DNA from: an uncultured Clostridia bacterium
GTDB lineage: Bacteria > Bacillota > Clostridia > Christensenellales > Borkfalkiaceae
Direction of reading: 5' to 3'
Length of the DNA: 64,000 nucleotides
Assembly (NCBI GenBank): GCA_944359365.1
Contig: CALVST010000001.1
Location: forward strand, 113,356-177,355
Below, in pieces: positions 1-64,000 of the stretch (positions within the stretch are counted from its first letter, which is position 1; each line of letters begins with the position of its first letter). The translations under genes were made by a program, and so were the position numbers. The notes beneath the pieces are model-generated. The model was not told where the DNA came from and searched no databases. It worked only from the letters and a program-made list of their open reading frames with translations.

Positions 1-2
1 GT

Positions 3-626
3 ACCTGCGCGGTGATGCTCGAATTGGTGCAGGGAGAAGGCGGCGTGAACGCACTCCCCGTTGACGACGTGAAAAAGATCGAAAAGTTCTGTAAAGAAAG
101 GGATATCCTTCTCATCATAGACGAAGTGCAGACGGGCAACGGCAGAACGGGCAGTCTGTACGCCTATATGCAGTACGGAATATCCCCCGACATCGTCACG
201 ACGGCGAAAGGGCTTGCGGGCGGGCTGCCGCTCGGGGCTACGATGTTCTTTGAAAAGACGCAGAACACGCTCACGGCAGGCGACCACGGCTCCACGTTCG
301 GCGGGAATCCCGTATCCTGCGCGGGGGCGATCAGCGTGCTTTCCCGCATAGACGACAAACTTCTTTTGGAAGTGCAGGGCAAAAGCGCCTATATGCGCAC
401 CTATCTCGGGCGCATGCCGAACGTTGCCGGCGTGAGCGGCTTAGGGCTGATGATCGGGCTAGAATTGAAAAATAAAAACGCGCGCGAAGTTGCCGAACGG
501 TGCTTGGAACGCGGGCTTATCGTTTTGACGGCGAAGAGCAGGCTGCGCCTGCTGCCGCCCCTTACCGTCAGTAAGGCAGAAATGGATGCGGGGCTTAAAA
601 TTTTGAACGAGGTGTTGTCCGAATGA
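3..626 (+). CDS. argD: Acetylornithine aminotransferase, C-terminal part (5' end outside window)
   Basis: PLP-dependent class III aminotransferase that makes N-acetylornithine in arginine synthesis. The frame is open from base 3, so the start lies upstream. Visible family signatures are QGEGGVN near the beginning, the cofactor-contacting DEVQTGNGRTG and the Schiff-base lysine in TTAKGLAGGLPLG, followed by the usual small C-terminal domain. The stop overlaps the argF start (ATGA), which indicates translational coupling in an arginine operon whose earlier genes lie to the left. Other class III aminotransferases (for example GABA or succinylornithine enzymes) share these motifs, but adjacency to argF and carAB makes ArgD by far the best call. 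Confidence 0.93.
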   Translation, partial: TCAVMLELVQGEGGVNALPVDDVKKIEKFCKERDILLIIDEVQTGNGRTGSLYAYMQYGISPDIVTTAKGLAGGLPLGATMFFEKTQNTLTAGDHGSTFGGNPVSCAGAISVLSRIDDKLLLEVQGKSAYMRTYLGRMPNVAGVSGLGLMIGLELKNKNAREVAERCLERGLIVLTAKSRLRLLPPLTVSKAEMDAGLKILNEVLSE

Positions 627-1525
627 AACATTTATTAAAACTCGGCGATCTTACGCCGGAAGAGATCTTATCCATACTCAACCTTGCCGACCAGCTCAAA
701 TATGAGCGGAAGAACGGCATCGAGCATCCGTATCTGAAAGGCAAAAAGCTCGGCATGATCTTTGCGAAGTCTTCCACGCGCACGCGCGTCAGCTTCGAAG
801 TCGGCATGATCGAGCTGGGCGGCAGCGCGCTTTTCCTGTCAGAGCGGGATATTCAGCTCGGCAGGGGCGAACCCATCAAAGATACGGTGCGCGTGCTTTC
901 TCGCTATCTCGACGGCATCATGATCCGTACTTTCAAACAGTCTGACGTGGAGGAACTCGCCGAATACGGTTCCATTCCCATCATCAACGGGCTGACCGAC
1001 TACTGCCATCCCTGCCAGGTGCTTGCAGATCTCATGACGATCCGCGAATATAAGGGGAGTTTCAAGGGGCTGAAATTGTGCTTTATCGGCGACGGGAACA
1101 ATATGGCGAACTCTCTCATCGTCGGCGGCATCAAGACGGGAATGGAAGTCGCGATCGCCTGCCCGGACGGATACCGCCCCGATAAAGAGGTGTGCGCATG
1201 GGCGGAAAAGAACGGCAAACTCACCGTTACGGACGACATTGCCGCCGCGGCGAAGGACGCCGACGCGGTTTATACCGACGTGTGGGCGTCTATGGGGCAG
1301 GAAGCGGAAAAAGCGGAGCGGGAAAAGGTCTTCAAAAATTACTGCGTAAGCAAAGAAGTCATGGCGCTCGCCAAGCCCGACGCGCTCGTTTTGCACTGCC
1401 TGCCCGCGCACCGCGGAGAGGAGATTGAGGACGAGGTGTTCGAGGCGCACGCGCAGGAAATTTTCGACGAAGCGGAAAACAGGCTGCACGCACAGAAAGC
1501 GGTGCTCGTGAAGCTGCTCAAATAA
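623..1525 (+). CDS. argF: Ornithine carbamoyltransferase
   Basis: Cytosolic enzyme that joins carbamoyl phosphate to ornithine to give citrulline. The 300-residue length is normal for the family. The carbamoyl-phosphate site STRTR is at residues 51-55, HPCQVLADL lies in the middle, and the HCLP ornithine-site motif is at about 258-261. The ATG overlaps the argD stop. It sits directly before carA and carB, whose product is its co-substrate, so the operon makes carbamoyl phosphate and consumes it in one transcript. The HCLP motif separates it from aspartate carbamoyltransferase. Confidence 0.97.
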   Translation: MKHLLKLGDLTPEEILSILNLADQLKYERKNGIEHPYLKGKKLGMIFAKSSTRTRVSFEVGMIELGGSALFLSERDIQLGRGEPIKDTVRVLSRYLDGIMIRTFKQSDVEELAEYGSIPIINGLTDYCHPCQVLADLMTIREYKGSFKGLKLCFIGDGNNMANSLIVGGIKTGMEVAIACPDGYRPDKEVCAWAEKNGKLTVTDDIAAAAKDADAVYTDVWASMGQEAEKAEREKVFKNYCVSKEVMALAKPDALVLHCLPAHRGEEIEDEVFEAHAQEIFDEAENRLHAQKAVLVKLLK

Positions 1526-1546
1526 ATTTTTACGGACGGGTTGCAT

Positions 1547-2626
1547 ATGAAGGAAGAAAAGGTATACCTGACCTTGCAGAACGGGCAGGTCTTTGAAGGC
1601 AAAAGATTCGGCGCCAAGGGCGACGTGCTCGGCGAACTCGTATTCACTACGGGCATGACGGGCTATATTGAAACGCTTACCGATCCCAGCTATTACGGGC
1701 AGATCGTCATTCAGACGTTCCCGCTCATCGGCAATTACGGCATGATCCTCTCCGACAGGGAGAGCAAAAAGCCGTATCTTTCCGCATATATCGTGCGCGA
1801 ATACTGTAAAGAGCCGTCCAACTTCCGCTGCGAAGACACATTGGAAGAGTATCTGATAAAGAACAATATTCCGGGCGTGTACGGTATAGACACGCGCGAA
1901 CTTACAAAGACCGTGCGCGAAGCGGGCGTGATGAATGCGGTCATTTCTACCCGCCCCGTTGCGGACGTTGCGGCGATCGGCAAATATGTCATACGCGACG
2001 CGGTGAAAAACTGTACCTGTTCCAAGCGCATCGACTATAAGGCGGAAAGGGCAAAGCGCAAGGTCGTACTGTGGGATTTCGGCGCGAAGGAAAACATTGC
2101 GCGCGAACTTGTCAAGCGCGGTTGCAACGTCGTGCGCGTACCTTCATGGTATACGGCGGAGGAGATCCTCGCGCTGAACCCCGACGGGCTCATGCTGACC
2201 AACGGTCCCGGCGATCCCGCGGAAAATACCGAAATCATTAAAAATATAGCCAAACTTGCGGGCAAACTGCCTATATTCGGCATCTGCCTCGGGCATCAGC
2301 TTTTCGCGCTCGCCATGGGCGGAAAGACCAAAAAGATGAAATACGGGCACCGCGGCGCGAATCAGCCCGTCAAAGAGCTGGCAACGGGCACGGTGTATAT
2401 ATCCAGCCAGAACCACGGCTATGAAGTGCTCGCCGATTCCATAAAGAATGTCGGCACGCTGAGTTTCGTCAACGCGAACGACAATACCTGTGAAGGCGTG
2501 GAGTATCCCGAATTGAACGCGTTCACCGTGCAGTTCCACCCCGAAGCGTGCGCGGGGCCGCTCGACGCGCGCGATCTGTTCGACAGATTCATGAAGATGA
2601 TGGACGGAGGAAAGAAGAATGCCTAA
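1547..2626 (+). CDS. carA: Carbamoyl-phosphate synthase small (glutaminase) subunit
   Basis: Class I glutamine amidotransferase subunit that hydrolyses glutamine and passes ammonia to CarB. I start it at ATG 1547, 6 nt after a purine-rich GGACGGG; an in-frame TTG six bases upstream is possible. The N-terminal CPSase small-chain domain (EGKRFGAKG, FTTGMTGY) is followed by the amidotransferase domain with nucleophile Cys247 in FGICLGHQ and the His331/Glu333 pair in FHPEA, so the triad is complete. It overlaps carB by 8 nt. It probably supplies both arginine and pyrimidine synthesis unless a second carAB exists elsewhere in the genome. Confidence 0.97.
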   Translation: MKEEKVYLTLQNGQVFEGKRFGAKGDVLGELVFTTGMTGYIETLTDPSYYGQIVIQTFPLIGNYGMILSDRESKKPYLSAYIVREYCKEPSNFRCEDTLEEYLIKNNIPGVYGIDTRELTKTVREAGVMNAVISTRPVADVAAIGKYVIRDAVKNCTCSKRIDYKAERAKRKVVLWDFGAKENIARELVKRGCNVVRVPSWYTAEEILALNPDGLMLTNGPGDPAENTEIIKNIAKLAGKLPIFGICLGHQLFALAMGGKTKKMKYGHRGANQPVKELATGTVYISSQNHGYEVLADSIKNVGTLSFVNANDNTCEGVEYPELNAFTVQFHPEACAGPLDARDLFDRFMKMMDGGKKNA

Positions 2627-5600
2627 AAGAAGCGATATCAAAAAAGTACTCGTCATCGGCTCGGGCCCGATCGTCATCGGTCAGGCGGCGGAATTCGACT
2701 ATGCTGGCGCGCAGGCGTGCCGCGTGCTCAAAGATGCGGGCGTGAACGTTGTCCTTTGCAACTCTAACCCCGCGACCATCATGACGGACAAAGCGCTTGC
2801 GGACGAAATATATCTCGAACCGCTCACGCTGGAATCCATCAAGCGCATCATCAAAAAGGAAAGACCTGACAGCCTGCTCGCCTCTCTCGGCGGTCAGACG
2901 GGGCTGACCATAGGATGCAAGCTCGCGAAAGAGGGATTCCTCGATAAATGGGGCGTAAAACTCATCGGTACGAACGTAGACGCGATCGACCGTGCCGAGG
3001 ACAGGGAACTGTTCAAAGAGACCATGCAGAAGATCGGTCAGCCCGTCGTGCCTTCCGACATCGCCTATACGGTGGAGGAGTGCGTCGCGGTGGCGAATAA
3101 GATCGGCTATCCCGTCATCATCCGCCCGGCATTCACGCTCGGCGGCGCGGGCGGCGGCGTGGCATACAACGAAGCGGAGCTGCGCACCATATCTCACAAC
3201 GGGCTGATGCTTTCGCCCATCACGCAGGTACTCGTCGAAAAGTATATTTACGGATGGAAAGAGATAGAATTCGAAGTTTTGCGCGACAGCCACGGCAACG
3301 TGATCACCGTCTGCTCGATGGAAAACTTCGATCCCGTCGGCATCCATACGGGCGACTCCATCGTCGTCGCTCCCGCACTGACGCTTGCGGACAAAGAATA
3401 TCAGATGCTCCGCAGCGCATCCCTGAAGATCATCACCGAACTCGGGATAGAGGGCGGCTGCAACTGCCAGTTCGCGCTCAATCCCGATTCCTTCGAATAT
3501 TCCGTCATAGAAGTCAATCCGAGAGTCTCGCGCTCTTCCGCGCTCGCCTCGAAAGCGACCGGCTATCCCATCGCGAAAGTTGCGACCAAGATCGCGCTCG
3601 GCTACACCCTCGACGAAATTAAAAATGACGTCACGGGCAAAACTTTTGCCTGCTTCGAGCCGACGCTCGACTATGTGGTCGTAAAACTTCCGAAATGGCC
3701 GTTCGACAAGTTCCTGTACGCAAAGCGCGAGCTCGGCACGCGCATGAAGGCGACGGGTGAGGTCATGTCTATCGGCACCTCGTTTGAAATGGCGATCATG
3801 AAGGCGGTGCGCGGCGCGGAGATTTCCCTTTCTTCCCTCAATTTGGACAAGTATGAAGGCAAAGATCTTCGGGAAGAATTGAAAAAACTCTCCGACGAGC
3901 GCCTGTTCACGGTTTTTGCCGCCCTGAAAGCGGGTATCTCCGCAGACGAAATATTCGGGATCACCAAGATCGACCGTTGGTTCATCCACAAACTCAACAA
4001 CCTCGTCCAATTCGAAAAGCGCCTTGCTAGCGAAAAGCTCACCCGCGCACTGTACGACGAGGGCAAAAGATACGGCTATCCCGATAAAGAACTTGAAAGG
4101 CTTTCGGGGCAGAAGATCCCGTACCACCGCAAGGCGGTCTATAAGATGGTGGATACCTGCGCCGCAGAGTTTTCCGCCGAAACGCCGTACTTTTATTCCA
4201 CTTACGACGATTACGCGCACGACGAGGCGGCGCCTTTCATCAAGGAGAGCACGAAAAAGCGCATCATCGTCATCGGTTCCGGCCCTATCCGCATCGGGCA
4301 GGGCATAGAGTTCGACTATTCTTCCGTGCACTGCGTGTGGACGCTCAAAGAGCTCGGCTATGAAGTGGTCATCATCAACAACAACCCCGAAACGGTTTCC
4401 ACCGACTTCGACACGGCGGACAGATTGTACTTCGAGCCGCTCACGCCCGAAGACGTGCAGAACGTCATCGACAAAGAAAAGCCTTACGGCGTGGTCATCA
4501 CCTTCGGCGGGCAGACGGCGATAAAACTTTGCAACTATCTCGACAAGCACGGCGTGCGCATTCTCGGCACGTCTGCCGACAGCGTAGACATGGCGGAAGA
4601 CAGGGAACGCTTTGACGAGCTGCTCGAAAGGTTCGGCATCAGCCGCCCGAAGGGGCTCACCGTCATGACGAAAGAAGAGGCGCTTGCGGCGGCGGAAAAG
4701 CTCGGCTATCCCGTCCTGCTGCGCCCGTCCTACGTCATCGGCGGGCAAAACATGACGATCGCGTTTACGGAAGGCGACATCTCCCGTTACATGGACGTCA
4801 TTTTGGCGCAGCATATCGAAAACCCCGTGCTCTGCGACAAGTACCTTATGGGGCAGGAGCTCGAAGTGGACGTCATCAGCGACGGCACGGACGTCCTGAT
4901 CCCCGGCATCATGCAGCACATCGAGCGCGCGGGCGTGCACAGCGGCGACTCCATCGCAGTGTATCCGCCTTATAACCTGAGCGACATCATGCTGGATAAG
5001 ATCATCGAATGTTCCACGCAGCTCGCGCTCTCTCTGAAAACGAAGGGGCTCATCAACATACAGTTCCTCGTGTTCCACAACGAGCTGTATGTGATCGAAG
5101 TGAATCCGCGCGCGTCGCGCACGATACCGTATATCAGCAAGGTGACGGGCGTGCCGATGGTCGAGCTCGCCACGAAGATCATCGTCGGCGCGAAGCTGAA
5201 AAAGCTCGGCTACGGCACGGGGCTGTACAAGAGCTCGCCGTATGTGGCGGTCAAAGTGCCGGTGTTCTCCTTCGAAAAGCTCAACGACGTCAATTCGCAG
5301 CTCGGGCCGGAAATGAAGTCGACGGGCGAAGTGCTCGGCATCGGCAAAACGATAGAGGAAGCGCTCTTCAAGGGGCTCGTTTCCGCAGGTTTCAAACTTT
5401 GCCATCCTACCAAGCAAAAGCAGGCGGGCGTGTACTTTACCGTCAACGATCAGGACAAGTTCGAAATTCTGGGGCTTGCCAAAAAGTTCAGCGATCTCGG
5501 TCTGAACATCTACGCGACGAAGGGCACGGCGGATACCATCCGCACCCTCGGCATCGATGTTACCACGGTGGACAGGCTTTCCGAAAGCGACGAGATATTC

Positions 5601-6665
5601 CGCCTGATGGACGAGGAAAAGATCGATTATATCGTCTACACCGGCAAGACGGATATGGAGTCTATCAACGACTATATCCGCATGTATCACCATGCGATCC
5701 TTCTCGGCATTACGACGCTGACCTCGCTCGATACGGCGAACGCCTTGGCAGACAGCATCGCGAGCCGCTTCAACGAAGACAACACGGAGCTTGTAGACAT
5801 CAATCATCTGCGCCGCGAAAAGACGAAACTTTCGTTTTTGAAAATGCAGAGCTGCGGCAACGATTATATCTTTTTCGATAACATGGACGGCAGGATCACC
5901 TGCCCCGAATCGCTCGCCATCAACTTTGTGGACAGGCATTACGGCATCGGCGGCGACGGGATAACGCTCATCGAAAAATCTGACGTTGCCGACGCAAAGA
6001 TGCGCATATTCAATAAAGACGGCAGCGAAGGCGCAATGGCGGGCAACTCGATACGCTGCGTCGCAAAATATTTGTACGACAACGGTTTCGTAAAAGACAA
6101 GACCGTTCGCATAGAAACGCTGAGCGGCGTGAAAGAGATGGCTCTTTTCACCTTCAACGGCAAAGTCAGTTCGGTCAGCGTGGATATGGGCAAGGCCGTT
6201 TTGAACGGAAAGGAAATCCCGTCCACTTTGGATGGGGATACCGTCGTCGGCAGAGAGATCGAGGTCGGCGGACAAAAATACAGCGTTACGCTCGTCAACG
6301 TCGGCAATCCGCACTGCGTCGTGTTCTGCGACAAAGTGGACGCGGTGGATCTCTCCAATGTCGGACCGATGTTCGAAAACGCGCCGTACTTCCCCGAACG
6401 CATCAATGCCGAGTTCGTGCGCGTCGTCAACGACAGAACGCTGAAAATGCGCGTCTGGGAGCGCGGCAACGGCGAAACGCTCGCATGCGGAACGGGCGCG
6501 GCGGCGTCGGTCGTGGCGGCGGTTTTGAACGGCTATTGCAGAAGGGACGAAGACGTGACCGTCAAACTGCGCGGCGGCGATCTGATCGCGCGCTACAATT
6601 CGGACGGCACGGTCACGCTTACGGGCAACGCCAAGCTCGTTTTTGAAGGAACGATCGAATATTGA
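2619..6665 (+). CDS. carB: Fused carbamoyl-phosphate synthase large subunit and diaminopimelate epimerase-like protein (CarB-DapF)
   Basis: One uninterrupted 1348-residue frame. Residues 1 to about 1068 form a complete CarB: two ATP-grasp halves, each opening with an IGSGP..IGQ..EFDY motif (near 13 and 548), and a C-terminal MGS-like allosteric domain. From about 1071 (LSFLKMQSCGNDY) to 1348 runs a full-length DapF fold of about 278 residues, with RHYGIGGDG, GNPHCVVF and the second catalytic Cys1290 in ACGTGA. There is no linker and no ribosome-binding site before the DapF part, so it looks like a true fusion. The first catalytic Cys of DapF (normally CGN.xRC) is Ala1141 in MAGNSIRC. Carbamoyl-phosphate synthesis is secure; whether the epimerase half is active is open. 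Confidence 0.93.
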   Translation: MPKRSDIKKVLVIGSGPIVIGQAAEFDYAGAQACRVLKDAGVNVVLCNSNPATIMTDKALADEIYLEPLTLESIKRIIKKERPDSLLASLGGQTGLTIGCKLAKEGFLDKWGVKLIGTNVDAIDRAEDRELFKETMQKIGQPVVPSDIAYTVEECVAVANKIGYPVIIRPAFTLGGAGGGVAYNEAELRTISHNGLMLSPITQVLVEKYIYGWKEIEFEVLRDSHGNVITVCSMENFDPVGIHTGDSIVVAPALTLADKEYQMLRSASLKIITELGIEGGCNCQFALNPDSFEYSVIEVNPRVSRSSALASKATGYPIAKVATKIALGYTLDEIKNDVTGKTFACFEPTLDYVVVKLPKWPFDKFLYAKRELGTRMKATGEVMSIGTSFEMAIMKAVRGAEISLSSLNLDKYEGKDLREELKKLSDERLFTVFAALKAGISADEIFGITKIDRWFIHKLNNLVQFEKRLASEKLTRALYDEGKRYGYPDKELERLSGQKIPYHRKAVYKMVDTCAAEFSAETPYFYSTYDDYAHDEAAPFIKESTKKRIIVIGSGPIRIGQGIEFDYSSVHCVWTLKELGYEVVIINNNPETVSTDFDTADRLYFEPLTPEDVQNVIDKEKPYGVVITFGGQTAIKLCNYLDKHGVRILGTSADSVDMAEDRERFDELLERFGISRPKGLTVMTKEEALAAAEKLGYPVLLRPSYVIGGQNMTIAFTEGDISRYMDVILAQHIENPVLCDKYLMGQELEVDVISDGTDVLIPGIMQHIERAGVHSGDSIAVYPPYNLSDIMLDKIIECSTQLALSLKTKGLINIQFLVFHNELYVIEVNPRASRTIPYISKVTGVPMVELATKIIVGAKLKKLGYGTGLYKSSPYVAVKVPVFSFEKLNDVNSQLGPEMKSTGEVLGIGKTIEEALFKGLVSAGFKLCHPTKQKQAGVYFTVNDQDKFEILGLAKKFSDLGLNIYATKGTADTIRTLGIDVTTVDRLSESDEIFRLMDEEKIDYIVYTGKTDMESINDYIRMYHHAILLGITTLTSLDTANALADSIASRFNEDNTELVDINHLRREKTKLSFLKMQSCGNDYIFFDNMDGRITCPESLAINFVDRHYGIGGDGITLIEKSDVADAKMRIFNKDGSEGAMAGNSIRCVAKYLYDNGFVKDKTVRIETLSGVKEMALFTFNGKVSSVSVDMGKAVLNGKEIPSTLDGDTVVGREIEVGGQKYSVTLVNVGNPHCVVFCDKVDAVDLSNVGPMFENAPYFPERINAEFVRVVNDRTLKMRVWERGNGETLACGTGAAASVVAAVLNGYCRRDEDVTVKLRGGDLIARYNSDGTVTLTGNAKLVFEGTIEY

Positions 6666-6677
6666 GCGGGAACAGTT

Positions 6678-7298
6678 ATGCAGGAAATATTTTATGAAGA
6701 GAGCGTAGATACGCACAATCAGGCATCGGCAAAGCGGAGATTCATGGTTTACAGGATATTTTCCATCGTATCCTTTGTTTCTGCGGTTTTTGCCTTCCTT
6801 ACGCTTCTTTACGGCGTGCCTATCAATACGGATGAGGGTTTTACCGCGCCCGTGATCATATCCCTTGTCGTGTGGCTGGTTTTGATGGCCGCTATGATCG
6901 CGCTCGGCATATTTTTCGCACGCAAGAAACACACTTTCTACCTCAGCTACGATTATACTTTCGTATCGGGCGATCTGCGGATTTCCAAAGTTTCCAACAA
7001 CCGCCGCAGGAAGCATTTGTACAACGTTCCTACCGACAGGATCATCCGCATCGGAAGAGTCGGCTCGGAATCTTACGAAAAGCTGAAAAAATCGCCCGAC
7101 GTAAAAGAGGATGTCTGTACGCCGAATACGGAGGCGGACGACGACAAGGAGTTTTTCTATATCCATGCGCAGACGAACGTGGGAAAGAAGATACTCGTTC
7201 TCGAATGCAGGATACAGCTCATTTATACGGTCATCCGCTTTATCAACAGACCGGGCATACTCGAACCTGAGTTCAACAAACAGACGGTATCCAAATGA
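6678..7298 (+). CDS. Uncharacterised protein with two predicted membrane segments
   Basis: A 206-residue protein 12 nt after carB, probably in the same transcript. Residues 1-22 are polar, followed by two hydrophobic stretches (roughly 25-45 and 55-80), then a basic, beta-rich soluble part with RISKVSNNRRRKHLYNVPTDRI and FFYIHAQTNVGKKILVLECR, which resembles a small membrane-attached PH-like or YcxB-like cytoplasmic domain. I do not recognise a family with certainty, although similar two-helix proteins of unknown function are common in Clostridia. Nothing in the neighbourhood links it to arginine or lysine metabolism beyond co-orientation. Confidence 0.75.
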   Translation: MQEIFYEESVDTHNQASAKRRFMVYRIFSIVSFVSAVFAFLTLLYGVPINTDEGFTAPVIISLVVWLVLMAAMIALGIFFARKKHTFYLSYDYTFVSGDLRISKVSNNRRRKHLYNVPTDRIIRIGRVGSESYEKLKKSPDVKEDVCTPNTEADDDKEFFYIHAQTNVGKKILVLECRIQLIYTVIRFINRPGILEPEFNKQTVSK

Positions 7299-7336
7299 CC
7301 GCGCCGTTCGGCGCGGCTGCCGCGTTCGTTTTTTTT
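7299..7336 (+). terminator. Likely intrinsic terminator after the arginine/carbamoyl-phosphate operon
   Basis: A GC-rich 7-bp stem (CCGCGCC, 7299-7305, with GGCGCGG, 7310-7316) overlaps an alternative hairpin (CGCGG/CCGCG, 7312-7324), which is followed by an eight-T run at 7329-7336. The alternative hairpin is closer to the T run and is the more credible terminator. It would separate the upstream operon from the desulfurase-thiI pair. Confidence 0.55.
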
Positions 7337-7352
7337 GCGGCGCTTTTGATAT

Positions 7353-8474
7353 ATGATCTATCTTGACAATGCGGCGACAACGCGCCCCGACCAAGACGCA
7401 GTGCGCGGGGCGCTCAGCCTTTTAAATGAAGAATTTTACAACCCGTCGGCTCTCTATAAAGAGGGCTTTTCGGCGCATAAGCGGCTTGAAGAGGCAAGGA
7501 AAAGTATATTGTCGCACGTTGCCGATGTGCAAAAGTATTCGCTTGTTTTCACATCCTGCGGGAGCGAGGCGGACAATCAGGCGATCTTTTCCTTTGCGCG
7601 CCGCGGCAATTTCGTTACCACCGAAGGGGAGCACGCGGCGGTGTATCAGGCGGCGCAGGAGCTTTCCCGCCGCGGGGTGGAAGTGCGCTTTGCCAGACTC
7701 GACCGTTTCGGCAGGGCAGACGAGGCGGATCTTTTGCGCCTCGTGGACGAAAACACGTCGCTCGTATCCGCGATCCATGTGAACAACGAAACGGGAGCAA
7801 TAAACGACATCGCGTCCCTTGCAAAAAAGGTCAAGGCGAAGAACCCGCGCACGGTCTTTCACAGCGACGGCGTACAGGCGTTCGGAAAACTGCCCTTCCG
7901 CATGACGGACGGCATCGACTTGTATTCCGTCAGCGCGCACAAAATAGGCGGCGTGCGCGGCGCGGGCGCGCTTATTTATGCAAAAAACAGGAAATTGTCC
8001 CCGGTCATATTCGGCGGAGGACAGGAAGGCGGGTACAGGAGCGGCACGGAAAACACGTTTGCCGCCGTTCAGTTCAGCCTTGCCGCCGAAAAAAAATTCA
8101 AAAATATCGAGCCCGATATGCAAAAGGCGCGCAGGTGCAACGCGCTGTTTCGGGAAACGCTGCATAAAAATATCTTTTCGGTCTTATCTGCGGAAGACGC
8201 GTCGCCGTATATCCTTTGCATTTCGGCGAAGGGACTGCGCGGCGAAGTATTGCTGCATATGATAAACGATCGCGGCGTAATTGTAGGCACCGGGTCCGCC
8301 TGTTCTTCGAGAAACAGGTTCAGCCGCGTTATTCTGGCTTGCGGCGCCGACGAAAGGACTGCCGACGGCATACTTCGCATTTCTTTTTCCGCGGAAACGA
8401 CGGAAGGGGAGTGCGCGGAAGCGGCGCGCATCATAAACGAATGCGCCGATACACTTGCGGAGAAAACAAAATGA
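7353..8474 (+). CDS. Cysteine desulfurase (NifS/IscS family)
   Basis: PLP enzyme that takes sulfur from cysteine as an enzyme-bound persulfide. The N-terminus YLDNAATTRPD is diagnostic. The Schiff-base lysine is Lys197 in SAHKIGG, and the persulfide cysteine is Cys317 in GTGSACSSR. Its 373 residues fit a type I desulfurase with a short C-terminus. The stop overlaps the thiI start, reproducing the dedicated desulfurase-thiI pairs of Bacillus (NifZ-ThiI), so its main client is probably tRNA 4-thiouridine synthesis rather than general Fe-S assembly; no iscU or sufU is nearby. Confidence 0.94.
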   Translation: MIYLDNAATTRPDQDAVRGALSLLNEEFYNPSALYKEGFSAHKRLEEARKSILSHVADVQKYSLVFTSCGSEADNQAIFSFARRGNFVTTEGEHAAVYQAAQELSRRGVEVRFARLDRFGRADEADLLRLVDENTSLVSAIHVNNETGAINDIASLAKKVKAKNPRTVFHSDGVQAFGKLPFRMTDGIDLYSVSAHKIGGVRGAGALIYAKNRKLSPVIFGGGQEGGYRSGTENTFAAVQFSLAAEKKFKNIEPDMQKARRCNALFRETLHKNIFSVLSAEDASPYILCISAKGLRGEVLLHMINDRGVIVGTGSACSSRNRFSRVILACGADERTADGILRISFSAETTEGECAEAARIINECADTLAEKTK

Positions 8475-9637
8475 ACGGACAAACGGAAAAAGTTATCATC
8501 GTCCGCTATTGCGAAATACATTTAAAAGGCAAAAACCGCGGTTACTTCGAACAGGTTTTCATGAACAACCTGGAAAGATCTTTGGCGGGTATCCGCCACG
8601 AGATCAGGCGCCCGAGCGGGCGGTACGTCGTTGAAAATTTCGATGCGGGCATGACGGACGAGATCGTTGCGCGGCTTTCCAAAGTTTTCGGCGTGCATAC
8701 GCTCAGCGTGGGAACGAAAGTCCCCTCCGACATGGACGCAATTTTTGAAGAGATCCTGCGAATATCTCCGAACGGCGGCACCTTCAAGATCGTGACCAAC
8801 CGTGCGGACAAACATTTTCCGCTGGATTCCATGCAGGTCAATGCGGAAATAGGCGGCAGACTTTTGGCGAAAAAGCCTGATTTGCGGGTAGACGTGCATG
8901 AACCCGAAACGATACTGCATATCGATATCCGCGAAAACGGCACGGCGCTCGTGTTCGAGGGGATCGTAAAGGGAGCGGGCGGCATGCCCGTCGGCACGGC
9001 GGGAAAGGGAATGCTCCTCCTTTCGGGCGGCATCGACAGCCCCGTTGCCGGATATATGATCGCAAAGCGCGGCATGAAACTCGAATGCCTGCACTTTCAC
9101 AGCTATCCGTACACAAATATGCAGGCGAGGGAAAAGGTGGAAGAGCTCGCGCGGATCCTCGCAGGATATACGGGCGGGCTGAACCTTCACGTCGTGAGCG
9201 TGACGCACATACAGGAAGAGATACACAAAAAATGCCCCGAGGAAATGATGATCACGCTGTTGCGCCGTTTTATGATGCGCATAGCCGAAAGGCTTTGCAA
9301 AGAGACCGGCGCGCAGTGCATCGTTACGGGTGAAAGCCTCGGTCAGGTAGCCAGCCAGACGATAGAGGGGATGACCTCGTCCAACGCCGTTATAGAGGGC
9401 GTGCCCGTGCTTCGGCCGCTCGTCGGATTCGACAAGACGGAGATCATCGAACGGGCGCGGGCGATCGGAACGTATGAAACGTCCGTCCTGCCGTATGAGG
9501 ATTGCTGCACCGTGTTTTTGCCCAAGCATCCGCTCATCCGCCCCGATTTGAAAAAGGTGGAAAACGCGGAAAGCGCGCTCGACGTAGAGGCGCTCGTGAA
9601 CGAAGCGCTCGCGTCTGCGGAAAAGGTCAACTTTTAA
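8471..9637 (+). CDS. thiI: tRNA 4-thiouridine synthase ThiI (without rhodanese domain)
   Basis: Transfers sulfur to uridine-8 of tRNA. I start it at ATG 8471, which overlaps the desulfurase stop and gives 388 residues; longer readings run back into the upstream gene. An N-terminal ferredoxin-like/THUMP region (about 60-165) precedes the PP-loop ATPase motif SGGIDSP at about 185-191 and the conserved GESLGQVASQT and EDCCTVFLPKHP. The protein ends without a rhodanese domain, as in other Firmicutes, where the adjacent desulfurase supplies sulfur directly. The family also contributes to thiamine thiazole synthesis in some bacteria, but no thi genes are in view. Confidence 0.95.
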   Translation: MNGQTEKVIIVRYCEIHLKGKNRGYFEQVFMNNLERSLAGIRHEIRRPSGRYVVENFDAGMTDEIVARLSKVFGVHTLSVGTKVPSDMDAIFEEILRISPNGGTFKIVTNRADKHFPLDSMQVNAEIGGRLLAKKPDLRVDVHEPETILHIDIRENGTALVFEGIVKGAGGMPVGTAGKGMLLLSGGIDSPVAGYMIAKRGMKLECLHFHSYPYTNMQAREKVEELARILAGYTGGLNLHVVSVTHIQEEIHKKCPEEMMITLLRRFMMRIAERLCKETGAQCIVTGESLGQVASQTIEGMTSSNAVIEGVPVLRPLVGFDKTEIIERARAIGTYETSVLPYEDCCTVFLPKHPLIRPDLKKVENAESALDVEALVNEALASAEKVNF

Positions 9638-9667
9638 TTTTAAATAGATCGGCGAATAATGCCGTAA

Positions 9668-12523
<2,856 letters not shown>

Positions 12524-12546
12524 CTGTAAATTTGTGTTTTATTATT

Positions 12547-12560
12547 GCGGGGCGCCCCGC
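12547..12560. repeat. Perfect 14-bp GC palindrome between lacZ and the galT promoter
   Basis: GCGGGGCGCCCCGC ends 3 nt before the -35 box of the galT promoter. No T run follows, so it is a poor terminator. It could be an operator or the remains of a lacZ 3' hairpin. Confidence 0.5.
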
Positions 12561-12563
12561 GCG

Positions 12564-12592
12564 TTGACATGGCGGGACGCCCGTGCTATAAT
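12564..12592 (+). promoter_or_regulatory. Consensus sigma-A promoter for galT-galE
   Basis: A perfect -35 TTGACA (12564-12569) and a perfect -10 TATAAT (12587-12592) are separated by exactly 17 nt, about 30 nt before the galT ATG. This gives galT-galE its own start independent of lacZ. Confidence 0.9.
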
Positions 12593-12622
12593 AAAACAGA
12601 GTGAACGTTTACGGAGGTTTAT

Positions 12623-14167
12623 ATGGACGGCGCGATGCTCGTCGAAAGATTATTGGCTTATGCAAAAGCGCACCTGCATTTGCAGGAATGCGATGCGGAT
12701 TATATGCGGAACGTTTTGCTTTCCCGTTTTAAGCTTACGGCTCCGTACGACGGCGAGGCGGACGTTTCGGACGTCGCCGCCATGGATGTGCCCGATGCGC
12801 TCGCGGAAGAACTGAGCGCGTATGCCGTAGAGAACGGCATAACGGACGAGGCCGGCACGGAGCGCTTTGCCGCAGATATTTTCGGTATCCTGTCGCCGTT
12901 GCCCTCGGCGGTCAACGAAGAATTTTCGCGCATCCGCGAAGAGAAGGGGGCGCAGGCGGCGTGCGATTATCTGTATGCGCTGTGCGTGAAAAACGGTTAC
13001 ATACAGAAAACGGCGATCGGCCGCAATTTGAAATGGGACTATCAGGACGGCAAAAACCGTTTGGAGATCACCGTAAATCTTTCAAAGCCCGAAAAAAACA
13101 ACAAAGATATCGCAAAACTGCTCACGGCGCCGCAGGGGAAAAAATACCCGAAGTGTCAGCTCTGCAAAGAGAATGAAGGGTTCGAAGGTACGGCTACGCA
13201 TCCCGCGCGCAGAAACCTCAGAACGGTAAAAGTGACGCTCGGCGGAGAAAAGTGGTTCGTGCAGTATTCGCCGTATGCGTATTACGACGAGCATTGCATC
13301 GCCATCAACGAGGCGCACGTTCCCATGAACGTGGGCGACAGAACGCCCGCAAAACTTCTCGATTTTGTGGATGTTTTCCCCAATTACTTTATCGGCAGCA
13401 ACGCTTCGCTTCCCATAGTCGGCGGTTCCATCCTGAATCATGAACATTTTCAGGGCGGATTGCATTTGATGCCCATGCATTATGCGGGCTACGACAAGAT
13501 GTACCGTTCGGAAGAGTTCCCGTCGCTTACGATAGGAACGCTCGATTGGTACAATACCGCGCTGCGTTTCGAAGGGAAAAACAGGGAAGAGGCGGAGGCG
13601 TTCGCCGTCAAGGTCATCTCGGCGTGGAAGGACTATTCCTGCCCCGAATGCGACGTCATCTGCCGCACTGGCGATACGCAGCACAACGCGCTTTCGCCCA
13701 TCGTCCGCAAGGTCGGAGATGTGTATTCGTTTACGATGATACTTCGCAACAACCGCACGAGCGAACAGTTCCCCGACGGTATTTTCCATGTACATCCCGA
13801 ATATCAGAATATCAAGAGCGAAGGCATTGGGCTGATCGAGGCGATGGGGCTCTTCATTTTGCCCGGAAGGCTGAAACGGCAGCTCGAGAGCATCGCGAAG
13901 ATACTCTGCGGCGAAACGCCTTACGATCCCGCTTCGCTCGAAGACAAACAGCACGATCTGCATATACATCGCTTCATGATCGAAAAGCTTATGTCGGAAG
14001 GGAAGTCTGAAAATATGGCAAAAGCGTATGCCCGCTGCGAAAGTTATGTGAACCGCGTGTGCGCCGGCATTCTCGACAATACCGCGGTATTCAAGCGCGA
14101 CGAAAAGGGCAGGCGCGCATTCGATGCATTCATGAACAAATTGTCTTTGGAGGAAATAAAGGCATGA
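12623..14167 (+). CDS. galT: UDP-glucose--hexose-1-phosphate uridylyltransferase (Firmicutes type 2)
   Basis: Leloir-pathway enzyme that exchanges galactose-1-phosphate for glucose-1-phosphate on UDP. At 514 residues it belongs to the long GalT type of Firmicutes, not the 350-residue E. coli type. Family features are CQLCKENEGFEGTATHPARRN, the active-site region SILNHEHFQGG, where a histidine is uridylylated, and a C-terminal region with HDLHIHRFM. It is preceded by GGAGG and a consensus promoter and overlaps galE by ATGA. No galactokinase is in the window, so galK must be elsewhere if the pathway is complete. Confidence 0.94.
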   Translation: MDGAMLVERLLAYAKAHLHLQECDADYMRNVLLSRFKLTAPYDGEADVSDVAAMDVPDALAEELSAYAVENGITDEAGTERFAADIFGILSPLPSAVNEEFSRIREEKGAQAACDYLYALCVKNGYIQKTAIGRNLKWDYQDGKNRLEITVNLSKPEKNNKDIAKLLTAPQGKKYPKCQLCKENEGFEGTATHPARRNLRTVKVTLGGEKWFVQYSPYAYYDEHCIAINEAHVPMNVGDRTPAKLLDFVDVFPNYFIGSNASLPIVGGSILNHEHFQGGLHLMPMHYAGYDKMYRSEEFPSLTIGTLDWYNTALRFEGKNREEAEAFAVKVISAWKDYSCPECDVICRTGDTQHNALSPIVRKVGDVYSFTMILRNNRTSEQFPDGIFHVHPEYQNIKSEGIGLIEAMGLFILPGRLKRQLESIAKILCGETPYDPASLEDKQHDLHIHRFMIEKLMSEGKSENMAKAYARCESYVNRVCAGILDNTAVFKRDEKGRRAFDAFMNKLSLEEIKA

Positions 14168-15180
14168 AAAATATTCTCGTTACGGGCGGTGCGGGCTACA
14201 TAGGCAGCCATACCTGCATCGAGCTCATCAAGGCGGGTTACGGCGTCGTTATCGTCGATAACCTTATCAACAGCAAATACGAGGCCGTGCGCCGCGTGGA
14301 AAAGATCGTCGGGCAGCCGATCAAATTTTACGAAAACGACATTCTCGATGCCGCCGCGCTCGACAAGATCTTCACCGAGAACAAGATCGATGCGGTCATC
14401 AATTTTGCGGGGCTGAAAGCGGTCGGCGAATCGGTGGAAAAGCCGCTCGAATATTACCATAACAACATTACGGGCGTTTTGGTGCTTTTGGATGCGATGA
14501 AAAGGCACGGCTGCAAAAATATCGTCTTTTCTTCTTCCGCTACGGTCTACGGCAATCCGCATACCGTTCCCATCAAAGAGGATTTTCCGCTTTCCGCGAC
14601 CAATCCTTACGGAAGGACGAAACTTTTCATCGAAGATATCCTGCGCGATCTGTATGTTGCGGACAAAACTTTCAATATCGCGATCCTGCGCTACTTTAAC
14701 CCCGTGGGTGCGCACGAGTCGGGGCTGATCGGTGAAGATCCGAACGGTATTCCGAACAACCTGTGCCCGTACATCACGAAAGTAGCGGTCGGCAAGCTTG
14801 CAAAAGTGCGCGTGTTCGGCAACGACTATCCCACCCCCGACGGTACGGGCGTGCGCGATTATATCCATGTGTGCGACCTTGCGGTGGGGCACGTTCTCGC
14901 GCTGAAAAAGCTGTTTGAAAATTCCGGGCTGTATACGGTCAACCTCGGTACGGGCGTTGGGTACAGCGTGCTCGACGTGATCAAGGCGTTTTCCAAGGCG
15001 CTCGGCAAAGACATCCCTTATGAATTTGCACCCCGCCGCGCGGGAGATATCCCCGAATGTTATGCGGATCCTTCTTTGGCGGAAAAACTGATCGGATTCA
15101 GAACGACGCGCACGCTCGACGATATGTGCCGCGATGCTTTGAATTTCCAAATGAAGAACCCGAACGGGTACGAAGAATAA
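14164..15180 (+). CDS. galE: UDP-glucose 4-epimerase
   Basis: NAD-dependent extended SDR that interconverts UDP-galactose and UDP-glucose. I start it at ATG 14164, overlapping the galT stop, because the Rossmann motif TGGAGYIGSH follows at once (about residues 7-16); a longer reading only adds galT antiphase sequence. It has 338 residues, SSSATVYG with the catalytic Ser/Thr and NPYGRTK with the Tyr-Lys pair. Its substrate could include UDP-GlcNAc, but the neighbours support a role in galactose use. A strong terminator follows. Confidence 0.96.
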   Translation: MKNILVTGGAGYIGSHTCIELIKAGYGVVIVDNLINSKYEAVRRVEKIVGQPIKFYENDILDAAALDKIFTENKIDAVINFAGLKAVGESVEKPLEYYHNNITGVLVLLDAMKRHGCKNIVFSSSATVYGNPHTVPIKEDFPLSATNPYGRTKLFIEDILRDLYVADKTFNIAILRYFNPVGAHESGLIGEDPNGIPNNLCPYITKVAVGKLAKVRVFGNDYPTPDGTGVRDYIHVCDLAVGHVLALKKLFENSGLYTVNLGTGVGYSVLDVIKAFSKALGKDIPYEFAPRRAGDIPECYADPSLAEKLIGFRTTRTLDDMCRDALNFQMKNPNGYEE

Positions 15181-15192
15181 GCATTCGAAAAG

Positions 15193-15222
15193 GAGAGGGC
15201 GAAAGCTCTCTCTTTTATTTTT
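15193..15222 (+). terminator. Intrinsic terminator after galE
   Basis: An 8-bp stem, GAGAGGGC (15193-15200) with GCTCTCTC (15205-15212, one G-U pair), is capped by a GAAA tetraloop and followed by TTTTATTTTT. A second GC palindrome (GCCGCCCGGGCGGC, centred near 15230) lies just downstream. Confidence 0.9.
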
Positions 15223-15277
15223 GCGCCGCCCGGGCGGCGTTCGGCTTTTGTGATGTGAATGCGATAAAAAAAAGACG

Positions 15278-15302
15278 ATATCGATAAAATTTTATCCGAT
15301 AT
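15278..15302. promoter_or_regulatory. Imperfect inverted repeat upstream of the decarboxylase operon promoter (possible operator)
   Basis: ATATCGATAAAA (15278-15289) faces TTTTATCCGATAT (15290-15302), a 12/13-bp inverted repeat with a single bulged base. It ends 3 nt before the putative -35 box, where an activator or repressor could bind. It is AT-rich and not followed by a T run, so it is unlikely to be a terminator. Confidence 0.5.
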
Positions 15303-15305
15303 AAA

Positions 15306-15334
15306 TTGCCTTTTCAATAAAATTCGTGTATAAT
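15306..15334 (+). promoter_or_regulatory. Promoter of the biotin-dependent decarboxylase operon
   Basis: A -35 TTGCCT (15306-15311) and a perfect -10 TATAAT (15329-15334) are separated by 17 nt, about 43 nt before the first ATG. It lies next to the 15278-15302 inverted repeat. Confidence 0.7.
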
Positions 15335-15376
15335 AAATAAGGTGCTTTTGGAAATTCACGCCATATCGGAGGTGTT

Positions 15377-16750
15377 ATGGATAAAATAACTTTGCTGCAA
15401 TCGAGGCGCGCCGCGGTCATCGCCGCGGGAAGCGAGATCAGAAGGTCTGTTGCCGCGCTGACCGATGCCGACAGCTTTGTAGAACTTTCAGGTTTCAGCT
15501 ACTCCAAGAACGAATTTTATGACGCAGGGGCTGAGGGCGAGGGAGTCGTGACCGGCTTTGCTTCTATGGACGGGTATCCCGTTTACATCGTAGCGCAGAA
15601 TCCCGCCGTTTTGAGCGGCGGCGTCAGCCGCGCGAATTGCGAGAAAATACTCCGTTGCCTGACGCTTGCCGAAAAAAATTCTACGCCCGTCGTTTACATT
15701 CTCGGCAGTCTCGGCGTACAGATAGGCGAAGGCGTTACCGTCCTCGAAGGCCTTGCGGGCGTGCTTTCAAAGGCGTCGCGTCTGCACGGCGTCGTGCCGC
15801 AGTTTGCCGTTGTTGCGGGAGAGGTGTACGGGCAAAGCGCGCTGTTTGCCGCCGCGGCGGATTTTACCTTCTTTATGAAAGAAGGGGTGCTTGCCGCAAA
15901 CAGCCCGTTGGTCATATCCGCAAAGAGCGGAAAAAATCTTCCCAAAGAGAAGGTGGGCGGGGCAGGCGCGCTCGGCAAAACCAACCTAGTTTCTTTTGAA
16001 GAGGAAAGCCTTTCCGCTGTGCGTGAAAAAATCGTCAAAATTTTTGATATACTGCCTTTCTGCAATGCCGCAGTCGTGGAAAACGGTGCTGACTTGAACG
16101 CGTCCGCGCCCGCTCTCAACGAGAACTGCACGGCCGACGCGCTCATAGATGCGGTATTCGATGAAAATTCTTATGTTGAATTGGGCAAGAGCGCTCCCGA
16201 AGTGCGCTGCGTTTTAGGTCGCATCGGCGGCATTTCCGTTGCGGCGGTCGTTTTCGACGGGGCCGAATTGAACGAGGTCAACCTTGCCAAGGTCTGCGAA
16301 TTTGTAGAGTTTGCGGGGTATTACGGCCTGCCGTTCGTCAGCTTTGCCGATACGCTCGGGCTGAAAGCCGATCTGTGCACCAACGACAGTCTCGCGCTGA
16401 AAGCGGCTTTCAAATACATGGAAAAGTTCGAGCTGTTGGAAAATGCGAAAATTTCCGTCGTTTACAAAAAGGCGGTCGGGCTCGGCTATACGCTGTTTGC
16501 AGCCAAGTCGCAGGGGTTCGATTATGTGTACGCGTTTGCGAATGCGAAGATCGCGCTCTTCGACGACGCGCAGGGCGCGGAGATCGAGTTCGCGGGGCAA
16601 AAAGCGGACAGCGCGAAGCTTGCGCAAAAGTATGCGGATGAGAACGCTGATCCGATCAATGCCGCGAAAAACGGATATGTTGACAATATTATAGAGCCGC
16701 AGTTCGTTCGTCAGTATCTGATCGCGTCGTTGCAGATGCTTTTGAAGTGA
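15377..16750 (+). CDS. Carboxyltransferase subunit of acyl-CoA type (MmdA/PccB-like, divergent)
   Basis: A 457-residue crotonase-like carboxyltransferase with two repeated halves (about 1-240 and 241-457). It resembles the alpha subunit of methylmalonyl-CoA decarboxylase and the beta chain of propionyl-CoA carboxylase, for example at EGEGVVTGFASMDGYPVYIVAQ, VYILGSLGVQIGEGV and GLPFVSFADTLGLK. It is shorter than the usual 510 or so residues, lacks the typical N-terminal RERI segment and is divergent, so the substrate (methylmalonyl-, malonyl- or glutaconyl-CoA) cannot be read off. It is the first gene of a five-gene operon with OadG-, biotin carrier-, OadB- and OadA-like proteins, so it presumably transfers CO2 from an acyl-CoA to carrier biotin. 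Confidence 0.8.
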   Translation: MDKITLLQSRRAAVIAAGSEIRRSVAALTDADSFVELSGFSYSKNEFYDAGAEGEGVVTGFASMDGYPVYIVAQNPAVLSGGVSRANCEKILRCLTLAEKNSTPVVYILGSLGVQIGEGVTVLEGLAGVLSKASRLHGVVPQFAVVAGEVYGQSALFAAAADFTFFMKEGVLAANSPLVISAKSGKNLPKEKVGGAGALGKTNLVSFEEESLSAVREKIVKIFDILPFCNAAVVENGADLNASAPALNENCTADALIDAVFDENSYVELGKSAPEVRCVLGRIGGISVAAVVFDGAELNEVNLAKVCEFVEFAGYYGLPFVSFADTLGLKADLCTNDSLALKAAFKYMEKFELLENAKISVVYKKAVGLGYTLFAAKSQGFDYVYAFANAKIALFDDAQGAEIEFAGQKADSAKLAQKYADENADPINAAKNGYVDNIIEPQFVRQYLIASLQMLLK

Positions 16751-16760
16751 GGAAAAGCCT

Positions 16761-17096
16761 ATGTCGCATATGCTTTTGGAAACGGTGACGATCATCGGCG
16801 GTGAAAGGGTTACCGATCTTACCATCGCGGAGGGGCTTATTTATGCGCTCCTCGGGTTCATCGTTACTTTTATAGGGATCGTTGTTCTGATCGCCCTGCT
16901 TTGGGCGGTCGGCAAGATCATGGGGGCGGTCCGAACAAAACGTTCGGAAAAGAAGACTGCCGAAAAGGCAGAAACCGCGTCGGAAGAAGAATTGTCTCCC
17001 GAAATAAAAGCGGCGCTCATCGCTGCGATCGCCGCGTATTACGAGGGCGAAAAACCTCAGTGCGAATTCAAAGTAAAAAGGATCAAGAGATTATAA
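16761..17096 (+). CDS. OadG-like gamma subunit of Na+-translocating decarboxylase
   Basis: A small 111-residue membrane protein with one clear transmembrane helix (about 25-50, LIYALLGFIVTFIGIVVLIALLWAVGKI in part), then an Ala/Glu/Lys-rich cytoplasmic segment and a conserved-looking C-terminus. This is the architecture of OadG/MmdD, which anchors the carboxyltransferase and biotin carrier to the membrane subunit. Its place between the carboxyltransferase and the biotin carrier supports the call more strongly than sequence identity, because OadG proteins are poorly conserved. Confidence 0.8.
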   Translation: MSHMLLETVTIIGGERVTDLTIAEGLIYALLGFIVTFIGIVVLIALLWAVGKIMGAVRTKRSEKKTAEKAETASEEELSPEIKAALIAAIAAYYEGEKPQCEFKVKRIKRL

Positions 17097-17108
17097 GGAG
17101 TATATAAG

Positions 17109-17468
17109 ATGCGTAAATTCATCGTCACTATCGAAGGAAAGAGCTATGAAGTCGGCGTGGAAGAAGTCGGCGCGGAACAGAGCACGTCCGTAGTCAAACA
17201 GACGGTTGCGGCGCCCGCACCCGCACAGCAGCCCGCGGCGGCAGCTGCGCCCGCGAGCGGAGAAAAATTGCTTTCTCCTTTCCCCGGCCTTATCAAAAAG
17301 TTCCTCGTGAGCGAGGGCGATGCCGTTAAAAAAGATCAGCCCGTCCTCGTTTTGGAAGCCATGAAGATGGACAACGATATAACCGCGCCTTGCGACGGAA
17401 AAATATCTTTCAAGACGGAAGTCGGCAGAAATGTCGAATCGAATGCTTTGCTTGCCGTGATCGGCTGA
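17109..17468 (+). CDS. Biotin carboxyl carrier protein (decarboxylase subunit)
   Basis: A 119-residue biotin carrier. The N-terminal beta segment is followed by an Ala/Pro-rich hinge (about 35-55, APAPAQQPAAAAAPA) and a C-terminal biotinyl domain whose EAMKMDN contains the biotin-accepting lysine. It carries CO2 from the carboxyltransferase(s) to the OadB-like membrane decarboxylase. It is encoded as a separate chain, which explains why the OadA-like protein of this operon lacks a biotin domain. Confidence 0.93.
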   Translation: MRKFIVTIEGKSYEVGVEEVGAEQSTSVVKQTVAAPAPAQQPAAAAAPASGEKLLSPFPGLIKKFLVSEGDAVKKDQPVLVLEAMKMDNDITAPCDGKISFKTEVGRNVESNALLAVIG

Positions 17469-17480
17469 CGGGTGGTCTTC

Positions 17481-18989
17481 ATGCAGTTTAATTTGCTTGT
17501 CGATATCGGCGATAAATTTCTCAATTTATGGGAATCGTCGGGGCTGGCAAAAGGGGATTGGCAGAACTATGTGATGCTTGCCGTTTCCTTTGTCCTGATG
17601 TATCTCGCCATCGTAAAGAAATTTGAGCCGCTTTTGCTTCTTCCTATTGCATTCGGCATGTTTATCATCAACATACCGGGCGCGCAGGACGTCGTATGGG
17701 GCAGATACGAAACGCCCGACTTGGACATCGTGTTGGGGCGTAACGGTGAAGGTACGCTCGAATATATCGGTTCCTATATCCACGGCGTTACGCAAGACGT
17801 TATTTATATACGCGATCTGCGGCCGCTCGGAGAAGGATATGCCGACTTTGTGAACGGGTTTATCAACGGAGATACGGTCTACTATTTTAAGTCGCTTGCA
17901 GACGTTGCGGCAAACAACGTTTCTACGATGACGGTATCCGAATTTTCGGCTTATTCCGTGCAGGGATATATTGAAGGCGCGCTCAGCAACGGCATCATAT
18001 CTTTTGCGGAAAATGCGTCGCTCGTTATCAGCCACGATTATATGGACGTTACGAATCGCGGACTGTTGTGGTATTTGTACTTCGGCGTAGAGAACGTTAT
18101 TTATCCGCCGCTCATTTTTATGGGCATCGGTGCGATGACGGACTTCGGACCTCTGATCGCAAACCCCAAGAGCATGCTGATCGGCGCTGCTGCGCAGCTC
18201 GGCGTTTTCTTCACCTTTGTTGGGGCGATCATTCTCGGGTTCGACGCGGCTGCCGCGGCGTCCATCGGCATCATAGGCGGGGCAGACGGGCCTACCGCAA
18301 TTTACCTGACGCAGGCGCTTTCTAAATTTACGGACGAAGACCTGCTTTCGGTCATTGCGATCGCGGCGTATTCGTATATGGCGCTCATCCCGATCATTCA
18401 AAAGCCGATCATGCGGCTGATGACGACGAAAAAAGAACGGGCGATCAAGATGAAACAGCTCAGGGAAGTTACGAAACTTGAAAAGGTTTTGTTCCCGCTT
18501 ATCGTCACATTGATCGTAGGGCTTTTGCTTCCCGATGCGATCCCTCTGCTCGGCATGCTCATGCTCGGCAATCTGATGCGCGAGAGCGGCGTGGTTGAAA
18601 GGCTCTCTTCGCAGGCGCAGAACGGGCTTATGAATACGATCACGATATTCCTCGGCGTATCCGTCGGGTGTAAGGCGGTCGGAACGACCTTCCTTGCAGT
18701 GGAAACGCTTTCCATCATAGCGCTCGGGTTGGTCGCATTCTGTTTCGGTACGGTCGGCGGGCTTTTGATGGCAAAGATCATGAACAAGATTTCCCGCGGG
18801 AAGATCAATCCGCTTATCGGTTCCGCAGGAGTTTCTGCGGTGCCTATGGCGGCGCGAATATCGGAAGATGTTGGGCGGGAGACCGATCCGAGCAATCACT
18901 TGCTGATGCACGCGATGGGACCGAACGTTGCGGGCGTTATCGGTTCGGCAATTGCGGCAGGGTTCCTGCTCGCATTCTTCGGCGGTTGA
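17481..18989 (+). CDS. Na+-translocating decarboxylase beta subunit (OadB/MmdB-like)
   Basis: Polytopic membrane protein that decarboxylates carboxybiotin and pumps Na+ outward. The family hallmark GGADGPTAIY is present near residue 270, along with many hydrophobic helices and the conserved LIGSAGVSAVPMAAR region. The protein has about 502 residues and is longer than usual because of an insertion of some 100 residues after the first helices (about 70-190). I choose ATG 17481; an in-frame GTG at 17472 is possible. It is followed by a strong intergenic hairpin and then the OadA-like gene. Confidence 0.92.
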   Translation: MQFNLLVDIGDKFLNLWESSGLAKGDWQNYVMLAVSFVLMYLAIVKKFEPLLLLPIAFGMFIINIPGAQDVVWGRYETPDLDIVLGRNGEGTLEYIGSYIHGVTQDVIYIRDLRPLGEGYADFVNGFINGDTVYYFKSLADVAANNVSTMTVSEFSAYSVQGYIEGALSNGIISFAENASLVISHDYMDVTNRGLLWYLYFGVENVIYPPLIFMGIGAMTDFGPLIANPKSMLIGAAAQLGVFFTFVGAIILGFDAAAAASIGIIGGADGPTAIYLTQALSKFTDEDLLSVIAIAAYSYMALIPIIQKPIMRLMTTKKERAIKMKQLREVTKLEKVLFPLIVTLIVGLLLPDAIPLLGMLMLGNLMRESGVVERLSSQAQNGLMNTITIFLGVSVGCKAVGTTFLAVETLSIIALGLVAFCFGTVGGLLMAKIMNKISRGKINPLIGSAGVSAVPMAARISEDVGRETDPSNHLLMHAMGPNVAGVIGSAIAAGFLLAFFGG

Positions 18990-18999
18990 TGAAATTCTG

Positions 19000-19027
19000 C
19001 CCGAACGCGCCGCGTTGCGCGTTCGGG
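19000..19027. repeat. Intergenic 11-bp hairpin between oadB-like and oadA-like genes
   Basis: CCCGAACGCGC (19000-19010) pairs perfectly with GCGCGTTCGGG (19017-19027) around a 6-nt loop. No T run follows, so it more likely stabilises or processes the mRNA, or attenuates the last gene, than terminates transcription. Confidence 0.6.
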
Positions 19028-19055
19028 TGCGTGATAAATTATGGAGAGTAGGGAA

Positions 19056-20474
19056 ATGGCAGAAAAGACCAATAAAAAAGTTCTCATTACGGATACGATC
19101 CTGCGCGACGCGCACCAATCTCAGGCGGCAACGCGCATGACTACGCAAGAGATGGTCCCCGTATTGGAACAGCTCGATGAAGTAGGGTATTATTCTTTGG
19201 AAGCATGGGGCGGCGCTACTTTCGATACCTGCCTTCGTTTTTTGAACGAAGATCCTTGGGAGCGCCTGCGCACGCTGAAAAAATATCTTAAAAAGACGCC
19301 CATTCAGATGCTCCTTCGCGGACAGAACCTTTTGGGCTATCGGCATTATTCCGACGATGTAGTCGAAAAATTCGTCGCAAAATCGATCGAGAACGGCGTG
19401 AAAGTCGTGCGCGTATTCGACGCGCTCAACGATCCCCGCAACCTCGAAACGTCCATGAAGGCGATAAAAAAATACGGCGGCATCTGCGAGGCTGCGATAA
19501 GCTATACGACAAGCCCCGTGCATACCACCGACTATTTCGTAAAGCTTGCGAAGCAGCTGGAAGGAATGGGGGCGGACAATATCTGTATCAAAGATATGGC
19601 GAACCTCTTGTTGCCGTATACCGCGTTTGACCTCGTATCGAAATTGAAAAAGTCGCTGAAACCGGAAACAAAAGTGCACCTGCATACGCACAATACGGCG
19701 GGAACGGGCGACATGGTCAACCTGAAAGCGATCGAGGCGGGCTGTGACATCGTAGACACGGCGCTTTCGCCTCTCGGCAACGGTACGAGCCAACCGGCGA
19801 CGGAACCACTCGTGGCTACGCTGAAAGGCACGCCTTACGATACGGGCATCGAAATTGAAAAACTCCTGCCCATCGTGAACCACTTCAAGGGCGTCGCAGA
19901 CAGGCTGAAAGCGGACGGTTTCCTCTCGCCGAAGGTGTTGTCCATCGACATCAATGCGCTCATTTACCAGGTGCCGGGTGGAATGCTTTCCAACCTTATT
20001 TCTCAGCTGAAACAGCAGAATAAGTCTGACAAGCTCGCAGATGTGCTTGCAGAAGTTCCGAACGTAAGAAAAGACTGCGGCTATCCGCCTTTGGTAACGC
20101 CTTCCAGTCAGATCGTGGGCACGCAGGCGGTATTGAACGTAGTGAGCGGCGAGCGCTATAAAATGGTCACAAAGGAGTTCAAGGGGCTTTTGCGCGGCGA
20201 ATACGGCAAATTGCCCGCAGAACCCGATGCCGACGTCATCAAAAAGTGTATCGGCGATGAAAAGCGCATCACATACAGACCTGCCGACGATTTGAAACCG
20301 GAATACGAGCAGTTCAAGAGCGAAATATCCGAATATATCGAGCAGGAAGAAGACGTGCTTTCCTATGCGGTGTTCGGGCAGGTAGCTCTCAACTTCTTCA
20401 AATGGCGCAAAGCGCAAAAAACAGGCGTAGATAAAAACATGGCGGAAAACCCCGACAGGGTTTATCCTGTCTGA
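19056..20474 (+). CDS. oadA: Oxaloacetate decarboxylase alpha / pyruvate carboxylase-type carboxyltransferase (OadA/5S-like)
   Basis: Metal-dependent carboxyltransferase TIM barrel. Visible are DTILRDAHQSQ with the metal-binding Asp, the carbamylated-lysine context CIKDMANLL, and the HLHTHNTAGTG metal ligands; a conserved PYC_OADA C-terminal domain follows. I start it at ATG 19056, 9 nt after GGAG, giving 472 residues; ATG 19041 is an alternative. It has no biotinyl domain and must use the separate carrier. It would remove CO2 from oxaloacetate (or add it to pyruvate). With the acyl-CoA-type carboxyltransferase in the same operon, the set has the parts of a transcarboxylase (12S, 5S, 1.3S-like) plus a Na+ pump. 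Confidence 0.92.
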   Translation: MAEKTNKKVLITDTILRDAHQSQAATRMTTQEMVPVLEQLDEVGYYSLEAWGGATFDTCLRFLNEDPWERLRTLKKYLKKTPIQMLLRGQNLLGYRHYSDDVVEKFVAKSIENGVKVVRVFDALNDPRNLETSMKAIKKYGGICEAAISYTTSPVHTTDYFVKLAKQLEGMGADNICIKDMANLLLPYTAFDLVSKLKKSLKPETKVHLHTHNTAGTGDMVNLKAIEAGCDIVDTALSPLGNGTSQPATEPLVATLKGTPYDTGIEIEKLLPIVNHFKGVADRLKADGFLSPKVLSIDINALIYQVPGGMLSNLISQLKQQNKSDKLADVLAEVPNVRKDCGYPPLVTPSSQIVGTQAVLNVVSGERYKMVTKEFKGLLRGEYGKLPAEPDADVIKKCIGDEKRITYRPADDLKPEYEQFKSEISEYIEQEEDVLSYAVFGQVALNFFKWRKAQKTGVDKNMAENPDRVYPV

Positions 20475-20495
20475 AATTCTGACAGATAGTAAAAG

Positions 20496-20526
20496 ACGAA
20501 AGCGCTGTTGTGCTTTCGCTCTTTTA
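20496..20526 (+). terminator. Intrinsic terminator after the decarboxylase operon
   Basis: CGAAAGC (20497-20503) pairs with GCTTTCG (20512-20518), with an outer AGA/TCT extension, followed by CTTTTAT. Confidence 0.75.
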
Positions 20527-20571
20527 TACTGTCGCGGAATTTGATAGGGCAGGCGGGGTGAGTATTGCGAA

Positions 20572-21795
20572 ATGAAAAAAGTGATCGTGATCGGCGCGGG
20601 CGCCTCGGGGCTGATGGCGGCTTATGCCGCCGCGAAGAACGGCAACGAAGTGCTCGTCATCGAAAAGAACGAAAAGGCGGGCAAAAAGATCTATATTACG
20701 GGAAAGGGCAGGTGTAACATTACCAACGACATTTCTGCCGAAGATTTTTTGCCGAATGTCGTCAGTAACCGGAAGTTCCTGACGGGATGTATCTATCGCT
20801 TTTCGCCCGAACGGCTCATGCGTTTTTTGGAAGACGGCGGTCTTTCCTTGAAAACGGAGCGCGGCGGCAGGGTATTTCCGCTCTCCGATAAGGCGAGCGA
20901 TGTAACGGCATGCTTGCTCCGATATTGTCAGAATGCGGGCGTGATCTTTCATTTTAACGAAAAAGTCACAAAAATAGAGGTTTTGGATAGTACTTTGTCA
21001 GGCATAATAACTGACAAGGGGCGCTATTCGCCCGATTGTGTGCTCGTATGTACGGGCGGCGTTTCTTATTCCGCGACGGGCAGTACCGGCGACGGGATCC
21101 GCTTTGCGCGCGAGCTCGGTATTCAGACTGTCGATTTGAAACCTGCGCTCTGCGGGATCGTGTGCAGTGCGCCTTTTTTGAAAGAGCTGCAGGGGCTGTC
21201 GCTGAAAAACGTGCGAGTGAGCGCTTATCTCGGGGAAAAATGCGTGTCGTCTTTTTTCGGAGAGATGTTGTTTACGCATTTCGGCATTTCGGGACCGACC
21301 GTGCTTTCCATGTCCAGCGAAGTGAATCGGTTGGATGTGTCGAAATTGCGCATCGCCATCGATTTGAAACCCGCGCTCGACGCGGCAGCTCTCGACAGGC
21401 GCGTCCTGCGCGATTTTGACAAATATATCAATAAGAAACTTTCCAATGCATTGGCGGAACTGTTGCCGAAAAAACTGATACTGCCGATAATTGCGGCGAG
21501 CGGCAACGATGAGAACGCGCCCGTACATTCCGTAACCAAAGCGCAGAGAGAGCGCTTGGTGCACGCGCTGAAAAATTTTTCTTTGCGTGCGGTTTCCCTG
21601 CGCCCGATCGAAGAGGGGATCGTTACGGCGGGCGGTGTGGCGGTATCCGAGGTGGATCCGAAAACAATGCAGTGTAAAAAGGTCAAAGGGCTGTACTTCT
21701 GCGGCGAGGCGCTCGATGTGGACGCATACACGGGCGGGTTCAATTTGCAGATCGCATTCTCGACGGGGTATGCGGCAGGCAGTTCGATCGGATAA
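20572..21795 (+). CDS. FAD-dependent oxidoreductase of the BaiN/HI0933 (YhiN) family
   Basis: A 407-residue flavoprotein with an N-terminal dinucleotide-binding motif, GAGASGLMAAYAAAKNG (about 8-24), the family signature GKGRCNITN near 43-51, and a C-terminal FAD-contact region, GGFNLQIAFSTGYAAG. This widespread family is usually annotated as an aminoacetone oxidase or NAD(P)/FAD oxidoreductase; one member, BaiN, acts on bile acids in Clostridium, but most have no established substrate. It sits just before a chorismate mutase-CMP kinase gene, a position seen in other Firmicutes, which suggests a housekeeping role. Confidence 0.9.
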   Translation: MKKVIVIGAGASGLMAAYAAAKNGNEVLVIEKNEKAGKKIYITGKGRCNITNDISAEDFLPNVVSNRKFLTGCIYRFSPERLMRFLEDGGLSLKTERGGRVFPLSDKASDVTACLLRYCQNAGVIFHFNEKVTKIEVLDSTLSGIITDKGRYSPDCVLVCTGGVSYSATGSTGDGIRFARELGIQTVDLKPALCGIVCSAPFLKELQGLSLKNVRVSAYLGEKCVSSFFGEMLFTHFGISGPTVLSMSSEVNRLDVSKLRIAIDLKPALDAAALDRRVLRDFDKYINKKLSNALAELLPKKLILPIIAASGNDENAPVHSVTKAQRERLVHALKNFSLRAVSLRPIEEGIVTAGGVAVSEVDPKTMQCKKVKGLYFCGEALDVDAYTGGFNLQIAFSTGYAAGSSIG

Positions 21796-21828
21796 AGCAA
21801 AAATTCTCGTACGTCGGGAGGTGTATAT

Positions 21829-22830
21829 ATGAGAGCGATCCGCGGTGCGACAACAATTGAAAAGGACTGCGCGGAAGACATCCGTGCGGCAGTCGCCGAG
21901 CTTTTGGGTGCGATTCAGGAGAAAAATGCGCTTGCGCCCGAAGATATTATATGTATTTTATTGTCAAATACGTCTGACATAGTATCCTATTATCCCGCAA
22001 AAGCCGCAAGAGAGGCAGGATTTTCTTTCTGCGCGCTCTATTCTTCCGCAGAGCCTGCAATAACAGGCTCTCTGCGTCTGTGTATTCGCGTGATGGTGCT
22101 TGCGGATGGTGATGTAGCGCCGAAACATATATATTTACGCGGTGCGGCAAACCTTCGCAAGGACCTGCATAAATTCGCGGTCGCGCTCGACGGACCTTCG
22201 GGCAGCGGAAAGAGCACGGCGGCAAAGCTGCTCGCAAAAGAGTTGAACGTGCTGTATCTCGATACCGGCGCGATGTACCGCGCCTGCGCGCTGAAAGCGT
22301 TAAAAGACGGCGTGCCGTTTACGGACGGCGCGGTGGAGGCGCTCACGCCTTCCATAGATCTTCGTATTGTATACGAAAACGGAGCGCAGCACACCTATCT
22401 CGACGGAAAGGACGTATCCGAAGAGATACGCCGCCCCGAGGTGTCTATGGCGGCGTCGAAGATCTCCGCGTTTTCCTGCATACGGGAAAAGATGGTGGAC
22501 ATGCAGAGGAAAATAGCCGCCGAGCAGTCTTGCGTGCTCGACGGGCGCGATATAGGGACGGTCGTGCTTCCGAACGCCGAGTTTAAATTTTTCATAACCG
22601 CCGACGCGGCGACGCGCGCGCAGAGGCGCGGCAAAGAGCTTGCTGAGAAGGGCTTTGCGGTCGACCTTGAAAAACTGCAAAAAGAGATAGAAGAGCGCGA
22701 CAGGAACGACTCGACGAGGAGCAATTCTCCGCTTCGCCGCGCAGAAGACGCCGTTTTGGTGGATACTTCCGATATGACGATCGATGAAGTCGTTTCATAT
22801 ATCCGAAAAAAAATACAGGAAAAAGTATAG
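21829..22830 (+). CDS. cmk: Fused AroH-type chorismate mutase and cytidylate kinase
   Basis: A single 333-residue frame behind a GGGAGG site. Residues 1-114 are an AroH-type chorismate mutase: RGATTIE with Arg5, Glu75 in SAEPAITG, Arg87 in CIRVM and Tyr102 in HIYL correspond to the Bacillus active-site residues (Arg7, Glu78, Arg90, Tyr108). From about 116 to the end is a full CMP kinase with P-loop GPSGSGKST, YLDTGAMYRA and DGRDIGTVV. There is no linker and no internal ribosome-binding site. The kinase half sits in the usual Clostridial cmk-plsC-ispH/rpsA order; the aromatic-pathway half is a foreign addition. Both parts look catalytically intact. Confidence 0.93.
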   Translation: MRAIRGATTIEKDCAEDIRAAVAELLGAIQEKNALAPEDIICILLSNTSDIVSYYPAKAAREAGFSFCALYSSAEPAITGSLRLCIRVMVLADGDVAPKHIYLRGAANLRKDLHKFAVALDGPSGSGKSTAAKLLAKELNVLYLDTGAMYRACALKALKDGVPFTDGAVEALTPSIDLRIVYENGAQHTYLDGKDVSEEIRRPEVSMAASKISAFSCIREKMVDMQRKIAAEQSCVLDGRDIGTVVLPNAEFKFFITADAATRAQRRGKELAEKGFAVDLEKLQKEIEERDRNDSTRSNSPLRRAEDAVLVDTSDMTIDEVVSYIRKKIQEKV

Positions 22831-22839
22831 GGCAGAAGG

Positions 22840-23523
22840 ATGTATAAATTTTTAAAAGGGTTGCTGTGCTTTTTTACGCACATAATCCATCCTTATAAGT
22901 TGATAGGAAAAGAAAAGGTCAAAGACGGCGCCTGCGTGCTCGTCGGCAACCATTACAGGCTTTGGGACATCGTGCACATGGCCTGTACGACGAAGGAGCG
23001 GGTGCATTTTATAACCAAAAAGGAGCTTTACAAGAATAAGTTCCTTGCATATCTTTGCAACAAGGTCGAGGCGATTCCCGTTTCAAGGGACGGGCAGGAC
23101 GCAAAGGCGATCATGACGGCTCTCAGATACCTGAAAAAAGGGGAAAAAATATCCATGTTCCCCGAAGGGACGAGGAACCGCACGGATGCGGAGTTGCTCC
23201 CTTTGAAGGGTGGGGCGGCGCTGTTTGCCATCAAAGCGAAGGCACCCGTATATCCCGTCATGTCTATCGGTAAGACCAAATATTTCCGCATGACGCCGAT
23301 CATTGTGGGCGATCCGATCGACCTTTCCGAATTTTACGATGTTAAGATGACCGCCGAAGATTATGTGCGCGCGGAAGATATCGTGCGTGAAAGGATGCTC
23401 GGCGTTATCCACGATTACCTTCGTAAAAAGGAAGAAAAAAAACAGGCGAAAGCGCGCAGAAAACAGGAAAAGAAGGGCGCAAAACGAGGCGAAGAGCAGG
23501 ACGGGCGCGAGGCTGACGAATGA
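22840..23523 (+). CDS. plsC: 1-acyl-sn-glycerol-3-phosphate acyltransferase
   Basis: Membrane-associated acyltransferase that makes phosphatidic acid. The 227 residues include the HX4D catalytic motif (His38 and Asp43 in NHYRLWD) and the substrate motif FPEGTRNRT. A hydrophobic N-terminal segment is followed by the LPLAT domain; the last 30 residues are strongly basic and Lys/Arg-rich, which may aid membrane binding. It is 9 nt after cmk and overlaps ispH by ATGA. Confidence 0.95.
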   Translation: MYKFLKGLLCFFTHIIHPYKLIGKEKVKDGACVLVGNHYRLWDIVHMACTTKERVHFITKKELYKNKFLAYLCNKVEAIPVSRDGQDAKAIMTALRYLKKGEKISMFPEGTRNRTDAELLPLKGGAALFAIKAKAPVYPVMSIGKTKYFRMTPIIVGDPIDLSEFYDVKMTAEDYVRAEDIVRERMLGVIHDYLRKKEEKKQAKARRKQEKKGAKRGEEQDGREADE

Positions 23524-25625
23524 ATGTGAAAGTAGCAAAAAGCAGCGGCTTTTGCAGCGGCGTGCGCAACGCCGTAGATACGGCCATGTCCGTAGAGGGC
23601 GATAATGTGTATATTCTCGGCGAGCTCATCCATAATCCTTCGGTCACCGCGCAGGTAGCGGCGCGCGGCATCAGGACGGTAGAGGATGTTTCCGAAGTTC
23701 CCGACGGCGCCGTGCTGCTGCTTCGCTCGCACGGCGTGGGGGAAGCCGTTTATGCGGAATGCGAACGGCGGGGCATTGAGGTGATCGACTGCACCTGCGC
23801 CTTTGTCAAACGCATACAAGAGATCGTGCGGCGGCTTGCCGCGACGGATAAAACGATCGTCATAACGGGCAGTGCGGCGCACCCCGAAGTGATAGGGCTG
23901 AACGGTTGGTGCGGGGGCAGGGCGATCGTCATAGACAGCCCCGATTCGCCCCAAATTGCCGCCTTGGCGGATAAAAATGTGGCTGTTGTAAGCCAAACGA
24001 CCTTCTCTGAAGAAAAATTTGATAAAATAATTAAAAATATTGAAAAAGAATGCAAAAAAACAGTTGAGATTTTCAAAACAATTTGTTATACTACTAAGGA
24101 GCGTCAGAGAGAGGCGGCACAGCTCGCCGCAGAATGTGACGCGATGATCGTCATCGGGGGGCAGAACAGCAGCAACACGCAAAAGCTGTACGACATCTGC
24201 CGCGCTCGGTGCGCTCATGTTTTTCGTTTGACCGACGCCGATGAATTTCGGGCGGACAAAATAAAAAATTTTTTAAATGTAGGTATTGTGAGCGGCGCAT
24301 CCACACCGCTTACGCAAACGCAGGAGGTTCTTTTTAAGATGGATAACAACATGGAAGAAAAGGTAACGAACGAAATGGAAGAAGTCGTTGCCCAGATGGA
24401 TAACGGACAGTCAAAATTGAAAAAGGGGCAGCTTGTAACTGCGATCATCTCTTCGGCTTCGGACGAAGGCGTGGCTGTGTTGTTACCGTTCTTCAAAAAA
24501 GAAACTCTGCTCGAAAAAGACGAGATCGACTGTGAAGAATACAAAGCGGAAGATTACGCTGCAAAGGTCGGCGAAGAGATCGAAGTTATGGTCGTCAACC
24601 CGTCCAACCCCGTAAAACTTTCCCAAAAGATCATCAAGCAGATCAAAGAGGAAGAAGGTAAGATCGCCGCTATCGAAGCGGGCGAAGAGTTCGACGTAAC
24701 TTGCACGGGCTTTAATAAAGGCGGTCTCACCGCGTCGATGGGCACCTATGCCGTGTTCGTCCCCGCAAAAGAGATCAGGATGGGCTATGTGAAAGAGCTC
24801 GACAAATATGTCGGCAAAAAGCTCCGCCTTAAAGCTCTCGAAATTAAGAAGTCTGACCGCAAAAAAGAGATCATCGCATCTCAGCGCGTTATCCTTGAAG
24901 AGGAGCGCGCCGCGCGCGACGCCGCAAGGGCGGAACGCGAGGCGGAATTTTTCGCCAATATCCACGTCGGCGACGTGGTCGAAGGCAAGGTGGAGCGCGT
25001 TACGGGCTTCGGCGCTTTCGTATCCGTCAACGGATTTGACTGCCTGGCGCACATTTCCGATCTTTCCTGGTCGGGCGTCAAAAACGTGACCGACGTTTTG
25101 GAGATCGGCAAAACATATGAATTCAAAGTTCTGAAAGTTGACGAGGAAAACAAGAAGGTTTCCATCGGCTACAAACAGCTTCAGCCCCAGCCTTGGGATC
25201 TGGTTGCCGATAAATATGCAGAGGGCGACATTGTGCACGGCAAAGTCGTGCGCATCGTGCCTTTCGGTGCATTTGTAGAGATCGAAGACGGTGTGGACGG
25301 GCTTGTTCATGTGTCGCAGATTTCCCACGAGTGGCTGGAAAATCCTACGTCGGTCCTCAATATCGGCGAAGAGATCGACGCGAAGATCCTTGTGCTCGAT
25401 CCTGCGAATAAGAAAATGACTCTTTCCATCAAGGCGCTTTTGCCCGAACCCGAGGTAACGAAGATCCGCACGAGAAGGGATGAGGAAAAGGGCGACAGAC
25501 CGAGGAACAAAAAGCCGCGCCAGCACAGGGAGAACGGTGAAGAAGGCGAGTTCAGGGAATGGACGGAAGGCGGTCTCGGCGGCGCTTCCATTGCGGAAAT
25601 GCTGCAGAACAAAAACGATAACTGA
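23520..25625 (+). CDS. ispH: Fused HMBPP reductase IspH and ribosomal protein S1-like protein
   Basis: A 701-residue fusion of a kind known from Clostridia. Residues 1-273 are IspH, the last MEP-pathway enzyme, with Fe-S cysteines in SGFCSGV and IDCTCAF, a third in a CDAMIV context, and GGQNSSNT. From about 300 follow four S1 RNA-binding repeats (about 300-375, 385-455, 480-552 and 565-640); the last two are the best, with GFGAFVSVNG and PFGAFVEIEDG. The tail is highly charged. An AGGAGG before in-frame Met274 could give a free S1 protein. The S1 part probably acts in translation or RNA binding. Confidence 0.94.
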   Translation: MNVKVAKSSGFCSGVRNAVDTAMSVEGDNVYILGELIHNPSVTAQVAARGIRTVEDVSEVPDGAVLLLRSHGVGEAVYAECERRGIEVIDCTCAFVKRIQEIVRRLAATDKTIVITGSAAHPEVIGLNGWCGGRAIVIDSPDSPQIAALADKNVAVVSQTTFSEEKFDKIIKNIEKECKKTVEIFKTICYTTKERQREAAQLAAECDAMIVIGGQNSSNTQKLYDICRARCAHVFRLTDADEFRADKIKNFLNVGIVSGASTPLTQTQEVLFKMDNNMEEKVTNEMEEVVAQMDNGQSKLKKGQLVTAIISSASDEGVAVLLPFFKKETLLEKDEIDCEEYKAEDYAAKVGEEIEVMVVNPSNPVKLSQKIIKQIKEEEGKIAAIEAGEEFDVTCTGFNKGGLTASMGTYAVFVPAKEIRMGYVKELDKYVGKKLRLKALEIKKSDRKKEIIASQRVILEEERAARDAARAEREAEFFANIHVGDVVEGKVERVTGFGAFVSVNGFDCLAHISDLSWSGVKNVTDVLEIGKTYEFKVLKVDEENKKVSIGYKQLQPQPWDLVADKYAEGDIVHGKVVRIVPFGAFVEIEDGVDGLVHVSQISHEWLENPTSVLNIGEEIDAKILVLDPANKKMTLSIKALLPEPEVTKIRTRRDEEKGDRPRNKKPRQHRENGEEGEFREWTEGGLGGASIAEMLQNKNDN
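24322..24341 (+). promoter_or_regulatory. Possible internal ribosome-binding site for separate S1 synthesis
   Basis: AGGAGG (24322-24327) lies inside ispH-S1, 11 nt before an in-frame ATG (24339-24341) at the exact boundary between the IspH and S1 parts. The spacing is somewhat long but usable. Confidence 0.45.
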
Positions 25626-25630
25626 AAATA

Positions 25631-25661
25631 AAAGCCCCGCCCATTCGGTGGGGCTTTTTTA
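25631..25661 (+). terminator. Intrinsic terminator after ispH-S1
   Basis: An 11-bp stem, AAAGCCCCGCC (25631-25641) with GGTGGGGCTTT (25647-25657, one G-U pair), is followed by a T run. Confidence 0.93.
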
Positions 25662-25678
25662 TAAAGGAAGGTGTTAAT

Positions 25679-27547
25679 ATGTCTAAACAAGGTAACATTC
25701 AGATATCGAGCGAAAACATGATGCCCATTATCAAAAAGTGGCTTTATTCCGATAAAGACATCTTTTTGAGAGAGATCGTTGCAAACGGCATAGACGCGAT
25801 CACCAAGTATAAAAAACTCGTTGAGATGGGCGAAACGGCAGAAGATGAGAGCAATAAAAACTATTGCATCAAAATTTCTGTCGACAAAACGGCGAAAACG
25901 CTGACCGTTGAAGACAACGGCATCGGCATGACCGAAGACGAGGTGGAAAAGTACATCACGCAGATCGCGTTTTCAGGCGCGGCGGATTTTCTTGCGCAAT
26001 ATGAAAAGGCGGGCGGCGACGGTATTATCGGGCATTTCGGTTTGGGGTTCTATTCCGCTTATATGGTTTCGGAAAATATCGAAATTTTCACGAAGTCTTA
26101 TAAAGCCGACGCGAAGGGCGTACATTGGGAGTCTGACGGGGAAAGCACTTATACGATTGAAGAGTGCGAGAAGGCGGAACGCGGAACGAAAATCGTGATG
26201 CACATCGCAAAAGAGGAAAAGGAATTCCTTGACGAAGGGCGCATCCGCGCGCTGATCGAAAAATACTGTGCCTTTATGCCTTACGATATTTATTATAATT
26301 TTACGGGCAAGGACGACAAGGCGCTGAACGACACGCATCCGCTGTATCTGAAAAATCCGAAAGATTGCACGGAAGAGGAATATAAAGAGTTTTACCGTAA
26401 AACATTCCACGATTACCACGATCCGCTTTTCTGGATACATCTGAATATGGAGTATCCTTTCCGCTTGAAAGGTATTCTGTATTTCCCGAAGGTAAAGAGC
26501 AAGGTCGAACTTGAACGCGGTAAGGTAAAGCTGTATTGCAATCAGGTTTACATTGCTGACAATATCAAGGAAGTCATTCCCGAATTTCTGACGCTTTTGA
26601 ACGGCGTCATCGACTGCCCCGACATCCCTCTGAACGTATCGCGCAGCTTTTTGCAGAACGACAGGCAGGTACAGAAAATATCCAAGCACATCACCAAAAA
26701 AGTTGCAGATAAACTTACGGGACTGTTCAAGACCGACCGCGAAAAATATCAGCAGTGCTGGAACGATATTTCTGTATTCATCAAGCTCGGCTGCATCAAG
26801 GATGAGGATTTTTATTCCAAAGTTAAAGATATCATCATTTATAAGGACTTAAACGGTGAATATAAGAGCCTCAATGAATTTTTAGGAGTAAAAGAGGAAG
26901 AAAAAGCGGATCCCGCGACGGACGAGGATAAAGGCGAGAAAAAGGAAGAGGAAAAACAGCCGACGACGATATACTATGTTTCCGACGAGGTCGGACAGGC
27001 GCAGTACATCGAAATGTTCAAAAATGCGGGGCTGAACGCAATCGTCTGCGACACATTTATTGATACACATTTTGTCAGTTACCTCGAATATAAAGAGCCG
27101 ACCAAATTCCGCTTTATGCGCATCGATGCCGACGTGGATGCGGCGCTGAAAAGTGCCGAGGGCGGAAACGATGAAGAGAACAAGGCGCTTACAGAGGCGT
27201 TCAAGGCGGCGCTGAAAAATACGCAGATAGCTGTCAAAGCGGAAAGATTGAAGAACGAAAATGTGCCCGCTATCATCAACGTCGCGGAGTTTTCGAGAAG
27301 GTTCGGCGAGATGAACGCCTTTTACGGTATTGCCGGGGCGGATGAAGACAGAGATATGACTTTGATCGTCAATACGGCGAACCCCGTTGTCGGCGCATTT
27401 ATGCAATTAGACGACGACAAAAAGAAATTTGTGGCAAATCAAGTGTATTATATGGCGCGGCTTGCTTACAAAAAGCTTTCGCCCGAAGAGATGAAAGAAT
27501 TTGCCGACAACAACGAGGAACTTCTCAAAAATTATATCGGCAAATAA
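25679..27547 (+). CDS. htpG: Chaperone HtpG (bacterial Hsp90)
   Basis: ATP-dependent dimeric chaperone. The GHKL ATPase domain (1 to about 215) contains the nucleotide-site motifs NGIDAI, DNGIGM and GHFGLGFYS; the middle domain has the conserved NVSRSFLQ, and a dimerisation domain ends the 622-residue protein. A Glu/Lys-rich acidic stretch (about 405-425) interrupts the region after the middle domain. GGAAGG precedes the ATG. It is monocistronic between two strong terminators; I saw no CIRCE element in the short upstream gap. Confidence 0.97.
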   Translation: MSKQGNIQISSENMMPIIKKWLYSDKDIFLREIVANGIDAITKYKKLVEMGETAEDESNKNYCIKISVDKTAKTLTVEDNGIGMTEDEVEKYITQIAFSGAADFLAQYEKAGGDGIIGHFGLGFYSAYMVSENIEIFTKSYKADAKGVHWESDGESTYTIEECEKAERGTKIVMHIAKEEKEFLDEGRIRALIEKYCAFMPYDIYYNFTGKDDKALNDTHPLYLKNPKDCTEEEYKEFYRKTFHDYHDPLFWIHLNMEYPFRLKGILYFPKVKSKVELERGKVKLYCNQVYIADNIKEVIPEFLTLLNGVIDCPDIPLNVSRSFLQNDRQVQKISKHITKKVADKLTGLFKTDREKYQQCWNDISVFIKLGCIKDEDFYSKVKDIIIYKDLNGEYKSLNEFLGVKEEEKADPATDEDKGEKKEEEKQPTTIYYVSDEVGQAQYIEMFKNAGLNAIVCDTFIDTHFVSYLEYKEPTKFRFMRIDADVDAALKSAEGGNDEENKALTEAFKAALKNTQIAVKAERLKNENVPAIINVAEFSRRFGEMNAFYGIAGADEDRDMTLIVNTANPVVGAFMQLDDDKKKFVANQVYYMARLAYKKLSPEEMKEFADNNEELLKNYIGK

Positions 27548-27561
27548 AATATTAGTTTTGC

Positions 27562-27596
27562 GCCGGCGCGGGATCACCCGCGCCGGCATTTTTTTA
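27562..27596 (+). terminator. Intrinsic terminator after htpG
   Basis: A perfect 11-bp GC stem, GCCGGCGCGGG (27562-27572) with CCCGCGCCGGC (27577-27587), has loop ATCA and is followed by ATTTTTTTAT. Confidence 0.95.
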
Positions 27597-27617
27597 TAAT
27601 CGCAGGGTGTTGCGTAA

Positions 27618-27647
27618 CATAAAATCGATAAAATGCCGATAAAATGC
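27618..27647. repeat. Tandem 11-bp direct repeats upstream of the ZIP transporter
   Basis: CGATAAAATGC occurs twice head to tail (27626-27636 and 27637-27647), preceded by a weaker copy, CATAAAAT, at 27618. Repeats one helical turn apart 65 nt before the start codon suggest a regulator-binding site. Confidence 0.5.
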
Positions 27648-27712
27648 GGTGTAACCTTTTTTGCGGCGGGTGAATAGAAATAAAGTGAGTATTTTACGGA
27701 GGATAAAGAGAA

Positions 27713-28492
27713 GTGGCTTTTTTCTCGGCTATGCCTGCGTGGGGGCAGGCGTTGTTCGCAACTCTGTTCACCTATGCAATGACGGCTGCAGGGGCTGCGC
27801 TCGTCTTTTTTTCAAAAAAATTTGACAGCAAAGCGCTCACATTGGCGGAGGGGCTTGCGGCCGGTATCATGATCGCCGCCAGCTTTTTTTCGTTGCTGTT
27901 GCCGGCTGCAGATCGATTGGAGACGGCGCAGAAAGGCCGGGCAGCGTTCGTCCTTACGGCGGGCTTTTTGGCGGGCGGGGCGTTCATAATGCTTTCAGAT
28001 ATCGTCCTTTCACGGACGGAAAGGTTTCGCCAAGGCGCGGAACGGGGAGGCGCTTTGATGTGCGCTGCGATGACGCTGCACAACATTCCCGAAGGGTTTG
28101 CTGTCGGCGTTGCGTTCGGCTGTGTCTCGGGGGATTCGGGCGCTCTCATTTCCGCGGCTATGCTGGCTCTCGGTATAGGCGTCCAAAATTTCCCCGAAGG
28201 ACTGTGCGTGGCGCTTCCGCTCAGAAAAAGCGGCATGGGTGCGGGGCGTGCATTCTTGATCGGGCAGGCGTCGGGGCTTGCGGAAGTTCCCGCAGGTGTA
28301 CTCGGTGCGCTTGCGGTCGGTTTCATTTCCGCTCTCCTTCCGTGGGTGCTCGCTTTTTCAGCGGGGGCGATGATAGCCGTCGTGTGTTCGGAATTGATAC
28401 CGTCCGGTTTCAGTGAAAGCAAGCTTTTGCCGTCCGTCGGAATCGTTTTTGGGTTTTCTCTCATGATGTTTTTAGATGTTTTTCTCGGATAA
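27713..28492 (+). CDS. ZIP family divalent metal transporter
   Basis: A 259-residue polytopic membrane protein with about eight hydrophobic helices. The metal-path motifs HNIPEGFAVG and QNFPEGLCVALP are diagnostic of ZIP zinc/iron permeases. I use GTG 27713, which follows GGAGG by a suitable distance; no ATG lies nearby in frame. The second motif has Gln-Asn in place of His-Asn, a variation also found in bacterial ZupT-like members. Zinc is the likeliest cargo. Direct repeats upstream may bind a metal sensor. Confidence 0.92.
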   Translation: MAFFSAMPAWGQALFATLFTYAMTAAGAALVFFSKKFDSKALTLAEGLAAGIMIAASFFSLLLPAADRLETAQKGRAAFVLTAGFLAGGAFIMLSDIVLSRTERFRQGAERGGALMCAAMTLHNIPEGFAVGVAFGCVSGDSGALISAAMLALGIGVQNFPEGLCVALPLRKSGMGAGRAFLIGQASGLAEVPAGVLGALAVGFISALLPWVLAFSAGAMIAVVCSELIPSGFSESKLLPSVGIVFGFSLMMFLDVFLG

Positions 28493-28529
28493 ATGTATAA
28501 AACGGAAAAATCTGTCAATACTTGTGCGT

Positions 28530-29435
28530 ATGGAAACACCTCAGGTAAATAAAGAAAAGCAGGCGCAGGCGTCGCCTGCAGCAAAATCGAATACAGACAC
28601 GCGCGATGAAAATGCGGAACAGAATACCGTCCGCGCGGAAAAAGTAAAAAAGACTGTGCTCATTATCGGCGCGTCTTCGGGCATAGGTTATGAAACGGCT
28701 CTGAAGTTGATCGGGCGGAATTATAATGTGTATAATATTTCTCGCACGCCCTGCCCGTTGGAGAGGGTGAAAAATTATGCGGCCGATATCACGGTCGGTT
28801 CGACGCTTGAAAAGGCGATCAAAACAGTCGCGGAAAAGACAGACGGGCTGTACGGGCTGGTTTACTGCGCCGGATTCTCCATGGCTGCGCCGCTCGAATA
28901 TGCCGACGCAAAAGATTATCGATATCTTTTTGAAGTAAATTACTTCGGCGCTGTGCGTGCGATACAGACGGCTGTGCCTCATATGAAAAGAAGGGGCGGC
29001 AGGATCGTTCTGATCAGCTCGATGGGCGGGCTTTTCCCCGTCGCGTTCGATGCCTTTTATTCAAGTTCCAAGGCTGCTTTAGATATGCTCGCAAAGAGTG
29101 CGGATATTGAGCTTGCGCCGTTTAATATATTTATAACGAGCGTTCAGCCGGGCGGCACGTCAACGGGGTTTACCTTCAAAAGAAAGGTGTATGCGGATGA
29201 AGACAACGGAGAGTATTCCACCCGCGTGAAAAGAGCAACCGCTGCGCTTGCCAACATGGAACAGAGCGGGCTAAATGCGGGCGAAGTTGCGAAGCTCGTT
29301 GCCGATATCCTTGCCATGAAAAAGCCGCCGCATGAAGTACGATGCGGTAATTGGAATAAATTTTACGCTATGGCTGGCAGGATGCTTCCCGAAAATTTCT
29401 CCCTGTATTTAAACAAAAAAGCGTATAAACAGTAA
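28530..29435 (+). CDS. Short-chain dehydrogenase/reductase
   Basis: Classical SDR with cofactor motif GASSGIG, structural NAG-type AGF region, and catalytic Ser with YSSSK. About 45 polar residues precede the Rossmann domain (from KKTVLIIGASS), an unusual low-complexity N-terminus rich in Lys, Glu, Gln and Asn. The start is uncertain: ATG 28530 gives 301 residues, while upstream ATG 28476 would overlap the ZIP gene and add 18 residues; neither has a good ribosome-binding site. The substrate cannot be told. The long C-terminal part after the PGG..T loop resembles SDRs acting on lipids or steroids, but this is weak. Confidence 0.88.
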   Translation: METPQVNKEKQAQASPAAKSNTDTRDENAEQNTVRAEKVKKTVLIIGASSGIGYETALKLIGRNYNVYNISRTPCPLERVKNYAADITVGSTLEKAIKTVAEKTDGLYGLVYCAGFSMAAPLEYADAKDYRYLFEVNYFGAVRAIQTAVPHMKRRGGRIVLISSMGGLFPVAFDAFYSSSKAALDMLAKSADIELAPFNIFITSVQPGGTSTGFTFKRKVYADEDNGEYSTRVKRATAALANMEQSGLNAGEVAKLVADILAMKKPPHEVRCGNWNKFYAMAGRMLPENFSLYLNKKAYKQ

Positions 29436-29474
29436 TTTTACGCAGTAATATGTCAGACATAAATCAATAAATTT

Positions 29475-29507
29475 AAGAAGAGCGGGATCCGAGCTCTTCT
29501 TTTTTTA
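29475..29507. terminator. Terminator after the SDR
   Basis: AAGAAGAGC (29475-29483) pairs with GCTCTTCTT (29493-29501) and runs into a T tract. Confidence 0.9.
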
Positions 29508-29550
29508 CAAAAAAGCGGCAGTTATACTTTTTTACGGGGTGTGCACGGTT

Positions 29551-29556
29551 TATAAT
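29551..29556 (+). promoter_or_regulatory. Probable -10 box for the tail-fibre cassette
   Basis: A perfect TATAAT at 29551-29556 lies 77 nt before the tail-fibre ATG. No good -35 is found at 16-18 nt (the position holds a run of T), so the promoter is tentative. The leader between it and the gene can fold into GTGCGCCG-containing hairpins. Confidence 0.45.
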
Positions 29557-29632
29557 AAAAGTAAGGATATGCGTGCGCCGTACATCGGCGCTTTCGGTGC
29601 GCGGCATAATGGCGCCCGAAAAAGGAGGAAGA

Positions 29633-31597
29633 ATGATTTTTTTTGCATCGAAGAGCGGATGCATCGTAAAGGTGTTGCCCGGCAGCGTGCACCAAGGTTC
29701 GGCGAATGCGGACGAGATTTGTCTGTTTGCGCCTTTTGCGCAGAATGTGCAGGTCACTGTGGCTTTTAGATTAGCGGACGGAAGCGCATTGCCGCCCGCG
29801 GTCATGCAGTCCTGCGGCGCAGTGGAGGGATATGCAGACGGCGAAACGGGCGCGGCGGTATGCGGGTGGACGTACACGGTGCCGCGCGCGGTATCGGAAA
29901 AATACGGTACGGTGTCCGTTCAGTTTTGTTTTTATACGGGAGAGAGCGGCGTCGCCGCGGCGTCGGGCGAGGCGACTTTCCCCGTATCGCGCGGCGTTCC
30001 CGAAACTTTACCGGGCGTACCCGATGCGGATGTGTATGAACAGATACTTGAAAATTTTGCATTGCTCGCGGGCGAGGTTGCGAACGGTTATTATGCGGCG
30101 CGCGCTTTGTATGCGTGGAACAGTACATATGTTTATGATGCGAATGAGATCGCATATTATCCTGACGTCGGTACATACGGCGCCTTCGTAAAGTCTGTCG
30201 TGCCCGATAATACGGGAAATGCTCCGTATATTGACGGTGCGATCAACTCCGATTATTGGACTGAAACGGTATCGTTCGATGAATTGCACGCGTTGGAGAT
30301 ATCTGCTGCGGCATCGGCGACCTCCGCTGAACAAAATGCCCGCGCCGCACTGTCTGCGCAGACCTCTGCTTTAGCTGCGCAAGCGGCGGCCGAAGAGGCG
30401 GAAAACAATGCAAAGACTTCCGAAACTGTCGCCGCGGGTTCGGCGGGTGCGGCGGCAGAAAGCGCGTCTGTGGCGGGCGTTCATGCCTCGGAGGCGTCGG
30501 CGAGCGCTGCAAATGCTCGCGAATATATGGAACGGGCGAAGCAATATGCGCAAAAAGAGTATGCCGTTTACGACTCGTTCGGGGATTTGCCGGTTCCGGG
30601 CGACAGCGCTTTTATTTATCTAGTCCCGACAGAAGGTGCGCCTTTGTCCGACAGGTATTCGGAATATCTTTGGATAACGGAAACGCAGTCATACGAATTT
30701 ATCGGAAATATCAATGATATCGACCTTTCGGATTATGCGCAGACAGGCGGTACCTATCCGAATATGACGGTGGGAAATGCGGCAAACGCAGGGAATGCGA
30801 TCCATGCGACAAATGCGGATACGGCAACGAACGCGGAAACGGCAGAGAATGCCGCAAGCGCGCAAACCGCGGCGCAGGCGGACAAAATGACGGTTGCGCG
30901 GGCGATACAGGTAAATTTGAGCTCTTCGAGTGCTGCAAGGTTCGACGGTACGGAAGACGCCGCGCCGGGCGTGACGGGGGTATTGCCTGTTGAAAACGGC
31001 GGCACGGGCGAAAGTTCGTTGGCAAACGTCGCGGTCGGCAGCGCGACGAATGCCGAGTGTGACGGCGACGGGAACAATATTGCGGACACTTACGCGAAGT
31101 GCAGCGGTTCCTATCCCGATTTGAATGTCGGGTATGCGTTTGCTTCGTCGAGCGCGGAAACGGCGGCTAGCGCGACGAAAGCCGAGCAGGACGCGAGCGG
31201 AAACAGCATTGCCGAAACTTATGTAAAAAAATCGGCATTCAGCGTGCAGGGCAAAAATTACAAAGATCTTTTGCAGAGCGGCGTGAGCGGCGATTTGGAT
31301 ATATATACTTTCGGTAAAACGGGGATGGCGGTAATTACGATAAAAATATCTCCCGCAATAGATCCGTATACGAGCAAACAGATCGTTTCGTTTTCTTCGT
31401 TGCCGCAAAGCCTCCGAAGCGTAACGGGGAGCTTTATGAACGTAGCGACGTACAGGACCAACGATGCCTGGATGCAGCAGGCCATGTTAAGAATAACGAA
31501 AGACGGGATATATATCGACGCGCAGTCGCATGCGACGGAGGAAAACGAATTTATCCGAGGCTTTTGTGTATATCCGCTGGCCAAAGAAGTAGAGTAG
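29633..31597 (+). CDS. Phage tail-fibre/receptor-binding-like protein
   Basis: I start it at ATG 29633 behind a strong AAAGGAGG (29621-29628), giving 654 residues. The N-terminal 170 residues are a beta-rich domain like those of baseplate upper or tail-fibre attachment proteins. Next comes a long Ala/Ser/Glu coiled coil (about residues 225-305) typical of fibre shafts, then Asn/Ala-Ala-Thr repeats (NAANAGNAIHATNADTATN and alike), the recurrent fibre motif VENGGTGESSL, and a beta-rich C-terminal head. No other phage structural genes surround it. It could be a prophage or tailocin relic, or a domesticated adhesin; there is no signal peptide. Confidence 0.82.
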   Translation: MIFFASKSGCIVKVLPGSVHQGSANADEICLFAPFAQNVQVTVAFRLADGSALPPAVMQSCGAVEGYADGETGAAVCGWTYTVPRAVSEKYGTVSVQFCFYTGESGVAAASGEATFPVSRGVPETLPGVPDADVYEQILENFALLAGEVANGYYAARALYAWNSTYVYDANEIAYYPDVGTYGAFVKSVVPDNTGNAPYIDGAINSDYWTETVSFDELHALEISAAASATSAEQNARAALSAQTSALAAQAAAEEAENNAKTSETVAAGSAGAAAESASVAGVHASEASASAANAREYMERAKQYAQKEYAVYDSFGDLPVPGDSAFIYLVPTEGAPLSDRYSEYLWITETQSYEFIGNINDIDLSDYAQTGGTYPNMTVGNAANAGNAIHATNADTATNAETAENAASAQTAAQADKMTVARAIQVNLSSSSAARFDGTEDAAPGVTGVLPVENGGTGESSLANVAVGSATNAECDGDGNNIADTYAKCSGSYPDLNVGYAFASSSAETAASATKAEQDASGNSIAETYVKKSAFSVQGKNYKDLLQSGVSGDLDIYTFGKTGMAVITIKISPAIDPYTSKQIVSFSSLPQSLRSVTGSFMNVATYRTNDAWMQQAMLRITKDGIYIDAQSHATEENEFIRGFCVYPLAKEVE

Positions 31598-31609
31598 AAA
31601 GGAGTAAAA

Positions 31610-31966
31610 ATGATATATATTGTAGACGACAGACCGACTCTGTATTTTGAAGGAGTCGAAGAACTTGCAACGGGCACGGTCGACGATTCCGTATGGGCGC
31701 AGTATTGTTCCGACCGAAACGCATGGAAAATAGAGAACGGTAAATTTACGGTATTGAAATCGCAGGCTGCCCTCACGGCGGACAGGCTGCGCGAAAGGCG
31801 GCGCCGTGAATGCTTTTCCGTAGTCGACCGCGGAGCAATGTGGTACGGCAGACTGACGAATGAACAAAAAACGCAGCTTTCCGCATGGTACACGGCATGG
31901 CTCGACGCTCCCGAAACGGGCGCTGCTCCCGAAAAGCCGGATTGGCTCGATATAAGTTCAGAATAG
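31610..31966 (+). CDS. Probable phage tail-fibre assembly chaperone
   Basis: A 118-residue protein 12 nt after the fibre gene, with its own AAAGGAG. The C-terminal pattern (QKTQLSAWYTAWLDAPETG followed by PEKPDWL) matches the Trp/Pro-rich end common to small phage tail-assembly chaperone or XkdW-like proteins that lie directly after fibre genes. The central part is a basic helix (ADRLRERRRRECF). Pairing with the fibre gene supports a role in folding or attaching it. Confidence 0.7.
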   Translation: MIYIVDDRPTLYFEGVEELATGTVDDSVWAQYCSDRNAWKIENGKFTVLKSQAALTADRLRERRRRECFSVVDRGAMWYGRLTNEQKTQLSAWYTAWLDAPETGAAPEKPDWLDISSE

Positions 31967-32044
31967 CGTGGCGGCAAGATTGACAAAATCAGCCGTCATA
32001 AAATGGGGTTTTGCGGCGCAGACTATAAGCAGGAGGTAACGCAT

Positions 32045-32281
32045 ATGATCATTGCGAATCTTGTGTCTTATATCCTTGTCCTGCTCGGGGCGGTCAATTG
32101 GGGATTGTACGGTATATTCAACTTCAACCTCGTTTCCGCTGTTTTTATGGGCGACAGGAGCATAGGCGCGATCATCACTTACTGCATCATCGCGCTCGCG
32201 GCGATCTGGCTGATCGTCTATACGATCTTTGCGAACGGCATCCTGCGCTTTACGGGGCGCCGCGACGACGACCGCGCATAA
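32045..32281 (+). CDS. DUF378 family small membrane protein
   Basis: A 78-residue protein with two predicted transmembrane helices. The N-terminal pattern VLLGAVNWGLYGIFNFNLV is characteristic of DUF378 (YuzA-like). It starts at ATG 32045 after GGAGG. Its function is unknown. It follows the tail-fibre pair by 78 nt but is more likely an ordinary cellular gene than a phage one. Confidence 0.9.
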   Translation: MIIANLVSYILVLLGAVNWGLYGIFNFNLVSAVFMGDRSIGAIITYCIIALAAIWLIVYTIFANGILRFTGRRDDDRA

Positions 32282-32293
32282 CGCAAAACCGGG

Positions 32294-32322
32294 AAAAGGA
32301 ACGGCAGGACCGTTCCTTTTTT
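32294..32322 (+). terminator. Intrinsic terminator after the DUF378 gene
   Basis: A perfect 11-bp stem, AAAAGGAACGG (32294-32304) with CCGTTCCTTTT (32310-32320), continues into T residues. Confidence 0.92.
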
Positions 32323-32357
32323 CGCGCAGTTTTCGCACAAATTTCCGGCTGCTTTCA

Positions 32358-32386
32358 TTGACAAATCGCCGCTTATGGCATATAAT
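32358..32386 (+). promoter_or_regulatory. Consensus sigma-A promoter of the ABC exporter operon
   Basis: A perfect TTGACA (32358-32363) and TATAAT (32381-32386) have a 17-nt spacer. The leader to the first gene is about 100 nt; it contains no obvious strong hairpin. Confidence 0.92.
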
Positions 32387-32492
32387 AAAAGCGTAGATTA
32401 GTTATCGCTAAAAACTATTATCACCATTGTCATAAAATCGCGTTACACGGCATAAAAAACCGTTACGCAATATGACAGAAGGAGAGTGCGTC

Positions 32493-33257
32493 ATGGCAAA
32501 AAAGGTAAAAACAACGACGGCGAACACAGTAGATGAAAGCCCGCGAGAAAAAAATGAAACGTTCGTTCAATTCAAGGACGTTACGCGTCTTTATAAGATG
32601 GGCGACAATGTGATCCGTGCGGCAGACGGCGTGAATTTTACGATAGGCGAGGGTGAATTTTGCGTGATCGTAGGTCCCAGCGGCGCGGGAAAGACGACTG
32701 TCCTGAATATGCTCGGAGGAATGGACAGCGTGAGCGGCGGCGAAATATTTGTGGACGGGGTAAAAGTGAGCGATTATAACGAAAAACAGCTCACGGAGTA
32801 CCGCCGCTACGACGTAGGGTTCGTTTTCCAGTTTTATAACCTGATACAAAACCTCACCGCGTTGGAAAACGTGGAGATCGCGTCGGAGATATGCAGACAG
32901 CCGCTCGACGCGAAGACGACGCTCGAACAGGTCGGGCTTGCGGAGCGGATGAACAATTTCCCCGCACAGCTTTCGGGCGGGGAGCAACAGCGCGTCTCCA
33001 TCGCGCGGGCTATTGCGAAAAACCCGAAATTGCTCCTTTGCGACGAACCGACCGGCGCGCTCGACTACGAAACGGGCAAAAACATATTAAAACTTTTGCA
33101 CGACGTATGCCGGGAGAATAAAAAGACGGTCATCGTCATCACGCACAATCAGGCGATCACGCGCATGGCGGACAGAGTTATCCATATCAAAAACGGCAAA
33201 GTCTATTCGGAAGAGATCATGGAAAATCCGGAAGACGTTTCTCTCATCGAATGGTAA
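32493..33257 (+). CDS. ABC transporter ATP-binding protein (MacB/LolD type)
   Basis: A 254-residue ABC ATPase. Walker A is GPSGAGKTT, the signature is [14 protein letters not shown], and Walker B with catalytic Glu is [13 protein letters not shown] start it at ATG 32493, 8 nt after AAGGAG; ATG 32472 upstream has no site. The MacB-like signature and the FtsX permease next to it point to export, mechanotransmission or antimicrobial-peptide resistance rather than import. Confidence 0.94.
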
Positions 33258-33296
33258 ATGAAACGGTCGGTCGTGTGGCAGAAGCGGAGGCGCGGC

Positions 33297-35933
33297 ATGA
33301 AAAAATTCAGTAAAAACATCGCAAAAGAGTTTAAACACAGTTTCGGCAGATTCATTGCGATCATGGCGATCGTCGCTTTGGGCGTCGGGTTTTTGATCGG
33401 CGTCATGCAGGCCACGCCCGACATGAAGCGCTCCATGGACATTTATTACCGCGAGTCTGCGATATACGATATCGATGTAAAGGGTACATACGGGCTCACG
33501 CAAGAGGATATAACCGCCATCGAGAACGCGGAAGACGGCGAGGGGAACAAGGTCGTTTCTTCCGTCATGCCTGTCATTTCGACGGACGCGATAGCCGAAT
33601 ACGGCGGCACCGAGCTGGTCGCGAGGATCGTCGGGCTTGATTTTGCGAAGGTCCGCTCGGGCGATTATCTCAATAAATTCGAACTCATCGACGGCAATTA
33701 CCCCGAAAAAGCGGGCGATGTTGTCGTAGAAAGATATAACAATTATTTTGCCGACGTCAAAATGGGCGATACCATTACGCTCGCCGCGGACGGGCAAAAA
33801 CAGTATGGCGACGTATATGCCATAGAGGAATATAAAGTCGTCGGCATCGTCGCCTCGCCCGATTATTTTTACCGCGACGGCAGGGAGGTTTCGACGATCG
33901 GCACGGGCGTCGTCGGCACGGTCATATACGGGCAGGCGTACGACAGCGCCGATGGCGCGGCCCACGGCATATACGACCTTTCGGGCGGTACCCTCTTTTC
34001 GGTGCTCAACCCTTATTTGGAAAGCACCGACGGTGCGGGAAAGGGCATCGTATATACCGACTGTTGGGTAGCCCTCGCCGAGTCCGGGGAATATGAAGCC
34101 TTTACGGAAGACTATAAGGAATTTGCGCTGAAAGGGGCGGATATCCTCTCTTCCGTCGGCACGCGGCAGAGCGACGCACTCAACAAAAAGATAGGAACGC
34201 TCAACGAACTGCTGGCGGGGATGGGGATGAGCGTGTCCGTGCCCGCCGAGGCGGAATGGTACATTTTGGACAGGGCGAGCACGAACGTAAGTTACGTCAG
34301 TTATGACCTGAACGTCGAAAAGGTGGAGGACATAGCGGGGATTTTTCCCATATTCTTCATCGTGGTGGCGGCGCTCGTTGCACTCACATCCATGACGCGC
34401 ATGGTGGAAGAGGACCGCATGCAGATAGGTACCTTTAAGGCGCTCGGCTACGGCAACGGCAGGATCATGTCCAAATACCTGCTTTACTGCTGCCTTGCAA
34501 GTTTTATCGGCTGCGTGGGGGGCATATTGATCGGGTTCAGTCTGCTGCCGACCATCTTTTGGCAGGCATACGGAACGATGTACTATCTCCCTTCGCTCTC
34601 GCTCTTGTTCAGTCCTTGGTTTGCGCTGGCGGTATTTGCCATAGCGCTTGCGGGCACGGCGGTCGTTACCTTTTTTGCCTGCCGCGCTTCGCTGAAAGAA
34701 AAGCCTGCGACGCTCATGCAGCCCAAAGCGCCCAAACCCGGCAAGCGCATCCTTCTCGAACGGGCGGGGTTCTTTTGGAACAGGCTGAAATTCAAGTGGA
34801 AGGCTACGGTCCGGAATATTTTCCGCTACAAGAAAAACATGATCTTGACCATTATATCGGTCATGGGCTGTACCGCGCTCATTCTGGTCGGCTTCGGGCT
34901 GAACGACTCCGTCGGCGCGGTGGAAAACATCCAATATAAAGAGATCGTCAAATACGACGCCGTCATCGGATACGACGCGGATGCCGAGGCGGGCGACGAT
35001 TCCGCGCTCGACGATTTCCTCGGCGGAGATGGCGTGGAGAGCGTCGCCGTATACGGCGAAAACGGGCAGTTGATCTTCGGCGGCGGGCGCGAGAGCATCG
35101 AACTTTTCGCCGTATACGCGCAGAACGAAGACACGGCGGCAAAATTTCATTCGCTCGTTGAGTTGCGCACCCGCAAAAAATCTGCTATAATAGATATAAG
35201 GCAGGATGGGCTGATACTTCCCGAGAACATCGCCATTGTTTACGGCATCGAAGCGGGCGACACGGTGACTTATGTTTCCGCATCGGGAACGGCGCACGAA
35301 GTAAAGGTGGCGGCGGTTTGCGAATATTATACCGGTACGGTGGCATATGCCAATACGGAGTTTTTCAAAACGCTGGAACCTTCCGCAGATCTCACGCCGA
35401 ATACTTTATTCGTAAAGTCTGGCGTGACCGATACGGAAGCGGCTACCGAAAGGCTTTTATTGGACGACCGGGTGACGTCGGTGGAATTTACCGAAGACAC
35501 GCTCGGCAGTTTCCGCGGACTGAGTTCGACGATGGGGCTCGTCATCGCGGTGCTCGTGATAAGCGCGGGCGCGTTGGCGGCGATCGTTCTGTATAACCTT
35601 ACGAACATAAACATCGACGAGCGCAGAAAAGAGATCGCCACATTGCGCGTGCTCGGGTACAAAAAATACGAGGTGGCGGGGTATATCTACCGCGAAAGCG
35701 CCATCCTGACCATCGTCGGCGACCTGTTGGGGCTGTTGTTGGGGTTCCTGCTGCATATGTTCATCGCGGGCAGGGTAGACAGCGTTATGATGATGTTCGG
35801 AAGGACGATCGGTTGGATGAGCTATCTGTGGGCATTCCTGCTGACGCTCGCGTTTGCGGTGGTGGTATACGCGTTCATGCTCATCAAGCTGAACAGAGTC
35901 AACATGGCGGATTCGCTCAAGTCCAACGAATGA
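33297..35933 (+). CDS. FtsX-type ABC transporter permease
   Basis: An 878-residue permease started at ATG 33297, 6 nt after GGAGG. A first transmembrane helix near residues 15-40 is followed by a large extracytoplasmic domain (about 45-345), three helices with an FtsX motif (about 350-475), a fourth anchor near 515, a second extracytoplasmic part (about 540-740) and three final helices. This duplicated FtsX layout is typical of macrolide/bacitracin-type exporters of Firmicutes. It works with the ATPase encoded just upstream. No periplasmic adaptor is encoded here, as expected for a Gram-positive. Confidence 0.92.
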   Translation: MKKFSKNIAKEFKHSFGRFIAIMAIVALGVGFLIGVMQATPDMKRSMDIYYRESAIYDIDVKGTYGLTQEDITAIENAEDGEGNKVVSSVMPVISTDAIAEYGGTELVARIVGLDFAKVRSGDYLNKFELIDGNYPEKAGDVVVERYNNYFADVKMGDTITLAADGQKQYGDVYAIEEYKVVGIVASPDYFYRDGREVSTIGTGVVGTVIYGQAYDSADGAAHGIYDLSGGTLFSVLNPYLESTDGAGKGIVYTDCWVALAESGEYEAFTEDYKEFALKGADILSSVGTRQSDALNKKIGTLNELLAGMGMSVSVPAEAEWYILDRASTNVSYVSYDLNVEKVEDIAGIFPIFFIVVAALVALTSMTRMVEEDRMQIGTFKALGYGNGRIMSKYLLYCCLASFIGCVGGILIGFSLLPTIFWQAYGTMYYLPSLSLLFSPWFALAVFAIALAGTAVVTFFACRASLKEKPATLMQPKAPKPGKRILLERAGFFWNRLKFKWKATVRNIFRYKKNMILTIISVMGCTALILVGFGLNDSVGAVENIQYKEIVKYDAVIGYDADAEAGDDSALDDFLGGDGVESVAVYGENGQLIFGGGRESIELFAVYAQNEDTAAKFHSLVELRTRKKSAIIDIRQDGLILPENIAIVYGIEAGDTVTYVSASGTAHEVKVAAVCEYYTGTVAYANTEFFKTLEPSADLTPNTLFVKSGVTDTEAATERLLLDDRVTSVEFTEDTLGSFRGLSSTMGLVIAVLVISAGALAAIVLYNLTNINIDERRKEIATLRVLGYKKYEVAGYIYRESAILTIVGDLLGLLLGFLLHMFIAGRVDSVMMMFGRTIGWMSYLWAFLLTLAFAVVVYAFMLIKLNRVNMADSLKSNE

Positions 35934-35951
35934 CAAAAAGGCGGTATCCTT

Positions 35952-36419
35952 ATGGATAAAGAAGGCAAAGAACATCTGCGCAACGAACTCATGCAAGAGC
36001 TGTGGCGCATGAATAAAATGGACATCATCGTCCATTTGATGGAGATCATCGAAGGCGAAACTGCGGCTTTGGGTTACCTTGCAAGGTGCAACGGAAAGCT
36101 CGTCAATCCTTCCAGGATCAGCGAAGAACTGAATATCAGCCGTGCGAGGACGGCGAACATACTCCGTTCCCTGCGCAAAAAGGAGCTCATCGACATGGAA
36201 ATAGACGATGACGACAGGCGCAAGATGCAGGTGGGGCTTACGGAAAAAGGCAGAAATTTTTTCGCGGAAAAATTCGATTTTATCGTGCGGTATCTCGACC
36301 TGTATGTCGAAGTGATCGGCGAAGAAGACATTGCAGAGCTTATCCGCCTGCTCAAAAAGACGGTAGAGAGCGAAGATGTGCTCAAAAGCAGGCATATGAT
36401 GCCGGGAGGGGAACGATGA
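35952..36419 (+). CDS. MarR family transcriptional regulator
   Basis: A 155-residue winged-helix regulator with the MarR pattern: an N-terminal dimerisation helix, recognition-helix region NPSRISEELNISRARTANIL and the wing with DDDDRRKMQVGLTEKG. It lies 18 nt after the permease and is probably co-transcribed, so it most likely controls the exporter operon in response to a transported or toxic compound. The ligand is unknown. Confidence 0.9.
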   Translation: MDKEGKEHLRNELMQELWRMNKMDIIVHLMEIIEGETAALGYLARCNGKLVNPSRISEELNISRARTANILRSLRKKELIDMEIDDDDRRKMQVGLTEKGRNFFAEKFDFIVRYLDLYVEVIGEEDIAELIRLLKKTVESEDVLKSRHMMPGGER

Positions 36420-36793
36420 TAAACAACGAATCGGGCGAAGATTATCTGGAGGCGATCCTGCGGCTTTCCGCCGTGAAGGATGACGTGCATTCGGTCGAGG
36501 TCGCTCGCGAGCTCGGCGTATCCAAACCCGCAGTGACCAAGGCGATGCGCCTGCTCACGCAAAAGGGATACGTCAGCGTGGTCGACAATCATATCCATCT
36601 GACGGACAGCGGCAAAAAGTATGCGGAATCCGTTTACGAAAAGCATAAAATGTTCACCGCGTTTTTCAAGAGCCTCGGCGTGGACGCAAAGACCGCCGAA
36701 GCGGATGCCTGTCGCGTGGAGCACGTTCTGAGCGATGAAACATGCGAGGCGATCCGCGCTCTCCTTGCTTTGCAAAAAACAGATGTAAACTGA
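36416..36793 (+). CDS. DtxR/MntR-like regulator (short form)
   Basis: A 125-residue protein that overlaps the MarR gene by ATGA. The N-terminal winged helix (SGEDYLEAILRL, VARELGVSKPAVTKAMRLL, YVSVVDNHIHLTDSG) and the following dimerisation helices (DACRVEHVLSDE) match DtxR-family metal sensors. It ends after the dimerisation domain with no SH3-like third domain, as in MntR. Some metal ligands (the His/Glu pair in CRVEHVLS) are retained. It may sense Mn2+ or Fe2+, or, given its neighbours, regulate the exporter. Confidence 0.85.
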   Translation: MINNESGEDYLEAILRLSAVKDDVHSVEVARELGVSKPAVTKAMRLLTQKGYVSVVDNHIHLTDSGKKYAESVYEKHKMFTAFFKSLGVDAKTAEADACRVEHVLSDETCEAIRALLALQKTDVN

Positions 36794-36807
36794 AAAATCA
36801 AAGAATT

Positions 36808-36841
36808 TTCCGTGCGGACGCAAGCCTGCACGGAATTTTTT
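36808..36841 (+). terminator. Intrinsic terminator after the exporter operon
   Basis: TTCCGTGC (36808-36815) pairs with GCACGGAA (36828-36835) and is followed by TTTTTT. Confidence 0.88.
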
Positions 36842-36861
36842 TGCCCGACGGGGCGGTTTCT

Positions 36862-36892
36862 GTCATGGTACAAGCCGAAAAAAACATAGATT
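36862..36892 (+). promoter_or_regulatory. Candidate sigma-E-type (mother-cell) promoter of sigK
   Basis: GTCATGGT (36862-36869), 15 nt, then CATAGATT (36885-36892) fits the Bacillus sigma-E pattern of a GTCATATT-like -35 and a CATACAAT-like -10. It lies about 33 nt before the sigK GTG. There is no good sigma-A promoter in this gap. Confidence 0.55.
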
Positions 36893-36924
36893 AAAAGCAG
36901 TGAAATTATAGGGGGCTTAGGTCT

Positions 36925-37626
36925 GTGTTTTTTGAATTTTTGCACGCGATTCTCGGAAAACTTCTGTTCTTTACATCGGCGATCGGCGGAAAAGGCTCCT
37001 TCCCGAAGCCGCTTCCGCCCGAAGAGGAGGCAAAATACCTGCGCCTTGCCGCCGAGGGCGACAAAGCGGCGAAGGATATGCTCGTAAAGCATAACATGCG
37101 CCTGGTCGCGCACATCGTAAAAAAGTACAGCGGAGCCGCGGAAACGGACGACCTGATCTCCGTCGGCAGCATCGGACTGATAAAGGCGATAGACACTTAC
37201 CGCCCCGGGCGGGGCACGCAGCTCGCCACATATACGGCGCGGTGCATCGAAAACGAGATACTCATGCTGATCCGCAGCAATAAAAAGCATAAAAACAACG
37301 TGTATCTTTTCGATCCCGTGGGGGTAGACAAGGAAGGCAACGAATTGACTCTCATGGACCTTCTGTTTGAAAAGGAAGACGGCGTTTTCCGCGCGGTGGA
37401 ATCGGAGCTCGTCAAGGAGAAGTTCATGAAGGTGCTTTCCGACACGCTCACCGAGCGGGAATATACCGTCCTGTGCCTGCGTTACGGGCTGAAAGGGGGC
37501 GCGCCCATGCCGCAGCGCGAGGTTGCGGCATTTCTGAAAATTTCCCGTTCCTATATATCGCGCATCGAAAAGCGCGCCATCGAAAAGGTGCGCGCGGCCG
37601 TCAAAGAGAGCGATTTTTACGGCTGA
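36925..37626 (+). CDS. sigK: Sporulation RNA polymerase sigma-K factor
   Basis: Late mother-cell sigma factor of sporulation, 233 residues, GTG start 9 nt after GGGGG. The first 20 or so residues (hydrophobic, FFEFLHAILGKLLFF) match the membrane-bound pro-sequence cleaved by SpoIVFB in Bacillus. Then come region 2 (NMRLVAHIVKKYSG, DLISVGSIGLIKAIDTY) and region 4 (REVAAFLKISRSYISRIEKRA). Unlike in B. subtilis, the gene is not interrupted by a skin element. It is strong evidence that the organism forms spores. A sigma-E-like promoter precedes it. Confidence 0.93.
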   Translation: MFFEFLHAILGKLLFFTSAIGGKGSFPKPLPPEEEAKYLRLAAEGDKAAKDMLVKHNMRLVAHIVKKYSGAAETDDLISVGSIGLIKAIDTYRPGRGTQLATYTARCIENEILMLIRSNKKHKNNVYLFDPVGVDKEGNELTLMDLLFEKEDGVFRAVESELVKEKFMKVLSDTLTEREYTVLCLRYGLKGGAPMPQREVAAFLKISRSYISRIEKRAIEKVRAAVKESDFYG

Positions 37627-37655
37627 GCGTTCACTGCCTGTAATGCGGGCGCGTC

Positions 37656-37688
37656 CGCCGCCGCAAAGTTTTCCCGCGGCGGCGTTTT
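37656..37688 (+). terminator. Probable terminator after sigK
   Basis: A perfect 9-bp GC stem, CGCCGCCGC (37656-37664) with GCGGCGGCG (37676-37684), is followed by TTTT. Confidence 0.7.
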
Positions 37689-37722
37689 CGCCCGTCGAAA
37701 GGGCAGAATTTTCAAAAAATTG

Positions 37723-37751
37723 TTTACACGGGGCGGCATCCGTGCTATAAT
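37723..37751 (+). promoter_or_regulatory. Promoter of mcsA-mcsB-clpC
   Basis: The -35 TTTACA (37723-37728) and perfect -10 TATAAT (37746-37751) have a 17-nt spacer. I saw no CtsR heptad repeat (GGTCAAA) or CIRCE sequence around it. Confidence 0.8.
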
Positions 37752-37824
37752 TATATTGTAGATGAGCCGCGGCGATGCGGCAGTAAAAGAGGACAAGCGG
37801 CAGAAAAGCCGCAAAGGGATTTGA

Positions 37825-38313
37825 ATGATCTGTTCCAACTGCAAAAAGAATATGGCGACGCACTGCATCGAGCGGGAAGAGGGCGACGTTTATTTGTGCG
37901 ACGACTGCTTCGAAAGGCTCGGCGCGGCGGCGGAATACGGCGCTGAGCCCGACTTTTTTGTTTCCTTTCTCGGAATTGAAGATACCAAGGAGCGCAAGTG
38001 CCCCGTCTGCGGCGCGACGCTTTCCGATTATTCGGCAACGGGGCTTGTGGGGTGCGCGCACTGCTATGAGGCGTTCGGCAAGGATTTGATGCCGTCGATA
38101 CGCCGCATACACGGCAAAACGGCGCACGTCGGCAAGCGCCCGCTGTGGGACGGGAAACTGTTGGAACTGCAGGCGGTGCGCAAGCGCCTGCGCGAAGAAT
38201 TGGAGCTTGCACTCAAAGAAAAGCGCATGAAGGACGCCGAGCGCATCAACCGCGACCTGCGCGACATAAGCAAGATGCTGAGCGGCGATTTCGGGGGTGA
38301 AGAAGATGAATAA
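37825..38313 (+). CDS. mcsA: McsA, activator of protein arginine kinase
   Basis: A 162-residue zinc-finger protein with four CXXC pairs (CSNCKKN, CDDCFE, CPVCGAT, CAHCYEAF) and a C-terminal UvrB/UvrC-type helical motif (about 120-155). McsA stimulates McsB and delivers substrates to ClpC. It sits directly before mcsB, overlapping it by 8 nt. In most Firmicutes ctsR would precede it; here sigK is upstream instead. Confidence 0.9.
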   Translation: MICSNCKKNMATHCIEREEGDVYLCDDCFERLGAAAEYGAEPDFFVSFLGIEDTKERKCPVCGATLSDYSATGLVGCAHCYEAFGKDLMPSIRRIHGKTAHVGKRPLWDGKLLELQAVRKRLREELELALKEKRMKDAERINRDLRDISKMLSGDFGGEEDE

Positions 38314-39337
38314 CATCGAAAGCACCGTCGTTTCCACGCGCATACGCCTTGCTCGTAATCTTTCCGATTATCCTTTTCCGAACAGGCTGCAAAACGCAAA
38401 ACAGGCGAAGGAGATCGTTCGCATCGTCGCCGGGGCGGCGGGAAGGCTGCGGCACTTCAAGCTCTATTATATGGACGAGATCACCGACAGGGTGGCGCTC
38501 TCTTTGCGCGACGATCATCTTATCAGTGAACAGCTCGCGTCCAATAAAAAGTACGGCGCGGCGCTCATCGATGAAGGGGATTCCGACCTTTTCGGCGAGC
38601 GCTCTTCCGATAAAATTTCCATCATGATCAACGAAGAGGATCACCTGCGCGAACAGTACATCGCGCGCGGGCTGAATCTCGGCGGTGCGTACGTCAAAAT
38701 ATCCGAATTGGACGATTCCCTTTCGCGCACCGTGCACTTCGCGTTCGATAAAAAATTAGGGTACCTTACCGCCTGCCCGACCAATCTCGGTACGGGGCTG
38801 CGCGCGTCCGCGATGCTCTTTTTGCCGGGGCTTACGCGCATGAACAAGATGGGAAAGCTCATCCGCGAAATATCTCGCCTCGGGCACACCGTGCGCGGCG
38901 TATACGGCGAAGGGAGCGAGGCGGAAGGGTACATGTACCAGATCAGCAACGAGGTAACGCTCGGCGTGACGGAAGATTATATCCTTTCCGAAGTGGAAAA
39001 GGCTGTGCTCGAGATCGTTACGATGGAAACGCAGGCGCGCAAGGCGCTCGTTTCCGAAGATTACATCGGCGTGAAGGATCGCTGCCGCCGCGCGTACGGC
39101 ATACTCACCAACTGCGAAAAAATCGCTTACAGCGAGTTTATCGGTCTTGTATCCGACGTAAAGCTGGGCGCGGCGCTCGGGTTCGTAAAAATTGAAGACG
39201 CGGCGGTCATCGACGATCTGATCTCGTCGGTGCGCCCCGCGAACATATCCCTGCTGAGCGACGGGGAACTGAGCGCCGCCGAGCGCGACGTGCTGCGGGC
39301 GGAAAAATGCCGCAGGACGCTCAAAGAAAGCGAATAA
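38306..39337 (+). CDS. mcsB: Protein-arginine kinase McsB
   Basis: Phosphagen-kinase-like enzyme that phosphorylates arginines to mark proteins for ClpCP. I start it at ATG 38306, so that the protein begins NNIESTVVSTRIRLARN, the conserved family N-terminus. The catalytic ATP-guanido domain includes HLREQ, CPTNLGTGLRAS (active-site Cys with the NLGT loop) and RGVYGEGSEA. It has 343 residues, normal length. Encoded between mcsA and clpC, it forms one protein-quality-control unit with them. Confidence 0.95.
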   Translation: MNNIESTVVSTRIRLARNLSDYPFPNRLQNAKQAKEIVRIVAGAAGRLRHFKLYYMDEITDRVALSLRDDHLISEQLASNKKYGAALIDEGDSDLFGERSSDKISIMINEEDHLREQYIARGLNLGGAYVKISELDDSLSRTVHFAFDKKLGYLTACPTNLGTGLRASAMLFLPGLTRMNKMGKLIREISRLGHTVRGVYGEGSEAEGYMYQISNEVTLGVTEDYILSEVEKAVLEIVTMETQARKALVSEDYIGVKDRCRRAYGILTNCEKIAYSEFIGLVSDVKLGAALGFVKIEDAAVIDDLISSVRPANISLLSDGELSAAERDVLRAEKCRRTLKESE

Positions 39338-39353
39338 TATTACGGAGACATAC

Positions 39354-41855
<2,502 letters not shown>

Positions 41856-41876
41856 AATAATTCAAGGAGGTGCGCA

Positions 41877-42407
41877 ATGCGTATCGAAATTATCGAAAAG
41901 AACTGTAAGGCGAGCGAAAAGCTGTCGGGCATCGTGGAGAAGAAGATTGGAAGGCTCGGCAAGTATTTCGACGAAGACGCCGTATGCACCGTCTATTTGA
42001 AGCAGGACGGCAAGTTCGCCAAAACCGAGCTCACCATTCTGTATAAGGGGAACATGATCCGCGCGGAAGTTACCGCCGATACCTTTTACGACGGTATCGA
42101 CGAAGTGCTCCCCAAGGTAGAAAATCAGATTTATCGCCATAAGTCTAAACTTGAAAGCAAGCTGAAAAAGGGCGCTTTTCAGGAAAAAAGGCTATTCCTC
42201 GAAGAGGCTGACGTGCCCGTCGGAAAGCTCGTCAGGACCAAAACTTTCCGGCTTACGCCCATGACGACGGAGGAAGCGGTAGAGCAGCTCGATCTTTTAG
42301 GGCACAGTTTTCACATTTTTCAGGATTCCGAAACGAACGAGGTGCGCGTCGTCTATCTGCGCTCGAACGGCGACGTTGGACTGATAATCCCCGAAAAAGC
42401 GAAGTAA
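41877..42407 (+). CDS. hpf: Long-form ribosome hibernation promoting factor
   Basis: A 176-residue protein that dimerises 70S ribosomes to 100S particles in stationary phase. The N-terminal S30AE domain (about 1-100) is joined by a linker to the C-terminal dimerisation domain, with VRTKTFRLTPMTTEEAVEQ and LGHSFHIFQD. GGAGG precedes the ATG. It follows clpC by 21 nt and may share its transcript. A very stable terminator follows. Confidence 0.95.
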   Translation: MRIEIIEKNCKASEKLSGIVEKKIGRLGKYFDEDAVCTVYLKQDGKFAKTELTILYKGNMIRAEVTADTFYDGIDEVLPKVENQIYRHKSKLESKLKKGAFQEKRLFLEEADVPVGKLVRTKTFRLTPMTTEEAVEQLDLLGHSFHIFQDSETNEVRVVYLRSNGDVGLIIPEKAK

Positions 42408-42428
42408 TGTGTCAGGCATAAACAATTG

Positions 42429-42464
42429 AAAAAGGCTTTGCCGATATTCGGCAAAGCCTTTTTC
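42429..42464. terminator. Bidirectional terminator between hpf and the CE2-type esterase
   Basis: A 16-bp perfect inverted repeat, AAAAAGGCTTTGCCGA (42429-42444) with TCGGCAAAGCCTTTTT (42448-42463) and loop TAT, has A and T tracts on both sides, suited to the two convergent genes. Confidence 0.95.
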
Positions 42465-42499
42465 TTTACGAAGCGTCAGTAAAAATCAAGTGCGCGGCA

Positions 42500-43927
42500 C
42501 TAAATATCGAGCGTTCGGATGAACCGGGAAAGCTCTTCTGCCATTTCGACGTGCGCAGCCTTGTTCGGGTGCCCGTTCGCGCCCGACCTGTTTTCTACGG
42601 GGGAAGGGAAGTAGACGATCTTTTCATCGCCGAGTTGTTCTATCGCCTGGCTTATGCCGTTGACGATGTGCGTGTTCGCTCCCATCATCCCGTAGGTACA
42701 CACGATGTAAGCATCTTCGTGTTTGCTCCTGAGCAGGGAGAGAAAGTCTTTATAATCTGCGGGGAATTGCTGGGCATATGACGCGTCTTTGGTCGTAATG
42801 TAAGAGGCGTCGTTCGTGCCGAGATTGAGAACGATCACGTCGATGTCCTGCTCGTATTCATATGGCTGCGTATTCATCGGCGATACATAGGTGTACATCT
42901 CTGTCATGTTGCGGGAAGTCTGCCAATGGTACGCCTTTACGCAGATGCCTTGAATCGCCACGCAGGAATGGTCCGCCCCGAGCTCTTGCGCCGTAAGATA
43001 GGCGAAACTCGAACAGGCGTCGGAGTTCTGCACCGTGCGGCTGTCGCCGCTGCTGCCCAAAACGCCGTAGCCCGTCGTCAGGGAATCGCCTACAAATTCA
43101 ATTTTCAGTTCGGGGGCTTTTTGCGGTTTGAGGAACTGTTCCGCGTCGAAAGACGAAAAGACGAGCTGACCGTCATATATCTCGGAAGATTTCAAAACGC
43201 GCACGGTGTGTATGCCTTGCTCCAAATCTGCGGCGAGCGTGTTCGTGCTCCAACCCGCCGAAAGCTGCGTGAAAGCGCCTTCGCCGCCGTCAATGAAAAC
43301 CGTAACGTATATCGCGGCGGACGCAAATATTTCTGCGGTGAGCTGTGTGCCGTAAAAAGTTACTTCGACGCCCGAGGCGACGTGGTCGGCGTTCAGCCCG
43401 TTGTTTGTTATGTACTGCCGCCCGAATCGGCGTATGTACTCTTCATCGAAAGAATTTACCTGCCGCTTGGTAGCGGAACCGTAAACGAGTACTTCGGCGG
43501 TCGCGCTTGCGCCTTGGTAAGAGGCGGTCACGGTCGTTTTACCATGCGCCTTGGCGGTCAGTATGCCGTCGGCACTCACTTCGGCGACCGAAGCGTCCGC
43601 GGTGGAAAATTCTATCCGCGCGCCGGTATCCGCCTTGCCGTCCGTATAGGCTGTCGCGCCGAGGGCAAGGCTGCTCAGCGAATCGTCGTCCAACAGCAGG
43701 GAATAGGTCGTTTTTCCGAAACTGACGCTGTAAACGGGCTCGTCGTCCGTCTGCCCGCCGCCCGTATTGCCGCCGCCCGTATTGCCGCCCTCGTCGGGCG
43801 TCTCCGTCTGCGTGCCGTTTTCGCCTTTGCCCGCATCTGTTCCACCGGTATCCGAACAGGCGGCAAACAGAAACAAAGCGCAGGCGACTGCAAGCAGCAG
43901 CGCATACACTCTTTTAAGAATCTTCAT
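42500..43927 (-). CDS. Surface lipoprotein with Ig-like domain and SGNH (CE2-type) esterase
   Basis: A 475-residue exported protein on the minus strand, with GGAGG before its ATG. A signal peptide with lipobox LFAACSD leads to a Gly/Asn/Thr-rich linker, a bacterial Ig-like (Big2) domain (about 67-150), a jelly-roll domain (about 160-275) and an SGNH hydrolase domain with GDSLTTGYG, LGTNDA and GHPNKAAH. The jelly-roll plus SGNH pair is the layout of CE2 carbohydrate acetyl esterases. The last block lacks the Asp of a DxxH triad (NGHP instead), as in CE2 Ser-His dyads. Likely function: deacetylation of dietary or host glycans at the cell surface. Confidence 0.87.
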   Translation of the reverse strand: MKILKRVYALLLAVACALFLFAACSDTGGTDAGKGENGTQTETPDEGGNTGGGNTGGGQTDDEPVYSVSFGKTTYSLLLDDDSLSSLALGATAYTDGKADTGARIEFSTADASVAEVSADGILTAKAHGKTTVTASYQGASATAEVLVYGSATKRQVNSFDEEYIRRFGRQYITNNGLNADHVASGVEVTFYGTQLTAEIFASAAIYVTVFIDGGEGAFTQLSAGWSTNTLAADLEQGIHTVRVLKSSEIYDGQLVFSSFDAEQFLKPQKAPELKIEFVGDSLTTGYGVLGSSGDSRTVQNSDACSSFAYLTAQELGADHSCVAIQGICVKAYHWQTSRNMTEMYTYVSPMNTQPYEYEQDIDVIVLNLGTNDASYITTKDASYAQQFPADYKDFLSLLRSKHEDAYIVCTYGMMGANTHIVNGISQAIEQLGDEKIVYFPSPVENRSGANGHPNKAAHVEMAEELSRFIRTLDI

Positions 43928-43973
43928 GTAATTTTCCTCCTATATCACTGTGTCCTTTTGCGAAACCGATTTC

Positions 43974-44003
43974 ATTATATATTTACGATTATTGAAATAT
44001 CAA
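43974..44003 (-). promoter_or_regulatory. Promoter of the CE2-type esterase gene
   Basis: On the minus strand, TTGATA (44003-43998) is followed after 18 nt by TATAAT (43979-43974), about 45 nt before the ATG. The surrounding 43930-44140 stretch is markedly AT-rich and holds no gene. Confidence 0.7.
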
Positions 44004-44188
44004 TTGCATTTTTATGCTAAAATATTGCAAATTTATATTTCGCACTTTCAAATATTTTCTTTATTAAATTATAACGCGGAATCCTGTGGCTGTCAATGGG
44101 CAAAACAATGCGAAAAGTGCGTTAAATTTGGAGTATCCGATGATGTTTGCGGAATATTTTCTTTGCGCAAACTGCATACAATAATGTT

Positions 44189-45001
44189 ATGGTGTACGTT
44201 ACCGACATAGTGGCGCGGGTGCGCTCGGCTTACGGCTATCTCGCATCCAAAAAATACACGACGCTCGCGGGGACGATGGCTTTTTTCCTCGTTCTTTCCA
44301 TCGTGCCATTTCTTTTTTGGCTCACCCTCATTTTCGGCAGGCTGAATATCGATTACGATCAAATTTTCGACCTGGAAATTTTTGCGGGGATACGCGATTT
44401 TTTGTTTTACCTGCGCGATTCCGCGAAGAGCGCCACGGTGGGGGCGTCCGTCATTCTTCTGGCAACCACCTTGTATTCTTCTACGAACCTGTTTTACCAT
44501 ATGCGGCGCAGCGGAGAGATCATTTACGACTATAAGCGCAAGAAGGGCGGCGCAGTCCTGCGCCTTTCCGCGTTGGCGCTCATATTCGTCGTCATGTTAT
44601 TGCTGCTGGCGGAGGCGATACTCTTTCTTTTGTGCAACGCGCTTTTGCGTCGGGCATTTCCGTCCTTCCTTGCACAGCTCGGCATTTACGCCATACTCGG
44701 CGTGTTGGCGTTCTTTTTTATCGTTATTCTGAATTTGTATGTCTGCCCGTACCGCGTCCGCTTTTCCAACGTCGTTTGGGGAAGCCTTCTGACGCTTCTC
44801 ATCGGCGGGCTGGCATCCTTCGGCTTTACAATATATTTAACGTTCGGCAGCGTGGAAAAGCTGTACGGGGCGGTCGCGCTGTTCATCGTGTTCCTGCTTT
44901 GGCTGTATGTGCTGATGATCTGCTTCGTAACGGGTGTCATATTTAACTGTTATCTGATCGAAAGGGACAAAAAACTTGAAAAAAGGCATAAAAAATTCTG
45001 A
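44189..45001 (+). CDS. YihY/virulence factor BrkB family membrane protein
   Basis: A 270-residue protein with about six transmembrane segments and the family pattern (AGTMAFFLVLSIVPFLFWL near the start, GAVALFIVFLLWLYVLM near the end). These proteins were once misnamed ribonuclease BN; their role (perhaps transport or envelope) is unknown. The start is uncertain. ATG 44189 lacks a clear ribosome-binding site, and an in-frame TTG at 44147 lies downstream of GGAG but at long spacing. Confidence 0.87.
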   Translation: MVYVTDIVARVRSAYGYLASKKYTTLAGTMAFFLVLSIVPFLFWLTLIFGRLNIDYDQIFDLEIFAGIRDFLFYLRDSAKSATVGASVILLATTLYSSTNLFYHMRRSGEIIYDYKRKKGGAVLRLSALALIFVVMLLLLAEAILFLLCNALLRRAFPSFLAQLGIYAILGVLAFFFIVILNLYVCPYRVRFSNVVWGSLLTLLIGGLASFGFTIYLTFGSVEKLYGAVALFIVFLLWLYVLMICFVTGVIFNCYLIERDKKLEKRHKKF

Positions 45002-45016
45002 ATTTATAAAAATCGG

Positions 45017-45045
45017 TTGCAACGAGAGAGGGTTTTGATTATAAT
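45017..45045 (+). promoter_or_regulatory. Promoter of the DegV-apbE operon
   Basis: TTGCAA (45017-45022), 17 nt, then a perfect TATAAT (45040-45045); the DegV ATG follows 42 nt later. Confidence 0.75.
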
Positions 45046-45087
45046 AAAGGATAGTAAACCGACAAAAGAAAGCGGGGGTATACAAAT

Positions 45088-45954
45088 ATGTACAAGCTTT
45101 TTTGCGATACGAATTGCGAACTGTGGCATACCGAGGCGGAAGCGCTCGGGCTGAATGTGATCCGTATGCCGTATGTGCTGGACGGGCAGGAATACTTTTA
45201 CGACCTTGGCAAGGAGACCGACTTCGCGCACTTTTATAAGCGCATGCTGGAAGGCGCCGTGCCGACGACTTCGGCGATCAACGAGCAGAACTACATCGAT
45301 TATTTCGAGCCTGTGCTCAAAGAAGGGCGGGATATATATTACATCACTTTTTCGCATAAACTCTCTGCGACCTTTGAAAGCATGGACAGGGCGATTGCAG
45401 CGCTCAAAGAAAAGTACCCCGACAGGACGATAAGGACCTTCGACACGAAGTCCATCAGTTTGGGCGCCGGGTATCAGGTGCGCATCGCCGCGGAAAAGTA
45501 CAACGCGGGTGCCACGATGGACGAACTTGACGCATGCCTTGCCGAAGCGCGCGACAGGACGCACGTCTATTTTGTTGTGGACGACCTCATTTATCTTAAA
45601 CGGGGCGGCAGGATCTCCGCCGTAACGGCGGCGTTCGGCAAGCTGCTCGGCATCAAGCCGCTCATCACGGTCGTGCCCGACGGTTCGCTTAAAAGCGTCG
45701 GTAAGATCAAAGGCTCCAAAAAGGTATTTGCCGAGTTCATTTCGCTGATGAAGAAAAACGGTTTCGACAAAAATATGCGCGTCGAGGTATTGCAGGCCGA
45801 CTGCCCCGAAACGGGCGACGGGTTTATAGCCGCCCTCAAAGATGAGTTCGGCGATATTAAGATCGATTATCAGATCGTAGGCCCCGTCATCGCATCCCAC
45901 TGCGGGCCGGGAACGCTCGGGCTCATATTTTACGGCAACAAAAAGAACGGGTAA
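45088..45954 (+). CDS. DegV family fatty-acid-binding protein
   Basis: A 288-residue two-domain protein. The N-terminal domain has the Ser/Thr-rich lipid-binding loops (TSAINEQN, FSHKLSATFES) and the C-terminal part has LIYLKRGGRIS and the conserved SHCGPGTLGL. Family members (FakB) hold a fatty acid for phosphorylation by FakA. The N-terminus, CDTNCEL in place of the usual TDS(S/T)xD pattern, is somewhat divergent. No fakA is nearby. Confidence 0.92.
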   Translation: MYKLFCDTNCELWHTEAEALGLNVIRMPYVLDGQEYFYDLGKETDFAHFYKRMLEGAVPTTSAINEQNYIDYFEPVLKEGRDIYYITFSHKLSATFESMDRAIAALKEKYPDRTIRTFDTKSISLGAGYQVRIAAEKYNAGATMDELDACLAEARDRTHVYFVVDDLIYLKRGGRISAVTAAFGKLLGIKPLITVVPDGSLKSVGKIKGSKKVFAEFISLMKKNGFDKNMRVEVLQADCPETGDGFIAALKDEFGDIKIDYQIVGPVIASHCGPGTLGLIFYGNKKNG

Positions 45955-45960
45955 ACTTAT

Positions 45961-47229
45961 TTGAACAAAAAATTTTTGCCCGCCGCCGCGCTCGCGCTCG
46001 CCGTATGCTTTATGGCGGCGGCTTGCGGAAGCGCGGGCAGCGAACCGTCCGACGGGCATTCTTATTTCGTGGAAACAGACGTTCCGCATTCCGATCTGTA
46101 TGTCGGCGGCAAAAACCTTTCTACAAGTAAATATTCTTCGCTTATGAGCGAGCTGAGAACGCTCGTGAATGGGTTGGAAGAGGATTTCAGCGTCGAATTC
46201 GAAGAGAGCGACCTTTCCCGCATAAACGCTGCGGCGGCGGGCGAAATTGTTCCCGTGGCAGATACCACGCGCGCGCTCATGGAAATGGCTGTCTCTTTTT
46301 CCGAGCTTACGGGCGGCAAATTTACGCCCGCGCTCTTTCCGCTTACCGAACTGTGGGGTTTTGCGCCTTCCGATGCGGGCAATTATACCTTGCCGCGCCC
46401 CGAACCCTCCTCCGCAGAATTGGAAACTGCGCGCGCCGTGTCCGACCTGTCGCATTTTTCGCTTTCCGATGGCGGCATTGCAAAATCGGAAGCGGGCGCA
46501 AAGCTCGATTTCGGCGGGATCGCCAAGGGATATATGTGCGACAGGGTGATCGCCCATCTCCTCGAAAAATACAACGGCAGCCAAGTCGATGCGATCGTCA
46601 AGGTGTCGTCGTCCAATACGGCGCTGCTCGGCAGAAAACGCGATGCAAACGGAACTTTGCGCGGCTATACGATGGGTATCGACGATCCGCGCTCCCTCGT
46701 TACGGGCGTTTCTTACGGGCTTTACATGGCGGAACTTTCCGACGTATCCGTTACGACGAGCGCAGACAATTATCGTTTCTATATATACGGCGGTAAAATT
46801 TATCCGCACATCATCGATCCGGAAACGGGCAAACCTGCAGACAGAGGCATCATCAGCGTTACGGTCGTCGTGCCGAACGCGGCGCACGATTCCCCCGGCG
46901 CACTTGCGGACGCGCTCTCAACGGCGGCTTTCTGCATGCCTCTTACCCGGGCGCTCTCGCTTTTTTCGGAGCTTTCGGAAACATACGGCATCGGCGCAGT
47001 CATATTGACGAAAGACTTCAAATATTATGCCGTGGGGGATCTCGTCGTATTGAACCGCAAAGAATATGCGCAGTATTGCAACGACCGTCTCGGCGGAAAT
47101 TATGACGTAGACGCGATTGAAGACGTGTACGAAAAGGGGGATATCGGCGCCGCGAGCGACGAAATTCTGCCCTGCGACAGAGAAGAGGAATATATTTCGC
47201 TCGTCGCCGAGCGGCTGAGCAGAGGATGA
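45961..47229 (+). CDS. apbE: ApbE-type FAD:protein FMN transferase lipoprotein
   Basis: A 422-residue lipoprotein; the likely start is TTG 45961, because the signal peptide with lipobox MAAACGS follows at once and no ATG fits. The ApbE fold is shown by LDFGGIAKGYMCDRV (flavin/Mg site), the stretch around VTTSADNYRF and HIIDPETGKPA with DALSTAAFCM. The enzyme attaches FMN to Thr/Ser of exported proteins such as RnfG/NqrC or extracellular electron-transfer proteins. The next two genes (NusG-II domain, Gx transporter) are recurrent companions in such systems, although no flavinylated acceptor is encoded in view. Confidence 0.9.
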   Translation: MNKKFLPAAALALAVCFMAAACGSAGSEPSDGHSYFVETDVPHSDLYVGGKNLSTSKYSSLMSELRTLVNGLEEDFSVEFEESDLSRINAAAAGEIVPVADTTRALMEMAVSFSELTGGKFTPALFPLTELWGFAPSDAGNYTLPRPEPSSAELETARAVSDLSHFSLSDGGIAKSEAGAKLDFGGIAKGYMCDRVIAHLLEKYNGSQVDAIVKVSSSNTALLGRKRDANGTLRGYTMGIDDPRSLVTGVSYGLYMAELSDVSVTTSADNYRFYIYGGKIYPHIIDPETGKPADRGIISVTVVVPNAAHDSPGALADALSTAAFCMPLTRALSLFSELSETYGIGAVILTKDFKYYAVGDLVVLNRKEYAQYCNDRLGGNYDVDAIEDVYEKGDIGAASDEILPCDREEEYISLVAERLSRG

Positions 47230-47711
47230 AAAGGGAAGACGATATAATAAAGGCGGATGGACCGTCAATGCGCGAGCAAAAACTCGCAATGATCAGGGAA
47301 TGCAGGTACTTCGCAAAGGGCGACATCGTTGTTTTTGCCGCCTGCATTTTGCTCGTTGTCATATTTACCCTTCTCGCATTCGGCGCGCGCGAAGAAGCCG
47401 GCAGTTCATTCGAGGTCATCTCTTACGGTGAAACTATCGCGACGCTTCCGCTCGATGAAGACGCGGAGTATCTGTACACCGTTCAAAACGGCAAAGGGAG
47501 CATCGTGCGGGTAATGGTCGGCGAATATTACGAAAACTTTGAAAATGGCAACCTGATCCGCGTGGAAGGCGGAAAAGTATGCGTTGCCGAGGCGGACTGC
47601 CCCGATCGTACCTGTGTGCTGATGGGACAGGCTGACAGCGGAGAGCTGATCTGCATGCCGCACGGTCTGACGATAAAAATAACGGGCGGCGGGCTCGGGA
47701 GCGACGTATGA
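47226..47711 (+). CDS. Membrane-anchored NusG domain II protein
   Basis: A 161-residue protein that overlaps apbE by ATGA. The first 40 polar residues are followed by one transmembrane helix (about 34-54, VVFAACILLVVIFTLLAF), then an extracytoplasmic NusG domain II-like beta domain ending in CPDRTCVLMG and ICMPHGLTI. The two cysteine pairs fit the usual pattern of these exported domains. They occur with ApbE and Gx-transporter genes in flavin-based extracellular electron transfer loci; a direct role in electron transfer is inferred, not shown. Confidence 0.85.
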   Translation: MKREDDIIKADGPSMREQKLAMIRECRYFAKGDIVVFAACILLVVIFTLLAFGAREEAGSSFEVISYGETIATLPLDEDAEYLYTVQNGKGSIVRVMVGEYYENFENGNLIRVEGGKVCVAEADCPDRTCVLMGQADSGELICMPHGLTIKITGGGLGSDV

Positions 47712-48223
47712 AAAGATCTGCAAAACGCATCGCCGCGCTCGGCGTGCTTCTCGCCTTGGCGAGCGTCATGTTTATCGTAGAATCGCTCATCCCGCCGCTG
47801 CTGCCCATGGCGCCGTATGTAAAAATAGGGCTTGCGAACAGTGTGGTGCTGTTCGTCATAGCGGTATTCGGCGCGCGCGATGCGTTCGTTTTCGTGTTGC
47901 TGAAAAACGCGATAACCGCGTTGGCGGTATCGCCTTTCGTCCTGCCCTTCAATTTGGCAGGCAGCCTTTGCGCTTATGCGGTCATGGCGGCGCTGTATGC
48001 GGCGGTATTCCCGAAGGTCAGCCTCGTGTCCGTGAGCATAGCGGGGGCTGTTTTCAGCAACATCGCAAGGACTGCCGTCGCTGTCCTGCTGATGCAGGCA
48101 GAATCGCTTTATATACAGCTCCCGTTCGTCTGCGCGTTCAGCGTGCTCGCGGGTATCGTAATCGGAGTTTTGACGACTTTTCTGATAAAATACCTGCCTG
48201 AAAGATTGACAAAAGCAAATTAA
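47708..48223 (+). CDS. Gx transporter family protein (heptaprenyl diphosphate synthase component I type)
   Basis: A 171-residue polytopic protein that overlaps the previous gene by ATGA. It has about five hydrophobic helices and the family pattern PYVKIGLANSVVLFVI, followed by FGARDAFV and GSLCAYAVMAAL. Proteins of this group resemble ECF-type S components and are commonly found beside NusG-II and ApbE genes. The old name (component I of heptaprenyl diphosphate synthase) is probably misleading. It may move flavin, quinone precursors or another small molecule. Confidence 0.85.
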   Translation: MKRSAKRIAALGVLLALASVMFIVESLIPPLLPMAPYVKIGLANSVVLFVIAVFGARDAFVFVLLKNAITALAVSPFVLPFNLAGSLCAYAVMAALYAAVFPKVSLVSVSIAGAVFSNIARTAVAVLLMQAESLYIQLPFVCAFSVLAGIVIGVLTTFLIKYLPERLTKAN

Positions 48224-48247
48224 TATAGTACAATAACTAAACGTGAT

Positions 48248-48339
48248 GCAGAGATGGCGGAGTGGTCGAACGCGCACGACTCGAAATCGTGTGTGCTCCC
48301 ATAAGAGCACCAAGGGTTCAAATCCCTTTCTCTGCGCCA
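48248..48339 (+). tRNA. tRNA-Ser (anticodon CGA)
   Basis: A complete 92-nt class II tRNA. The acceptor arm GCAGAGA pairs with TCTCTGC, and the anticodon stem CACGA/TCGTG encloses loop CTCGAAA (anticodon CGA, codon UCG). A long variable arm (TGTGCTCCC..GAGCACC), a T arm AAGGG-TTCAAAT-CCCTT, a discriminator G and an encoded CCA are present. Its 3' side borders a stretch of mobile-element debris, and serine tRNA genes are common integration sites. Confidence 0.97.
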
Positions 48340-48551
48340 AGAGCGACAGCGTTTGAACAAAACGGAAAAGGTATTGCAATACATTTTCATAAATGGTGTT
48401 GCGGGCGTTGTCGCGGAAAGACAATACAAGCCGAGAAGTTATGCGAACAATCACAATGTTCACGGAGCGGACGGCAAGTTTGTCAGAAGTTAAGCAAAAG
48501 GGTAATGAGGTATATACTCATTGCTCTTTTGCCATACCCACCCTTGCGGGG
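48340..48551. other. Gene-free stretch after tRNA-Ser
   Basis: No convincing gene is seen. It holds a 16-bp inverted repeat with two G-U pairs (48494-48509 with 48517-48532), perhaps an old terminator for the minus-strand fragment at 48552-48809. The base composition is lower in GC than the core genes, which fits residue of an excised or decayed element. Confidence 0.6.
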
Positions 48552-48809
48552 CTAAAACGGTATATCCCCGTCGTCTGCAATCTCTATGAGTGTAGGCGGC
48601 TTTTTTAGTTCTCCCGTGAATTTGTTTACGGGAATTTCCTTGCTTTTGTCAAAGTCATATACCGCCGTTATCCGTCGGCAGAACGCCGCCCACGTTTTCG
48701 GCTCTGATTGCTGTATGTTCGTATATTGTTCTTTCAATGAGAGGTTAGAAACGATATGATCGATTGACCGAGAGGATGCTTTTGCTGCTGATCCTTTTAA
48801 AAAGAATTT
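48552..48809 (-). pseudogene. Fragment of a mobile-element protein with an SSB-like acidic tail
   Basis: On the minus strand a frame is open for about 85 codons to the stop at 48552, with a stop codon just upstream (48810-48812), no ATG and no ribosome-binding site; a TTG at 48737 would leave 61 residues. The sequence (SSRSIDHIVSNLSLKEQY.., KTWAAFCRRITAVYDFD..) ends in IADDGDIPF, which resembles the acidic DDDIPF tip by which SSB binds its partners. I read it as the 3' end of a plasmid or integrative-element gene left beside the tRNA. The family is not recognised. Confidence 0.5.
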
Positions 48810-48854
48810 TTAAAAAATAAGCCGTTGCGGCGCAATGCAAATCACAAAGTAATT

Positions 48855-49529
48855 ATGAAAATCACATTTTTAGGACAAGCGGGATTGCTGTTTGAAACGA
48901 ACGATAAAACGATCGTTATCGATCCATATCTGTCAAACAGCGTCGAGAAAATCAATTTCAAGAATCGTCGCAGGCAGGCGATCGATGAAAGATTTTTAAA
49001 GATCAGACCTGATGTTTTGATCTTCACCCATGATCACCCCGATCATTATGATGAAGAGACGGTCAAGCATTATTTTCGTGAAAACAGCAAAATTTTAGTG
49101 CTTAGTCCGTTCAGCGTTTGGAAGGAAGTAAAAAAATTCGGCGGCGATAATAATTACGTTATGTTTAACGCCGGAACACAATGGAGCGAGGGCGGCGTCG
49201 TATTCCGGGCAATCGATGCGGAGCATAGCGACGATTATGCGATCGGCGTCTTACTCGAGGCGGAAGAGAAGAAGTATTACATAACCGGCGATACGTTATA
49301 TAACGAAAAAATTTTTCATATCGTTCACGAAGGCATATATGCCATTTTTTTGCCGATCAACGGGGCGGGGAACAATATGAACGTTGCCGATGCCAAGCAA
49401 TTTGCCGAACGCATTCGGGCCGAAAAAGTTGTTCCATTGCATTTCGGGCTTTTTGATTCGATGACCGGTGAAGAATTGCACTTAAACAATAAAGTAGTAC
49501 CAATGATCTATAAGGAAATAGAACTATGA
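48855..49529 (+). CDS. MBL-fold metal-dependent hydrolase (UlaG/UPF0173-like)
   Basis: A 224-residue metallo-beta-lactamase-fold protein. The metal motif HDHPDH sits in FTHDHPDHYDEE, later ligands are in AEHSDD, GDTLYN and PLHFG, and the N-terminus KITFLGQAGLLFE is typical of the UlaG (L-ascorbate-6-phosphate lactonase) and UPF0173 group. It is co-transcribed with an enolase-superfamily dehydratase through an ATGA overlap, so a sugar-lactone or sugar-phosphate lactone is a reasonable substrate. I start it at ATG 48855; the ribosome-binding site is weak. It lies within the lower-GC island. Confidence 0.88.
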   Translation: MKITFLGQAGLLFETNDKTIVIDPYLSNSVEKINFKNRRRQAIDERFLKIRPDVLIFTHDHPDHYDEETVKHYFRENSKILVLSPFSVWKEVKKFGGDNNYVMFNAGTQWSEGGVVFRAIDAEHSDDYAIGVLLEAEEKKYYITGDTLYNEKIFHIVHEGIYAIFLPINGAGNNMNVADAKQFAERIRAEKVVPLHFGLFDSMTGEELHLNNKVVPMIYKEIEL

Positions 49530-50686
49530 AAGTGGTTGATGTAAAGTCGTTTGTTGTAGACTGTTGTAGAACGAATTGGGTTTTTGTAAAGGTATATACC
49601 GACGAAGGGATCACCGGGGTGGGCGAGGGCACTTTGGAATACAAAGAAAAGGTCCTGACCGGTGCGATCGAGCACATTAAAGAATATCTTATAGGAAAAG
49701 ATCCTTTCCGGATCGAAAAGCATTTTCATAACATTTATCGGGATGCTTATTGGCGCGGCGGGGCGGTCCTTATGTCTGCGCTTTCCGCAGTCGAAATGGC
49801 GCTGTGGGACATTCTCGGAAAAAGCTTGAATGTACCCGTATATCAACTGCTCGGCGGCAAGACAAACGACCGTTGCAGAATTTATGTCAACGGCTGGTTT
49901 GCCGGGGCAAAGACTCCGGAAGAATTCGGTGAAAAAGCCAAGCAAGCCGTTAAACGCGGCGTTACGGCAATGAAATGGGATCCGTTCGGAAAGAATTATT
50001 TGCAGATATCCAATGCGGAACTTGACAGAGCTCTGCGGTGCATACAGGCGGTTCGGGAAGCTGTTGGGAACGAGGTCGACCTGCTGATCGAAGCGCACGG
50101 AAGATTCGATGTTCCGACATCTATTAAGATCGCGCAGGAAATAGCACCATTTAAGCCCATGTTTTTGGAGGAACCCGTTCCGCCAAACAATTTAGAGGCA
50201 TTAAAGGCCGTGCGTGAAAAATCTCCCGTAGCGATCTCAGCCGGTGAAAGATTATACACAAGGTTTGATTACAATGCATTGTTTCAAATGCGCGCTTGTG
50301 ATTATATTCAGCCGGATGTTTCGCATGCCGGAGGTATAATGGAACTTAAAAAAATCGCTGCCGTTGCGGAGTCGCACTATATTCCTTTCGCGCCGCATAA
50401 CCCGAGCGGTCCGATCGCAAACGCGGCAACCTTGCAGCTTGCGGCCTGCTGTCCGAATTTCTGTATTTTAGAGATCATGTATTCAGATGTTGAATATCGA
50501 AAGGAGATCACGGACGAGAAACTCGTTTATGAGAACGGTTATCTGAAAATAGGGGATCGCCCGGGGTTAGGCATAGAACTCAACGAAGAAGCATGCTCCA
50601 AATATCCATATAAGAAGCATGAGTTGCGCCACTATACAGGGGAGCTGACAGATATACGACCTGCAAGAACAGCGTTTTATTTTTAA
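49526..50686 (+). CDS. Enolase-superfamily sugar-acid dehydratase (galactonate/mannonate dehydratase-like)
   Basis: A 386-residue member of the mandelate racemase/muconate lactonising enzyme family. There is an N-terminal capping domain and then a barrel with KWDPF, LIEAHGRF (first metal ligand region), FLEEPVPPNN (second ligand Glu), SAGERLYTRFD (third ligand region) and the catalytic-His region PFAPHNPSGP. This resembles D-galactonate and related sugar-acid dehydratases, which yield 2-keto-3-deoxy acids. Upstream is a lactonase-like gene, downstream a broken SDR, so the three probably formed a small sugar-acid pathway. The exact sugar cannot be determined. Confidence 0.88.
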   Translation: MKVVDVKSFVVDCCRTNWVFVKVYTDEGITGVGEGTLEYKEKVLTGAIEHIKEYLIGKDPFRIEKHFHNIYRDAYWRGGAVLMSALSAVEMALWDILGKSLNVPVYQLLGGKTNDRCRIYVNGWFAGAKTPEEFGEKAKQAVKRGVTAMKWDPFGKNYLQISNAELDRALRCIQAVREAVGNEVDLLIEAHGRFDVPTSIKIAQEIAPFKPMFLEEPVPPNNLEALKAVREKSPVAISAGERLYTRFDYNALFQMRACDYIQPDVSHAGGIMELKKIAAVAESHYIPFAPHNPSGPIANAATLQLAACCPNFCILEIMYSDVEYRKEITDEKLVYENGYLKIGDRPGLGIELNEEACSKYPYKKHELRHYTGELTDIRPARTAFYF

Positions 50687-50707
50687 TGGCGCTTTAGCTT
50701 GAAAAAT

Positions 50708-50933
50708 CCCCCAGTTCTACTGGGGGAAGATAAAAAATTGCTTTAGCAAATTTCAATAATTATAAAAGTCACCTTATTGTTAATGTGAACACTGCTCGAT
50801 TATAAAACACGGAACCTGTTTTACAGGTGTGTGGTGCAATAAGACGCTATAGTAAAAGCGATACCCGTTAACGGGTCGGCTGGTAGTTTACCCTTTTAGG
50901 GTATGTGCAAACCACCAGTTCAACTGGTGGTTT
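50708..50933. mobile_element. Array of five short hairpins, probably an IS200/IS605-derived end element
   Basis: Between the dehydratase and the SDR lie five small hairpins: CCCCCAGT/ACTGGGGG (50708-50726), ACCTGT/ACAGGT (50814-50828), ACCCGTTAACGGGT (50863-50876), TACCC/GGGTA (50889-50903) and AAACCACCAGTT/AACTGGTGGTTT (50909-50933). No transposase gene is present. Subterminal hairpins of this kind are recognised by the TnpA of IS200/IS605 elements, and short transposase-less copies exist. The alternative is a structured RNA leader for the next gene, which starts 18 nt beyond the last hairpin. Confidence 0.5.
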
Positions 50934-50951
50934 TGATTTTAAGGGTGAATT

Positions 50952-51731
50952 ATGAATCAGACAGTGCTTATTACGGGGGGCATGCATCAATACAGGCGTC
51001 GATATAGTTAAGCTTTTCGCGCAAAAAGGCTGGAATATTGTATTTACGGGAAGAACACAGCGCAATGTTTGTGCAATGCAGAGAGAATACGAACAGGAAT
51101 TCCCAAACGCCCGCGTATACGGTTATACGCTGAACTCATTGATCGACGAGCGGACGGTAAACGAGGAAGGCGTAGAAAAAATGTTCGAAAACTTAGACGA
51201 GCAAGGCGTTACAGTGAATGCCGTCGTGCTCAATGCTGCAGATCAAGGGTTGGGGATCAAAATTTTTGAAAATCCCTTAACCGACTTCATGAAAGTTATC
51301 AATACGAACATTTGCTGGAATTACTGTATTATTGAAAAAGCGTCTTGCCGAATGAAAAAAACGGCGGCGGAAGCATTGTATTTGTCAATTCCAATACCGC
51401 TTACAGAGCGATACCCGACAGGATCGCATATGAGGCTTCAAAAGGCGGACAGCTCGGCATGATGCGTGGACTCGCATTGGATCTGGGCAAATACAACATC
51501 CGCGTAAATGCTGTCCTTCCCGGAATGATCATCACGAATCGTTGGGCAGAAAATCCTGAATGGTATGAAAATGTTCCGTCAAGATTTACTCCTCTGGGGG
51601 AAGTCGCCACAGGGCATGATGTTGCGGAAGCCGTATACTTTTTAACGGCGCACGCAAAAAATTCTACCGGCACTGAACTTACGGTCGACGGCGGAAACAT
51701 GATACAGCTTTATCCTATCATAAAAAATTAA
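50952..51731 (+). pseudogene. Short-chain dehydrogenase with two compensating homopolymer frameshifts
   Basis: The coding signal changes frame twice. A run of six G at about 50975-50980 needs one G fewer to read ITGACINTGVDIVKLF, and a run of seven A at about 51354-51360 needs one A more to read RMKKNGGGSIVFVNS. With both corrected, a 259-residue classical SDR results, with a TG..xxTG cofactor loop, NSNTAY.. and YEASK catalytic residues and a normal end (GTELTVDGGNMIQLYP). The changes are +1 and -1. Either the gene is a fresh pseudogene, it varies by slippage, or the assembly has homopolymer errors. Confidence 0.75.
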
Positions 51732-51772
51732 AACTCGGATGAGGTTCATATAATATAATTCACCTGTCCTAT

Positions 51773-51807
51773 AAAAAGCACACGGGCATTTGCCTGTGTG
51801 CTTTTTT
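51773..51807 (+). terminator. Terminator after the SDR
   Basis: AAAAAGCACACGGGCA (51773-51788) pairs with TGCCTGTGTGCTTTTT (51791-51806), with one G-U pair, ending in T residues. Confidence 0.92.
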
Positions 51808-51808
51808 A

Positions 51809-51885
51809 TTGTATCCTAAAACCCGCAGATAGTCCGCGGGTTTTAGGATACAATAAGCGGGCGCGCCTTCAAGGCGCGCCCGCTT
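51809..51885. repeat. Two further long inverted repeats between the convergent SDR and leuS genes
   Basis: An 18-bp perfect repeat (51809-51826 with 51836-51853) is followed at once by a 15-bp perfect repeat around a single base (AAGCGGGCGCGCCTT, 51855-51869, with 51871-51885). The latter ends 10 nt from the leuS stop and probably serves as its terminator on the minus strand. The 18-bp repeat has no T run and no clear purpose. Confidence 0.7.
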
Positions 51886-51894
51886 GCGGTTATT

Positions 51895-54318
51895 TTATAA
51901 GATGATGTTGACGAGCCTTCCCGGCACGACGATGAATTTTTTGACGACTTTGCCTTCCGCGAGGGGCTTTACAAGCTCGCTTGCAAGCACAAAAGCCTCG
52001 ATTTCTTCTTTGCTCATGTCTTTGGCGATCATCAGCTTTCCTTTTATTTTGCTGTTCACCTGCACGGCATATTCCGTTTCTTCCCGCACGAGCGCGCTCT
52101 CGTCGCATACGGGGTAACGCTTGTCGAAGATGGAATATTTGTGCCCGCATACTTCCCAAAGCTCTTCCGCAAAGTGGGGGGTGAACGGCGCCATCAAAAG
52201 GAGCAGATCCTTCACGCACTCTTTCAGGAAGGGGATATTCTTTTCCGCAAGATTATCGTATTTGTAAAGGGCGTTCACATACTCCATAAGCCTTGCCACG
52301 GCGGTGTTGAAAGAGAAGTTCTCCACGTCGCGCGTGATCTGCTTGATGGTATTGTTCCGAACGTAGTTGAGTTCCTTTTCCGCGGCGCCCGTCCTTTCTT
52401 CTTTGCCTTTCTCGTCCTTTATTTTCAGAACCAGCCGTTCCGTCCTGTCAAGGAATTTGGCGACCGACTTGATGCCGTCGTCGTTCCACGGACCGCCCTC
52501 GGTATACGAGAAGCCGAACATCAGGTACATTCTGAAAACGTCGGAACCGTAAACGGAGATGTATTCGTCGGGGGAGATGACGTTTCCCTTCGATTTTGAC
52601 ATGCGGTTTCCGTCAGGCCCTAAAATGACGCCCTGATGTACGAGCGATTTGAAAGGCTCGTCGAAATTCAAGTATCCCATGTCGCGCAGGGCTTTGGTAA
52701 AGAACCGCGCGTACAGAAGGTGCATGCAGGCGTGTTCCGCGCCGCCGATATATTTGTCGACGGGGAGCATTTTATTGACGATCTCGGGATCGAACGGCTC
52801 TTTCGCGTTGTGCGCGTCCGCATAGCGCAGGTAATACCAGCTCGAACAGACGAATGTGTCGAGCGTGTCGGGATCGCGCAGCGCGTCGCCGCCGCAGTGC
52901 GGGCACTTGGTGTGCATGAACTCGTCGCATTTTGCCAAAGGCGATTTGCCGTCCGGCTTAAATTCAACGTTGTAGGGGAGCTTTACGGGCAGATCCTTTA
53001 CAGGTACGGGCACGATGCCGCATTTCGGGCAGTGTACAACGGGAATGGGCGCGCCCCAATAGCGTTGGCGCGAAACCAACCAGTCGCGCAGGCGGTAATT
53101 TACTTTCCGCTGTCCCTTGCCGATTTTTGTAAGGTAGTTGGCAATTTCCGTCCTTGCCTCTTCGCCGTATCTTCCGTCAAATTGCAGGCTGTTCACGCAA
53201 ATACCGTCTTCCGTGAAGGGCAGAACCGTTTCGCCGTTCCTGTTTTCGATGACTTTTGTGATGGGCAGGTTGTATTTTTTAGCGAATGCAAAATCGCGCT
53301 CGTCGTGTGCGGGTACGCCCATGACGGCGCCCGTACCGTAAGAGTAAAGGACGTAATCGGCGGCGTAAATGGGCACCTTTTTGCCGTTGACGGGATTGAT
53401 CGCATAGTGACCGATAAACACGCCCGTCTTTTCTCTTGCAGAAGAAAGGCGCTCGATCTCGTCGGTGTGCGCCGTCTTTTCGATGTATTCCTCGACGGCG
53501 GCGCGCTGCTCGTCGGAGGTGAGCTTTTTCACGAGCGGGTGTTCGGGCGCGAGCACGACGTAAGAAACGCCGTATATCGTGTCGCAGCGGGTGGTGAACA
53601 CTTTGAACGTATCGCCGCTTTCGCATTCGAATTCAATTTCGCAGCCGACAGACTTGCCGATCCAGTTTTTCTGCATCAGCTTGGTCTTTTCGGGCCAATC
53701 TATTTTGTCGAGCCCTTCGAGAAGTTCTTCCGCATAGTCGGTTATCTTAAAGAACCACTGCGTGAGGTCTTTTTTCACGACGGGCGTGCCGCAGCGCTCG
53801 CAGCAGCCTTCCTGCACCTGCTCGTTCGCAAGCACTGTGTTGCAGCTCGGGCACCAATTCACGGGCGCCTCTTTGCGGTAGGCAAGTCCCTTTTCGTAGA
53901 GCTTCAAGAACATCCACTGCGTCCATTTGTAATAGTCCTCTTCGCAGGTCTTGACCTCGGCGGACCAATCGAACATGGCGCCCATCGCTTTGAGCTGTTT
54001 TTCCATCGTGGCGATGTTCTGTTCGGTGGAATCTTTGGGATGGATGCCCGTCTTTATGGCGTAATTTTCAGCGGGCAGCCCGAACGCGTCAAACCCCATC
54101 GGCTGAAAAACGTCGTAGCCCTGCATTTTCTTGAAACGCGCAAACGTGTCGGAAGGCCCGTAATTGTACCAGTGCCCGACGTGCAGTTTTGCGCCGGAAG
54201 GGTAGGAGAACATTTCAAGGACATAATATTTGTTGTCCGTGTTCTTTTTGTTGAAATAGTTCTCTTTTGTCTTTTCCCAGCGCTGCTGCCATTTGCTTTC
54301 GACCGATTTCATATCCAT
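51895..54318 (-). CDS. leuS: Leucyl-tRNA synthetase
   Basis: Class I synthetase of 807 residues. The HIGH-type signature is [11 protein letters not shown] near residue 40, a zinc-binding segment ([15 protein letters not shown] with CERCG) and the editing domain (about 225-420) follow, KMSKS appears as NRMSKSKG, and the anticodon-binding domain ends the protein. It lies downstream of a PLDc_N gene on the same strand. I did not see a leucine T-box in the upstream region, unlike thrS in the same window. Confidence 0.97.
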
Positions 54319-54342
54319 AATAAAAAATATCCTCCGCGCGGC

Positions 54343-54600
54343 TTATTGTCCGTCTTGTTTTTCCTCGTCCTGCCCGTGGTTTTGCGCAGGCTGTCCGTCC
54401 GCTGGGGCGGATCGCTTTGCAAAACATCTGTAGATCCAATAGGCGGCAGGCCCCAAAATGGGAATGAGCAATATGACGAGATTCCATCCGATGATCGCCT
54501 TGGTGACGCCCTTGTCTTTCAAAAGGACAAAAATGGTGGCGATCGCCAGAAAGTAATGTGCCGCAAGAATTGCGATTAGAACGATTGCTATGGGTGGCAT
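54343..54600 (-). CDS. Small PLDc_N-domain membrane protein
   Basis: An 85-residue protein on the minus strand, 24 nt before leuS. It has two transmembrane helices with the PLDc_N pattern (GVTKAIIGWNLVILLIPILGPAAYWIYR) and a short charged, Gln-rich tail. The domain is named after cardiolipin synthases, but stand-alone forms have no known function. I prefer ATG 54600; a TTG at 54612 adds four residues. Confidence 0.82.
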   Translation of the reverse strand: MPPIAIVLIAILAAHYFLAIATIFVLLKDKGVTKAIIGWNLVILLIPILGPAAYWIYRCFAKRSAPADGQPAQNHGQDEEKQDGQ

Positions 54601-54632
54601 AGTACTTTTCAAACCCTAAATGTATTCAATTC

Positions 54633-54661
54633 ATTATATTCTTTTTTAATAGGCAAGTCAA
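54633..54661 (-). promoter_or_regulatory. Promoter of the PLDc_N-leuS operon
   Basis: On the minus strand, TTGACT (54661-54656), 17 nt, then a perfect TATAAT (54638-54633). Confidence 0.8.
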
Positions 54662-54755
54662 GTTATGCGCGCTTTTTTGGCAAAATTTTTTATAAAGCCG
54701 CTTTTATCGCCCGCCCCCGGTAAATAAACAGCGGGGCGCCGCATAAACTAACGGT

Positions 54756-55466
54756 ATGGAGATCATTATTTCCGAAAAGGAAAGCAACGCGCGTTATATC
54801 GCGTATATCTACACTTCTCTCATGCCCATTTTAGAGGCCTGCGGGGCAAAAAGTTCCGTTTCATTCGACGGCGACCGCATCTCGCTCCGGTTCGATGCCG
54901 ACGAACGGTATGCCCCGTATTTAAGGCGCATTGCCGAAGAAAAGGTCGCCGAGGTGATCGCCGTCGGCTATAAATACGAGCTTTTCCGCGCGTTCGTAAA
55001 GCCTGCGGGGCTCGGGAAAAACGACCATGAAATTTTGCTCGCCGCCCTTATATCCGCGGACTTTGCCGACGACAAGCGCTATGTTTTCATGCACCTGAAA
55101 GGCATGAAAATTTATTGCATAGACGGTTTTTTTAATTTTCGCCTCTCTGCTCTCAAAGAAAAGTGGAAGGGCGTCGTCGGGTGCGTGCCGCCCGTATTTA
55201 CGAGGGAAAAGCTGACCTCGTTTATGGGGTATTTGCTGGCGGGCGACGGCGGAAGAAAAGTCATCGTGCGCGGCAGCGAAATATTCGACGGAAAATACCG
55301 CAAGCTTCGCAGGGCAACGCTGATAGAGGAAGGCATCTCCGAGCTGAACGGCATACGCGAGATCATTTTGAGCGGCGCGGGGGCTGTGGAATGCGTGGGG
55401 CTTCCGCCGCCCTGCCAGGAAGAATTTTTGCGGCGGTACTTCGCGGGGCGCGTCAGCTTTTTGTGA
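54756..55466 (+). CDS. ytxC: YtxC-like putative sporulation protein
   Basis: A 236-residue soluble protein. The central IDGFFNFRLSALKEKW block and the preceding ILLAALISADFADDKRY segment are typical of YtxC, found in spore-forming Firmicutes and often located directly before thrS, as here. It is shorter than the Bacillus protein of about 280 residues. Its biochemical role is unknown. No convincing ribosome-binding site precedes the ATG, so initiation may be weak. Confidence 0.78.
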   Translation: MEIIISEKESNARYIAYIYTSLMPILEACGAKSSVSFDGDRISLRFDADERYAPYLRRIAEEKVAEVIAVGYKYELFRAFVKPAGLGKNDHEILLAALISADFADDKRYVFMHLKGMKIYCIDGFFNFRLSALKEKWKGVVGCVPPVFTREKLTSFMGYLLAGDGGRKVIVRGSEIFDGKYRKLRRATLIEEGISELNGIREIILSGAGAVECVGLPPPCQEEFLRRYFAGRVSFL

Positions 55467-55544
55467 ATTTTCGGCGCGGCGCGTATAAAGCGGCAGGGAA
55501 TAAAGTTCGGAATCATTATTTTGGAAAAAGCATCTGCGAATCCG

Positions 55545-55573
55545 TTGACAAATCCGACAAAAAGAGATATCAT
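55545..55573 (+). promoter_or_regulatory. Promoter of the thrS T-box transcript
   Basis: A perfect -35 TTGACA (55545-55550), 17 nt, then TATCAT (55568-55573). This explains the long untranslated leader before thrS. Confidence 0.85.
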
Positions 55574-55579
55574 ATATAC

Positions 55580-55822
55580 AAATTTAATAACGCGTTAAGA
55601 AAAGACAAGTAGCCGTATCGCAGGGCGGCAAAGAGAGCGGGTGCCGCGGCTGAAAGCCCCGCGCGCCGCGATGTGTGTGAAACCGCTTTTCCGTGCGTGA
55701 GCAGCGCCCGCTCCGAGGGCGCCGAAAGAGTGGCCTTTCCCGTAAGGGCAGGGCAATTAAGGTGGAACCGCGCAGGTATTGCGTCCTTAAACGTTTTTAC
55801 GTTTGAGGGCGTTTTTATTTTT
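55580..55822 (+). promoter_or_regulatory. T-box riboswitch controlling thrS
   Basis: A GC-rich structured leader of about 240 nt contains the T-box sequence AAGGTGGAACCGCG (55759-55772) followed by the terminator CGTCCTTAAACG/CGTTTGAGGGCG (55782-55793 with 55800-55811) and a T tract. Uncharged threonyl-tRNA should bind stem I and the T-box and favour the antiterminator. A possible threonine specifier ACC is at 55682-55684, but I could not place the specifier loop with certainty. Confidence 0.9.
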
Positions 55823-55864
55823 CAAAAATCAACAATGGCGGGCATCCGCCGCAAGGAGAGATTT

Positions 55865-57772
55865 ATGGTCATCACATTGAAAGGGGGAGACAAAAAGGAA
55901 TATCCGTCTCCCGTAAGCTGCAAACAGATCGCGGCGGACATCAGCGAAGGTCTTGCCCGCGCAGCCGTCGCCGCCAAGGTGGACGGGCATCCGGTAGACC
56001 TCGCGCACGTCGTGGAAAACGACGCGGAGGTCGAGATCGTCACCCTGAAAGATAAAGAGGGGCTCGACGTATACCGCCACACGACGGCGCACGTCCTCGC
56101 GCAGGCGGTAAAGGCGATCTATCCTACCTGCAAGCTCGCCATCGGGCCTACCATCGAGAACGGCTTTTATTATGACATCGATTTTCAGACGCCCATTACG
56201 CAGGACGACCTTTCCAAAATAGAAGCGGAAATGAAAAAGATCATCAAGAGCAATCTGCCCGTCGAGCGGTTCACTCTGCCCCGGAACGACGCGATCAAGC
56301 TGATGACCAAATTTTCCGAAAAATATAAGGTCGCACTCATCAAAGACCTGCCCGCCGGCGAAGAGATATCTTTCTATAAACAGGGCGATTTTACCGACCT
56401 TTGCCGCGGCCCGCACCTGCCTTCCACGGGCAAGATCAAGGCGTTCAAGCTGACGAGCATCGCGGGGGCGTATTGGCGCGGGAACGAAAAGAACAAAATG
56501 CTTACCCGCATTTACGGCACGGCTTTCGCCAAAAAAGAGGAACTCGACGCCTATTTCGCCATGCTCGAAGAGGCGAAAAAGCGCGACCATACGAAACTCG
56601 GCAAAGAGCTCGGACTGTTTGCCATGATGAACGAGGGCAAGGGATTCCCGTTTTTCCTTCCCAAGGGCATGGTGCTCAAAAATACGCTCGTAGACTATTG
56701 GCGGCAGATACACACCCGCGAAGGGTACGTCGAAGTGCAGACGCCCATCATCCTCAACCGCAGCCTTTGGGAAACATCCGGGCATTGGGATCATTATAAA
56801 GAGAATATGTACACGACCAAGATCGACGGGGAAGACTGCGCCATCAAACCGATGAACTGCCCCGGCGGCATGCTCGTATACAAACTTACCCCGCACAGCT
56901 ATAAAGACCTGCCTATCCGCATGGGCGAGCTCGGCATCGTGCACCGCCACGAAAAGAGCGGGCAGCTCCACGGGCTGTTCCGCGTCCGCTGTTTCACGCA
57001 GGACGACGCACACATCTTCATGCTGCCCGAACAGATCACCGACGAAATAAAGGGCGTCGTGCGTATCATCAACGAAGTATATACGCTCTTCGGGTTCAAG
57101 TACCATGTAGAGCTTTCCACCCGCCCCGAGAACAGCATCGGCAGCGACGAAGATTGGGAGGCAGCGACGAACGCATTGCGCGCCGCTCTGGACGAGATGA
57201 ACCTGCCTTACGTCGTGAACGAGGGCGACGGCGCTTTCTACGGCCCGAAGATCGATTTCCATTTGCAGGATTCCATCGGCAGAACGTGGCAGTGCGGCAC
57301 GATCCAGCTCGACTTCCAGCTCCCGCAGCGTTTCGAGGCGGAGTATACGGGCGAGGACGGGCAGAAACACCGCCCGATCATGATACACCGCGTCGTATTC
57401 GGTTCCATCGAACGCTTTATAGGAATACTCATCGAGCATTATGCGGGCAAATTCCCCGTATGGCTTGCCCCCGTGCAGGTCAAAATTCTGCCCGTTTCCG
57501 ACAAATCCGCAGACTATGCGAAGCAAGTCGAGTCGGCGCTCAAAGCCAGGGGGCTCCGCGCGGAAACGGATATGCGCAACGAAAAGATAGGCTATAAGAT
57601 ACGCGAGGCACAGCTGGAAAAAGTGCCTTACATGCTCATCATCGGCGACAAAGAGCGCGAAGAGGGCACCGTTTCCGTCCGCATGCGCGAAAAGGGCGAC
57701 GTGGGCAGCATGCCTCTCAGCGAGTTTGCCGACAAAGTGAAAAAGGAAAACGACGAAAAGACGGTTTTTTAA
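55865..57772 (+). CDS. thrS: Threonyl-tRNA synthetase
   Basis: Class II synthetase. I start it at ATG 55865 behind AAGGAGAG, giving 635 residues; longer readings only extend into the T-box leader. In order: a TGS domain (1-60), an editing domain (about 65-240) with HTTAHVLAQAV, a catalytic core with zinc ligand Cys in PMNCPGGML, motif 2 FRVRCFTQDDAHIF and a motif 3 region HRVVFGSIERF, then the anticodon-binding domain. Its expression is controlled by the T-box leader just upstream. Confidence 0.97.
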   Translation: MVITLKGGDKKEYPSPVSCKQIAADISEGLARAAVAAKVDGHPVDLAHVVENDAEVEIVTLKDKEGLDVYRHTTAHVLAQAVKAIYPTCKLAIGPTIENGFYYDIDFQTPITQDDLSKIEAEMKKIIKSNLPVERFTLPRNDAIKLMTKFSEKYKVALIKDLPAGEEISFYKQGDFTDLCRGPHLPSTGKIKAFKLTSIAGAYWRGNEKNKMLTRIYGTAFAKKEELDAYFAMLEEAKKRDHTKLGKELGLFAMMNEGKGFPFFLPKGMVLKNTLVDYWRQIHTREGYVEVQTPIILNRSLWETSGHWDHYKENMYTTKIDGEDCAIKPMNCPGGMLVYKLTPHSYKDLPIRMGELGIVHRHEKSGQLHGLFRVRCFTQDDAHIFMLPEQITDEIKGVVRIINEVYTLFGFKYHVELSTRPENSIGSDEDWEAATNALRAALDEMNLPYVVNEGDGAFYGPKIDFHLQDSIGRTWQCGTIQLDFQLPQRFEAEYTGEDGQKHRPIMIHRVVFGSIERFIGILIEHYAGKFPVWLAPVQVKILPVSDKSADYAKQVESALKARGLRAETDMRNEKIGYKIREAQLEKVPYMLIIGDKEREEGTVSVRMREKGDVGSMPLSEFADKVKKENDEKTVF

Positions 57773-57804
57773 ATATTTTCTTGGAAAAACATACTTAAAA
57801 TCGT

Positions 57805-57833
57805 TTGACAATGCCAATAAAAATTGGTATGAT
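57805..57833 (+). promoter_or_regulatory. Promoter of infC-rpmI-rplT
   Basis: A perfect TTGACA (57805-57810), 17 nt, then TATGAT (57828-57833), about 195 nt before infC. Confidence 0.88.
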
Positions 57834-57839
57834 ATTCGG

Positions 57840-57973
57840 GTAAAGCAGAAGGAACCTTCTCGCCTTGCGGCAATTGCGCTTGCAAGTGCACCGATATATC
57901 AGAGCTGAGCGCGCATATATTGTGCGTCCGATTCGATATTTACGGCGAGGTCTTTTGCGGCCCCGCCTTTTTT
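57840..57973 (+). promoter_or_regulatory. Leader with attenuator upstream of infC (L20-type autoregulation likely)
   Basis: The leader begins with a small hairpin (GAAGG/CCTTC near 57850) and ends with a terminator-like hairpin, GGCGAGG (57944-57950) with CCCCGCC (57961-57967, one mismatch), followed by six T residues, still 55 nt before infC. A transcription attenuator here is how L20 regulates this operon in Bacillus; the same is inferred, not shown. Confidence 0.65.
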
Positions 57974-58028
57974 CGTGTAACGGCGGGCATCCTGTACCGA
58001 TAAAAAATGAAAAGGAAGGTATAAACGT

Positions 58029-58544
58029 ATCAAAACACAGCATCAGGTCAACGGAGATATCCGCGACCGTGAAGTGAGAGTTATCGGTGAAGACGGGCAG
58101 CAGCTCGGCATCATGAGCGCGCAGGCTGCGCTGCGTCTTGCGGAAGAGAGCGATCTTGACCTCGTAAAGATCTCGCCCACGGCAAATCCGCCGGTGTGCA
58201 AGATCATGGATTACGGCAAATACAAGTTCGAGCTCGGAAAAAAGGAAAAAGAATCGCGCAAAAATCAGAAGATGGTCGAAGTCAAAGAGGTTCGCCTTTC
58301 CATGACCATCGACACGAACGATCTGAACGTAAAATCGCGTCAGGCGCAGAAGTTTTTGGAAGCGGGCAACAAGGTCATGGTTTCCATACGACTGCGCGGC
58401 AGGCAGAACGCGCATCCCGCGCTCGCCATCGGCGTGATGAACAGATTTTTTGATACGTTGGAAGGAAAGGGCGCGATGGACAAAAAACCCACGGCAGAGG
58501 GCAGAAACATTTCCATGCTCTTATCTCCCGCGGCGAAACAGTAA
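58029..58544 (+). CDS. infC: Translation initiation factor IF-3 (probable AUC start codon)
   Basis: The conserved IF-3 N-terminus (VNGDIRDREVRVIGEDGQQLG) extends upstream of the first conventional start (GTG 58074), which would cut it off. Reading upstream in frame, the only well-placed codon is ATC at 58029, 9 nt after AAGGAAGG (58012-58019). This gives 171 residues, the normal IF-3 length. infC uses a non-AUG start for self-regulation in many bacteria (AUU in E. coli), because IF-3 rejects such codons. The N-domain, linker helix and C-domain (KFLEAGNKVMVSIRLRGRQ) are complete. Confidence 0.88.
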   Translation: MKTQHQVNGDIRDREVRVIGEDGQQLGIMSAQAALRLAEESDLDLVKISPTANPPVCKIMDYGKYKFELGKKEKESRKNQKMVEVKEVRLSMTIDTNDLNVKSRQAQKFLEAGNKVMVSIRLRGRQNAHPALAIGVMNRFFDTLEGKGAMDKKPTAEGRNISMLLSPAAKQ

Positions 58545-58611
58545 ACAGGTTTTCTTACCGTGCGGCGGCTCAGCTTGCGCGGCATGATAAAAATTTCGGA
58601 GGACAAACAGT

Positions 58612-58815
58612 ATGCCTAAACAGAAATCCCATAGCGGTTCCAAGAAGCGTTTCGACATAACCGGCAGCGGCAGAGTCAAAAGGGCGCAGTCGGGCAAGAA
58701 CCACAAGACGGGCGACAAAACAAGAAAGAGAAAGAGAAGTCTGCGCCAGACGGCGTTCGTCAGCGAAACGCAGGAATTGACGGTCAAGAACCAGCTCATT
58801 CCTTACAAGAAATAA
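58612..58815 (+). CDS. rpmI: 50S ribosomal protein L35
   Basis: A 67-residue, very basic protein with the L35 pattern: PKQKSHSGSKKRF at the N-terminus and KRKRSLRQTAFVS in the middle. It lies between infC and rplT, the universal bacterial order. A GGAGG site precedes it. Part of the large subunit. Confidence 0.97.
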   Translation: MPKQKSHSGSKKRFDITGSGRVKRAQSGKNHKTGDKTRKRKRSLRQTAFVSETQELTVKNQLIPYKK

Positions 58816-58834
58816 GTTATAAGGAGTAATAGTT

Positions 58835-59188
58835 ATGCGTATCAAAAGAGGTGTAAACGCTGTTAAAAAGCGCAGAAAAATATTCAGGCTTTCCAAAGGC
58901 TATTTCGGTTCCAAGAGCCGTTCTTACAGGATCGCACGCGAAGCGGTCATGAAGTCCCTCATGTATGCCTACATCGGCAGAAAGAGGAGAAAAAGAGATT
59001 TCCGTCAGCTGTGGATCGCTCGTATCAACGCGGCTGCGCGTATGAACGGGCTTTCTTACAGCAAATTCATGCACGGTTTGAAGGTCGCGGGGATAAACCT
59101 GAACAGGAAGGTCCTTGCCGATATCGCCGTCAACGACGCGGCAGCCTTCGCCGCCCTTGCGGAAAAGGCGAAAGCCGCCATAGCATAA
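58835..59188 (+). CDS. rplT: 50S ribosomal protein L20
   Basis: A 117-residue basic protein with conserved [26 protein letters not shown] and [13 protein letters not shown]. It is needed early in 50S assembly and is the probable autoregulator of the operon through the leader near 57840-57973. The usual length is about 117-119. A strong terminator follows. Confidence 0.97.
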
Positions 59189-59194
59189 CGCGCG

Positions 59195-59235
59195 AAAACC
59201 TTCTTAGCGATTTTTTCTGTTAAGAAGGTTTTTTG
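59195..59235 (+). terminator. Terminator after rplT
   Basis: A 12-bp perfect stem, AAAACCTTCTTA (59195-59206) with TAAGAAGGTTTT (59221-59232), is followed by T residues. Confidence 0.93.
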
Positions 59236-59242
59236 TATTCAC

Positions 59243-59965
59243 ATGATAACGTCACGGCAAAACGAATTCGTCAAGCGCGTCGCGTCGCTGAAAGATAAAA
59301 AGTACAGGGCGGCGCTCGGCGAATATATCATAGAAGGCGAAAAGCAGGTGCGCGAGGCGCGCGAGAGCGGGCAGAAGATCGAATGCGTCGTTCTGTCCGA
59401 AAAGTATGCGGGCGACGCGTTCGGCGATGCGAAAACAGTCACCGTTTCGGACAGCGTTTTCAAAAAACTGTCCGAAGAGGCAGCGCCGCAGGGCATTCTT
59501 GCCGTTTTGAAACTGCCCGAAACAAGTCTTTTGCCGCCGCGGGGGAACAGTCTTCTTTTGGACGGCGTATCCGATCCCGGAAACCTCGGTACGATCATCC
59601 GCACCGCAAACGCGGCGGGGTATGAAGATATTTACCTGCGCGGCTGTGCCGATCCCTATTCGCCCAAATGCGTGCGCTCGGCGATGAGCGGCATATTCTT
59701 CGTGCGGCTGCATCGCATAAGCGAGCTCGGCGGAATATTTGACGGTATTCCGCTCATCTGCGCGGATATGGGCGGCGAGGATGTGTTTTCCTTCCGCGCA
59801 CCCGAAAAGTTTTGCCTTGTGATAGGCAACGAGGCGAACGGCGTGAGTGAAATGGTGCGCGCGCAGTGCGACTTTACGGTGCGCATACCCATGCGCGAGA
59901 GCTGCGAAAGTCTGAACGCAGGCGTTGCCGCGGGGATCCTTATGTACGGACTGCGCCAAAAATAA
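59243..59965 (+). CDS. TrmH/SpoU family RNA 2'-O-methyltransferase
   Basis: A 240-residue SAM-dependent methyltransferase. An N-terminal substrate-binding domain (about 1-95) is followed by the SPOUT knot with LDGVSDPGNLGTIIRTANAAG, LVIGNEANGVS and IPMRESCESLNAGVAAGIL. It probably methylates a ribose in 23S rRNA or tRNA, as YsgA/RlmB-like proteins do; the site cannot be read from sequence. Its place after rplT is common in Firmicutes. Confidence 0.93.
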   Translation: MITSRQNEFVKRVASLKDKKYRAALGEYIIEGEKQVREARESGQKIECVVLSEKYAGDAFGDAKTVTVSDSVFKKLSEEAAPQGILAVLKLPETSLLPPRGNSLLLDGVSDPGNLGTIIRTANAAGYEDIYLRGCADPYSPKCVRSAMSGIFFVRLHRISELGGIFDGIPLICADMGGEDVFSFRAPEKFCLVIGNEANGVSEMVRAQCDFTVRIPMRESCESLNAGVAAGILMYGLRQK

Positions 59966-60007
59966 GCAAGCAATGAAAAGTGCCTTATGGCAATGATAGG
60001 TGAGCGT

Positions 60008-60430
60008 ATGTTAAAAGGTATACCGAAAATCGTAAGTCCCGCTTTATTGAAGGTTTTGTGCGAAATGGGGCACGGGGATGAAATTGTTATTGCCGACGGA
60101 AATTTTCCGTGCGAAAGCATGGGGACGCGCGTCGTGCGCGCCGACGGCATCGGCGGTGAGGAAATGCTGCGTGCAGTGCTCTCTCTCATCCCGTTGGATA
60201 CTTATGCGAAAGAAAATTTTATCCTCATGCAGACGGTTGCGGGAGATGCTAAGCCCGATATTTGGGACAGCTACAAAAAAATAGCCGATTCGTGCGATGA
60301 CAATGTGCGCGTCGGCATGGAAGAACGTTTTGCTTTCTATGAACGTGCGAAAAAAGCGTATGCGGTGATCGCCACGGGCGAAGAGAAAGTTTACGCGAAC
60401 ATAATACTGAAAAAGGGCGTCGTCCATTGA
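60008..60430 (+). CDS. RbsD/FucU family sugar mutarotase
   Basis: A 140-residue protein of the FucU subgroup (MLKGIPKIVSPALLKVLCEMGHGDEIVIADGNFP in order, split by conserved His and Asp). I choose ATG 60008 because FucU proteins begin MLKGIPK and AGGTGAG lies just before it; ATG 59987 adds seven residues. Such proteins interconvert anomers of fucose or ribose. No fucose genes are adjacent, so the physiological sugar is open. Confidence 0.88.
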   Translation: MLKGIPKIVSPALLKVLCEMGHGDEIVIADGNFPCESMGTRVVRADGIGGEEMLRAVLSLIPLDTYAKENFILMQTVAGDAKPDIWDSYKKIADSCDDNVRVGMEERFAFYERAKKAYAVIATGEEKVYANIILKKGVVH

Positions 60431-60458
60431 CGCTTATTCCAACGAGAAGGAGATCTAT

Positions 60459-61199
60459 ATGTCAGGACACAGCAAGTGGCATAACATTCAGGCGAAAAAG
60501 GGCAAGGCGGACGCCGCGCGCGGACGCATATTCACAAAACTCGGCAGAGAGATCGCCGTTGCGGCTAAGGGCAATCCTAACCCCGATACGAACAGCAAAC
60601 TCGCCGATGCGATCGCCAAGGCGAAGGCGAATAATATGCCCAACGACAATATACAGCGCTGCATCAAAAAGGCGGCTGGCGAGCTCGGCAGCGTCAACTA
60701 TGAAACGCTCGTATATGAGGGCTACGGCCCGGGCGGTTCGGCGCTCATCATCAACACGCTTACGGACAACAAAAACCGCACCGCCGGCGATGTGCGCAGC
60801 ACCCTTTCCAAGTGCGGCGGTGAGCTCGGCAGTACGGGATGCGTGTCGTATATGTTCAGCAATAAAGGATTGCTCGTCATCGAGCGCACGCTCGAGCTTG
60901 ACGAAGATACCGTTACCGAGTACGCGATAGAGGCGGGCGCAGACGACATCGTCGTGCAGGACGACGTTTTCGAGGTTTACACCGATCCTTCTGCGTTTTC
61001 TTCGGTGCGCAAGTTCCTTGAAGAAAAGGGCATTGAATTTTTAGAGGCCGACGTCAGGCAGATACCGCAGAATAAAGTTACGCTGAGCGCGGAAAACGTG
61101 GAAAAGTTTGAAAAACTTCTCGACAAGTTGGACGAGCTCGACGACGTGCAGGACGTGTATCACAACGTAGACCTGCCCGAAGACGAGGAAGAAGAGTAA
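60459..61199 (+). CDS. yebC: YebC/PmpR family regulator
   Basis: A 246-residue protein with the full YebC layout: SGHSKWHNIQAKKGKAD at the start, the domain with YEGYGPGGSALIINTLTDN, and an acidic C-terminus (DLPEDEEEE). Long known as a probable transcription regulator; more recent work links the family to translation at proline stretches. It is preceded by GAAGGAG. A stop codon is followed by a symmetrical repeat, then proA. Confidence 0.95.
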   Translation: MSGHSKWHNIQAKKGKADAARGRIFTKLGREIAVAAKGNPNPDTNSKLADAIAKAKANNMPNDNIQRCIKKAAGELGSVNYETLVYEGYGPGGSALIINTLTDNKNRTAGDVRSTLSKCGGELGSTGCVSYMFSNKGLLVIERTLELDEDTVTEYAIEAGADDIVVQDDVFEVYTDPSAFSSVRKFLEEKGIEFLEADVRQIPQNKVTLSAENVEKFEKLLDKLDELDDVQDVYHNVDLPEDEEEE

Positions 61200-61205
61200 A
61201 AAATC

Positions 61206-61236
61206 AGTTATGTCAGGTACTTTGCCTGACATAACT
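61206..61236. repeat. Inverted repeat between yebC and proA
   Basis: AGTTATGTCAGG (61206-61217) and CCTGACATAACT (61225-61236) form a perfect 12-bp stem with a 7-nt loop and no T run. Related TGTCAG-CATAA sequences occur elsewhere in the window. Confidence 0.65.
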
Positions 61237-61265
61237 CGCATATTATGGCGAATACGGAGGGGAGC

Positions 61266-62501
61266 ATGACTGTAAAAGAAACCTGCCTGAAAGCGAAGGA
61301 ACATTCGGGCGAGATCGCCTTTGCAGGCGAAGACAAAATGAATATGATGCTGATCGCGGCGGCGCACGCGCTGCGCGATCATGCGGGTTATATCATCGCA
61401 GAGAATCAAAAGGACGTGGACGCATGCACGCGCGGACCGCAGTTTGCCGACAGGCTGATGCTGAACGAAAAGCGCATAGACGGCATTGCGGCGGGGCTTG
61501 AAAAGCTCGTGCAGCTCAAATGCCCCGTGGGCGAAGTTTTAGAAGAGCGCGAGCTTTACAACGGTCTGCATCTTCGCCGCGTCCGCGTGCCGCTCGGCGT
61601 GCTCGGCATCATTTACGAGGCGCGCCCCAACGTTACGGCAGACGCGATCGGCCTTGCGATAAAAAGCGGCAACGCGGTGGTTCTTCGCGGCAGCAAAGAC
61701 GCGCTCCGCTCGAACAAAGCGGTCACGTCCGTCATCAAAAACGCCCTGCGCGAGTCGGGGTTCGATCCTGAATTTATTCAGCTCATCGAGGATGCGACGC
61801 ACGAGGGCGCGACCGAATTTATGCGGATGAACGGCATTGTAGACGTGCTCATTCCCCGCGGGAGCGCATCGCTCATTCAGAACGCAATTAAAAACGCGAC
61901 CGTTCCCATCATTGAAACGGGCACGGGCAATTGTCACGTTTATTTTGAAAACACGGCGGATATCTCCAAAGCCATCCCCATCCTTATCAACGCGAAGACG
62001 CAGCGCACTTCCGTCTGCAACGCCTGCGAGAGCCTGCTGCTCGACGAGGAATTTGCGGGAAAACATCTTAAAGAGATCGTTTCGGCGCTGCAAGAAAAGA
62101 ACGTCGAGATCGTTGCCTGCGAAAGGTGCAGAAAGTTCATGCCCGAGCTTGCGGCGGCAACGGAAGAGGATTTTTATACCGAATTCCTCGATTTAAAAAT
62201 TTCGATCAAAATTGTAGACGGCGTAGACGAAGCGATCGCGCACATCAATAAATACGGCACGCACCACAGCGACAGCATCGTGACCGAAAATGAGCAGGCT
62301 GCGGATAAGTTCCTCGAAATGGTCGACAGCGCCGCCGTATATGTCAACGCGAGTACCCGCTTTACCGACGGCTTTGAATTCGGTATGGGCGCAGAGATGG
62401 GCATATCCACCCAAAAACTGCACGCGCGCGGGCCTATGGGGCTGAAAGAGCTGACTTCCTACAAATATCAGATACGCGGAAACGGACAGATACGCGGATA
62501 A
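61266..62501 (+). CDS. proA: Gamma-glutamyl phosphate reductase
   Basis: Second enzyme of proline synthesis; it reduces glutamyl-5-phosphate to glutamate semialdehyde with NADPH. I use ATG 61266, 5 nt after GGAGG, giving 411 residues (the family norm is about 415); ATG 61245 adds seven. The aldehyde dehydrogenase fold shows YEARPNVTADAIGLAIKSGNAVVLRG and the catalytic cysteine in TSVCNACESLL. proB is not next to it, so it must be elsewhere. Confidence 0.96.
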   Translation: MTVKETCLKAKEHSGEIAFAGEDKMNMMLIAAAHALRDHAGYIIAENQKDVDACTRGPQFADRLMLNEKRIDGIAAGLEKLVQLKCPVGEVLEERELYNGLHLRRVRVPLGVLGIIYEARPNVTADAIGLAIKSGNAVVLRGSKDALRSNKAVTSVIKNALRESGFDPEFIQLIEDATHEGATEFMRMNGIVDVLIPRGSASLIQNAIKNATVPIIETGTGNCHVYFENTADISKAIPILINAKTQRTSVCNACESLLLDEEFAGKHLKEIVSALQEKNVEIVACERCRKFMPELAAATEEDFYTEFLDLKISIKIVDGVDEAIAHINKYGTHHSDSIVTENEQAADKFLEMVDSAAVYVNASTRFTDGFEFGMGAEMGISTQKLHARGPMGLKELTSYKYQIRGNGQIRG

Positions 62502-62511
62502 TAAGAAATTT

Positions 62512-62540
62512 ACGAGGCGCAAAATATTTTTGCGCCTCGT
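62512..62540. terminator. Hairpin after proA (probable terminator)
   Basis: A near-perfect repeat, ACGAGGCGCAAAA (62512-62524) with TTTTGCGCCTCGT (62528-62540), puts the T residues inside the stem, so it can work in either direction. Confidence 0.75.
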
Positions 62541-62911
62541 GTATATTTGCCGCAAAAGTGCAGATAATACTATTGTCAGCAGCAATAAGACAGGTTTGTT
62601 GAATAAGAGATTTATGAGAAGAGTTTGTCGTAAACATTGCTGCTTTCATATAAAGTCACGCTTTGAATGCGGCAAAAATTATTTATGTTGAGATCGGCTT
62701 GTATTGCGTTATGAAAGCGCATTCGGCGAAGATTTTGATATGAAAAAATGCACCCGCAGGAGAGAGCGGGGCAATTTGTGAGAGGAAAGACGTAAGCGAT
62801 TATGTGTTTCCTCTTATTTTGTTCTAAAAAAGAGGGCGGACGGATTATTTCTGCAAGTTTACAAACTTTTCCGATTATGCTATAATGTAACCATCTAAAA
62901 CGGAGGTGCTT
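62541..62911. other. Gene-free stretch between proA and the next operon
   Basis: I see no coding frame with a start and ribosome-binding site. It contains a weaker hairpin, AGAGGAAA (62781-62788) with TTTCCTCT (62807-62814), followed by TATTTTGTT, and a promoter at its right end. The composition is AT-richer than the flanking genes. Confidence 0.7.
62858..62886 (+). promoter_or_regulatory. Promoter of the Ig-like/MBL operon
   Basis: TTTACA (62858-62863), 17 nt, then a perfect TATAAT (62881-62886) with an extended TGC just before it. The gene starts 25 nt downstream. Confidence 0.88.
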
Positions 62912-63316
62912 ATGGCACGAAAAAGAAGCAGCGTTTCCAAGACTGCCGAACAAGCGGTCAAAAGATCGCACCCCGCTACCGTGATATTGACGATAGTATT
63001 TCTTATCGTCGGTATCGCCGCGGGCGTGCTCGTTTCGAAACAGCTTACCAAAAACGACGAGTTCATACTCAACGGAGAAAAGACGGTGCAAATGGAAGTG
63101 GGCGGCGCGTTCGTTGACGAAGGCGCTACGGTCATCTCCTTCGGCAGGGATATCTCTTCCGGCGTTCAGGTGGGCGGCGACGAGCTGAACGTGCAGCAGG
63201 AGGGCATTTATCAGCTCATCTATACGGTAGACGATATCCGTTGGGGCGAGTATCAGCTCGTGCGCGTTATCATCGTCGGAAACCCGGAAGGGGCGGAGGA
63301 TTTTCTGAATGGCTAA
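62912..63316 (+). CDS. Membrane-anchored protein with small Ig-like domain
   Basis: A 134-residue protein, ATG 62912 behind GGAGG. A basic N-terminus precedes one transmembrane helix (about 22-42, ATVILTIVFLIVGIAAGVLV), then an outward-facing beta domain of about 85 residues (ILNGEKTVQMEVGGAFVDEGA, IYQLIYTVDD) resembling the DUF5011/Ig-like repeats of Gram-positive surface proteins. It overlaps the next gene by 8 nt. The function is unknown; it may help hold or present the exported hydrolase encoded next. Confidence 0.85.
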   Translation: MARKRSSVSKTAEQAVKRSHPATVILTIVFLIVGIAAGVLVSKQLTKNDEFILNGEKTVQMEVGGAFVDEGATVISFGRDISSGVQVGGDELNVQQEGIYQLIYTVDDIRWGEYQLVRVIIVGNPEGAEDFLNG

Positions 63317-64000
63317 AAAGAAATTTTCCGCAGGGCTTACCGTATTGTCCTGTTTTTTGGCGCTCGTCATCGGGTTTGCGGCGGCTTTCTTTCTGTATAC
63401 TTATATCAAACGCCCGACGGGCGGCGATGCCTATATCAGCGGCGATCTTTCCATACACTTTATGGAACTCGGCAACAATTACACAGGCGATTCCATTTAC
63501 ATAAAGGCGGGCGATACGGATATACTCATCGACGCCGGCTCGCGCGCGGACAGTACGGATACGACGGCGGCGTATATCGATCAATATTGCACCGACGGCG
63601 TGCTCGAATACGTCATAGCAACGCACGCCGATCAAGACCACATCGCGGGTTTTGCGGGCAGCTCGTCTTCCCAAAGCATCTTTGATCGGTACGAATGCAA
63701 AGTCATCATCGATTTTGCGAGGACGAACAAAAATACACAGACTTATCAAAAATATGTGGAAAACCGCGACAAAGAAGTCGCGGCGGGCGCAAAGCATTAT
63801 ACGGCGCTGCAATGGTGGAACGGAGAAGACAGCCTGCCTCGCGCGATAGAGGTTTCCGACGGTATCGAAATGGAGATCCTCTACAATTATTTTTACGAAT
63901 ATGACAGCGACAAAGAAAACAACTATTCGGTCTGCCTTATGTTCAACCAGGGCGACAAGCATTTCCTGTTCACGGGCGACCTTGAAAAGGAAGGGGAAGA
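63309..64000 (+). CDS. Exported MBL-fold hydrolase, ComEC C-terminal-like (3' end outside window)
   Basis: The frame starts at ATG 63309 and is open to the window edge (230 codons visible). An N-terminal transmembrane anchor or uncleaved signal (about 8-32) is followed by a metallo-beta-lactamase domain with IHFMELGNNYTGDSIYI, ILIDAGSRAD and the metal motif THADQDHIAG, and later LFTGDLEKEG. This matches stand-alone proteins like the C-terminal hydrolase of the DNA-uptake protein ComEC, which may be secreted nucleases or phosphodiesterases. No competence channel part is seen in the visible portion. Confidence 0.88.
   Translation, partial: MAKKKFSAGLTVLSCFLALVIGFAAAFFLYTYIKRPTGGDAYISGDLSIHFMELGNNYTGDSIYIKAGDTDILIDAGSRADSTDTTAAYIDQYCTDGVLEYVIATHADQDHIAGFAGSSSSQSIFDRYECKVIIDFARTNKNTQTYQKYVENRDKEVAAGAKHYTALQWWNGEDSLPRAIEVSDGIEMEILYNYFYEYDSDKENNYSVCLMFNQGDKHFLFTGDLEKEGE

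Follow-up and report, generated by a model that had tools for sequence, protein, structure and literature searches.

Enzymes of the lysine/diaminopimelate (DAP) pathway are known to fuse, and the examples taken here from PMC2705460 are dihydrodipicolinate reductase with DAP aminotransferase in oomycetes and aspartate kinase with DAP decarboxylase in bacteria. However, these fusions join steps of one pathway, and none of them combines CarB, the large subunit of carbamoyl-phosphate synthase (CPSase), with the epimerase DapF. A second role for a DapF-type protein is recognised in the curated model for bifunctional DapF/glutamate racemase (NF038284), but this model has 254 positions, which is the size of DapF only, and includes nothing of CarB. 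In E. coli, a DapF with both cysteines replaced by Ala shows no epimerisation but, according to the part of PMC4227774 used here, still binds and stimulates RppH (PDB 6d13), and the DapF fold can thus influence another enzyme without needing its cysteines. There, an active stand-alone DapF acts in trans, whereas the DapF described below is fused and retired, with a putative effect on CarB. No paper describing a CarB-DapF fusion was found among open-access PMC papers, and within that literature the view of the first-pass annotation that the fusion is not an established one is borne out.

The window, i.e. the whole 64,000-nucleotide stretch of DNA analysed, begins with the 3' part of argD (acetylornithine transaminase family; 1..626, cut by the window start), followed by argF for ornithine carbamoyltransferase (623..1525), carA for the CPSase small subunit (1547..2626) and, overlapping carA by 8 bases, the carB~dapF fusion gene (2619..6665), all on the forward strand. 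The fusion gene is a single open frame from ATG to stop that encodes 1348 amino acids. Residues 1-1050 (2619..5768) match the curated CarB models over their full length, with 1457 bits for NF003671 (cut-off 599) and 1420 bits for TIGR01369 (cut-off 1027), and include the MGS-like allosteric domain of CarB identified by Pfam at residues 949-1033 (5463..5717). The DapF domain occupies residues 1071-1348 (5829..6662), of which 1072-1346 match TIGR00652 with 269.3 bits (cut-off 114.65), whereas the match to NF038284 reaches only 113.7 against a cut-off of 350. Pfam domains gave the same CarB and DapF layout. The claim that the two domains had been joined in frame was confirmed, as both profiles score above their cut-offs in one 1348-residue frame and the genes are fused in many separate assemblies; the identical fused frame in these assemblies also ruled out a chance effect and an assembly or frame error. 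The further claim that there was no linker was not upheld, since about 20 residues (1051-1070; 5769..5828), corresponding to the C-terminal tail of CarB, separate the CarB model from the DapF domain. In a predicted structure (mean pLDDT 77.4, pTM 0.65, 24-row alignment), both folds match structures in the PDB and the relative placement of the domains is not firm.

The full-length domain order, the carA gene directly upstream and the retention of the ornithine-site residue Thr1042 (E. coli numbering) in the MGS-like domain are as expected for CarB. Unlike the standard glutamine-hydrolysing CarB, that of the window carries an additional DapF at its C-terminus, and in its family the nucleotide-effector site is altered, Lys993 being replaced by Arg and Arg1030 being lost (E. 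coli numbering). A second CarB was not found in the genome containing the window, which is estimated to be 89.7% complete, so that no duplicate that could free the fused copy was identified. Since no other CarB was detected and the genome encodes argF and an aspartate carbamoyltransferase scoring above its cut-off, the fused CarB is inferred to make carbamoyl phosphate. An arginine-only CPSase, hinted at by the argD-argF-carA neighbourhood, would explain the changed nucleotide site, but is unsupported given the aspartate carbamoyltransferase.

The DapF domain had been described as complete, which holds for its length and not for its active site. The place of the catalytic Cys73 is taken by Ala1141 (codon GCG, 6039..6041, forward strand), while the other catalytic cysteine, Cys217, is retained as Cys1290 (codon TGC, 6486..6488, forward strand). 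Both cysteines are present in all 50 stand-alone rows aligned and in all 53 intact fused rows, the latter being intact by that definition. The residues that contact DAP are all kept in the window (Asn11, Asn64, Gly74, Asn75, Asn157, Asn190, Glu208, Arg209, Gly218 and Thr/Ser219); in the account of their roles used here from PMC8225329, Asn64, Asn157, Asn190 and Arg209 are assigned to the distal carboxylate of DAP. The position of Gln44 is occupied by Gly in the window and in every fused and stand-alone copy listed. The domain resembles DapF in its score as a whole domain, its fold and its ligand-contacting residues, but differs in having Ala for the first cysteine, in being fused to CarB and in having an intact stand-alone counterpart. 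That counterpart (G000:C15:327-1142), found on following the suggestion to look for a separate dapF or carB, is 55% identical to the fused DapF and includes both cysteines. A DAP dehydrogenase is also encoded elsewhere in the genome. In gut Clostridia, a DapF match within a CarB protein should be taken for DapF activity only after a check of the cysteine.

The fused type of DapF was found in 32 of the 37 genomes of the window's genus (its own genome included; one match is partial), and 44 of 47 loci found in genome contigs are fused, including that of the named strain Ruminococcus bromii YE282. CarB without DapF is present in many relatives. For the C-terminal half of CarB, a tree was built from 111 fused rows (101 genomes and 10 contig loci, with most copies from the genus omitted because they are nearly identical) and 27 of 32 retrieved unfused loci; the DapF tree is a chosen subset of 95 rows. 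All 111 fused rows form one clade with a support of 100, and all 27 unfused rows fall outside it. As the fused CarBs form one clade, carB and dapF likely fused once in Clostridia. This tree supports neither multiple independent fusions nor repeated detachment of the domain, since no unfused CarB on it is nested among the fused ones. For six members of family f1 no fusion was listed; in five of them a CarB match is absent at 1e-100, and the sixth (G323) carries an unfused CarB that belongs to the other lineage. Unfused carB and dapF neighbours that could represent intermediates were not seen at any of the 32 unfused CarB loci, where in most cases roughly 1 to 1.5 kb beyond carB was examined.

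The state of the cysteines was compared with the other sources of DAP in 80 fusion genomes and a second set of 20, all drawn from the best-scoring fused matches listed, such that lower-scoring fusions are unrepresented. In 36 of the 80 genomes, the sole DapF is the fused copy and has both cysteines intact (G355, a duplicate sequence kept out of the alignment, was counted as intact from its letters). In another 36, a cysteine-less fused DapF occurs beside a stand-alone DapF, which is full in every case. None of the 80 has both a fused and a stand-alone DapF intact. In the remaining 8, a cysteine is lost and no full stand-alone DapF was found, and 5 of these have a DAP dehydrogenase. DAP dehydrogenase, which was counted in the 80-genome set, is also present in 16 of the 36 intact genomes, and hence the availability of this substitute does not force loss of the cysteine. 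The second set comprises G055, G308, G438, G310, G126, G298, G256, G327, G213, G280 and G321 together with nine genomes that are less than 90% complete (G089, G276, G062, G118, G042, G113, G119, G153 and G137), and is not wholly unseen, as some members (G113, G119, G153, G137) had been examined earlier. Of these 20 genomes, 17 conform to the pattern, 2 clearly depart from it and 1 is unclear; in G310 and G113, the stand-alone DapF was scored by its presence. Exceptions are G089, in which both DapF copies are intact, and G118, G313 and G221, in which a cysteine is lost and a full stand-alone DapF was not found; a genome search did not find DAP dehydrogenase in G313 or G221.

Seven cysteine changes were placed on the tree, from which the short G210 sequence was left out (it is absent from the row counts and was counted as cysteine lost in the census). 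The cysteine was thus lost about seven times, and was replaced by Ala, Gly or Ser. The first cysteine is the lost one in 55 of 57 cysteine-less rows, in 8 of which the second is lost also. A test of phylogenetically independent pairs, in which a contig-end fragment in G230 was scored as a stand-alone DapF (it is scored as none in the 80-genome counts), pointed in the direction of the census by 2.3 to 0, which is too small for significance. A Fisher p on the census counts takes no account of relatedness and is given no weight here. Genus g67 holds both states, as the fused copy of G116 is intact and alone and those of four other genomes are cysteine-less beside a stand-alone DapF. One fusion, about seven separate cysteine losses, both states among close relatives and a domain that is never lost in the sample make this look like a natural, replicated experiment in the conversion of an enzyme to a non-catalytic domain.

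Constraint on the retired domain was assessed in 36 pairs from nine genomes of the window's genus. The median number of non-synonymous differences per site is 0.093 for the fused DapF, 0.197 for the active stand-alone DapF and 0.042 for the adjoining CarB, and dN/dS of the fused DapF is well under 1. Hence, the window's copy is without a catalytic residue although purifying selection still acts on its fold, as in the sequence definition of a regulatory pseudoenzyme. Slow evolution of the domain can also reflect high expression of carB instead of a job for the domain.

Given these data, we place slightly better than even chances on the reading that the window encodes the cell's only known CPSase large subunit with a C-terminal DapF that is no longer an epimerase and would be kept for its effect on CarB. 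The single fusion in Clostridia, a well supported step, would have produced a bifunctional enzyme that is still the only DapF in many lineages. A supported second step is that, wherever meso-DAP has another source (a stand-alone DapF or, in certain genomes, DAP dehydrogenase), a catalytic cysteine has usually disappeared from the fused copy, in nearly all cases the first; one of these losses falls in an ancestor shared by a large clade to which the window's family belongs. Some partial reactions could survive the loss of one cysteine, and a residual activity is conceivable for the Ser versions. In the window's genus, strong purifying selection acts on the retired domain, whose DAP-contacting residues have not changed, and from this we infer that it does a non-catalytic job for CarB. 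Most likely this would be that of a ligand-responsive allosteric or assembly module adjoining CarB's own regulatory domain, and its putative ligand is probably LL- or meso-DAP, such that carbamoyl-phosphate synthesis would answer to the cell-wall/lysine pathway. Only tentatively do we predict the more specific case, in which the window lineage has a DAP sensor whose cysteine-less pocket binds LL- or meso-DAP and controls the single CPSase, partly replacing nucleotide control, the site of which has changed, and linking the supply of arginine and pyrimidines with the cell-wall/lysine pathway, such retirement having occurred about seven times in Clostridia. Regulation of CarB by the domain, if it occurs, would give a further effector pathway to an allosteric enzyme that is among the best studied.

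It is possible, though doubtful, that the retired DapF is only an aid to the folding, dimerisation or solubility of CarB and does not sense a ligand. DapF dimerises in stand-alone enzymes, and the E. coli protein is reported in PMC4227774 to be a dimer in solution. Constraint acts on the whole fold and not specially on the pocket: over all 57 cysteine-less rows, 468 of 513 ligand sites are kept against 2158 of 2394 other invariant DapF sites, and in genus g26, where the fusion is kept despite changed pocket residues, ligand sites are kept worse (46 of 72 against 267 of 336). As ligand sites are hardly better kept than the others, a purely structural job fits as well. However, folding alone need not demand that every scored ligand site be kept, as is the case in the window's genus (27 of 27 in three scored rows) and in several independent losses (f6_g67, f70 and the f23/f33/f4 group). 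Repeated loss of the catalytic residue, and of further pocket residues in g26, g48 and g40, could alternatively reflect neutral decay of an unneeded passenger. This is improbable, as all 30 copies from the genus are of full length (279 codons as extracted) and differ less than the active paralogue, with the low dN/dS noted above, and any stop codon could remove a C-terminal domain, yet the fused clade includes none of the 27 unfused CarBs on the tree.

That the fused DapF is still an enzyme, with changed chemistry, is also unlikely. The remaining Cys1290, which is preserved along with the other pocket residues, might act alone or on another substrate, for example as a racemase of a diamino acid of the arginine pathway; DapF relatives with other substrates include the 2,4-diaminobutyrate racemase PddB (described in PMC8225329) and an O-ureidoserine racemase in the PDB. 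But Ala is unable to serve as acid or base, Gly or Ser replaces the cysteine in other lineages, the second cysteine has gone as well in the 8 rows mentioned, and the four residues assigned to the distal carboxylate are unchanged, so that the pocket has kept its DAP shape. The first-pass annotation had offered two functions for the fusion. Its proposal of a bifunctional enzyme with a fixed stoichiometry of two activities could hold for the relatives whose sole DapF is the intact fused copy, but is very improbable for the window, because the epimerase cysteine is lost and an intact stand-alone DapF, as well as DAP dehydrogenase, is encoded elsewhere. Its other proposal, ligand sensing, is consistent with the lost residue, the pocket kept in the genus and the strong constraint, and stands as a candidate from these sequence patterns. 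Among the lineages with both cysteines, the intact fused gene of R. bromii adjoins pyrG and dapL.

The carB~dapF gene (2619-6665, forward strand) is one uninterrupted frame of 1348 residues, in which the models for the carbamoyl-phosphate synthase (CPSase) large subunit CarB (residues 1-1050) and the diaminopimelate (DAP) epimerase DapF (residues 1072-1346) each score far above the cut-off. The fusion reported in the first-pass annotation is therefore real. Upstream on the same strand are argF and carA, preceded by an argD that the window's left edge truncates. A 1601-codon open frame (2589-7394, reverse strand), antisense to the entire gene, looks like a codon-usage by-product of the coding strand and not a gene. 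The DapF domain had been described as complete, and this holds for its span but not for its active site, where the loss of the first catalytic cysteine was overlooked. The catalytic cysteines, given as Cys73 and Cys217 in passages of PMC3581254 and PMC4227774, align with Ala1141 and Cys1290, and the first-site motif, CGNG.RC in the aligned PDB DapF sequences, reads AGNSIRC in the window. The remaining ligand contacts named in the part of PMC8225329 consulted are all retained except Gln44, a position that is Gly in all DapF copies displayed for the genomes with the fusion.

The window genome (1.94 Mb, 76 contigs, estimated completeness 89.74%) was searched for a second dapF or carB, as the annotation had suggested. 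It includes a stand-alone dapF, 55% identical to the fused domain, with both cysteines present and with pyrG, then dapL, downstream; only one CarB was found. DAP dehydrogenase and aspartate carbamoyltransferase are also encoded. An AlphaFold2 model of residues 561-1348 built from 24 rows had a mean pLDDT of 77.4 and a pTM of 0.65, at which the relative placement of the parts is unreliable. With this model, Foldseek matched CPSase and DapF structures, including 2q9h (DapF C73S mutant) and 6d13 (RppH-DapF complex).

The fused-type domain was found in 32 of 37 genomes of the genus, the window's own and one partial included, and the five genomes without it are 66-81% complete. At all 30 genus loci read, Ala occupies the first site and the second remains Cys. 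A second fused-type copy is listed in two genus MAGs (G020:C10:44658-45491 and G018:C92:2458-3291), one with an internal TAA, and may reflect either an assembly of mixed strains or a duplicate of the gene. As to the lineages involved, which the annotation had proposed to establish, fused frames were present, among the matches listed, in further families both within the order and elsewhere in the class. In the genome-contig search, 44 of 47 loci were fused, including that of R. bromii YE282, with both cysteines. The closest records there were Candidatus Borkfalkia species and metagenomic Clostridia/Firmicutes, on which basis the window is assigned to Borkfalkia or its vicinity. A CarB search (1e-100) of 80 genomes of the order without a fused DapF among the matches listed gave a match in 53, with the open frames listed reaching at most 1272 aa. 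Five relatives in the window's family, f1 (G078, G138, G168, G229 and G251; 97-99% complete), had no CarB match at 1e-100, and may rely on external arginine and pyrimidines or take a different route.

In a FastTree phylogeny built on the last 500 residues of CarB, all 111 fused rows form a single clade (support 100) with all 27 unfused rows outside it, and unfused CarBs from families that also have fusions (e.g. G323, from the window's family) group with other unfused proteins. The fusion thus likely arose once, and on sequence grounds it is old and conserved. The R. bromii order is carA, carB~dapF, pyrG, dapL; dapL also follows the fusion at L080, with pyrG between, and at L074. Given that pyrG and dapL follow both the R. 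bromii fusion and the window's stand-alone dapF, we infer that adjacent carB and dapF genes were joined; no unfused adjacent pair was found at 32 loci, within the sequence stretches available.

The state of the fused cysteines was compared with the DapF complement by retrieving all DapF copies from 80 fusion genomes and scoring their active-site residues. The fused domain was intact with no stand-alone DapF in 36 genomes, lacked at least one cysteine beside a stand-alone DapF in another 36, and lacked it with no full stand-alone in eight; none combined an intact fused domain with a stand-alone copy. Five of the eight (G303, G260, G482, G238 and G072) encode DAP dehydrogenase, and in G230 part of a stand-alone DapF lies where a contig ends, while neither enzyme was found in the genome search of G313 and G221. 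Of the 36 intact genomes, 16 (15 in the tabulation, plus G355) encode DAP dehydrogenase as well, so this enzyme does not force cysteine loss. The first-site residue in 79 of the 80 genomes (G355 was unaligned) was Cys in 37, Ala in 25, Ser in 10 and Gly in 7. Ala and Gly are incapable of an acid/base role. The Ser variants may not be fully inactive, as another cofactor-independent racemase with Thr for one cysteine is, according to passages of PMC8142540, still active in one direction.

A second census of 20 genomes (11 further fusion genomes and nine <90% complete) included 11 that were intact without a stand-alone and six with cysteine loss and a stand-alone; loss occurred with no stand-alone in G118 (70% complete) and with DapF fragments only in G042 (51% complete). 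The remaining genome, G089 (L249, L265), is the sole one of the 100 tallied with both cysteines in both fused and stand-alone DapF, the latter possibly a recent gain. Seven additional genus members all have a fused Ala and an intact stand-alone.

A tree of 110 rows, all of them fused, shows seven changes of cysteine state. Both states occur within genus g67, G116 being intact without a stand-alone and G311, G204, G330 and G321 having Ser and a stand-alone. Five independent pairs on well-supported branches, too few for significance, averaged 2.3 with stand-alone presence in the same direction, 0 opposite and 2.7 without difference. Stand-alone DapFs are scattered over many places of a tree of 95 chosen rows, and so were probably gained several times, although some of that tree's nodes are poorly supported and it contains long branches. 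One, G069_S, is nested with moderate support in the fused clade and may have originated as a copy of a fused domain.

The retired domain is under selection. Among nine genus genomes with both DapF copies (36 pairs), median non-synonymous differences per site were 0.093 for fused DapF, 0.197 for stand-alone DapF and 0.042 for the adjoining CarB. Median dN/dS values over usable pairs were 0.095 (251), 0.185 (29) and 0.046 (287), respectively; with synonymous distances of ~1 these are rough and only their order is meaningful. High carB expression could also contribute to the slow change of the domain. Ligand-site cells were kept in 468/513 cases across 57 cysteine-less rows (other invariant sites, 2158/2394), and in 27/27 across three genus rows (123/126).

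The CarB effector residues were read by alignment to E. coli CarB, for which passages of PMC6245113 name Thr977 and Lys993 in UMP control. Thr977 is retained in the window, and the ornithine-site residue Thr1042 is conserved in all 20 window-family rows. The Lys993 position is Arg in 20/20 of these rows (Lys in 53/53 intact fused and 23/27 unfused), and Arg1030 is His or Tyr in 20/20 (Arg in 53/53 and 27/27). Since Lys993 and Arg1030 were kept in 15/17 and 17/17 of the other, independent cysteine losses, the changed nucleotide site is a trait of the window's large clade and no general companion of cysteine loss. Lys to Arg being mild, the site is called altered, not lost.

As judged by the lost cysteine, the window's fused domain would be inactive, a retired epimerase that selection maintains on the one carbamoyl-phosphate synthase known in the cell. 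We infer a regulatory or sensing role for it, to which a structural role is the main rival. A DapF without its cysteines still binds and stimulates another enzyme, according to passages of PMC4227774. No description of a CarB-DapF fusion was found in titles and abstract openings of the papers listed by searches of open-access PMC; passages of PMC2705460, which deals with oomycete fusions, describe fused lysine-pathway enzymes, none of them CarB-DapF.

The fused pocket is altered further in genus g26 (L098, L113, L148, L149, L155, L168, L176 and L178), where ligand-site cells were kept in 46/72 cases and other invariant sites in 267/336. Gly74 is replaced by Ala and Asn190 by Tyr or Phe at 8/8 loci, and Arg209 by Lys at 5/8, which suggests another ligand, or none. 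At L071 and L072, from MAGs named Lapin, both cysteines are lost, Asn157 is Ser and a few mid-DapF residues are missing, and the fusion is retained.
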